The notes beneath the pieces were generated by a model, which saw nothing but the letters and a program-made list of their open reading frames with translations, was not told where the DNA came from and searched no databases. Below are positions 1-35,348 of a stretch of DNA of 35,348 bases, one piece after another. Position 1 is the stretch's first letter. Every line of letters starts with the position of its first letter. The translations under genes were made by a program, and so were the position numbers. The DNA is taken from NCBI GenBank assembly GCA_022360955.1, contig JAKSBV010000033.1:1-35348 (forward strand), given 5' to 3'. The stretch is from Bacillota bacterium. Lineage in GTDB: Bacteria > Bacillota > Clostridia > SK-Y3.

Positions 1-212
1 ATCTTAGAGATTGTTTGCGCAGCGTAGGAAAAGCGGCTTCAACTGTTTGAGCGCCAGCGAGTTTTGAAGCATTCGTTGGGGACATTCCCCGACGAAGGAG
101 AGGTGTGTCCCCTTACCTTAGCCCAAGCAATACAAGCTCTTAGATTCGGAATATCTGTTACTGGAGTACGATTATATTTCAATCTTTACTGTTTATTATC
201 TATATAGATAAC
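1..212 (+). repeat. Dispersed repeat, copy 1 (cut by the window edge)
   Basis: This non-coding segment matches the reverse complement of 31041-31246. I counted about 11 mismatches over the first 170 aligned positions, and similarity then fades until about position 212. It contains a hairpin with arms GGGGACA (78-84) and TGTCCCC (106-112), and an outer pair GCTTCAA/TTGAAGC around 36-70. It ends in the perfect palindrome TTATCTATATAGATAA (196-211). The GGGGACA...TGTCCCC motif recalls repeats near REP-associated (IS200-like) transposases in Clostridia, from memory. No transposase is present. The left end lies outside the window. Confidence 0.85.
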
Positions 213-266
213 GCATTGTAAAACTGGTTATTCTTATTGTTTGCACCAAACCCAAATAATATAAAT

Positions 267-302
267 AAAAAAACGCCGATCCTTTAGATTTGGCGTTTTT
301 TT
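267..302 (-). terminator. Rho-independent terminator of spo0A (possibly bidirectional)
   Basis: An inverted repeat with core arms AACGCC (272-277) and GGCGTT (292-297) is flanked by A-runs on the left and T-runs on the right. Read on the minus strand, the stem is followed by a long U-run just downstream of the spo0A stop codon. The A-run on the other side makes it usable in both directions. Confidence 0.85.
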
Positions 303-325
303 ATATGTATTTTTAAAATTTAATT

Positions 326-1132
326 TTATCCAACCTTCATCTGCAGCCTCAATTTATCGGCAATCATCGCGATAAATTCGCTGTTCGTAGGTTTGCCCTT
401 CGATGTCTGTATCGTGTACCCGAAAAGGCTGTTTAATATTTCAACCTGTCCTCTCCCCCATGCCACTTCAATCGCATGTCTGATAGCCCTTTCTACCCTG
501 CTTGGTGTAGTATTGTACTGCCTCGCAATATTAGGATACAGCTGTTTGGTAATAGAGTTGATAATCTCCATATCTTTGATTGCCATCATAATGGCATCTC
601 TTAAATATTGATATCCTTTTATGTGTGCAGGCACACCGATTTCATGAATAACTTTTGTAACACTTGATTCAACATCTTTTAGGGGGATACCGTATGCAGC
701 CTTTGCATCATTTACTGCTGCTTGATTGACAGGTGTTTTTTTCACTTGAATCGAACCCTTCAACTGTCTTATGCGTTCTAACAACACATTAATATCAAAG
801 GGTTTTACAACATAATACTCAGCACCTAAAGCCATTGCACTCTGAGTAATTTTATCCTGCCCCACCGCCGACAACATAATGTAAATTGGTTTATGGGAAA
901 GATTCGCAGCATTTAATTGCTCCAAAACCCCCAATCCATCCAAATGTGGCATAATGACATCAAGAATAGCAACATCAGGTAATAATGCAGTAATTAGTTC
1001 ACATGCCTCCGAGCCGTCTTTCGCAACGCCTACTACCTCAATATCTTCCTGATTGTTGAGATATTCGCACATAATTTCGCAAAAATCTTTGTTGTCATCT
1101 GCTATCACAATTCTAATCTTGTTCTCTAACAC
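326..1132 (-). CDS. spo0A: Sporulation master response regulator Spo0A
   Basis: This is the transcription factor that commits cells to sporulation once phosphorylated. The 268-residue product has an N-terminal receiver domain (about 5-120) with acidic residues D12 and D13, phosphoacceptor D58 in the ILDVIMP context, and a conserved lysine in VVKPFD. A linker follows, then the Spo0A-type DNA-binding domain (about 150-268) with recognition segment [18 protein letters not shown]. The start is GTG at 1132, preceded by a GGGGGG ribosome binding site; the ATG two bases upstream is out of frame and closes at once. Length is normal for the family. The gene lies downstream of spoIVB, the common Firmicute arrangement, but a terminator (1529-1554) and its own promoter (1175-1203) separate them. 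Confidence 0.98.
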
Positions 1133-1174
1133 ATTTAATCCCCCTTTTGAATTTGTATTTTTTTACATAATTAT

Positions 1175-1203
1175 ATTATATTTTCTAATTGATAAAATTT
1201 CAA
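1175..1203 (-). promoter_or_regulatory. SigA-type promoter of spo0A
   Basis: On the minus strand a -35 box TTGAAA (1198-1203) is followed after exactly 17 bases by a -10 box TATAAT (1175-1180). The expected transcript start is near 1168, which gives a leader of roughly 35 bases before the GTG start. I did not find a convincing SigH (AGGA...GAAT) promoter next to it, although spo0A in Bacillus has one. Confidence 0.8.
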
Positions 1204-1220
1204 GCACTAATTTATAAAAT

Positions 1221-1349
1221 TCAACATTTTTTTAACAGGGAATACAAAAAAATCTCAAATTTAGAAATTAAATTCAAAATTAGCGTCACAAACATTGTAT
1301 GTTCTTGTATTATATGTATTATTTGGCATTTATATAAAGGCAATATCAA
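1221..1349 (-). CDS. Possible small ORF upstream of spo0A (42 codons, TTG start)
   Basis: A good Shine-Dalgarno sequence AGGAGG (1356-1361) stands six bases before a TTG codon at 1349. This opens a 42-codon frame ending in TGA at 1221-1223. The deduced peptide is hydrophobic with a basic C-terminus. It lies between the spoIVB terminator and the spo0A promoter, and I recognise no homologue. The surrounding DNA is very A+T-rich, so chance is a real possibility. The rest of 1133-1603 shows only the spo0A promoter and the spoIVB terminator. Confidence 0.25.
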   Translation of the reverse strand: MILPLYKCQIIHIIQEHTMFVTLILNLISKFEIFLYSLLKKC

Positions 1350-1528
1350 CAACAACCTCCTTTTTAATTTGACGCCATTCAACTATACAATATGAAAAAT
1401 ATATTATTAAAAATGATTTTTATTTACAAAATTACAATAAAAATAACGAACTGCGACCTAAACACATTTGAGCAAGGACATGGTAAAAATACATGATCAT
1501 TCATTGCATCCCATCCTTATCAAATGCT

Positions 1529-1554
1529 AAAAACTGGGGAGAAATCACCCCCAG
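1529..1554 (-). terminator. Rho-independent terminator of spoIVB
   Basis: Arms CTGGGG (1534-1539) and CCCCAG (1549-1554) form a compact hairpin. On the minus strand it is followed by five U residues (1529-1533). It lies about 50 bases after the spoIVB stop and isolates spo0A from spoIVB. Confidence 0.8.
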
Positions 1555-1603
1555 CCTGCTTTATCATCCTTCAAAATACCTTTGCCGATACAAGAAAAAC
1601 ACT

Positions 1604-2911
1604 TCACTCACGGGCTTGCGCAATATTTGTAGTTTTTTTAAGCATCCAGTCAATAAATATGCCGTACCCTCGTGAAGGATCATTGACAAAAACATGGGTA
1701 ACGGCCCCTACTACTTTTCCATCCTGTATAATAGGACTTCCGCTCATCCCTTGTACAATCCCGCCGGTTAAATCTAACAATTTGGGATCTGTAATTTTGA
1801 TAATCATTCCTTTAGAATTTTGTTCATTTTGTTTCAATACTTTTTGTATTTCGATATCAAATTTATTAATTTTCTCCCCTTTTACATTGGATAATATATG
1901 GGCTTTCCCTTCTTTTACCTGTGCTCTGAGCGCCACCGGCATCGGCTTGGCATATTCGTTGTCAATACTTCCGTATAGTTTTCCAAAAATACCACAGCTG
2001 CTATTTTCTTTTATTTCACCCAAACCGGATTCTTGCTGCATAAAAACCCCTTTTAATTCACCCGGTTTACCTTTTTTCCCTTTTCTGACGGAAACAATGC
2101 TGGATTTAAGGATAGACCCTTCTTTTACAGTAAGAAGTTCACCGGTATCAACATCCGTAATCCCATGTCCCAAGGCAGCGAAGTAATTGGTGTTCGGATC
2201 ATAAAAAGTCAATGTCCCAATACCCGCCGTACTATCTCTTACCCATACCCCTATTTTATAGGTCTTATCTTCACTGCATTTTACAGGCATTATTGTCGTT
2301 TTAACCACTTTGCCGTTTCTTCTAATACGCATGTTTAATTCATTGCCTTGTGACATTTCAACAATTTCTACCAAGTGCTCAATATCTTCCACTTTAATAT
2401 TGCCCATCAGCTCTATGAAGTCCCCTTCTTTAATACCGGCTTCTTTCCATGGCGTGTATCCTTTTCCATCCATTCCGTTTACTTCCGAAAGGCCTATGAC
2501 CAAAATACCATCCGTATACAGCTTTACCCCAACCGTATTGCCGCACGGAACGATACTGGTTTTTGGAAGCACACTTACATTTACAGATCTAAACGGTATC
2601 ACACCAAACAATTTTAAATTAATATTAAAATCTCCCAATTGTTCCGATTTAATAACCAAGGGTGAGTTTAATTTCACACTCGTATATCTGTCTTGCACAA
2701 TTTCTCCGTTTAAACTCAAAACACCCTTCTTATCAACCTGGGCATCAATGCGGACCGGTGTATCAACATTATAAGTATATTCTTCACCTTCCAAAAGCAT
2801 CAATCTGCTTGGAAAGATTAAATACATCTGTAAAATAAGCATAAAAGGGACTGCAATTAATACTAAAAATAAAATAATTAATCTTTTTTTTATATAGCTT
2901 TGTGAATTCAA
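1604..2911 (-). CDS. spoIVB: SpoIVB serine peptidase (S55), SigK-checkpoint signal
   Basis: SpoIVB is made in the forespore and secreted into the intermembrane space. In Bacillus it triggers SpoIVFB-dependent pro-SigK processing. The protein has one N-terminal membrane segment (about 10-35), an extracellular region, a PDZ domain (about 120-210) and the S55 peptidase domain. The latter has histidine in GHGITD and serine in GMSGSP (about H249 and S390 from the TTG start). I start at TTG 2911, giving 435 residues, because the GGAG ribosome binding site is eight bases away. The longer in-frame GTG at 2920 overlaps that site and could not be used efficiently. No spoIVF genes are visible here. Confidence 0.95.
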   Translation of the reverse strand: MNSQSYIKKRLIILFLVLIAVPFMLILQMYLIFPSRLMLLEGEEYTYNVDTPVRIDAQVDKKGVLSLNGEIVQDRYTSVKLNSPLVIKSEQLGDFNINLKLFGVIPFRSVNVSVLPKTSIVPCGNTVGVKLYTDGILVIGLSEVNGMDGKGYTPWKEAGIKEGDFIELMGNIKVEDIEHLVEIVEMSQGNELNMRIRRNGKVVKTTIMPVKCSEDKTYKIGVWVRDSTAGIGTLTFYDPNTNYFAALGHGITDVDTGELLTVKEGSILKSSIVSVRKGKKGKPGELKGVFMQQESGLGEIKENSSCGIFGKLYGSIDNEYAKPMPVALRAQVKEGKAHILSNVKGEKINKFDIEIQKVLKQNEQNSKGMIIKITDPKLLDLTGGIVQGMSGSPIIQDGKVVGAVTHVFVNDPSRGYGIFIDWMLKKTTNIAQARE

Positions 2912-3162
2912 AGAGGCCACTCCTTCAATGCCCCCAAATCTTCAGCATCAGATTCTCCAAAAAAAACCATATTATTTTACATAATTCTTTATCTAAAATT
3001 AAATTAACCTTAAACAACCTTTATTATGCTAACAATATATTAGTGATTTGGTAAGTCATTTTTTTGAAAATGCTGAAGCAAAGCACTTTGAATGGAAAGA
3101 AAAGAAGGCATCCTTTTATCACAAACCTATGTCATTATTTACTTTAAAAAAAATTCAAAAAA

Positions 3163-3197
3163 CAAAAAAATCCGGGCTAAAAGTCCGGATTTTTTTG
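3163..3197 (-). terminator. Bidirectional terminator after the floA operon
   Basis: Arms TCCGG (3171-3175) and CCGGA (3185-3189) are flanked by A-rich sequence on the left and seven T residues on the right. On the minus strand it follows the stop of the 140-residue protein gene. It separates the pdaA/nfeD/floA group from spoIVB. Confidence 0.8.
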
Positions 3198-3201
3198 TTC
3201 T

Positions 3202-3624
3202 TCACTTTCTTCGTCCTTTGGGCACTCCTAAAACTTCACTCATAATAATGCCATTGATGATAGACTCTCCGGTAAATTCTATGGGTGCGAGTTCGTTGTC
3301 TGCCGGATAACGGTCAGCATTTCCTGTATCTTTTTTAACGGCTTTCTTCGAAGCGGCATGATACGCCGGCGCCGAAGACTGCTGCATAACATCAAAATCG
3401 GTTTCCGGAAAGTCACGCTCCGACCGTACCGACACACCAGTCACTTCTTCTGCCATATCCGATTCATCATCTTTAAACTCAAAAAATGCTGAACCGGGAT
3501 GATTGACAATAGGCGGTGTTCGGTATTGTCTTGTCGCTTTTCCGGCATTTTTAACGTTTTGCAAATAGCCTATTACCAATTGCACCAAAAGATAAATAAC
3601 AATCCCGGTTATTATCGCCTGCAT
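3202..3624 (-). CDS. Small membrane-anchored protein downstream of floA, unknown function
   Basis: I do not recognise this 140-residue protein. It has a single N-terminal hydrophobic segment (about 3-20) followed by a hydrophilic, charged and probably largely disordered tail, so it looks like a membrane-tethered cytoplasmic protein. It starts four bases after the floA stop, with AAGGCGTG as a ribosome binding site that overlaps the floA stop codon. It is therefore translationally linked to floA and nfeD and is the last gene before a terminator. A role with the flotillin scaffold is inferred from position only. Confidence 0.8.
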   Translation of the reverse strand: MQAIITGIVIYLLVQLVIGYLQNVKNAGKATRQYRTPPIVNHPGSAFFEFKDDESDMAEEVTGVSVRSERDFPETDFDVMQQSSAPAYHAASKKAVKKDTGNADRYPADNELAPIEFTGESIINGIIMSEVLGVPKGRRK

Positions 3625-3628
3625 CGAA

Positions 3629-4636
3629 TCACGCCTTATTATTATTAGTCGTTTGATTTACGGAAGCATCTTTACCGCCCACTTTAGCGATGGAATCTCT
3701 CATCTGCGTATCCGCTTTAACATTTTGAAGATTATAATAATCCATCACGCCCAAGTTTCCCTGTTTCAAGGCTTCTGCCATGGCTTTAGGCACCTCGGCT
3801 TCCGCTTCCACAACTTTTGCTCTCATTTCCTGAACCGCAGCCTTCATTTCCTGTTCTTTTGCAATCGCCATGGCTCTTCTTTCTTCCGCTTTAGCCTGTG
3901 CAATACGCTTATCCGCTTCCGCTTGGTCTGTCTGCAAATGGGCGCCGATATTTCTTCCTACATCCACATCGGCAATATCAATGGAAAGAATTTCAAAGGC
4001 CGTACCGGAATCCAATCCTTTATCCAACACAGTCATTGAAATCAAATCCGGGTTCTCTAAGACAACCTTATGGGAGGCGGAAGAACCTACGGTTGTTACG
4101 ATCCCTTCACCAACTCTTGCAATGATGGTATCTTCGCCGGCACCGCCAACAAGGCGGTCAATATTGGCCCTCACCGTAACCCTGGCTCTGGCCTTTACCT
4201 CTATACCGTCTTTAGCAACAGCCGCCACAACGGGGGTCTCAATCACCTTAGGATTTACGCTCATTTTAACGGCTTGCAATACGTCTCGACCTGCCAAATC
4301 AATGGCTGCCGCCCTTTCAAACATCAGCGGAATATTGGCCCTCTGTGCGGCAATCAGCGCGTTCACAACATTATCCACGTTCCCTCCGGCTAAATAGTGG
4401 GTCTCCAGCTTATCCACACTCACATCTAATCCGGCTTTTTGAGACTTAATCATAGGATTGACAATTCTGGACGGTACAACTCTTCTCAACCTCATCCCAA
4501 TCAAATTGAAAATACCTACGTTCACTCCGGCAGCCAAGGCTGAAATCCAAAGTCCGATGGGAACAAAAGAGAAAAGCAATACAAGCACAACAATTAAAAT
4601 CAAAACCAATCCAAAAGTAGCATTTAAAAAACCCAT
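3629..4636 (-). CDS. floA: Flotillin-like protein FloA (YqfA)
   Basis: FloA is a bacterial flotillin homologue that organises functional membrane microdomains and affects secretion and signalling complexes. The 335-residue length is typical. The N-terminus (about 5-45) holds one or two hydrophobic segments that anchor it. A SPFH-like region follows, with the repeated alanine- and valine-rich stretches typical of this subfamily. The segment at about 235-290 is rich in alanine, glutamate and lysine and likely forms a coiled coil. The start follows AAAGGAG with good spacing. It lies 43 bases after nfeD, the pairing seen for yqeZ-yqfA in Bacillus. Confidence 0.95.
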
Positions 4637-4679
4637 GTGTATTCTCCTTTCTTTTATAATAGGTCTACCTATTATCCGT

Positions 4680-5963
4680 TCAATCTGTTTTCCTCACAAC
4701 CACCCTGCCGCCTTCCACAGTAATTACTTTCACCCGGGAACCTCTTTCAATATATTCACCCTCGGATACGGCATCAACACGTTTATCTCCGATTTGAATG
4801 GTCCCTGCAGGTCTCAGCAGTGTAATCGCTTCACCTTCCAAACCCAGCAATTCCTCTTTTTCCTTTTTGTGGGATATATAGCCTTGATCATTTTTTTGTT
4901 CGTCTTTTAATATGATATGTGCAAAAAGCTTATTTTTCGGCGCATGTTTGAATACTATATACAACACACCAATGCTTAATACAATGGCTACCGCAAAAGA
5001 TCCGGCCGCCTCCACAGGGCTTGCAGAGCCTATGAGGATACTGATCACAATACAACTTATGCCCGCAATACCGGGTACGCCAAAGCCGGGAATCGCAATC
5101 TCAATACCCAACAAAATGATCCCTGCCACAAAAAGGATCAACACACTCCAGTCCGCATGTCCCGCAAGCACTCTGCCGGCAAAAAACAGCGCAAAAGACA
5201 GAATCCCCACGGATCCAAAAAGCCCAAAACCTGCCGTAAAAATCTCTCCCACAATCCCTATAATCCCAAGGGTAATCAATAAGGTGGAAACATATGCGCT
5301 ATTGGTAATCCTTGCAATATTGGTCCGAAAGTCATATTCCAGCACCACAACATCCGACTGGCGCATATCGAGATATTCATACAAGCCGGACCTTCCTGCA
5401 ACGACCTCATCCACAATACCATGCTTGAGGGCCTCCCGGGCGGTTAAATTCAGAAGCTTGCCTTTTGGCTTGATACCTTCAATTTCCAAATCCGCATCGG
5501 CCATTCCCGCTATAATCTCAGCGTTCCGCCCTCTTAACTCTGCAACACTTCGCAATTTACCGGTCCAGTAAGAAATATATTTTTCTTCTCTCGGTCTTGT
5601 TTCTGCCGAGCCGATGCTAATGGCTTGATTGGCAATCACTTGATCACCGGAAATAGAAATAATAACGCCCGCTGAAATCGCATTATTCTTTATATAAGTA
5701 ACCGTGGGCAATGGTGCGTCTATGATCAATTGACTCATCTTTAAAGCCGCGTCCACCAATCCTCCTTCGGTATCGATCTCAAAGATAATTTGAGAGGCGT
5801 TGCTGGCTTGGGCCTCCTGAATGGCTTTATCCACGTAAACCACCAAGGCATTATTGATCTCTCCCTTGACGGGAACCAAATACGCCTTTTGTGCCGGCTG
5901 CGCTTGCACAATCCCTATGCCTATTATAATGAGTATCACATAAACAATCAGTTTTTTGTACAT
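4680..5963 (-). CDS. NfeD-family membrane serine protease (long form, YqeZ-like)
   Basis: This is a membrane protease-like partner of flotillins. From the chosen start it has 427 residues: signal/anchor segment (about 4-22), ClpP/S49-like protease domain (about 28-230), a cluster of transmembrane helices (about 230-345) and a C-terminal OB-fold NfeD domain (about 370-427). The likely nucleophile is S97 in NNAISAG, with K136 as the probable general base. I start at ATG 5963 because GGGGGTGAG precedes it. A longer in-frame ATG at 6047 would read through a hairpin-rich intergenic repeat. Adjacent floA supports the assignment. Confidence 0.93.
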
Positions 5964-5994
5964 GGACTCACCCCCGAATTTAAGGTACAGGATA

Positions 5995-6063
5995 GGCATA
6001 CAGCATACAATTAAAAAACCCGTTTTCTGCAAAACGCTGTATGCCATACGCTGTCAGCTGTAC
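5995..6063. repeat. Intergenic repeat with nested hairpins between pdaA and nfeD
   Basis: Perfect 10-base arms GGCATACAGC (5995-6004) and GCTGTATGCC (6036-6045) enclose a smaller hairpin. Next to them is CTGTCAGCTGTAC (6051-6063), which recurs in opposite orientation at 16546-16558. The segment belongs to a family of short intergenic repeats seen several times in this window. Confidence 0.65.
6013..6036 (-). terminator. Weak terminator-like hairpin between pdaA and nfeD
   Basis: On the minus strand CGTTTT (6031-6036) pairs with AAAACG (6021-6026), followed by GG and six U residues. The stem is only six pairs, mostly A-U, so it could allow partial readthrough from pdaA into nfeD. Confidence 0.4.
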
Positions 6064-6071
6064 ACCGGTTA

Positions 6072-7079
6072 TTATTCTTCCTCTTCCTGCTCCAAAGCAA
6101 TGTCGTCCAGCGACTTAAATTCATACCCTTTTTCCCGTGCATCTTTAATGATCCTCTCCAATGCTTCGGCGTTATCTTGTGATACCGCATGCAGTAATAA
6201 AATGGCTCCATTATGGATACCGCCCATCACATTCTTATACGCATAATCGGCACCTTTCTGCTTATCCGTTTCCCAATCCCTGTAAGCAAAACTCCAGAAT
6301 ACTGTTTGATAGCCTAAATTTTGTGTAATCGCAAGGGTTCTTTCACTGTATTCCCCTTTGGGGGGTCTTAAATATTTCATATTTTTCTGAAAGGCTTCGT
6401 AAAAGGCCCGCTCGACACCTAAGATTTCCTCTTCCAGCTTTTTTTCATCGAATACGCCGGGCATACTGGGATGTGTTACCGTATGATTGGCAACAATATG
6501 TCCTTCTTCTACCATCCTTTTAACCAAATCTTCATGATGCTTAAGATAGGAGCCTGTAATAAAAAAAGCGGCAGGCACCTTATTTTCTTTTAAAGTATCC
6601 AGTATCTTAGGCGTATATCCATTCTCATACCCTTCATCAAAGGTCAGATACAACACTTTTTGGTCCGTATGTTCAATAAACATCCCGTCATATTTTTTTA
6701 ACAATGCCTCTATATCCGCATTTGTGGTGGAAGGCTTATTGTCTTTTTCTCTTCTAAACCACCAGGCCAGACGGGTATTGTCCAAGTGAGCATATTCGCC
6801 CTGCAACTTTTTGGAATCCGGATCTACAGCCGGTTCCTCTTTTACCTCTTCTTTCTCCGGCAATACCTCATTAACGTCTTTGTCTTTATCGGTATCCTTA
6901 TCCTTCTCTTCTTCGGCCTCTCTTTCCCCCGGAACATCCGGCTGCCGCACCTCTATACCGGTACTATCGGTTTCTTCCAAACCTGTTTCCGCTATACCCC
7001 GGGCTTTGGTGCCGCAGGCCATCAAGTGCACTGCCAAAAATATAAGAAGGATACAGGCAAGGCTTCTTTTTGTCCTCAT
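6072..7079 (-). CDS. pdaA: PdaA-type polysaccharide deacetylase lipoprotein (spore cortex delta-lactam synthesis)
   Basis: PdaA enzymes deacetylate N-acetylmuramic acid as a step to muramic delta-lactam in spore cortex peptidoglycan. The product (335 residues) begins with a lipoprotein signal ending in LMAC (C22). A highly charged Glu/Lys/Asp-rich linker (about 45-90) follows, then a NodB-type domain (about 140-325). TFDEGYENG (146-154) supplies the metal-binding aspartate, and NHTVTH carries H199 and H203. The segment just before the domain (AWWF, KYDGMF) also resembles PdaA. I start at ATG 7079 after GTGGGG; the frame stays open to 7139, but the lipoprotein signal fits the shorter form. Lipoprotein anchoring and the long acidic linker differ from Bacillus PdaA. 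Confidence 0.87.
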   Translation of the reverse strand: MRTKRSLACILLIFLAVHLMACGTKARGIAETGLEETDSTGIEVRQPDVPGEREAEEEKDKDTDKDKDVNEVLPEKEEVKEEPAVDPDSKKLQGEYAHLDNTRLAWWFRREKDNKPSTTNADIEALLKKYDGMFIEHTDQKVLYLTFDEGYENGYTPKILDTLKENKVPAAFFITGSYLKHHEDLVKRMVEEGHIVANHTVTHPSMPGVFDEKKLEEEILGVERAFYEAFQKNMKYLRPPKGEYSERTLAITQNLGYQTVFWSFAYRDWETDKQKGADYAYKNVMGGIHNGAILLLHAVSQDNAEALERIIKDAREKGYEFKSLDDIALEQEEEE

Positions 7080-7162
7080 TGTTTCCCCACTTCCCTTTTT
7101 CTCTGGTGATATCCTTATTTTATTATAATCATGAGGCAAAGTACAGAGAAATTTTTACTAAT

Positions 7163-7212
7163 TCACCGTTCACACCGAAAAGATTGCTAAGTTTTTTCAT
7201 TGTAAACGGTGA
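7163..7212. repeat. Intergenic inverted repeat downstream of the M18 gene
   Basis: Perfect eight-base arms TCACCGTT (7163-7170) and AACGGTGA (7205-7212) enclose 34 bases. It lies just beyond the aminopeptidase stop. It has no clean U-run, so it may be an mRNA 3' structure or one of the intergenic repeats of this genome. Confidence 0.5.
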
Positions 7213-7235
7213 GTTGTAAGGGGCAAACCCAAAGG

Positions 7236-8672
7236 TTATGCCTTGTAAAAGGCATGATATGCCTTATAGGCCATATAGATATCCAATTTGCCTGCAATTT
7301 CAAAGGGGGCATGCATGGAGAACAAGGCTACACCACAATCAACCACATCAATATTCAAATTCGCAACGAACTGTGCAATGGTGCCTCCACCGCCCTGGTC
7401 CACTTTACCCAACGCTCCGATCTGCCATGGGATCTTGCTGTCATTAAATAACGTTCTGATTTCCCCTACAAATTCCGCATGAGCATCACTAGCACCGGCT
7501 TTCCCCCTTGCACCCGTATACTTGGTGATGACAATCCCTTTATTCATAAAGGGTGCATTTCTCTTGTCATGTACTTCCGGATAGCTGGGATCAAAAGCTG
7601 CGCTTACATCGGCAGACAAGCATTTTGAGCGGCCCAATACCTTGCTGAGCATCAAATGATTATACGGCACATCCGTTGTTAATTGGCACATTTCAGCCAG
7701 TACGTCTTCAAAAAATCGTGACTGCATGCCCGTATTGCCCATGCTGCCCACTTCCTCTTTGTCTACAAGCAGGCACACAGCTGTCTTTTCAGGCTGTTCC
7801 GCCGCCAGTATGGCCTGTAAAGCAGTATAACAGCATACCCTATCATCGTGCCCGTATCCGCCTACCATGCTTCGGTCCAAGCCGACATCCCTGGCTTTTA
7901 ACGCAGGTACGATTTCAAGCTCCGCACTGATAAAATCTTCTTCCCCGATACCGTACTTCTGATGCAAAAGATTCAAAATATTTAGTTTGAATTTTTCTTT
8001 TACCTGATCATCCTGATAAGGCATACTGCCAAAAAGAATATTAAGGCCTTCTCCCGTTATGCCTTCGGTCATTTTCTTCTGCATCTGGTCCCGGGCCAAA
8101 TGGGGCAGTAAATCGGTTACACAAAACACCGGGTCATTGTCATCTTCTCCAATGGCAATATCCACCTTTTGCCCATCGTTTTTAACCACCACGCCATGCA
8201 GGGCTAACGGCAAAGCAGTCCACTGATATTTTTTGATGCCGCCGTAGTAATGGGTCTTTAACAAGACCACTCCGCCGTCTTCATAAATAGGATTCTGCTT
8301 CAAATCGATTCTAGGTACGTCCATATGCGCACCTACAATATGCACGCCCTCTGTCAGGCCTTTCTTCCCAATTACGGCAAGCATAATCCCTTTTTCCCTG
8401 TTCACAACATAAACTTTATCCCCGGCACTCAGCTTCTTCTTTGTCCGCATCAATTCATCCAGTGCTGCAAAGCCTTTTTCACGCGCCAAACGAATGGTTT
8501 CTGACACACCTTCCCTTTCTGTTTTTGCACGGTCAAGAAAGGTCTTGTATCCTTCACAAAAATCAAAAACCTGCTGTTTTTCATCTTCCGCGATAACCTC
8601 CCATCCGTTCTTGGCTTCATATTTTAGTTCATCCCATAATTGTTGGCCTTTAGATTTTTCTTGTTTACCCAT
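7236..8672 (-). CDS. M18-family zinc aminopeptidase
   Basis: This is a cytoplasmic dinuclear-metal aminopeptidase of family M18, removing N-terminal residues from peptides. At 478 residues it has the family's usual size. Metal-binding and catalytic landmarks appear in order: AHMDVPRID (about 135-143), VDKEEVGSMGN (catalytic glutamate pair), SDAHAEF and the C-terminal FSMHAPFE with a metal-binding histidine. The start follows GACAGGAGATGATACATC with a good ribosome binding site. A strong promoter lies upstream (8756-8784), so the gene is probably expressed alone. Confidence 0.93.
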   Translation of the reverse strand: MGKQEKSKGQQLWDELKYEAKNGWEVIAEDEKQQVFDFCEGYKTFLDRAKTEREGVSETIRLAREKGFAALDELMRTKKKLSAGDKVYVVNREKGIMLAVIGKKGLTEGVHIVGAHMDVPRIDLKQNPIYEDGGVVLLKTHYYGGIKKYQWTALPLALHGVVVKNDGQKVDIAIGEDDNDPVFCVTDLLPHLARDQMQKKMTEGITGEGLNILFGSMPYQDDQVKEKFKLNILNLLHQKYGIGEEDFISAELEIVPALKARDVGLDRSMVGGYGHDDRVCCYTALQAILAAEQPEKTAVCLLVDKEEVGSMGNTGMQSRFFEDVLAEMCQLTTDVPYNHLMLSKVLGRSKCLSADVSAAFDPSYPEVHDKRNAPFMNKGIVITKYTGARGKAGASDAHAEFVGEIRTLFNDSKIPWQIGALGKVDQGGGGTIAQFVANLNIDVVDCGVALFSMHAPFEIAGKLDIYMAYKAYHAFYKA

Positions 8673-8708
8673 GATGTATCATCTCCTGTCGGTTAGTTTG
8701 GAATGCGG

Positions 8709-8731
8709 CGTTTGGCATTCAAATCCAAACG
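8709..8731 (-). other. Hairpin in the 5' leader of the M18 mRNA
   Basis: Arms CGTTTGG (8709-8715) and CCAAACG (8725-8731) form a seven-pair hairpin with a nine-base loop. It lies in the leader between the promoter at 8756-8784 and the start at 8672. There is no U-run, so it is not an attenuator of the usual kind. Confidence 0.45.
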
Positions 8732-8755
8732 GCAGCTTTTTTCATCCCATTATTT

Positions 8756-8784
8756 ATTATACTTCTCAAATCTTAACTTTTCAA
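8756..8784 (-). promoter_or_regulatory. SigA-type promoter of the M18 aminopeptidase gene
   Basis: On the minus strand TTGAAA (8779-8784) and TATAAT (8756-8761) are separated by exactly 17 bases. The predicted leader is about 75 bases. Confidence 0.75.
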
Positions 8785-8855
8785 TTCTAATTTTGTACTA
8801 GGATGTATCAATTTGGGTTTAAAAAATGGTTCCGATAATTGATACTGCAAAACTG

Positions 8856-8913
8856 AAAAATAAACAAGCCCTACTACGCCAGGTCTATTTAAGACCCAAC
8901 ATAGCAGGGCTTG
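8856..8913 (-). terminator. Terminator overlapping the 3' end of the PF06541-like gene
   Basis: Arms of 12 bases with one mismatch (8865-8876 and 8902-8913), plus an inner GGTCT/AGACC pair, form a long hairpin. On the minus strand it is followed by TTTATTTTT. The last codons and stop codon of the upstream gene lie inside the stem. Confidence 0.8.
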
Positions 8914-9301
8914 TAATAATATCATGCAATCTTTCAAACAACAGACCCGCTACAAACCATGCCGGCACATAGTCAAGTCGTATCAAACCGCCTATTGCGT
9001 ACTTCGTACTACCGGAATAATCCCATGGACATAATCCCACCACGCTTTTTAGCGTCCAGCCGGCTACATATTCTATGGTCAGAATAATAACTACCCAAAT
9101 CCCTCCTCTCACCAGCCACGGCAAAAAGCGAATGCTATTATGAACCGGTTCTAAAAAGACTGCTAAGCCGTATATGGGAAACATCCATAAATAAGTCGTA
9201 CCCCTTAAGCGTAAATCTCCGCCAATCAACGAACTTGTACCTGTCCAAAAAATTTCCATCGCCCATCCAAACAAACCATAAATAAAGAAACGTATCAGCA
9301 T
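8885..9301 (-). CDS. Multi-pass membrane protein, putative ABC-transporter type IV family (PF06541-like)
   Basis: The 138-residue protein has about four hydrophobic segments. It shows features I associate with PF06541: GLFGWAMEIFWTG near the N-terminus, LRGTTYLWMFPIYGL in the middle, and CPWDYSG near residue 93. Its function is not established; the family name reflects weak evidence. The ATG at 9301 has no visible Shine-Dalgarno sequence, and a nine-pair hairpin (9313-9338) lies just upstream. A stop codon blocks any longer start nearby. It is followed by its own terminator and appears to be a single-gene unit. Confidence 0.8.
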   Translation of the reverse strand: MLIRFFIYGLFGWAMEIFWTGTSSLIGGDLRLRGTTYLWMFPIYGLAVFLEPVHNSIRFLPWLVRGGIWVVIILTIEYVAGWTLKSVVGLCPWDYSGSTKYAIGGLIRLDYVPAWFVAGLLFERLHDIITSPAMLGLK

Positions 9302-9312
9302 GATTCTAGTTT

Positions 9313-9338
9313 GTGAATAAAATCACATCTTTATTCAC
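9313..9338 (-). promoter_or_regulatory. Hairpin directly upstream of the PF06541-like gene
   Basis: Perfect arms GTGAATAAA (9313-9321) and TTTATTCAC (9330-9338) with an eight-base loop end 12 bases before the ATG. It occupies the place where a ribosome binding site would be expected, so it may affect translation. It could instead be an operator. Confidence 0.4.
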
Positions 9339-9378
9339 GGATTTTTATTCCCTAAGAGATCGCATACATAACACAAAG

Positions 9379-9417
9379 CGGAAGAATATATCCCTTGTTA
9401 AAATAACATTCTTCCGC
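9379..9417 (-). terminator. Hairpin after the activase operon
   Basis: Perfect 10-base arms GCGGAAGAAT (9379-9388) and ATTCTTCCGC (9408-9417) lie about 80 bases after the activase stop. The following minus-strand sequence has only three U residues, so it is an imperfect terminator or an mRNA-stabilising stem. Confidence 0.5.
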
Positions 9418-9497
9418 TAAAATATGCAGATCCTCATAACTAAAACAACAAGTCCCTAAAAATATTAATAATATGAAAACATTTGGTCCGGCTCCGC

Positions 9498-10466
9498 TTA
9501 TCCTGTTACAGAATTAGCCCACTTACCGCATTTATCGCCCCATATGGCAACGGTTTTTCCGTTTAATTCAACTTTAATCACTTCACAGCAGTTCGCACAA
9601 TCTTCACATTCGAAACTTCTCGGTTTAAATGCTAACTCAGCAGCCCCAAAACCTCTGAATTTCGTTTCTTCTCCTGACACTTCAATATACTCTTTTGCAA
9701 GAATGGCCGCACCTATTGCGCCCATTACATTATAATACTTGGGGATAATGATTTCACACCCAAGCTCCCTTTCAAAAGCGGCTTTGATCCCTTTATTGGC
9801 CGCCACGCCTCCCTGAAAAACATAAGGGGCCTTAAGGGCCTTTCCCCGGCCGAGGTTATTGATATAATTCCTCACCAATGCATCACACAAGCCTTTGATA
9901 ATTTCAGCTTTTGAAAACCCGTACTGCTGTTTTGCGATCATGTCCGATTCGGCAAAAACCGTACACCGCCCCGCAATTCGCACATCTTTCTTTGCAGTAA
10001 GGGCAAGACCCCCAAAATCCTGAATAGGAACACCAAGCCGTTCGGACTGATGATCCAAAAAGGAGCCTGTCCCCGCCGCACAAACAGTATTCATCGCAAA
10101 ATCAACCACCATTTTATCTTGGATAATGATAATCTTTGAATCCTGTCCTCCAATTTCCAAAATAGTATTGACCGTAGGATGAAAATTGACTGTTGCCGTC
10201 GCATGGGCCGTTATTTCATTTTTTACAATATCCGCCCCCACCAGAATACCTGCTAATTGTCTTCCGCTGCCCGTTGTACCTACACCCTTTACCGTATAAA
10301 AAATGCGCTTTAAATCTTCCTCCAATAATTTTAGTCCCTTTTTAACGGACTCCAACGGCTGACCGTTGGTGCGCGTATACTCTTTGAAAATAATATGGTC
10401 GTTCTGGTCCATCGCTACTACATTCGTACTGACCGATCCTACATCTATTCCGATATATATGTCCAT
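9498..10466 (-). CDS. BadF/BcrA/HgdC-type ATP-dependent activase (ASKHA fold, 4Fe-4S)
   Basis: These activases use ATP hydrolysis to inject a low-potential electron into a partner dehydratase or reductase. The 322-residue protein has the phosphate-binding motif GIDVGS (6-11), a second glycine motif GTTGSGR and EIGGQDSK. C129 in NTVCAAGTGS and C168 in AGRCTVF would hold the [4Fe-4S] cluster bridging a homodimer. Beyond the usual fold is a C-terminal extension with C-x2-C-x2-CC and a further cysteine (about 289-315), which may bind another metal centre. It is the third gene after the two dehydratase-like proteins, 91 bases downstream, with a GGGGGT ribosome binding site. Its substrate is unknown. 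Confidence 0.93.
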   Translation of the reverse strand: MDIYIGIDVGSVSTNVVAMDQNDHIIFKEYTRTNGQPLESVKKGLKLLEEDLKRIFYTVKGVGTTGSGRQLAGILVGADIVKNEITAHATATVNFHPTVNTILEIGGQDSKIIIIQDKMVVDFAMNTVCAAGTGSFLDHQSERLGVPIQDFGGLALTAKKDVRIAGRCTVFAESDMIAKQQYGFSKAEIIKGLCDALVRNYINNLGRGKALKAPYVFQGGVAANKGIKAAFERELGCEIIIPKYYNVMGAIGAAILAKEYIEVSGEETKFRGFGAAELAFKPRSFECEDCANCCEVIKVELNGKTVAIWGDKCGKWANSVTG

Positions 10467-10557
10467 CGTAATACCCCCATTTTGCTTATCAGTGATCGTC
10501 TGCGATAGTTAAACATACAGCATATGCTATAGTCTACCCACAAGCCTAACCCCTATA

Positions 10558-11709
10558 TTATCCGGCAAGCTCTTCCGGCACTTTGTCCGTATATTCCGGT
10601 TCTTTCACTTCTTTTTTCTGCACACTGCCTCCTCTCTTCTTATTTCGTACCAAATCTACAAACGCTTCTATTCTGGTTCGATTATTGGCCGTACCGTTTT
10701 GCTCATCTAAAGAAAGGGATAATATCGGCAGATCCAGCTCTTGTGAAATCGTAGGTATGGCACTTTGTGTGATTAGTTCGGGCAAACACCCAAAGGGCAT
10801 GAGGTGAACGACCGCATCAAAGCCCCTCTCCTTAAAATCCACCATCCATCCTATATTCTCCATATCATGTCCGCCCAAATTCATTTTTACAAATCGTTTG
10901 GCTTTATGAATGACTTGATGAGATTTGCTGCCCCCGATAAAATTCGGCTGAATATTGTGCTTTACCCAATCGGAGATATACTGTACACTTTCAACCTCAA
11001 TACCCATACTGTTCAATGTCTGTTCAATATCCATATTTGTCGAACTTTCCATGATCACATATATTTCTCCGACAATGCCTATTCTGATTTTCTCTTCCTC
11101 TTCTACTTTTTTCAAAGGCACTTCTTGCAGCATTTTACGTGCCTGCTCCGTCACTTTATCGATATCCTTTTGTGTCCAACATCCGTCATACATCCTTTGG
11201 ATTTCAAGCCAAACACGATTGAAATCCCCCCTTTTCTGCTCATAAGCCCTTAGCACTTTGATCTCCTTTTCGATCTCATCCATCCGGCATATGATCTGGT
11301 AGCTAAGCCACAGGTTCTTAAGTACTTTTATAATGGGGATCTTATTCTTTATTTTTTTTAAATTATCATAAAAAAGTCCGAAGTCTCGAAACATCGAATC
11401 AAAAACGATGAATTTAACATCGTGCCCCATACTTTTCAAGATTTTCTGGTGTATTTCTCCGTAAAGGCCCGCTCTGCAGGGTCCGTTCCCCCCCGAAGCA
11501 ACAATAACGTTCGCACCTGCTTGTACAGCCTCAATATATGTACCCATGATCACCTTAAAAGGAAAACATATGAATTCAGGGCTATATTTTACACCCAAAT
11601 CAATTGTTTTTTGTGTTGGTTTCTGAGGCATGACGACCTCGTGTCCCAACGTCTCAAATACTTTTTTATACCCGGTAACACATCCCATATAAGGAAAAGA
11701 AACTTTCAT
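10558..11709 (-). CDS. DUF2229/HgdB-like acyl-CoA dehydratase-related protein
   Basis: The 383-residue protein belongs to the group related to 2-hydroxyacyl-CoA dehydratase subunits (HgdB/DUF2229, often named CoA-enzyme-activase-related). Probable cluster-binding cysteines are C10 (MGCVTG), C48 (FICFPFK), C78 (GPCRAG) and a later one in PFGCLPE. The C-terminal tail is charged and variable. Its ATG overlaps the previous stop (ATGA), with AAGGAGAG upstream, so translation is coupled. Many Clostridia have these modules fused into one very long protein; here they are separate. Enzymatic activity is not established, and it may be a reductase rather than a dehydratase. Confidence 0.88.
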   Translation of the reverse strand: MKVSFPYMGCVTGYKKVFETLGHEVVMPQKPTQKTIDLGVKYSPEFICFPFKVIMGTYIEAVQAGANVIVASGGNGPCRAGLYGEIHQKILKSMGHDVKFIVFDSMFRDFGLFYDNLKKIKNKIPIIKVLKNLWLSYQIICRMDEIEKEIKVLRAYEQKRGDFNRVWLEIQRMYDGCWTQKDIDKVTEQARKMLQEVPLKKVEEEEKIRIGIVGEIYVIMESSTNMDIEQTLNSMGIEVESVQYISDWVKHNIQPNFIGGSKSHQVIHKAKRFVKMNLGGHDMENIGWMVDFKERGFDAVVHLMPFGCLPELITQSAIPTISQELDLPILSLSLDEQNGTANNRTRIEAFVDLVRNKKRGGSVQKKEVKEPEYTDKVPEELAG

Positions 11710-12707
11710 GCCAATTCTCTCCTTCGTTCACTGATTTTTTGCCTCTTTATCATATCAACAAATGCCTCAATTCTAGTCAATAGATGGCTTTCTCCCGTAT
11801 GCTCGTCTACCCGTATCGTCATAAAAGGCTTTTTAAATTTTTCACTGTCCAGCTCCATCATTTTTCCTACGATAGAATCAGGTCCACACCCAAAAGCAGT
11901 AATATGAATGAGTCCGTCAATTTGATGATTTTCCATTAGTTCCACGGCAGCACCATAGATTTTATCGGTAAAGGTCCAGTACAAATTTTTAGATTTTCGT
12001 TTAAATTTTTCATGAATGCGTTTTTCATCCAACATCTCAAAAGTAATCACTCTTACATTCATTCCATGTAATTTTTTAATAATGTCCATGCTCACAAAAG
12101 GGTCATACACGTTATAGACATACCCGAGCACGCCCAGTGTAATGTCATGGGTATGATGCGCTGTTCTTTCACTTCCCCTCATATCTTCCGAACACATCTT
12201 TTCCGCTTCTTCAATCGTAAAACCTTGCTTACAGCAGTCTCTAAAGTGCTGCCAAACCCTTTCTGCTGTCTTTAAAGCCTTTTTTAATTCTTTCGGGGTA
12301 ACCTGCAGGGCCTCACAAAGCGGTCTGTAATTGGTCCATTCGCAAGTACTTTCTTTTTTCCCTTGAATGTCCACCGTCAAAATCTTACTTTTCACGCCAT
12401 CAATCGTATAATCGGCCAATTCGGGCAATCCGATAAATTTAGGACAAAACCATTTACCCGATTCTACCCCGATAAACCGGGGAATAAAAATATAGTCCAC
12501 TTCTTTGGATAAAAGATTTATAATATGCCCGTTAAATATCTTGATCGGAAGACATATTTCCGGAACTGTCACCTTTACACCCTCTTGAACAAGCTGTTTG
12601 GAAGTAATATCCGAGATGACTATCTCTACACCCAGTTGTTCAAATAGACTTTTCCACAAGGGATAATAATAATGGTAAAGCAATGCACGAGGCAAACCTA
12701 TCCTCAC
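11706..12707 (-). CDS. 2-hydroxyacyl-CoA dehydratase-like (HgdB/DUF2229 family) protein
   Basis: The 333-residue product is homologous in layout to its downstream neighbour: RIGLPRALLYH at the N-terminus, cysteines in PEICLPIK and KWFCPKF, and a later AFGCGPDS. It is likely one half of a two-protein, Fe-S containing partner of the activase. I place the start at GTG 12707, because AGGAG lies eight bases upstream. The in-frame ATG at 12737 would put that ribosome binding site inside the gene. It is the first enzyme gene after the TetR regulator (92-base gap, no terminator seen) and overlaps the next gene by four bases. Confidence 0.88.
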   Translation of the reverse strand: MRIGLPRALLYHYYYPLWKSLFEQLGVEIVISDITSKQLVQEGVKVTVPEICLPIKIFNGHIINLLSKEVDYIFIPRFIGVESGKWFCPKFIGLPELADYTIDGVKSKILTVDIQGKKESTCEWTNYRPLCEALQVTPKELKKALKTAERVWQHFRDCCKQGFTIEEAEKMCSEDMRGSERTAHHTHDITLGVLGYVYNVYDPFVSMDIIKKLHGMNVRVITFEMLDEKRIHEKFKRKSKNLYWTFTDKIYGAAVELMENHQIDGLIHITAFGCGPDSIVGKMMELDSEKFKKPFMTIRVDEHTGESHLLTRIEAFVDMIKRQKISERRRELA

Positions 12708-12799
12708 AAAATCATCTCCTATACAGTTTTTTATCATATCACTATTTTACAACAATATTAAACCATTCACAACATTTTACTACTACTCCTCCACGCGGC

Positions 12800-13402
12800 C
12801 TATTTTTTTATATCTTGCCATAGCAGTCGGAAAATTTCCCTTTTTCTGTTTTCGATCAGTATCTCCACCTGCTCATCTGCAAACTCCAAAGCCGATGAAA
12901 TAACCGGCAAAGACATGAGGAAAAATAGGTCCAAGCTTAAAAGATTCAAGATAAACTCAAACGCATCTATCCTTCTTATTTCTCCTTTCTTGACTGCTTC
13001 ATTGATTTTCCGGGCCACCAGGCTCCCTACGACATCGAACATTCTTCTAAAGGATTCTTTTACTGCATCATGATCATTTCTTATTTCCCATAACAAGAAG
13101 TTTAAAATATTTCCTTTTTGGATAAAAAATTTGCAGTGGGTATCAATCAAAACCATTAACATTTCTTTAAAAGAATTTGTCTTTGTGATATCCAACAGAA
13201 AAAGATTCATTAATTCGGAAAATGCACTATCCAATGCTCTTTGAAACAATTGATCTTTGCTTCGAAAGTAATAATGAATTAATGCTTTATTCACTCCCGC
13301 TTCATCGGCAATTGCCTGCATACGCGCTCCGCCTCTGCCTTTTGCAACAAATTCCTTTTTAGCGGCTTTTAATATTTTCTCTTCTACTTTCGTATCGGTC
13401 AT
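12800..13402 (-). CDS. TetR-family transcriptional regulator
   Basis: The 200-residue protein has the N-terminal TetR helix-turn-helix (about 8-55, with GGARMQAIADEAGVNKALIHYYF) and a ligand-binding C-terminal half. I start at ATG 13402 because AGAGGT precedes it. The frame is open up to 13462, but that stretch lies in the operator and has no ribosome binding site. The promoter (13469-13497) and palindromic TTAACCA sites just downstream imply autorepression. The dehydratase/activase genes follow in the same direction with no intervening terminator, so they are probably under its control. The ligand is unknown; an acyl-CoA is one guess. Confidence 0.92.
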   Translation of the reverse strand: MTDTKVEEKILKAAKKEFVAKGRGGARMQAIADEAGVNKALIHYYFRSKDQLFQRALDSAFSELMNLFLLDITKTNSFKEMLMVLIDTHCKFFIQKGNILNFLLWEIRNDHDAVKESFRRMFDVVGSLVARKINEAVKKGEIRRIDAFEFILNLLSLDLFFLMSLPVISSALEFADEQVEILIENRKREIFRLLWQDIKK

Positions 13403-13429
13403 AAAATTACCTCTAAACTGTATATTTAC

Positions 13430-13460
13430 GTTAACCAGATGGATTAACCAAATGGTTAAC
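13430..13460 (-). promoter_or_regulatory. Predicted TetR operator with three half-sites
   Basis: TTAACCA (13444-13450) and TGGTTAA (13453-13459) form a 16-base palindrome with a two-base centre. A further TTAACCA at 13431-13437, 13 bases from the second half-site, makes an overlapping weaker palindrome. The site begins about ten bases past the -10 box, where a bound repressor would block transcription. Confidence 0.75.
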
Positions 13461-13468
13461 ACACCTAT

Positions 13469-13497
13469 ATACTAAAATATGCCTACCCTTTTGTCAA
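13469..13497 (-). promoter_or_regulatory. SigA-type promoter of the tetR-dehydratase unit
   Basis: On the minus strand a consensus -35 TTGACA (13492-13497) is followed after 17 bases by TAGTAT (13469-13474). Its near-consensus boxes suggest strong transcription when not repressed. Confidence 0.85.
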
Positions 13498-13612
13498 GTT
13501 TTTTCTAAATTTTGATATAAAACAATATATTCACATAATGTTATTTATATGAGTTAAAATCCAAAAAACAGACTTTAAAAAGCCGAACTTGAGGAGAATG
13601 AAAAATTGTGCT

Positions 13613-13667
13613 AAAAAAAGAACTGTCTCATTTCCGACAGCACTTTCTATCGCGAGACAGCCTTTTT
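13613..13667 (-). terminator. Terminator after the MoxR cluster
   Basis: Arms CTGTCTC (13623-13629) and GAGACAG (13654-13660) form the stem. On the minus strand it is followed within two bases by a U-rich tract opposite 13613-13619. A T-run on the plus side (13663-13667) makes it potentially bidirectional. It ends the five-gene cluster and separates it from tetR. Confidence 0.75.
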
Positions 13668-13685
13668 ATATTCAATACACATTGA

Positions 13686-14669
13686 TCATGTAACCTGCCC
13701 TTTTATAAGTTCCCCAATGACCGTATCCGTATCAATTCCTTCGGATATCCCTTCAAAATTCAAATGGACCCTGTGTCGTAGGGCAGGATAGGCTACATAT
13801 TGAATGTCTTCAAAGGAAACATTATACCGTCCTGCCAGCAAAGCCCTAATTCTGGCACCGCTGATTATACTTTGCGCCCCCCTGGGGCTGGAGCCATAGC
13901 GCACATACCGCGTCGTGATCTCCGGCGCCTCGGCATGCTCCGGATGGGTAGCCATGACCAGTTTTAATGCATAGTCCATGACAGGCTTGGCAACAGGTAC
14001 ATGCCTGGCAACCTCTTTCATTTTTAGAATTTCACTGCCTGTGGTCACTGCAGTTAAGGCCTCGGATACCTGGGCCGTGGTTAAGGTTATGATATCATGC
14101 AGCTCTTCCAAAGAGGGAAATTTCACATTGAGTTTGAATAAAAACCTATCTAATTGTGCTTCCGGCAAAGGATAGGTTCCTTCCATCTCAATAGGGTTCT
14201 GCGTAGCCAGGACGAAAAACGGCTGGGGCAATTGATACGTATTGCTTCCCACCGTAACGGTCTGTTCCTGCATTGCTTCCAACAATGCACTTTGGGTTTT
14301 GGGGGTGGCCCTGTTGATTTCATCGGCAAGGACAATATGGCTGAACACAGGGCCTTTTTCAAATCTAAATTGACTTGTTCCCTCCCCGCCTCGCGTCACG
14401 ACATTGGTTCCTATCACATCGGCCGGCATCAAATCCGGGGTAAATTGTATTCTGGAAAACTGTAAATCCAGCACTTTCCCAATGGTTTTTACGAGCTGCG
14501 TTTTTCCCAGGCCGGGTAAGCCTTCCAGCAATACGTTGCCCCCGGCCAAAATACAAATCAGCACCTGCCGTACAATCTCCTTCTGCCCGATGATCTGCTT
14601 GGAGATTTCCTTTTCAATGTTGTCTACCGCAGCAGCAAATCGCTGAAAGTCACTTCCGTTAATATCCAT
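13686..14669 (-). CDS. MoxR-family AAA+ ATPase
   Basis: MoxR ATPases are AAA+ chaperones thought to remodel or activate VWA-domain and metal-containing complexes. The 327-residue protein shows Walker A GLPGLGKT (50-57), Walker B with HIVLADEINRA, a sensor region in FVLATQNP, and the family motif QFTPDLMPADV. It is of standard length. It is the last gene of the cluster, after a 198-base gap holding no gene I can support, and has a GGAGAATACAC ribosome binding site. No DUF58 or VWA gene follows; a terminator comes instead. Confidence 0.95.
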   Translation of the reverse strand: MDINGSDFQRFAAAVDNIEKEISKQIIGQKEIVRQVLICILAGGNVLLEGLPGLGKTQLVKTIGKVLDLQFSRIQFTPDLMPADVIGTNVVTRGGEGTSQFRFEKGPVFSHIVLADEINRATPKTQSALLEAMQEQTVTVGSNTYQLPQPFFVLATQNPIEMEGTYPLPEAQLDRFLFKLNVKFPSLEELHDIITLTTAQVSEALTAVTTGSEILKMKEVARHVPVAKPVMDYALKLVMATHPEHAEAPEITTRYVRYGSSPRGAQSIISGARIRALLAGRYNVSFEDIQYVAYPALRHRVHLNFEGISEGIDTDTVIGELIKGQVT

Positions 14670-14867
14670 GTGTATTCTCCTTTATGGCTTTATTTGATAT
14701 TTCATATACACACACTTAGAAAAATCAAGAATAGGGAAGATGCACAAACTCCGGTTGAAGAAAATTATTGCAATAACTGATATTCCAAGGCTATTTCCAT
14801 CATATCCTTCAACTTAATCAAATACGCCTATATAGCCAAGAAGCCTTATAGAGAGATTTAGAGCTTA

Positions 14868-16523
14868 CTATTCTTCCAAAGAAGAAAAATATTCTTCCAC
14901 CAGCATCTTCATGCCGGAAGGTATGGATGTCCTGCTCAGGCTGTTCATAGCCTCATATTTATACTGTCCCAATACCTCATGGTAAGGCCGCGACTCTCCT
15001 CTTGTTACGCTCCCGTTTTCTATCTGAATCTGCCGAACACTGCCGGCATTGTTATGAATACCGTTCACATTGGATATTTCACCATCGCCGCCTAATCTTT
15101 TAAAAGTATAAATTTCTTCGTAGTCTCCGACCTGCTTCCGGCCCGGTGATTTCTCCGCTCCTCCGGTGGACGGGCCTTGATTGCCGCTGTCATCACTTCC
15201 ATGGCTCGTACCACTGCCGGCGCCCTTACCACCGGCTCCGCTGCCGTTGCTGCCATCGTCCTGCCCGCTGCCGCTACCGCTGCCTGCCCCTGACCGGTTA
15301 CCTTTTTCCCCGTCACTGCCTTCGGTATCCGGCGAACCGTTACCACTTTGACCGGTTGAATCGTTCCCTTGCCCCGGCGAACCCAGCCGGCTCACCAAGG
15401 TCGGATTTTGTGTTTGCCCTGATCCGGCAGCGGAAAGATTGGCTTTGGATTGTTGAAGCGTCTGCGTCAACTGCTGTAAGGACTGACGAAGGGCAGGATC
15501 TTGGGCAAGGCGGCTTATGGCTGTATTTAATTGCGCCAGCCGGCCGGAGAATTGTCCGTCCTGCATCCCTTGGGCCAATTGCTGACATGCGGCAGCAAGC
15601 TGGGGATTCGCATCTATTTCCTTGGAAATATTTTTCAATTCCTCGGCCAGCTGTTGCCTTTCCCGGTGATTCATGGTTTTCAATGCTTTTTCAAGCTCTT
15701 CCAGCTGCTTTTTGATGGCATCGCTTTCTCCTGTTTCAAGTGCCTTTCCCAGTTCGCGTGTCGCCTCAAACTCTGACAACTGCCGGCCCAGCCGCGCCAA
15801 ATCCTTGTCTAAAGATTTTTGCCGGATCTCACCCAGCCTATGTTGGGCACGAGCTAATGCCTTTAGGGCTTCCGACTCGTTTTCAGACTTTCTCAGGTCC
15901 TTTGCCAACACATCCAATTGTCTATCCAACTCTTTCAAAACCTTCGGCGTTAACCGGCTGTTAGCAGCAAGCTTTTCCCGTTCCTTTTCAATACGCTTTA
16001 CCTCTCTTTTAATTTCTTGCTGTATCCTTTCTCTTTCTTTGGCAATTTCCCTATTTGGCGCAGGGACCATGAGCGTGATAATCATCACCAATGATAAAGC
16101 CAGGATTGCAAATATCTTTTTTCGATCCGCTCTTAAAGGATATGCACTTTTAACATCCAGGGCCTTCACGGCTTTGAGGGCATCAAACCGCTGTATGTTT
16201 GCAACGGGATTGTCCTCATCCTTATATTCAAAGGCTGTGACCAGCCTTTCTTTGAGTCCTAACGCATCTCCCTCCGCTAATACTTTTTGATCCTTTGGGA
16301 GCATGAACAATGCTGCAATGATGCTGAGTACAAAAATAACAATAAAGCTGACAAGCATTTTCTGCACCATAAATGTAACAGGCACAAGCAACGCCCCAAT
16401 GGCCATGAACAGGCCGACACCCAGCCCAACACACAGTCCCCAAAGCATACAATCAATAATGCTATTGGCAAACACGCGTAACCGCAGCGGCTTTAAGGCC
16501 CGATATAATTCCGAAATATGCAT
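14868..16523 (-). CDS. Membrane-anchored coiled-coil protein with Gly/Ser-rich linker, unknown function
   Basis: I do not recognise a named family. From the start at ATG 16523 (AAAGGGGGG upstream) the 551-residue protein has three hydrophobic segments (about 21-45, 52-76 and 135-153). A long charged and Gln-rich coiled-coil region (about 155-350) follows, then a low-complexity Gly/Ser/Asp linker (about 375-470) and a conserved-looking C-terminal domain. A longer frame to 16583 reads through an intergenic repeat and is unlikely. It sits between the ABC-2 permease and moxR, so it may link the membrane transporter to the ATPase. The linker is locally G+C-rich on the coding strand. Confidence 0.85.
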   Translation of the reverse strand: MHISELYRALKPLRLRVFANSIIDCMLWGLCVGLGVGLFMAIGALLVPVTFMVQKMLVSFIVIFVLSIIAALFMLPKDQKVLAEGDALGLKERLVTAFEYKDEDNPVANIQRFDALKAVKALDVKSAYPLRADRKKIFAILALSLVMIITLMVPAPNREIAKERERIQQEIKREVKRIEKEREKLAANSRLTPKVLKELDRQLDVLAKDLRKSENESEALKALARAQHRLGEIRQKSLDKDLARLGRQLSEFEATRELGKALETGESDAIKKQLEELEKALKTMNHRERQQLAEELKNISKEIDANPQLAAACQQLAQGMQDGQFSGRLAQLNTAISRLAQDPALRQSLQQLTQTLQQSKANLSAAGSGQTQNPTLVSRLGSPGQGNDSTGQSGNGSPDTEGSDGEKGNRSGAGSGSGSGQDDGSNGSGAGGKGAGSGTSHGSDDSGNQGPSTGGAEKSPGRKQVGDYEEIYTFKRLGGDGEISNVNGIHNNAGSVRQIQIENGSVTRGESRPYHEVLGQYKYEAMNSLSRTSIPSGMKMLVEEYFSSLEE

Positions 16524-16545
16524 ATTCAGCCCCCCCTTTTTTAGC

Positions 16546-16680
16546 GTACAGCTGACAGGATACAGGATACAATAAAACTTCAATATACCTCATTCACAGG
16601 GATATGGCATATATCTGCACACAATAGGGTTGGTGCACAAAGATTTTAACTTTACGCTGTATCCCATACCCTATATCCCG
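16546..16680. repeat. Intergenic repeat between permease and coiled-coil gene
   Basis: GTACAGCTGACAG (16546-16558) is the exact reverse complement of 6051-6063. It is followed by a duplicated CAGGATA unit. At 16655-16680 a related stretch (CGCTGTATCCC, then CCTATATCCC) lies in the opposite sense. Together these nearly fill the gap between two cluster genes. Confidence 0.55.
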
Positions 16681-16682
16681 AC

Positions 16683-17546
16683 TTACCTTCTCCCCGGTTT
16701 GATCAGCCATGCGCTTAACAATAATAAAACAACGGATAAAACTATATTGAAACCGATGTTGATCATCCACGGAAGGTCTTCGATATAGTGGGGCACATTT
16801 GTGCTATGCCGTCGAAGCATCTCACTCACAAAACCAAAATGTCCTGTTTGCTTTTCTAAGAGAGCCCCTAACCCTATAAACGGATTAACAGACAATATGG
16901 ATAATGACTCCCAAAATGAAGGATACCATCCCAGCAATCTATGTCTAGTGACTGCATAAAATACATATCCTGCAATTGTGCCCACCACTAACATCAATAG
17001 TACCGTATACGTTACAATTGTTGCAACGGCTGTTCTTTTGAATAGGGAAGAAAAAAAGATACCTATGCTTCCTACTAAAAAGGCCGTCACAATCTGAAAC
17101 AAAAAAACACTTATAACATCCAAGGGCGAAATACCGCCATACAAAAATACTATGCTAAAAACAGGTATCGAAGCCGCAATCAGCAACATAACATGACTTA
17201 ACGATGCTGTTAATTTACCTATAACAACAGACCAGGAAGATAAACGAGTACAAAGAAGCAAATCCAATGTTTGTCTCTCCCTCTCCCCACTGATGGCGGC
17301 AGAGGTAAGACCGGGAATAATAAAGATCAATAAACCCAGCTGAAAAAAGGACAGCATGGTATAAATATTAAGTGCTGTTCTAGGATCAAAATTGCTATAA
17401 TACCCGTCTAAATTACGCGAAACAAAATATAATATCACTAGACCGCTAAGAAAAAGCAGATAGACACTTAGCAGCGCAGGGGCCCTCCAACTTCTCATTT
17501 TGATTTTGGCTTCTTTCTCTAAGACAGGATTTACGCTAAGCTTCAT
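16683..17546 (-). CDS. ABC-2 type transporter permease
   Basis: The 287-residue protein has about six hydrophobic segments (near 25-45, 65-82, 105-130, 138-165, 172-198 and 260-282). It carries the ABC-2 permease signature SGERERQTLDLLLCTRL at about 86-102. Its start overlaps the end of the ATPase gene by 11 bases, so the two form a coupled transporter. It may export a substrate or, like gliding-type ABC-2 systems, organise surface proteins. Confidence 0.93.
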   Translation of the reverse strand: MKLSVNPVLEKEAKIKMRSWRAPALLSVYLLFLSGLVILYFVSRNLDGYYSNFDPRTALNIYTMLSFFQLGLLIFIIPGLTSAAISGERERQTLDLLLCTRLSSWSVVIGKLTASLSHVMLLIAASIPVFSIVFLYGGISPLDVISVFLFQIVTAFLVGSIGIFFSSLFKRTAVATIVTYTVLLMLVVGTIAGYVFYAVTRHRLLGWYPSFWESLSILSVNPFIGLGALLEKQTGHFGFVSEMLRRHSTNVPHYIEDLPWMINIGFNIVLSVVLLLLSAWLIKPGRR

Positions 17547-18471
17547 TCGCCTCTTCCCCCTTTGTAATCCTCATAAATGCGTCTTCAAGATTCTTTTGGC
17601 GTTCTCCGAAATAGATTACTTTTACATTATTTTTAACCAATTCCGTTAAAATATCAGATACGGTGTGCCCGTCTCCTTCAATACCAAACTCTATATTGTC
17701 TATATTCCGGATAACCTCGCTTACGGCAGGCTGTTCTTTTAAAATTTTTATCGCTGTTTCCACCCCATCTATTACCTCAATCTTCAATAGCCTTTTATTA
17801 GAGGTCTGCAGCATAATATCCTGTACACTTCCGGTTACAACCATTTTTCCATTTTCAATAATGCCTATTGAGGTAGATAGTTCGGACAATTCGGGAAGAA
17901 TATGCGAACTGATCAATATGGTTTTTCCCATGCTTTGTAAGGCCTTCAATATTTCCTTCATCTCAATCCTGGCTCTGGGGTCCAGTCCTGACGCCGGTTC
18001 GTCTAAAATTAACACAGCAGGGTCATGAACCAGGCTGCGGGCAAGACATAATCGCTGCTTCATTCCTCTCGAAAGCGAATCCACATAGCTTTCTCTTTTT
18101 TGCGATAAATCAACCAATTCCAATAGATCGGCAATAATTTTTTTTCTTCCTGAAACGTCTATTCTATTTGCAGCACAATAAAAATCCATATATTCATCTA
18201 CTTTTAAGTTATCATAGACCCCAAAAAAATCGGGCATATATCCTACTTTTTCACGTACTTTTCTCCTATTCTTAGTGATGTCATCCCCTTCTATCAATAC
18301 CCTTCCGGCCGTTGGCTTCATTAAGCCGGCTATAATTTTTATTGTAGTTGTCTTGCCGACACCGTTAGGACCTACAAACCCAAAAATATGGCCCTTAGGG
18401 ATTTCAAAAGACAATTCATTGACTGCCGTAAACTTTCCATATTTTTTGACTAAATTTTCAATCATCAGCAC
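17536..18471 (-). CDS. ABC transporter ATP-binding protein
   Basis: The 311-residue ATPase shows Walker A GPNGVGKTT (34-42), ABC signature LSRGMKQRL, Walker B VLILDEPASGLDP and the switch histidine in ISSHIL. The extra 80-residue C-terminal domain is typical of ATPases paired with ABC-2 permeases. The GTG start overlaps the stop of the previous gene (TAGTG). An ATG two codons later is an alternative, but the coupling favours the GTG. Confidence 0.96.
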   Translation of the reverse strand: MLMIENLVKKYGKFTAVNELSFEIPKGHIFGFVGPNGVGKTTTIKIIAGLMKPTAGRVLIEGDDITKNRRKVREKVGYMPDFFGVYDNLKVDEYMDFYCAANRIDVSGRKKIIADLLELVDLSQKRESYVDSLSRGMKQRLCLARSLVHDPAVLILDEPASGLDPRARIEMKEILKALQSMGKTILISSHILPELSELSTSIGIIENGKMVVTGSVQDIMLQTSNKRLLKIEVIDGVETAIKILKEQPAVSEVIRNIDNIEFGIEGDGHTVSDILTELVKNNVKVIYFGERQKNLEDAFMRITKGEEANEA

Positions 18472-20960
18472 TATCGGACCACCCCTTCCAACTCAATATC
18501 CGGTGCCTCTATCATACCATGGTTTCCTCTATTTTTGCTATTTTGACTTCCACCAATATCAAACATCACTTTAATTTTATTATCCTTTGAGATATACTGT
18601 GCTGCAATATCACTGCCAACCATACAATAGGATGTTATTTCTTCCCACTGCTCGTTATGATAGTTATACAGCAATCTTTTGGTGTCCATCGAGAGTTTCG
18701 TAATTGGTGTATACCAATTAAGCGCAAACATACTCACAGAAATTTTACGGGGAATGTTAAATTGGAATATTACTCTTCCTCCACCATCAAATTCTACTCT
18801 CGCTTTCCTGGATGGATCAAAATTAGAACGCACATTCCCCTCCGTAGATTCCACTTTACCCTTCACAAAACCATACGGCAGTTGAATGCCTTCTCCTTTT
18901 TCAAGGTTTAGCGTCATCGGTATGACAATTAAATTCTGATAATACTTTTTGATTGGTTTCCCATTGGCATATACATTCAACTCTAAATCCGCATCGCTCC
19001 AGCCGTAAAGTACAGGCGGCATACTGTCACCTGACTTCACTGCATCGGAGTTATAGTAATATTCAAAAATAGATCTTCGCTGCTGTATAATCCTCCACGG
19101 CTCATCTCCTTTAGCAGCCCGTTGATTTCGGTCAAATTCGAAAATATCATCTAATAAAGCGTGATAATTATTCATATTACTATTCACCATTAACTTCTCG
19201 CTAAATTCTTTTGTTTCCGCTATTTCTAAATCTCCAATTTTCACAAAGCTGTTTCCGATAATAATAAAGGCATCCTCAAGCTTAAAAACGGTGTTGTTGG
19301 TAATATGACCGTTCATAATATTATCTTTTACTGTAATACTGTTACCGAATCTCTCCGGAAAATCGACTTTTTTGTGCATGGTAAAATGACTAAAGTCCCA
19401 TAACCCTTTATCATAAAATTCAACGGCCGGCTGTTCTCCCAGCGTAAATTTTGAAATGATTTCCTGCTTCTCTCGTTCATCGTAATTTCTATAATGTCTA
19501 TCCGAATAAAGATTAGCGGTGAAATCAACGCCTACATCTTTAGACGTTGTAATTTTCAATGTGCCTCTTCTTGCATTAAATAACCCCGTATGCGCTGTTA
19601 CCGCCACACTTTTACTATCATTTTTAAACTCAATAATTGAAACAATGTTGCCAACAGCATTTGAAACCCTCGTTCCAAAACCTATGATATAAATCCCCAA
19701 ACTAAAAACCAAGACAATAACCGGAATAGAAACCCATGACCATTCTCTTTTGTCCTTTTTCTTCAGTATTAAATAGTTTACCGGTCCCACAATAAGGATG
19801 AACAAGCCCATCAAGATCATTAACAAAGTAATAGAAGTTGTTTTTGCAAAAGGCATATTTCTTAATGCACTATACATAGAATGATAAGAATGCCCATATC
19901 CTCTAAATTTCACAAATTCCTCGTCTTCCATTCTTTCTCCTATTAATGTCGTGATAATATTTTTACAGACAAGCCGGTTTCCGCCTTCCCAGCTCGAAAA
20001 CGGTTCCAAACCCATATCAAATGCCAGATAGGCAATGGCCCCTTTTCCAAAACGTTTAGAGGCTATTAACGGTATATCCGGATATGTATCGTCCGCTAAC
20101 AGGATTTGTGCATCTGCTATTACAAATGCTGCAGCTCGCATGGATGGTGTTTCCGGAAAACCTCCTCTTTCAGTATATACCTCAAAAGCGGTACCGCTAT
20201 TCAATGTTCTCTCTTCTAATTGATTTGCGATTTTGAAAGGTTCCGGTAATCCGTTAAGTACCTTTTTATAATTCGCTCCTGTCCCCAACATCAATAGCCC
20301 ACCATTTTCAACCCAATGGACAAGCCTTTGCCTTTGCTCGTTATCCAGCATAGAAGTGTCAAAATTGTTAATCACCAAAACGTTAAAGTTCTGCAATACT
20401 TTATCTTCTACCGGAAAACTTTTTTCACTGAGTTCAACAACTTCACTTTGAGAAGAGGCGCGTTCATTGGTCAAATTTAGCCCTGCCAGATACCTAAGAC
20501 CGGACATATCATCGGCTAAAACGCCAACAAGCAAAGTATTCGGATGTAAGGATTTTTTGAAATAGTATTTTTGCTCTTTTACAATTGCTTTGCCTTGAAC
20601 AATTCTTATATCAATCGATGCACGATTTCGATTTACAGGCACACTAATGGCAAACTGCTTTTTTCCTCCACTCGGCAGATTGATAGGCAATGCATAAATG
20701 GATGATTTGGCGTCAGCCTCCATATGGTTTCCCACAACCTGAACTTCACCGTCAAAATGATCTCCACTGTTTTTTAATGTGATGGTAACCGGTGTCCATG
20801 TACCAATTTTGTGTATTCCGTCAAATCCGCCTTCTATATTAATAATTTCTATTCCACCCTCGGCACTTACGGCATAAGGATTTACTGCTGACATCATAAG
20901 AAGTATGAATGGCAATAATAAAAAAATGTATTTTTTATGCTTTATAGCAGCTGATAACAC
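18471..20960 (-). CDS. Large exported membrane protein with GATase1-like domain, MoxR/ABC cluster
   Basis: This 829-residue protein is unnamed. From GTG 20960 (GGGGGG six bases upstream) it has a signal peptide ending near AVSA (about 33) and a beta-rich domain resembling a carrier or adhesion fold (about 35-140). A region at about 165-325 resembles a class I glutamine amidotransferase fold without a clear catalytic triad. Two transmembrane helices follow (about 375-399 and 409-429), then a long C-terminal region (430-829) of beta-rich character. It is the first gene of the cluster and overlaps the ATPase gene. An extended frame to 21023 lacks a ribosome binding site. No separate promoter was found in the short upstream gap. 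Confidence 0.9.
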   Translation of the reverse strand: MLSAAIKHKKYIFLLLPFILLMMSAVNPYAVSAEGGIEIINIEGGFDGIHKIGTWTPVTITLKNSGDHFDGEVQVVGNHMEADAKSSIYALPINLPSGGKKQFAISVPVNRNRASIDIRIVQGKAIVKEQKYYFKKSLHPNTLLVGVLADDMSGLRYLAGLNLTNERASSQSEVVELSEKSFPVEDKVLQNFNVLVINNFDTSMLDNEQRQRLVHWVENGGLLMLGTGANYKKVLNGLPEPFKIANQLEERTLNSGTAFEVYTERGGFPETPSMRAAAFVIADAQILLADDTYPDIPLIASKRFGKGAIAYLAFDMGLEPFSSWEGGNRLVCKNIITTLIGERMEDEEFVKFRGYGHSYHSMYSALRNMPFAKTTSITLLMILMGLFILIVGPVNYLILKKKDKREWSWVSIPVIVLVFSLGIYIIGFGTRVSNAVGNIVSIIEFKNDSKSVAVTAHTGLFNARRGTLKITTSKDVGVDFTANLYSDRHYRNYDEREKQEIISKFTLGEQPAVEFYDKGLWDFSHFTMHKKVDFPERFGNSITVKDNIMNGHITNNTVFKLEDAFIIIGNSFVKIGDLEIAETKEFSEKLMVNSNMNNYHALLDDIFEFDRNQRAAKGDEPWRIIQQRRSIFEYYYNSDAVKSGDSMPPVLYGWSDADLELNVYANGKPIKKYYQNLIVIPMTLNLEKGEGIQLPYGFVKGKVESTEGNVRSNFDPSRKARVEFDGGGRVIFQFNIPRKISVSMFALNWYTPITKLSMDTKRLLYNYHNEQWEEITSYCMVGSDIAAQYISKDNKIKVMFDIGGSQNSKNRGNHGMIEAPDIELEGVVR

Positions 20961-21021
20961 AACAATCCCCCCTAAGGTTTTTGGACGCAAATAGGGTGTA
21001 AAAAGTTCCCCGGAACGGCAC

Positions 21022-21049
21022 AAAATCGAAAGGGGTCCCTTTCGATTTT
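21022..21049 (-). terminator. Terminator overlapping the stop of the lytic transglycosylase gene
   Basis: Arms AAAATCGAAAGGG (21022-21034) and CCCTTTCGATTTT (21037-21049) are perfect. They would form a 12-pair stem with a small loop, followed on the minus strand by a short U-rich end. The TAA stop lies in the stem. A second small palindrome GTTCCCCGGAAC (21005-21016) follows. Confidence 0.75.
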
Positions 21050-21629
21050 ACTCCGATGCATCATATATTTTTTTGTACGCACTGTACGCTTTCATGACTT
21101 TTTTAACATACTGCTCCGTCTCTCGAAAAGGAATGCGGTCCAGACTTTTGCCCGATCGGCTCAGGGTCTTATCGTTAAGCCACTTTCTCACGTTTCCGCT
21201 TCCGCCGTTATAGGCTGCAAGCACCAGATGAATATCCCGGTTAAACTCCTTCATTAAATTATTCAAATACCAGCAGCCGATTCTCACATTCGTATCAGGG
21301 TCATAGACCTGTTCGATGTCAAAGCCTTCTAACCCGATCTGGTCGGCTCCCCACTGGGCCGTAGTATCCATAAGCTGCATCAATCCCTTGGCACCCTTAT
21401 GGGATTCCACATCCGGCCTAAAACTGCTCTCTACTTTTATAACCGCCATGACCAAATAAGGGTCGATTTGGTAATGCTCCGCATACTCAAAGACTATACT
21501 CTCATAGTTGAGCGGATAAAAAAAACGCAATAGATGTTGAGGAAACATAAGCATCCAAGTAACGATCAAAAATGTCACAACCACTACTATAAAAAAACGG
21601 TATCTACGCATATTCACAATAATAAACAC
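21048..21629 (-). CDS. Membrane-anchored lytic transglycosylase (SLT domain)
   Basis: Lytic transglycosylases cleave peptidoglycan with formation of 1,6-anhydromuramic ends. The 193-residue protein has an N-terminal membrane segment (about 10-30) and an SLT domain (about 50-180). The catalytic glutamate is E67 in KVESSF, with the downstream motifs GAKGLMQLMD and AAYNGGSGNV. The start is GTG at 21629 with AGGTGAT upstream. It follows coaE and polA in the same direction, an arrangement I recall from other Clostridia. A role in growth or sporulation cannot be separated from sequence. Confidence 0.92.
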   Translation of the reverse strand: MFIIVNMRRYRFFIVVVVTFLIVTWMLMFPQHLLRFFYPLNYESIVFEYAEHYQIDPYLVMAVIKVESSFRPDVESHKGAKGLMQLMDTTAQWGADQIGLEGFDIEQVYDPDTNVRIGCWYLNNLMKEFNRDIHLVLAAYNGGSGNVRKWLNDKTLSRSGKSLDRIPFRETEQYVKKVMKAYSAYKKIYDASE

Positions 21630-21750
21630 ATCATCACCTATCTAGTTTAGCCGACAGCCAAACACATTTTTATTCAATGAACCCAGCAAGTCATCTCTCT
21701 TTTTAGGTTTCCCCTTATAAAAAACCGTACATCTTACGCTAAACACAACT

Positions 21751-21783
21751 ACCCACCACCAACCACCCACTACCCACTATCCC
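21751..21783 (-). repeat. G-tract repeat overlapping the coaE stop codon
   Basis: On the coding strand the end of coaE runs into repeated GTGGGTA/GTGGTTG units, with at least four GGG tracts. The TAG stop lies inside the repeat. It matches the motif at the coaE 5' end. Confidence 0.7.
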
Positions 21784-22394
21784 ATCAATTCCACCACTTG
21801 CATACGTAAAAACGCTATATCTTTTACATTGTGTATAACAGCGGAGGCATATTTTTTCATTTCCTCTTCCGGCAGTTGGGCATTGATCCGGTTCTCAGCC
21901 TCCTGCCGAGAAAGTGAATCTCTTTTCATAATGCGTTCCAGTCTTTCTCCCCTATCGGCCACAACAACCCAAACCCTATCGCATATCTTGTATAACCCGC
22001 TTTCAACAAGCACAGCCGCATCCACGATAATACTAGTATATGCCTGCTTTGCCCTCTTCCATTCTATATCTTGCTTAATTCTCTCAACAATATAGGTATG
22101 GGTGATCTGATTTAACAATTTTAACTTTTCCCGATCGGCAAAAACTATACCGCCCAATTTTTTTCTGTTTAATTCTCCCGATACCAACAAGATGTCATTG
22201 CCAAAGGCTTCAACGATCTTCTGCAAGGCTTCCTGCCCTTTTTGCACAATTTCCCTTGCAATCATATCCGCATCAATGACGCCGGCCCCCAATTCGCCGG
22301 CTATTCGTGAAACGGTGCTTTTACCACTGCCCGTTCCTCCGGTTAACCCTATCACCCTCACATTTTCACTGCCCATTACCCACCACCCGCCCAA
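21777..22394 (-). CDS. coaE: Dephospho-CoA kinase
   Basis: CoaE phosphorylates dephospho-CoA, the last step of coenzyme A synthesis. The P-loop GGTGSGKST is at about 19-27, and the family motifs DADMIAR and QITHTYI follow. Length is 205 residues. The start is uncertain. ATG 22394 lies 11 bases after the polA stop with a short GGAG-CGC spacing. The first codons (Met-Gly-Gly-Trp-Trp) come from a G-rich repeat and are not part of the family fold. ATG 22376 or GTG 22361 would match other CoaE proteins better but lack clear ribosome binding sites. The position after polA suggests co-transcription. Confidence 0.93.
   Translation of the reverse strand: MGGWWVMGSENVRVIGLTGGTGSGKSTVSRIAGELGAGVIDADMIAREIVQKGQEALQKIVEAFGNDILLVSGELNRKKLGGIVFADREKLKLLNQITHTYIVERIKQDIEWKRAKQAYTSIIVDAAVLVESGLYKICDRVWVVVADRGERLERIMKRDSLSRQEAENRINAQLPEEEMKKYASAVIHNVKDIAFLRMQVVELMG
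22371..22392 (-). repeat. G-tract repeat at the coaE 5' end (possible G-quadruplex)
   Basis: On the coding strand four GGG tracts are spaced by one, four and four bases (G3-N1-G3-N4-G3-N4-G3). This fits a canonical intramolecular G-quadruplex. It covers the presumed start region of coaE and resembles the repeat at 21751-21783. Confidence 0.7.
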
Positions 22395-22405
22395 TGCGCT
22401 CCAAA

Positions 22406-25105
22406 TTACTTCGCATCATACCAACTTTTTCCTGCATTCAAATCTACAACCAAAGGCACTGTCATCTCCGCCGCATTGGACATCTCATTTTTCATTATTT
22501 CTTTTACTTCGTCTATTTCGTTGTGATGTGCCTCTACAATCAATTCATCATGGACTTGAAGAATAAGCCTTGATTTTAAACGTCTTTCTTTGAGCTTACG
22601 GTAAACATTGACCATCGCTATTTTAATAATATCCGCAGCACTCCCTTGGATAGGCGTGTTCATTGAGATTCTTTCTCCAAAGGAACGGGCAACAAAATTT
22701 TTGGCGTGAAGTTCTGGAATGTACCTTCTCCTGTTCAACATTGTTGTCACATACCCCTGATTTTTTGCCAAATGTACAATATCGACCATGTATTGCTTAA
22801 CCAAGCCATATTTTTCAAGATACCCGTCAATATATTTTTTCGCTTCTTTCTTTGTAATGCCCAGATCTTGAGACAGACTAAAGTCCCCAATGCCATATAC
22901 GATCCCGAAATTCACCGCTTTCGCTCTCGTTCTCATCAACGAGGTCACTTCTTCCATCGGTACACCGAATACCTGGGAAGCCGTTTTTCTATGAATATCT
23001 TCATCGTTGACAAAAGCATCAATCATATTGGGGTCACCGGAAATATGCGCCAAAACCCTTAATTCGATTTGAGAATAATCCGCATCCACCAGAACGTACT
23101 CGTCATCGGATGCTATAAACATCTTGCGTATTTCCCGCCCCAGCGCCAACCGGATCGGTATATTTTGCATATTCGGCTCCGTACTGCTGATTCTGCCGGT
23201 CACTGTCACCGTTTGATTAAAGCTGGAATGTATTTTCCCCGTCTGTTCGTCAATCACATTTAACAGCCCGTCTGCATAGGTGGATTTCAGCTTTACCAAG
23301 TGCCTGTATTCCATCAGCTTTTCAATGATTTCATGCTTTCCTTTGAGCTTTTCAAGCACCTCAATATTGGTTGAATACCCTGTTTTGGTCTTCTTGACAA
23401 CCGGAAGACCCAATTTATCAAATAAAATAACCCCTAACTGTTTAGGAGAATTAATATTAAAGGATTCTCCCGCAAAGGCATATATCTTTTCCGCCAGTTC
23501 ATGAATCTTTTGCTCCAGCATTGCGGAAAACTCCAGCAACTTATCCCTATCTGCCTTAAAACCTATAATCTGCATATCCGCCAGTACTTCTATCAACGGC
23601 AATTCTACCTCATAATAAAGGTGCTCCTGATCATGTGCTTTGATCTTATCTTGCAATACTTTTACCAACTTCGGCAATACGGATACCTGCCGGCAGGCAA
23701 AATGCACGGCAGTCGTCTTTTCGATCTCATTGATGGACAATCTCTTCTTTCCTTTACCGAATACAGCTTCGTCGGACGGTATATGTTCCTTTAGAAATTC
23801 CTGTGCGATTTCATCAATCTGGTAGGAATTGCGGGATGGGTTGACAAGATAGGCGCCTATCATGGTATCAAAATGCAAACCATGAATCTGAATGCCATAG
23901 TGGTGCAGGAGCACGATGTCCTCCTTCATGTGATGTCCTATTTTTCGGACGGCGGGGTCTTCAAATACGGGCTTTAACATATCCATTACGTATTCTTCGG
24001 TCAAGTCTTGATTGATATCAATATAGGCCGCATAGGCCTCCTTCTCCGATTGACCGTTTACAATAACGGCCAAGGAAAACAGCTTGCCATGCAAATGATT
24101 CTGGTCCGAATATAAAACATATACCATTTCTTGATTTGCCACAATATCTCGGACAACCTCGGCAAGTCCTTCTGCCGTCTTAATATGCTTACATTCACAT
24201 TCCGTTACATCAACTACATCTTCGGCCGACTCCAATTGAAACTTTTGGATTAAGTTTTTAAATTCCAATCGCCGAAAAATGTCCAACAATTTCTCCGTAT
24301 CATAGTCCTGCTTCATACAATCGGAAATCCCAATATCAATGGGTACATTTTTATCGATGGTCGCCAATTTTTTGCTCAAGAAAGCCTTTTCTTTATCGGC
24401 GATAAGGTTTTCTTTTACGTTTTTTCTTGCTTTTACATCTTCAATATTTTCATATAATTGTTCTATGCTTTTGTACTGCCGTATCAGCAACAGGGCCGTC
24501 TTTTCTCCAACGCCTGCTACTCCCGGAATATTATCCGAAGGATCACCCATCAAACCTTTTACATCAATAAACTGGAGAGGGGTCACACCATATTTTTCAA
24601 AAACCGCTTGATCGTCATATTCATGGGTTTCGGTCATCCCTTTTCGGGTAACGGGTAATTTAATGCGGGTTTTTTGTGAAGCAAGCTGCAGAGCATCTTT
24701 ATCACCCGTCACAATAACACATTCCAAGCCTTTCTCTTCACAAAGCCGCGACATCGTACCGATAATATCGTCGGCCTCATATCCCTCTTTTTGCAGTATG
24801 GTAATATTCATCGCCTGTAACACCTGCTTTAAAACAGGCAATTGTTCTGCCAATTCATCAGGCATTCCTTTTCTATGTGCTTTATATTGTTCAAAATCTT
24901 TATGCCTGAATGTAGGCGCTTTCATATCAAATGCCACACATATACATTGCGGGTCTTCTTCTTCCAGATATTTTAAAAATATATTGAGAAAACCATATAC
25001 TGCGTTAGTATGCAGCCCTTCGGAATTGGTAAGGTACCCAATACCATAAAAAGCCCGGTTAATAATGCTATTCCCGTCAATAACTATTAATTTCTTTATA
25101 TCCAT
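22406..25105 (-). CDS. polA: DNA polymerase I
   Basis: PolA fills gaps and removes RNA primers in replication and repair. From ATG 25105 (GGAGAGGCAT upstream) it has 899 residues. The 5' nuclease domain (about 1-300) starts with DGNSIINRAFYG. A middle 3'-5' exonuclease-like domain (about 310-490) lacks the usual DxE and YxxxD carboxylates and is probably inactive, as in other Firmicutes. The polymerase domain (about 500-899) has motif A DADYSQIELR, the O-helix RAKAVNFGIVYG and motif C LQVHDELIVEA. A longer frame to 25129 is not needed. The downstream coaE is nine bases away, so they share a transcript. Confidence 0.98.
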   Translation of the reverse strand: MDIKKLIVIDGNSIINRAFYGIGYLTNSEGLHTNAVYGFLNIFLKYLEEEDPQCICVAFDMKAPTFRHKDFEQYKAHRKGMPDELAEQLPVLKQVLQAMNITILQKEGYEADDIIGTMSRLCEEKGLECVIVTGDKDALQLASQKTRIKLPVTRKGMTETHEYDDQAVFEKYGVTPLQFIDVKGLMGDPSDNIPGVAGVGEKTALLLIRQYKSIEQLYENIEDVKARKNVKENLIADKEKAFLSKKLATIDKNVPIDIGISDCMKQDYDTEKLLDIFRRLEFKNLIQKFQLESAEDVVDVTECECKHIKTAEGLAEVVRDIVANQEMVYVLYSDQNHLHGKLFSLAVIVNGQSEKEAYAAYIDINQDLTEEYVMDMLKPVFEDPAVRKIGHHMKEDIVLLHHYGIQIHGLHFDTMIGAYLVNPSRNSYQIDEIAQEFLKEHIPSDEAVFGKGKKRLSINEIEKTTAVHFACRQVSVLPKLVKVLQDKIKAHDQEHLYYEVELPLIEVLADMQIIGFKADRDKLLEFSAMLEQKIHELAEKIYAFAGESFNINSPKQLGVILFDKLGLPVVKKTKTGYSTNIEVLEKLKGKHEIIEKLMEYRHLVKLKSTYADGLLNVIDEQTGKIHSSFNQTVTVTGRISSTEPNMQNIPIRLALGREIRKMFIASDDEYVLVDADYSQIELRVLAHISGDPNMIDAFVNDEDIHRKTASQVFGVPMEEVTSLMRTRAKAVNFGIVYGIGDFSLSQDLGITKKEAKKYIDGYLEKYGLVKQYMVDIVHLAKNQGYVTTMLNRRRYIPELHAKNFVARSFGERISMNTPIQGSAADIIKIAMVNVYRKLKERRLKSRLILQVHDELIVEAHHNEIDEVKEIMKNEMSNAAEMTVPLVVDLNAGKSWYDAK

Positions 25106-25166
25106 ATGCCTCTCCTTTATAAATATCACATTTTAAAAATGTATTTAGGTGCAAAATACGCTATCT

Positions 25167-25370
25167 TTAATATGCTTCTGCAGCGTTTACATGAGTACTT
25201 AAGGCCACACCGTCGATATTTGTATCCATTTTTACGGTTACCCAATCCCCTGCTTTGTAATGACTATTTTCCAATACACCGAGCGGAACAGAAATTTCAA
25301 GCATCCCATCCTGTATTATAATATAGGCCTGTCCGTCTTCAACCCTGTCAATCAAGCCGATAAAATTCAT
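25167..25370 (-). CDS. Small DUF3006-like protein
   Basis: The 67-residue protein has the pattern of DUF3006: an IDRVEDGQA start, alternating beta-strand residues, and a GDWVTVKMD segment. These are small beta-rich proteins of unknown function. I start at ATG 25370 because GGAGG is eight bases upstream; the codons before it are not needed. It precedes polA by about 60 bases in the same direction and may be co-transcribed. Confidence 0.75.
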   Translation of the reverse strand: MNFIGLIDRVEDGQAYIIIQDGMLEISVPLGVLENSHYKAGDWVTVKMDTNIDGVALSTHVNAAEAY

Positions 25371-25717
25371 ATGTAAAACCTCCAATTAACGATATAGTAG
25401 GCAGTAAACGATGTTATAGACCGCCGTTTAAAATAACATCTATATTTGAAAAAACCGTAGAATCATCATTGCTTATTCAAATGGCTTTTAAAGTTGCCGT
25501 TTGTTATCTTTAATGCTATGTAATATTATAACCTATAATACTATATTTTTGTACGTTTTTTTTATTTGCCTTCAATAAAAACGTAAAGACATTACCCCCT
25601 TTCCTTTTTGGCCGTGACTGATCATGCCGGCATCCTATCTATTTCCCGGCAAACATCCCCTCATATTATTCGCAAAAAATACAATATATTGCGTATAAAC
25701 TCTTTTTCGCTTTCCAT
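25371..25717. other. Gene-free stretch between the DUF3006-like gene and the anti-sigma terminator
   Basis: No coding frame with a plausible ribosome binding site was seen. It contains a TATAAT -10 candidate on the minus strand near 25530-25535 with a poor -35, which may serve the DUF3006-like gene and polA. It also holds a TGCCGG/CCGGCA pair around 25627-25655. I recognised no riboswitch. Confidence 0.5.
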
Positions 25718-25770
25718 AAAAAAGCTTGGAAACACGCCGTTTACCGTACAGAATGTTCCCAAGCTTTTTT
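25718..25770 (-). terminator. Terminator of the ECF sigma operon (bidirectional)
   Basis: Perfect 12-base arms AAAAAAGCTTGG (25718-25729) and CCAAGCTTTTTT (25759-25770) enclose a 29-base loop. The A and T tracts at the ends let it work in both directions. It lies about 115 bases beyond the anti-sigma gene. Confidence 0.85.
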
Positions 25771-25885
25771 AGCCTTATCATCTAATATCCGGTTGTTGGT
25801 ATAGATATCGCACTTTAAAATCGAATATATATTTCTATCTTTTTTTGTTGCATACCGTTCACTGTCAACTGTGTTAACCAAAGCC

Positions 25886-26998
25886 CTACTCACTGTCCCC
25901 TATTTCCACTTCAATAATACATTTACTGACCGAATTCTGTATCTCATAGAGTCTATGCCTTACTTCCTGCATTTGCTTATCCGCCTTCTCGATTTCCTGG
26001 GGCTCACTATTTTCCTGTTGTAATTGTTGGATTTTCAAAGTTAAATCATCATATTGTGTAAGTAAAGCTTGGTATGTTTCCGTTACATCTTCTTTCGTGT
26101 CGTTAATTTCACTGTTTGCCGCAATTGATTGAATAAAAGAAAGCATGTGCCCAACATTTTGTTCCGGCATCCCATCTTTTTCTAATACACCTATCATCAG
26201 CCGGCCTTCTATCATTTCATAGTCAATATCATATTCAAAAGTTTGCTCCTCCAATTTCTGCAACAATAAGGTTTGATCTTCTTCTGTCATGGTTATCTGA
26301 TACCGACACACAAACAATGAGAGCTCATCCTTGAGTATGTCGACGGAAAGGTTCTCTTTGTCAAGTCTTTCATCGGCACTGTAATTCTCCAATCTTTGTA
26401 ATGCGGAACCGGCAAAATCTTCTACGCATTCCAACTCAACAGGAGGCTTATCCTGTAAAATCACAGACCTTGAATTTTGCTCTTGATATTCGGGTATTTC
26501 TGCATTTCCGCTTTTTTGCGGCGGCAACGGAGCACTTGCAGCTTCCAGTCGTTGATCTCCAGCGCCTGGTGCTCTTTTGACTGCAGTATCCGCTATGCTA
26601 TGGTCTTCCAGTACAGCTTCGGTTACATAGGCTTGCTCAGCCCTATTTATAGAATCATGAACCGAATCGAAAACCTGTGTTTTAACTAATAAAATTAATA
26701 ATATGGCTGCTGCCAGTCCGGAATACGCTTTCCAATTCATATACCAGCGCCGTTTCGTTTGTCGGGTATCTTGACCGGTTTGTACAAGTTTTTGATGTAG
26801 TTGTTGTTTAAAATCATCCGGCAGCTCTACTTCTTCAATTTCGTTACATTCTCTTACAATAGATTTTAAAAGATCAACTTCCTGTCTGCATTGCTCACAG
26901 GTACTCAAGTGCTGTTCAAATGTTTGCAGCTCGTCATCGGTTAATTCATGATCAATATATAAAGATATTTGTTCCCTAACCTGTTCACATGTTAACAC
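25886..26998 (-). CDS. Zinc-finger anti-sigma factor with DUF4349-like extracellular coiled coil
   Basis: The 370-residue protein likely sequesters the adjacent ECF sigma factor. The N-terminal anti-sigma zinc finger has H30, C34 and C37 in HxxxCxxC, with C4 nearby. A membrane helix lies at about 90-108. The extracellular part has a low-complexity linker and a C-terminal region (about 220-370) resembling DUF4349, with a long coiled coil (KEDVTETYQALLTQYDDL and following). The GTG start has GGAGG eight bases upstream. The gene is 23 bases after the sigma factor and ends before a strong terminator. Signal-induced proteolysis is the usual release mode, but no protease gene lies nearby. Confidence 0.88.
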   Translation of the reverse strand: MLTCEQVREQISLYIDHELTDDELQTFEQHLSTCEQCRQEVDLLKSIVRECNEIEEVELPDDFKQQLHQKLVQTGQDTRQTKRRWYMNWKAYSGLAAAILLILLVKTQVFDSVHDSINRAEQAYVTEAVLEDHSIADTAVKRAPGAGDQRLEAASAPLPPQKSGNAEIPEYQEQNSRSVILQDKPPVELECVEDFAGSALQRLENYSADERLDKENLSVDILKDELSLFVCRYQITMTEEDQTLLLQKLEEQTFEYDIDYEMIEGRLMIGVLEKDGMPEQNVGHMLSFIQSIAANSEINDTKEDVTETYQALLTQYDDLTLKIQQLQQENSEPQEIEKADKQMQEVRHRLYEIQNSVSKCIIEVEIGDSE

Positions 26999-27021
26999 TA
27001 GAAATCCCTCCTTTCCTCTAT

Positions 27022-27621
27022 TTAGACGTCATAGTGCGAATAAAGTTCCTTCTTCTTTAACAATATGCTTTTTAAGGAATTTCGTGCTCTATTAATCCTT
27101 GATTTGACCGTCCCCAAAGAACACTCCATAATCTTAGATATCTCTTCATAGGAATAACCGTTGATATCTCTTAAAATAATAACAATTTTATGTTCATCTT
27201 TCAAGCAGTTTATAGCTTTTTTTATCTGTGTCTTTAACTCCTTTTGCTCTACCAATTCGTCCGGGTGCAACCCTTGATCCTGCATCTGTACATTTATTTC
27301 ACCGCCATTGAGCTGGATAGGAGAATCCATGGAAACCATTTTAGTTTTTTTGCGTTTGCGTAATTCATCCAAACATACATTTGTAGCAATCCTGTAAATC
27401 CACGTAGATAAAGAAGATTCTTCTTTAAAACTGGAGATGGATTTATATATTTTAATAAACACTTCCTGTGTAACATCCAAAGCATCTTCCTGGTTTCCCA
27501 GCATCCGAAACGCGATATTAAATATTTTCTTCTGATAAGATTCAATGAGCAACTCAAATGAGCGGATATCGCCATTCTTACATTTCTGAACCAATTGCCT
27601 TTCCGTATCCATGAACTTCAT
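27022..27621 (-). CDS. ECF RNA polymerase sigma factor (SigW/RpoE type)
   Basis: The 199-residue sigma factor has region 2 (about 12-80, with RMLGNQEDALDVTQEVFIKIYK and the promoter-melting STWIYRIATNVCLDELR) and region 4 (about 130-190, with GYSYEEISKIMECSLGTVKSR). I choose ATG 27621, preceded by GGGAGGGAGTG; a GTG one codon earlier is also possible. It is co-transcribed with its anti-sigma factor. No TGAAAC/CGTA autoregulatory promoter was found upstream, but a SigA-like promoter is present at 27774-27802. The closest subgroup cannot be set without alignment. Confidence 0.95.
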   Translation of the reverse strand: MKFMDTERQLVQKCKNGDIRSFELLIESYQKKIFNIAFRMLGNQEDALDVTQEVFIKIYKSISSFKEESSLSTWIYRIATNVCLDELRKRKKTKMVSMDSPIQLNGGEINVQMQDQGLHPDELVEQKELKTQIKKAINCLKDEHKIVIILRDINGYSYEEISKIMECSLGTVKSRINRARNSLKSILLKKKELYSHYDV

Positions 27622-27773
27622 CACTCCCTCCCTAGGAATTGAAAATTAATACTTCTTATCATGTTCTGCTATATATTTCTCAAAAATCATTTTCATTTTA
27701 TCTAGGGCATTCTAAAAAATATATTCTCCAAGGCCAAAAATTAAATCTCAAGCATGTAAATCCTTTTAATCTT

Positions 27774-27802
27774 ATTTTACAATGTAAACCGACATAAATC
27801 AA
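27774..27802 (-). promoter_or_regulatory. Predicted SigA-type promoter of the ECF sigma operon
   Basis: On the minus strand TTGATT (27797-27802) and TAAAAT (27774-27779) are separated by 17 bases. They give a leader of about 145 bases. The match is fair, and an undetected ECF-type promoter could also exist. Confidence 0.5.
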
Positions 27803-27838
27803 TCCGACTTTTTGAAACCGCACCCGCCAATGGATTAT

Positions 27839-29005
27839 TTATATCCGGCGGAATACCCTCCTATTGATTTGCTCCGAATAGTGCCGATAATTATTGCGCA
27901 GCTCTTCCAAACTATCCCCGCCAAATTTTTCCACAAATGCACAGGCGATCTCCCATGCAACAATAGCTTCTCCCACAACGCTCGCAGCGGGAACGGCACA
28001 TACATCCGAACGCTCCACACTGGCTTCGTAAGGCTCTTTAGTGATCATATCCACACTTCTCAACGGTGTATACAGCGTAGGAATCGGTTTCATAGCCGCT
28101 CTTACCACCAATGGCTCCCCATTGGTCATACTGCCTTCCAATCCGCCGGCATAATTCGTCTCATGTATAAAACCGTGCTTGTCGGAATAGAATATTTCGT
28201 CGTGCACCTTTGACCCGGGCCGGCGGGCACTGTCAAATCCCAAACCGAATTCTACACCCTTTATGGCCTGCAAGCTCATCAACGAACCGGCAATTTTTCC
28301 ATCCAATTTTCTATCCCATTGCACATAACTGCCCAAACCTGCCGGCAGACCCGTTACGATTACTTCAAATATACCTCCGACGGAATCCCCGCACTTTTTC
28401 ATTCTATCAATGTATGCAATCATTTTTTCTTCCGCTGCGGGATCTGCACAACGCAATTGAGACTTTTCCCTGTTTTTCAGAAAATTTTCATCCTGCCAGC
28501 CGGCACTGGATTTTACCTCCCCAAGCTCTTTGACATGGCTAATGATCTCAATATCAAATTGCTTTATCAGTTGTCGAACCAAACTGCCTACGGCAACCCT
28601 TATTGCCGTCTCTCGTGCACTGGCCCGCTCCAGGACATTTCGAATATCCCCATGCTCATATTTTAAAGCGCCCGTTAAATCGGCATGTCCCGGTCTGGGC
28701 TTTGTGACTGCCCGCTCCGGAACAATTTCTCCATCACTCATAATATGCTGCCAATTTTCCCAGTCCTTATTTTCAATTTTAAGCGCAATCGGGCTGCCTA
28801 AAGTCTTCCTGTCTCTGACACCTGACAATATTTCCACTCGATCCTTTTCAATTTTCATTCTTCCGCCGCGACCGTATCCGCTCTGTCGCAGAGCCAATTG
28901 TTCGTTTATTTCTTCTATATCTATGTAAACGTTAGACGGCATTCCTTCCACGATTGCTACAAGACACTTCCCATGGGTTTCTCCGGCTGTCAGATATCTG
29001 AGCAT
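27839..29005 (-). CDS. aroC: Chorismate synthase
   Basis: AroC converts 5-enolpyruvylshikimate-3-phosphate to chorismate with reduced FMN, the last common step of aromatic amino acid synthesis. The 388-residue product has the GETHG N-terminal motif, [20 protein letters not shown] and the ASARETA signature. The chosen start at ATG 29005 follows GGAG by eight bases; the frame is open 11 codons further, but without a ribosome binding site. No other aro gene is adjacent, and no clear terminator follows in the 40 bases after the stop. Upstream are three 22-bp iterons. Confidence 0.97.
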
Positions 29006-29056
29006 TCTCTCAACTCCTTCATATTTTTCACTAAACAAAGAATTACAACTTCCTCT

Positions 29057-29125
29057 ATTATAACATGAAGCTGTTATAAATATAGCATGAAGTTGTTACA
29101 AATATAACATGAATTTATTACAAAA
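29057..29125 (-). promoter_or_regulatory. Three 22-bp iterons with the aroC extended -10 box
   Basis: Three tandem 22-base units (29060-29081, 29082-29103, 29104-29125) share the pattern ATARCATGAAGYTGTTAYAAAT with a few changes. Each is partly palindromic (TAACA/TGTTA). On the minus strand the unit nearest the gene supplies TGTTATAAT, an extended -10 (29057-29062). The other units carry ATGCTATATT and ATGTTATATT at the same phase. The -35 is poor, which suggests activator or repressor control. Confidence 0.65.
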
Positions 29126-29199
29126 CTATTTAATATATACGTAAAAAAATACTAAAATGTCTTTTATAAAACAATTTAAAAACTTTTTCAAAAAAACGC

Positions 29200-29228
29200 T
29201 TGCTTTTTTGATATACATACTGTATAAT
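29200..29228 (+). promoter_or_regulatory. Promoter of the tRNA-Leu gene
   Basis: TTGCTT (29200-29205) and TATAAT (29223-29228) are 17 bases apart on the plus strand, and the mature tRNA starts 28 bases after the -10. Confidence 0.75.
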
Positions 29229-29255
29229 AGTCGATGTTCTCAAAAAAAGCAATAG

Positions 29256-29342
29256 GCCGAAGTGGTGGAACTGGCAGACGCGCTGGACTCAAAATCCTGT
29301 GAGGTAACACTCGTGTGGGTTCGACTCCCACCTTCGGCACCA
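29256..29342 (+). tRNA. tRNA-Leu(CAA)
   Basis: The 87-base gene folds as a class II tRNA. The acceptor stem GCCGAAG pairs with CTTCGGC, followed by A and an encoded CCA. The D arm contains GGCAGA, the long variable arm has a GAG/CTC stem, and the T arm is GTGGG-TTCGACT-CCCAC. The anticodon loop CTCAAAA gives anticodon CAA, reading UUG. The anticodon stem CTGGA/TCCTG has a U-U mismatch at positions 28 and 42. It is the only plus-strand gene in the window and marks the border of the accessory region. Confidence 0.96.
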
Positions 29343-29344
29343 AG

Positions 29345-29392
29345 CCCTAGCGTTAGGGACAAAGAGCGCCATTGTTTAAAATGGTGCTTTTT
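29345..29392 (+). terminator. Terminator of tRNA-Leu
   Basis: A small hairpin CCCTA-GCGT-TAGGG (29345-29358) is followed by the main stem AGCGCCATT (29365-29373) / AATGGTGCT (29380-29388) and five T residues ending at 29392. Confidence 0.8.
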
Positions 29393-29493
29393 GCTGTGCA
29401 GTAAAAGCCTGTAGCTTCTCTAAACTCGTCAGCATATTGCAAATGAATTGCTGGATTTTCATTTGTGCAAGTGTCAAAAAACCCAGTGGATAA

Positions 29494-29524
29494 GAAAAAA
29501 AGCGACACTCTTTTAAATATCGCT
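29494..29524 (-). terminator. Terminator after the 238-residue exported protein gene
   Basis: On the minus strand AGCGA (29520-29524) pairs with TCGCT (29501-29505), followed by seven U residues. It lies 20 bases after the stop codon. Confidence 0.65.
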
Positions 29525-29543
29525 AGAACCTTTATAGTATACC

Positions 29544-30260
29544 TCATTTTTCATATATCTTTTGTTTAGCAATCAATATTCTATCTAGTTCTTCCATAGA
29601 CTTAACAATCCATTTAGATTGTGAGTCCTTTTTAAGAATAAACTTTCCGTGAGTCTCTATTACTTCACTATACGCTTGCTTCCATATGGTTTGCTTAAAA
29701 CTAGCGGTAACGTTTGCCGTATTATCATCTATCTGACCAAAATTTATAATTCTGTGACCAAAAATATCTTTATAGTTTTCTGTTGCCCAATTCAGGACAG
29801 ATATTGCTAATGCCCTTTTCAAGCTATATCTTTCCCAATCTTCCGGGGGCTTATTATAAGCCATTTCGTTAATTTCCCATCCATTTTGTTCATCATGTTC
29901 TAGCAGAAAGTAAATGATATCGTTATCCATTGCCGTACCAAGATCATATTCAACGAATACTCCAAATTCATAACAGGTATCACTTAATTTTTTTAAATTA
30001 CGGAGAGTATGTGTGTTCATATGGCGCGGCGGGTGAAGTCTATTGCGCAAATAATATGCCTTAATTTTTGCATCTAAAACCTGTCTTTGTGGTATTTTCT
30101 CAATAGATTTTTCTTCAACAGTTTTGTTAATATCAGTATATTCAGTTTTTACATTACGTTCGTCTGAACTATTAGTTTGTACTTTATTATAAGAAGCTAC
30201 ATTTGATATTACTAGTAAAAGACTTGTTACAAATAGCAATATACATTGTTTCCCGTTCAT
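29544..30260 (-). CDS. Exported or membrane-anchored protein of unknown function
   Basis: I do not recognise this 238-residue protein. From ATG 30260 (GGGGGACTTATT upstream) it has an N-terminal hydrophobic segment (about 5-22) without a lipobox cysteine. A polar region and a soluble domain follow, with aromatic-rich stretches such as FGVFVEYDLGT and NLGNW-type spacing. The last 100 residues resemble a small secreted alpha/beta domain, but I cannot assign a family. Codon use is A+T-rich, unlike the G+C-richer M56/BlaI pair further right. It follows a small four-helix membrane protein gene in the same direction. Confidence 0.75.
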   Translation of the reverse strand: MNGKQCILLFVTSLLLVISNVASYNKVQTNSSDERNVKTEYTDINKTVEEKSIEKIPQRQVLDAKIKAYYLRNRLHPPRHMNTHTLRNLKKLSDTCYEFGVFVEYDLGTAMDNDIIYFLLEHDEQNGWEINEMAYNKPPEDWERYSLKRALAISVLNWATENYKDIFGHRIINFGQIDDNTANVTASFKQTIWKQAYSEVIETHGKFILKKDSQSKWIVKSMEELDRILIAKQKIYEK

Positions 30261-30328
30261 AATAAGTCCCCCCCTAATGATTAGGTATTGAGAGAAAAAT
30301 TTATTTTTATCTGTCTTGATTCTGTAAA

Positions 30329-30715
30329 TCATTCAATGCGGTCTGATATATACTTATTATATATAAAGGATAATAAAAGTACAATAACACTTGGAATTGC
30401 ATAAAGCATTAAAAGTACTGGATCAAAAACTAGATTAAAACCTTTTTGATATTGACAAATCACTGTAACCAAAATGCTCCCAATCAACGATAATGTGAAA
30501 GGTACAATTAAACATATGAGATAATAAAAAATGCTGTTTGCAAAACGATATTTATTACGAAATATCCATGTCGAAAGAAATATTGCAATCGAAGGAACTA
30601 TAAATACTATAGCAATAGCGCCAGGTATCCAATTAATTATTTCATATATTATCCCTCCTATAAACACTATTAATAATATACCGTTAAGAATAATTTCAAA
30701 TACTTTTCTTTTCAT
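30329..30715 (-). CDS. Small four-helix membrane protein, unknown function
   Basis: The 128-residue product has about four predicted membrane helices (near 8-25, 30-52, 62-88 and 98-118) and few charged residues. I recognise no family. The start has GAGCGGG upstream. It precedes the exported protein gene by 68 bases and could form an operon with it. Low G+C content fits the surrounding accessory DNA. Confidence 0.65.
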   Translation of the reverse strand: MKRKVFEIILNGILLIVFIGGIIYEIINWIPGAIAIVFIVPSIAIFLSTWIFRNKYRFANSIFYYLICLIVPFTLSLIGSILVTVICQYQKGFNLVFDPVLLMLYAIPSVIVLLLSFIYNKYISDRIE

Positions 30716-31040
30716 TACCCGCTCTCTTTCTAATATGGATTAATGTTAAAAATAATTTGGGTATATAAATTTTAAGTGAAGAAAATGATTTCACCCACTG
30801 AATACTCTTCTTTACTGCCAAACCTTTATATTACGCTATCATAAATTCCTGTTTTTGTCAAAACGGGTCTTGAACAAATTAAAACTTATGCTTTCGTATT
30901 TTATCTAAGAAGGAGTAAATGCTTTCTTCGGTAGTTTATACAAGAACAATGGCAGTGATTAAACCTGCACCTGTTATTGTCATATCTAAAGTCTGTTGTC
31001 AGCAATGATGAGATTGTATAATCATACTTGATATATGGAT
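30716..31040. other. A+T-rich gene-free stretch
   Basis: No frame with a plausible ribosome binding site or family resemblance was seen. It leads from the small membrane protein gene to the repeat copy at 31041-31246 and probably contains the promoter of that gene on the minus strand. Confidence 0.5.
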
Positions 31041-31246
31041 GATATAGATAACCAAAATAGAAGTTAAAAATATAATAGTACTCCAGCAACAGGTATTCCG
31101 AATCTAAGAGCGTGTAATACTTGGTTTAAGGTAAGGGGACACACCCCTCCTTCGTCAGGGAATGTCCCCAACGAATGCTTCAAAACTCGCTGGCGCTCAA
31201 ACAGTAGAAGCCGCTTTTCCTACGCTGCGTAAACAATCTCTAAGAT
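31041..31246 (-). repeat. Dispersed repeat, copy 2 (inverted relative to copy 1)
   Basis: This is the complete-looking partner of 1-212 in opposite orientation, including the GGGGACA/TGTCCCC hairpin (31135-31169). About 11 mismatches over 170 bases separate the copies. It lies between the exported-protein genes and the M56 sensor gene. No transposase is adjacent. Confidence 0.85.
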
Positions 31247-31309
31247 TCTCCATAAGGTTACTTCCATACCATTATATTTCTTTTTTTGGTTTTGGTTATC
31301 TATACAATC

Positions 31310-33388
31310 TTATTTTAGTTGGACGAGTTTGTCATATAATCCATGACCAATATAGGTATAAAAGGTATAAACGCCATCCATACTCCCCTGCATTCCAGCC
31401 TTACCGTCCAGCAGATAAACGTAGTAATCGGTCTTTGTTCCATCGGAATAGCTTGCGCGAAGCATGATGCACTCTTCCAGTGTTTTAATATCAATACTCG
31501 GCCGTACAGTAGATTTAATCAAGTGATTCATGATCACTTCCTCTACAAGCCGGGCATTATTACCAGACATCTGAGAAGCAGCTTCCATAAGTTCTCCGTT
31601 TTTCAGCCAGGCAAGCTCATAGGATACAAAGCTTTCCTCAACGGAGTTATCCACGGGCGAAAGCCCCTGAGTGCCTCCACCGGTTCCCATGCTGACGATT
31701 TCATATTCTCCGCCTCCAAGCGCTTTAATGTGAATCTGCCTGCCGACCTCGGGGCAAATGCCGCCTTTGTTTATATCCTTAGGATCGTAAGGAATTCCCT
31801 CACCGATCAGAAAGCCGCCGCCGTCCGTTTCGATGTACGATGTGAGCCATACGGTAAATTCCTTTTCGTCACCCGCCATCAGCCCGCCAGACAATGGTTC
31901 ATGTTTTGTTATGCGCCAATACCGGGGAATATGGTTGCCCATAAACTGGGAATAGTAAAAAGTCGCCGCGTCCCGTCCGATTTGTATTAAATCGGAATGA
32001 TCCGAGGAAAAGACCTTAGTTGTTTCCGGAAAAGCCAGCGACGCTACTGTCAAACTCTTGATGTAATCTGAAAGCGCCGCATTGTCGATCCACCATTGGG
32101 TATCTGAAAACCTTTGGTCATTTCCATCGCCAATCGTCATTTCGAGGGAGCCGTAGGGACTTTCTGCATGGTTTATTTTGATCACCGAATCGTTATAGTA
32201 AATACGCAAGCCATATTCAGGCGTAATTCCGGCAAGTTCAGTGTTTTCCGTGAAATTTGACCTTTTGAGCCGATTCAGCAACTGTACAAGCCTAGCTGTT
32301 TCATCCTTGTTAAAATCACGTACGGTGTGCGTTGCCCAGGCAGATACGTATGAGATATTGTCCTCGGATATTTTGTTCGTTAGCTCCCACGGTGTGCTTT
32401 CTGCTCCCGTGAAGGTGCAGCCCACGCAAAGGACTATAATCACCAAAACGGTTGCCAGCGCCGGGATAACGGTTTGGGGATTCTTTATTATCATATTCAG
32501 CCTTGTCTTGATGTCGCGCTTGCCGGAAGCCATCGTGGTCGCAACATGCATGAGGCCGGAGGACGCTTTTCTGATGGCGATCAGATTGACAAGCGTACGT
32601 CCGTAAGATATACGGTTTTCCTCACCAATCTGCCTGATGACCGCCTCGTCGCAGGCCAGTTCGCTGTCGGTACGGGACAGGATCGCCGCCGCCCATACAA
32701 GGGGGTTCCACCAGTAAACCGCAAGACATACACCCCGAAGAATCGACCAGATATGGTCAGCGTGACGATAATGGCACAGTTCATGGGCGAGAACATAACG
32801 GGTACTATCCTCGTCTATCACAGCTTTGGGCGTCAGATAGATTGTCGGACGCAAGAACCCAAACAGGCAGGGAGAGGTGACCTGCTCTGTGACATAAACA
32901 GGCAGAGCGCAATCGGTGGCGTCATAAACTTTGCGATCCTTGTGCAATTGTTTGTAAAACGAGATGTTTGTATACAATACCCACAGGCCGGCTGCGATGC
33001 TTCCCAACAGCCAAATGACAGAAAAAGCACCGGAAACCGTAAGGGGTGTTCCTACAGCCGCTTTCGCTTTTGTCATTTCCCGTTCATATTCCATTCGTGC
33101 CGCACCGTGATCGGCCTCCGTCGCATCCGGCCCGATTTCGGCAGGCGCGAGATCAGGCAGCTTGGATGAGTCGGTTACAATGTATGTGATAACAGGACTT
33201 TCTCCAACTTCCGTCCAATTCATAATACTGAACTGACTTCCGATCAGTGGGAAAGGCATCAGCAATCGTAACAATACAAGCCCCCACAGGGCATACTGAA
33301 GACGGCGGCTGATTTTTCCCTGGAACAGAAAGCGCAGGACAATCACGACCACGATCAATATGGATGAAGTGACGATACACTCAATCAT
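31310..33388 (-). CDS. BlaR1/MecR1-like M56 membrane metallopeptidase sensor
   Basis: BlaR1-type proteins sense an extracellular signal and cleave the partner BlaI repressor. The 692-residue protein has N-terminal membrane helices (about 5-20 and 30-50, then about 120-140). The zinc-protease motif HELCH is at 202-206, with a probable third ligand in ELACDE near 243, and a further helix lies at about 307-323. The extracellular part (330-692) lacks the penicillin-binding SxxK/KTG arrangement of BlaR1 and is not a beta-lactamase-like domain. I do not recognise it, so the signal is probably not a beta-lactam. It overlaps blaI by eight bases. The G+C content is visibly higher than in neighbours. 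Confidence 0.9.
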   Translation of the reverse strand: MIECIVTSSILIVVVIVLRFLFQGKISRRLQYALWGLVLLRLLMPFPLIGSQFSIMNWTEVGESPVITYIVTDSSKLPDLAPAEIGPDATEADHGAARMEYEREMTKAKAAVGTPLTVSGAFSVIWLLGSIAAGLWVLYTNISFYKQLHKDRKVYDATDCALPVYVTEQVTSPCLFGFLRPTIYLTPKAVIDEDSTRYVLAHELCHYRHADHIWSILRGVCLAVYWWNPLVWAAAILSRTDSELACDEAVIRQIGEENRISYGRTLVNLIAIRKASSGLMHVATTMASGKRDIKTRLNMIIKNPQTVIPALATVLVIIVLCVGCTFTGAESTPWELTNKISEDNISYVSAWATHTVRDFNKDETARLVQLLNRLKRSNFTENTELAGITPEYGLRIYYNDSVIKINHAESPYGSLEMTIGDGNDQRFSDTQWWIDNAALSDYIKSLTVASLAFPETTKVFSSDHSDLIQIGRDAATFYYSQFMGNHIPRYWRITKHEPLSGGLMAGDEKEFTVWLTSYIETDGGGFLIGEGIPYDPKDINKGGICPEVGRQIHIKALGGGEYEIVSMGTGGGTQGLSPVDNSVEESFVSYELAWLKNGELMEAASQMSGNNARLVEEVIMNHLIKSTVRPSIDIKTLEECIMLRASYSDGTKTDYYVYLLDGKAGMQGSMDGVYTFYTYIGHGLYDKLVQLK

Positions 33389-33770
33389 TGTCTGCCTCCT
33401 TTTCCGCCTCTCGTAAAATGTCGTACAGTTCGTCGATATCCTTTTTTGTTAGGGCCTTCTGCCCAGCCATGGACGCCACCATCAACCCGATACTGCCATT
33501 ATAGACCTTGGACAAAAAGCTCCCGGTTTCATGGTATGCGGCGTCCTCCTTTTTCAAAACGGGATAATAAAGCTTGGAGCGCCCGCCCTTCTCAAAGCGG
33601 ACCGCTCCTTTATCCGTCATCCGTGATAGCATCATGAAGACGGTTCCTTTTGTCCACCCGGTATCATCCTTTAACGCAAAAACAAGCTGTGCAATTGTGC
33701 ATGGCGCTTTCTCCCACAGCAGATTCATCAGCTTCCACTCGCCGTCCGACAGATTTATTTTTTGATTCAT
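33381..33770 (-). CDS. BlaI/MecI/CopY-family transcriptional repressor
   Basis: The 129-residue protein has a winged-helix DNA-binding domain (about 5-75, including LSDGEWKLMNLLWEKAP and WTKGTVFMMLSRM) and a C-terminal dimerisation and cleavage region (about 85-129). It starts after GGAGGGCTAATC. Two mirrored operator copies and a promoter lie just upstream, showing autoregulation. Together with the M56 sensor it forms a signal-responsive pair. Its other target genes are not visible in this window. Confidence 0.94.
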   Translation of the reverse strand: MNQKINLSDGEWKLMNLLWEKAPCTIAQLVFALKDDTGWTKGTVFMMLSRMTDKGAVRFEKGGRSKLYYPVLKKEDAAYHETGSFLSKVYNGSIGLMVASMAGQKALTKKDIDELYDILREAEKEADND

Positions 33771-33790
33771 GATTAGCCCTCCTAACGTTA

Positions 33791-33840
33791 GTTGACATTT
33801 GTTATCTTAAATTTAACACAAAAGGATAACAAATGTCAAC
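33791..33840 (-). promoter_or_regulatory. blaI promoter with two mirrored BlaI operators
   Basis: Perfect 16-base arms (33791-33806 and 33825-33840) are separated by 18 bases. Each carries TGACA-TT-TGTTA or its complement, fitting the ACA-N2-TGT core of BlaI/MecI/CopY operators. On the minus strand the -35 TTGACA (33834-33839) lies in one operator. The -10 TTAAAT (33811-33816) sits in the spacer, 17 bases away, and the other operator overlaps the transcript start. Confidence 0.85.
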
Positions 33841-33917
33841 CACTAAAAGTAAGGGGAAGTAAAGAGCGCCGAAGCAGAAAAGAATTCCCTACATGCTTCA
33901 CCTTCTGATAAAATGAG

Positions 33918-33947
33918 AAAAACCCGCTGTCAGAGACAAAGGGTTTT
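33918..33947 (-). terminator. Terminator of the toxin-antitoxin unit
   Basis: On the minus strand AAAACCC (33941-33947) pairs with GGGTTTT (33919-33925), followed by one further U and then C. It is a modest hairpin beyond the toxin gene remnant. Confidence 0.55.
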
Positions 33948-33996
33948 CTTGAATTCATGGTTTTTTGTTTTATAAACAAGCAGCCTATTTTGCAAA

Positions 33997-34314
33997 TTAC
34001 AGCAGCCAAACGTAATCCTGTCGGCAATCCATAACGGCTGTCACATAGACAATGTTTTCCTGTATCTGCTAAAGGACCATATAATGCTTGCCAAACAGCA
34101 GCTTGCGGTATTTTTGAAATGGGATGGCATCATGTTCCAGCCATGGTTTGCGTTCCGGCATCGCGACAAGGCTGTCGGTCATTTCAAGAAAGGTATCTAT
34201 CAGCTTGTTAACGTCAGGTACGCTGACATTCGCAAGGAAACGCGCATGAGAAATGAGCAAATCCCAGGCGGTTTCCGTAATTTTTACCGTATAAGGCTTA
34301 TTCTTTTCTGGCAT
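33997..34314 (-). pseudogene. RelE/ParE-family toxin with in-frame amber codon
   Basis: The frame starts at ATG 34314 (GAGG ribosome binding site, overlapping the antitoxin end by 17 bases). It runs to a TAG at 34069-34071, giving 81 residues. Reading through the TAG continues without a break for a further 23 codons to TAA at 33997. This adds a tail (IVYVTAVMDCRQDY) that looks like the conserved C-terminal strand of RelE/ParE toxins, and the full length of about 105 residues is normal for the family. The TAG differs from a tyrosine codon by one base. The toxin is thus probably truncated and inactive, unless the TAG is suppressed or the short form folds. Confidence 0.82.
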
Positions 34315-34582
34315 CTGAAACCTCCGCGATAGCCTTGCGCATGGCTGTGGCTGTTTCCTCTACGGAATAGGTACGACCTTTTTGAATATCGATTTCCGAT
34401 TGCATCAGCTTTTCCTTGAGCTTCAACATACTTTCACGCCGGGCAAACGCCTCTACATCCGTCACCACAAGGTCACCGCTGCCGTTTTTGGTCAGATAAA
34501 CCGGTTCGCCCGTGCGTTTGCATAATTCGGAGATTTGATTGTAGTTCTTGCGTATTGCTGCGGAAGGCCGTATGTTCATCAT
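34298..34582 (-). CDS. Phd/YefM-type antitoxin
   Basis: The 94-residue protein has the Phd/YefM pattern: MNIRPSAAIRKNYNQI at the DNA-binding N-terminus, PVYLTKNGSGDLVVTDVEAF in the core, and a helical charged C-terminus for toxin binding. It is intact, with AAGGAG eight bases upstream of the first of two ATG codons. It overlaps the toxin start by 17 bases. It probably represses its own promoter through repeats at 34667-34704. Confidence 0.9.
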   Translation of the reverse strand: MMNIRPSAAIRKNYNQISELCKRTGEPVYLTKNGSGDLVVTDVEAFARRESMLKLKEKLMQSEIDIQKGRTYSVEETATAMRKAIAEVSDARKE

Positions 34583-34619
34583 CGCTCACGCTCCTTAAAG
34601 GCAGTAATATTGTATACTA

Positions 34620-34704
34620 ATTATACTACTCCATGCAGTGAATATAAAGACTTATCTATGGTACTCGGGTGTATAAAATACAGGTTACACCCAAGTTATA
34701 CCCA
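34620..34704 (-). promoter_or_regulatory. Putative promoter and operator repeats upstream of the antitoxin
   Basis: A -10 box TATAAT (34620-34625 on the minus strand) has only a weak -35 at the right distance. Further upstream GGGTGTA (34667-34673) and TACACCC (34686-34692) form an inverted repeat. The minus strand also carries tandem TGGGTATAACT and TGGGTGTAAC (34684-34704), plausible binding sites for the antitoxin. Confidence 0.45.
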
Positions 34705-34719
34705 GCAAATATTACTGGC

Positions 34720-34884
34720 TTAGCGTATAGTGTAGTATGTCTGAGGGGTAAATTTCTCTAAAGAATACATAGCCTTTTTAAAGCCTGTTAACAAATCTTT
34801 TGCAGCTTAAATATTTTGCAATTCTGTTTCAATCTCGTATTTCTCCAACATGCTCATACCGAATCCTATACGCTTTTCTTTCAT
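34720..34884 (-). pseudogene. Small reading frame with an internal stop, unknown
   Basis: A strong GGAGG eight bases before ATG 34884 opens a 25-codon frame ending in TAA at 34807-34809. The same frame then stays open for another 28 codons to TAA at 34720-34722. Both halves look protein-like (GFGMSMLEKYEIE, then LLTGFKKAMYSLEKF). It may be a genuine 25-residue peptide or a gene broken by one nonsense change. I recognise no family. It follows the gene at 34959-35348 in the same direction. Confidence 0.45.
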
Positions 34885-34958
34885 TCGGCCAGCCTCCATA
34901 TAGAGCTAAATTTAGTAACGCAGTAAGGCTGCGGAAATACAGATGTGTCCGACACTTA

Positions 34959-35348
34959 TTAATTTCTTAATTCATCTGATTCCTCGTCTGCTATGCTGTT
35001 CGTGCCTGCATTTGCTTTATTATTTGCAACCGGTGTTTCAGACATTGGCTCATTTAATGCAGTTCTGCTAATAAAGTCATGCCAATCGTCAAAGTAATCA
35101 ATGATCACATAGGTATCTTGTAAATCTTTTTCGTTTGAGATTAAATCAATTTCGTATTGGATGATGTCGTTAAGTTCTTTTGCCGGATGATGATTATAAA
35201 ATTTTTCCATATACGCATTGATTTTTTGTACATCATCTTCACCGTATTTTGACAAAATATCATTAGGCATAGACTGTGTAAATCTATATGCACTTAAAAA
35301 TGTTTCATCAAAATAACGTACAATCTCTATGTTTACACCTATATGATC
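34959..35348 (-). CDS. Partial CDS cut by the right window edge, unknown
   Basis: The frame is open from the right edge (no start codon in the window) to the stop at 34959. At least 129 codons are present. An internal ATG at 35270 has no ribosome binding site, and the preceding 26 codons (VRYFDETFLSAYRF and so on) look coding, so the gene begins outside. The sequence is acidic and has motifs YFDDWHDFI and KYGEDDV. I faintly associate it with small proteins of clostridial integrative elements but cannot name a family. Confidence 0.7.
   Translation of the reverse strand, partial: DHIGVNIEIVRYFDETFLSAYRFTQSMPNDILSKYGEDDVQKINAYMEKFYNHHPAKELNDIIQYEIDLISNEKDLQDTYVIIDYFDDWHDFISRTALNEPMSETPVANNKANAGTNSIADEESDELRN

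Follow-up and report, generated by a model that had tools for sequence, protein, structure and literature searches.

A putative three-gene, single-activase form of the PlsA-PlsR/Ger family in a clostridial genome

The window analysed, a 35,348-nucleotide stretch of a Bacillota genome (Clostridia; contig JAKSBV010000033.1), carries three open reading frames (ORFs) on the minus strand in the order A-B-C, where a sequence-only reading of this DNA had placed them. A (11706..12707) encodes a DUF2229/HgdB-fold reductase subunit, B (10558..11709) a further HgdB-fold reductase subunit and C (9498..10466) a BcrAD/HgdC-type activase. The first ATG of the A frame lies at 12737, and GTG 12707 is the likelier start, given the preceding AGGAG, the consensus start of the family and the end coordinate in the earlier reading. 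A and B overlap in ATGA, a gap of 91 bp separates B from C, and a TetR-family regulator gene (12800..13462, minus strand; TetR_N, 7.8e-15) is located directly upstream of the trio. The sequence-only reading described two coupled HgdB-like proteins with conserved cysteines followed by an activase, with which the ORFs, Pfam matches and cysteine columns agree. It also reported no adjacent CoA-transferase, dehydrogenase or amino-acid fermentation gene; indeed, a Pfam scan of the 20 larger ORFs in the window found none of these and no CoA-ester pathway gene.

Pfam analysis matched A to DUF2229 (1.2e-49), with a weak HGD-D match at the C-terminus, B to pieces of DUF2229 (1.2e-13) and to HGD-D (1.5e-9), and C to BcrAD_BadFG (2.3e-46); C also scored 188.6 bits against TIGR00241 (curated cut-off 125.4), as an ASKHA ATPase with two cluster cysteines. 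Domain-by-domain matching revealed that A, B and C each have their counterpart in a separate domain of one large fused protein. The window A protein scored 175.9 bits with the Red1 profile versus 22.2 with canonical HGD-D, and B scored 109.5 bits with the Red2/PlsR profile versus 68.3 with Red1 and 35.5 with canonical HGD-D. The fused Red1 profile was the best fit for 33 of 33 split A proteins (mean 176 bits; canonical HGD-D 24), as was Red2/PlsR for all 35 split B proteins (mean 91 bits; Red1 45; canonical 27). A tree that included 22 canonical HGD-D proteins (21 from class genomes and YjiM, in place of BzdNO and HgdAB) set A and B apart at a support of 100, with all A grouping at 93 and all B at 90. 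In a separate tree, C joined Act2 of the fused proteins with a support of only 80. A single clade of split A received a support of 57 in one tree, the clade in another tree missing two rows, and the split and fused lineages diverge deeply. Nonetheless, 26 columns of A and 25 of B are conserved and identical between split and classical Pls-like proteins. A is thus the orthologue of Red1 and B that of Red2/PlsR, with C nearest to Act2, and we are confident that the trio represents a three-gene, single-activase form of the PlsA-PlsR/Ger family, whose members are ATP-dependent radical reductases. It is a split sister form and not PlsA itself, because it has one free activase and no Act1-Act2 fused to Red1; two C-type regions were present in all 25 fused/PlsA proteins compared. 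The term "split" in the earlier reading is therefore more strongly justified, each gene being equivalent to one domain of the same fused protein.

The cysteine sets follow this domain assignment. In A (numbered from ATG 12737), C62, C98 and C284 (12552-12554, 12444-12446 and 11886-11888, together 11886..12554, minus strand) are invariant in 33 of 33 split proteins, the same type of triad occurs in 69 of 69 fused Red1 domains, and C284 aligned with a cysteine in both DCCP and the HAD beta subunit. In B, C48, C78 and C308 (11566-11568, 11476-11478 and 10786-10788, together 10786..11568, minus strand) are invariant in 40 of 40 sequences, five of which are PlsR-like. Short or broken rows were dropped from these counts, namely two A rows, of 269 and 278 aa, and both halves of the B protein of locus L069. 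Just three columns in A and three in B hold a cysteine in every member; the other cysteine columns of the window proteins reach at most 6 of 11 split-I A and 7 of 10 split-I B proteins. The conservation of these cysteines, like that of the C cysteines, is not due to chance. In C, C129 and C168 (9963..10082, minus strand), the presumed ligands of a cluster common to the activase dimer, are invariant in 31 of 31 split activases and aligned with the HgdC and HadI cysteines.

At its C-terminus, C carries a four-cysteine tail (9528..9608, minus strand). The extra C-x2-C-x2-CC tail of the sequence-only reading is present as read (C287-x2-C290-x2-C293-C294), but the set invariant in 31 of 31 split activases comprises C287, C290, C294 and C313, leaving C293 outside. 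In 63 of 69 fused/PlsA proteins, the tail closes Act2 and immediately precedes Red1; none of 15 complete activases adjoining canonical HGD-D genes has it. Tail and Red2 cysteine triad occur together in 63 of the 69 fused/PlsA systems and are jointly missing from the other six, which are nested with the fused set and probably constitute one lineage. The tail probably binds a further metal centre serving the B side. More speculatively, and in our judgement rather unlikely as a whole, the tail cluster might feed the Red2/B cluster, giving a two-cluster tailed design (split trios and classical PlsA) and a one-cluster tail-less design (the six fused systems), of which the latter may be the alkyl-ether enzyme Ger; the trio would then be the simplest form, with one activase homodimer serving both reductase subunits.

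The closest known system is the plasmalogen synthase PlsA-PlsR, encoded by plsA-plsR in C. perfringens and as a single fused PlsA in Enterococcus, Lactococcus and Bifidobacterium. Five PlsA plus PlsR-like pairs of the same layout stood in for the C. perfringens sequences in our comparison. PlsA-PlsR and the trio share the domain set, an activase with the four-cysteine tail, the Red1 and Red2 triads and the BCR/HAD fold family; however, in PlsA a pair of activase domains is joined to Red1 and, in most cases, to Red2 as well, whereas in the trio the single activase and both reductase subunits are free proteins, and the conserved C-terminal motifs differ. Ger, the glycerol ester reductase of Thermotoga maritima and Desulfatibacillum alkenivorans, is described as PlsA-like with two activation domains and was tested through expression in E. 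coli (PMC11150832, PMC13274423); it is a fused protein of about 150-160 kDa that makes alkyl ethers, and the trio is likened to it by description only. Contig C147 of the same genome carries a second trio, split II; it and its relatives have the same A-B-C order, cysteines and tail, but form a separate paralogue with 40% identity in A.

Combined with the domain orthology, cysteine sets and tail/Red2-triad pairing computed here, a working scheme is proposed in which the cluster types, stoichiometry and electron route are inferred and the lipid substrate is suggested by the family alone. A C homodimer would share one [4Fe-4S] cluster bound by C129 and C168; ferredoxin or flavodoxin would supply it with an electron, which ATP hydrolysis would drive to a very low potential. 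C would then dock on an A-B heterodimer, in which two three-cysteine [4Fe-4S] clusters could relay electrons to a bound ester carbonyl, and the resulting radical would be reduced again and dehydrated, converting the acyl ester of a membrane glycerolipid into an alkenyl or alkyl ether. Proteins fused in this layout are reported to be plasmalogen synthase or Ger on the basis of heterologous expression in E. coli, and both activities that experiments have established for the DUF2229 family, those of PlsA and Ger, use glycerolipid esters (PMC12838417, PMC11150832). The sequence-only reading left the substrate blank and missed this nearest characterised family, which suggests a substrate class. By this analogy, it is somewhat more probable than the alternatives together that the trio, lipid-ester substrate included, uses ATP to reduce acyl esters and thereby makes ether lipids. 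A single DUF2229 protein is encoded in 10 of 22 split-I genomes, so the trio stands alone there.

Two readings outside the PlsA-PlsR/Ger family appear very improbable. In the AlphaFold models, both A (Z 15.3, rmsd 4.4, 279 aligned) and B (Z 16.9, rmsd 4.1, 291 aligned) adopt the BCR/HAD superfamily fold, the first hits outside it falling to Z 9.5 and 9.4, respectively. The first reading is a double-cubane [8Fe-9S] small-molecule reductase like DCCP, a cluster type that the earlier reading had raised as a possibility. DCCP, a homodimer with a six-cysteine double cubane, was the top structural match of both models, relies like the trio on a BcrAD-type activase for ATP-driven electron transfer and gave weak phmmer matches to A in the PDB (0.0022), where B found only chance-level matches. 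However, BCR and HAD chains were tied with DCCP within 1 Z, giving no choice between them. Each double-cubane subunit needs six cysteines, such as Cys36/73/100/263/293/327 of BzdN (PMC11971306), compared to three invariant ones in A and in B, and A and B are distinct paralogues in the tree; the cysteine count thus disfavours this reading. Three invariant cysteines per subunit recall instead the [4Fe-4S] site of HadB/BzdO, and HgdABC/HadIBC and class I benzoyl-CoA reductases share the fold, the activase family and HGD-D matches over the Pfam cut-off with the trio. A canonical 2-hydroxyacyl-CoA dehydratase or benzoyl-CoA reductase is nevertheless disfavoured by the profiles and the tree, which set A and B apart from the 22 HGD-D proteins, in agreement with the earlier view of an ATP-driven reductase-type system rather than a classical hydroxyacyl-CoA dehydratase; those enzymes form a separate clade, act on CoA esters and have tail-less activases, and the scanned window ORFs offer no CoA-ester pathway.

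A more serious alternative, which we consider quite possible though less probable than lipid-ester reduction, retains the family and the ATP-driven electron delivery but makes the substrate of the split lineages a carbonyl, thioester or cofactor that is not a lipid, lipid-ester reduction having arisen in the fused lineage only. It is consistent with the deep divergence of the two lineages in the trees, with the absence of lipid genes among the neighbours and with the three family systems in this genome, which suggest divided roles. Furthermore, several C-terminal positions are conserved in split A and B as TRxEAF, similar to the motif at the C-terminus of DCCP and HAD, but as other residues in classical Pls, so the substrate sites may differ. 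Yet the six tail-less fused proteins also have T, E, A and F at those A positions, and the motif alone is thus no mark of substrate; moreover, the glycerolipid substrates of PlsA and Ger argue against this alternative.

Assigning a function from neighbouring genes was rejected. The neighbours differ between genera with no recurrent lipid gene, and, among the part run through Pfam, no class recurs beside split I beyond close relatives. A dedicated TetR regulator was likewise rejected, the window TetR having no phmmer match in 10 other split-I loci. TetR genes adjoin the fused gene in locus L054 and precede plsA-plsR-like genes in locus L057, and the TetR gene EF1326 is reported to precede the pls gene of E. 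faecalis (PMC9702350). The inverted repeats near the window TetR are imperfect; promoter-like sites exceeded shuffled sequences (24 versus 14.2, sd 3.6) but are scattered over the whole stretch, and terminator-like sites showed no excess (5 versus 3.7).

The genes for ether-lipid synthesis in anaerobes have been identified only recently. In the open-licence literature, DUF2229 was found in one paper and plasmalogen with a dehydratase term in one; no paper named two of COG3580, COG3581 and COG1924 together, and the three-gene form did not appear in the titles or abstract starts among the matches listed. A 2026 paper reports, for the Bacillota genomes screened, further PlsA homologs that lack an activation domain and have an unclear role (PMC13274423). 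Split trios, with separate reductase genes and the activase usually the next gene, are a likely explanation of these homologs. According to that paper, telling family members apart from sequence is currently impossible (PMC13274423); the joint occurrence of tail and Red2 triad offers a sequence criterion that can be tested and may assist in this. When the fused enzymes, with a mass of about 150 kDa, were produced in E. coli, they ended up in inclusion bodies (PMC11150832); compared with them, the separable subunits of the trio could be simpler material for studying how ATP drives ester reduction.

The three genes lie on the minus strand in the order A (11706-12707), B (10558-11709), which overlaps A at an ATGA, and C (9498-10466), encoding a DUF2229/HgdB-fold protein, a second HgdB-fold protein and a BcrAD/HgdC-type activase, respectively. 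The end coordinate of A at 12707, proposed in the sequence-only reading, agrees with a GTG start preceded by AGGAG; residues of A are numbered here from a longer ORF (ATG at 12737), and subtraction of 10 gives the GTG-start numbering. A TetR gene (12800-13462) is located upstream of A on the same strand, and TetR genes also lie by fused or plsA-plsR-like genes at two related loci (L054:7740-8357 and L057:2681-3361), a recurrence that may be due to chance. Spo0A and the spore-cortex de-N-acetylase PdaA, encoded at 326-1132 and 6072-7139, respectively, indicate that the host probably forms spores. Two further ORFs, 14868-16583 (571 aa) and 18471-21023 (850 aa), have no Pfam match and lie close to genes for a MoxR ATPase and an ABC transporter.

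Pfam assigned A to DUF2229, a domain also carried by fused multidomain proteins, and gave weak HGD-D matches for both A and B. Published papers describe DUF2229 fused proteins as plasmalogen synthase PlsA (domains Act1, Act2, Red1 and Red2) and glycerol ester reductase Ger, and a plsA-plsR operon in C. perfringens (PMC12838417, PMC8788747, PMC13274423, PMC11150832). Domains were mapped in 10 loci of the window's clade of trios (split I), 24 of a second split clade (split II) and 25 fused or PlsA loci from 60 related genomes. In five of these 25, a 972-989-aa protein is followed by a 424-460-aa PlsR-like protein, which we read as the C. perfringens layout. Profiles were built from fused Red1, fused Red2/PlsR and canonical HGD-D proteins (22, one being E. 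coli YjiM). Red1 was the best profile for all 33 split A proteins (mean 176 bits; Red2 22, canonical 24) and Red2/PlsR for all 35 split B proteins (mean 91 bits; Red1 45, canonical 27). An 88-protein tree separated A and B from HGD-D proteins at 100, upholding, together with the profiles, the earlier proposal that this is not a classical hydroxyacyl-CoA dehydratase. All A (93) and all B (90) were separate in this tree while neither all split nor all fused proteins were recovered as a group, which most likely puts the origin of the A/B pair ahead of the divergence between split and fused forms. A larger A+B tree of 118 rows, built without HGD-D proteins, gave support of 99 to both split B and fused A, 96 to fused B, and 100 to split I in A as well as in B; split A received 81, two of its rows falling elsewhere, while the tree built beside the profile comparison gave it 57. 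In the activase tree, split C formed one group at 96, with split I at 100, and was joined to the Act2 domains of fused proteins with support of 80. All supports are SH-aLRT values from short searches, with long branches flagged by the program. We thus place the trio in the PlsA-PlsR / Ger family with high confidence. No description of its three-gene, single-activase form was found in the open-licence literature searched; activation-domain-less PlsA homologs of unclear role in Bacillota are already reported in one paper (PMC13274423).

The conserved cysteines previously noticed in both dehydratase-like proteins were borne out by alignment: C62, C98 and C284 in A (33/33) and C48, C78 and C308 in B (40/40, five rows being PlsR-like), with two A rows below 300 aa and both halves of one interrupted B left out of the count; C129 and C168 of C are conserved in 31/31. 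The three-Cys pattern of A and B is similar to that of the aqua-[4Fe-4S] site in BzdO (Cys95/128/380), a coordination that HadB shares (PMC11971306). A double-cubane cluster, suggested earlier as a possibility, needs six ligands, and this suggestion is disfavoured by the alignment, as the best-shared further Cys column of the window proteins reaches at most 6/11 split-I A and 7/10 split-I B. AlphaFold models of A and B (pLDDT 89.1 and 87.8) match double-cubane cluster protein (DCCP), BCR and HAD chains, with top Z scores of 15.3 for A and 16.9 for B, whereas structures from outside these groups start at Z 9.5 and 9.4; the predicted fold alone favours none of the three.

The Cys-rich tail of C was also recognised from sequence as C-x2-C-x2-CC; the tail stands, and its motif is instead the four cysteines C287, C290, C294 and C313, present in 31/31 split activases. 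PlsA-type proteins carry the same motif at the end of Act2, directly before Red1. It is absent from all 15 complete activases beside HGD-D genes, YjiL included (three further ones are cut by locus ends). As canonical enzymes that hold a cluster in each subunit lack the tail, it is not generally required for a second cluster. Two of the first 25 fused/PlsA systems lack the tail, and the same two lack the Red2 triad. A search with the triad-less Red2 domain matched 6 of 291 genomes, the own genome and G004 among them, yielding four new proteins also without both; 40 further fused proteins, taken from the top of the DUF2229 matches listed and thus biased to classical PlsA, have both. In total, 63 fused/PlsA proteins have both, six have neither and none has one alone, the Red1 triad being present in 69/69. 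The six share identical substitutions (Y, E, E), and the two included in trees group at 99-100. They are probably one lineage, and the joint absence may therefore be one event rather than six. The own-genome member (L012:1063-5145, contig C8) is a fused PlsA/Ger-like protein followed by a UbiE/CMAS-like methyltransferase gene. Elsewhere, a fused gene is in two ORFs of 392 and 969 aa (L094:2388-6457), by assembly error or frameshift.

Matches to A (E<=1e-30) occur in 76 of 291 genomes of the class, 22 of them with a split-I copy (at least 45% identity); DUF2229 is found in 222/291 (E<=1e-12). Ten of the 22 have a single DUF2229 match, which, from the A-match list, should be the trio's own A. 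Besides the window, 9/10 split-I loci have the three genes side by side, the tenth stopping at a contig end; in one, B is spread over two overlapping ORFs of 152 and 234 aa (L069:10031-11190; assembly error or frameshift). The same holds for 21/24 split-II loci, one other being cut by a contig end, and two loci of one genus (L074:9721-11780 and L076:419-2631) hold an A-B pair without adjoining activase, with a split-I trio about 20 kb off whose activase the pair may use. Split-I neighbours include BioY, a TPP enzyme, a potassium channel, a spermidine-synthase-like protein and TetR, and the gene after the trio encodes a CmpB-like membrane protein both in the window and at four loci from the same family; no neighbours common beyond close relatives were found. 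BcrAD domains (E<=0.001) of the own genome fall into three systems that all include a DUF2229 partner, namely the window trio, the fused 1360-aa protein and a second trio, of the split II type (L011:617-3648, contig C147). Relatives of the second trio have a DUF1292 gene, a Fer4 aldo/keto reductase and a ThiF-like gene nearby. No HGD-D match at E<=1e-25 was found in this genome (522 contigs, about 97% complete, so that absence is not proof), and its four weaker matches all lie within the two split trios.

Systems of the BCR/HAD family use a dimeric activase of the BcrAD type, with one [4Fe-4S] cluster common to its two subunits; it hydrolyses ATP and supplies a reductase pair with electrons of low potential. 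Beyond the observed orthology, gene order, cysteine sets and tail/triad pairing, a homodimer of the single free activase C would stand in for the Act1-Act2 pair, PlsA having two activation domains, and the C tail may hold a further metal centre. Family membership suggests that the substrate could be a glycerolipid acyl ester, whose reduction would give an alkenyl or alkyl ether. This assignment is weakened by C-terminal positions that split proteins and classical Pls proteins each conserve, but with different residues (A 321 and 324-326; B 345 and 348-350), by the lack of adjoining lipid genes among the neighbours examined at split-I loci, and by the three family systems in one genome. Taken as a whole, we slightly favour the view that the trio is a PlsA-PlsR / Ger-family reductase that would act on a lipid ester.
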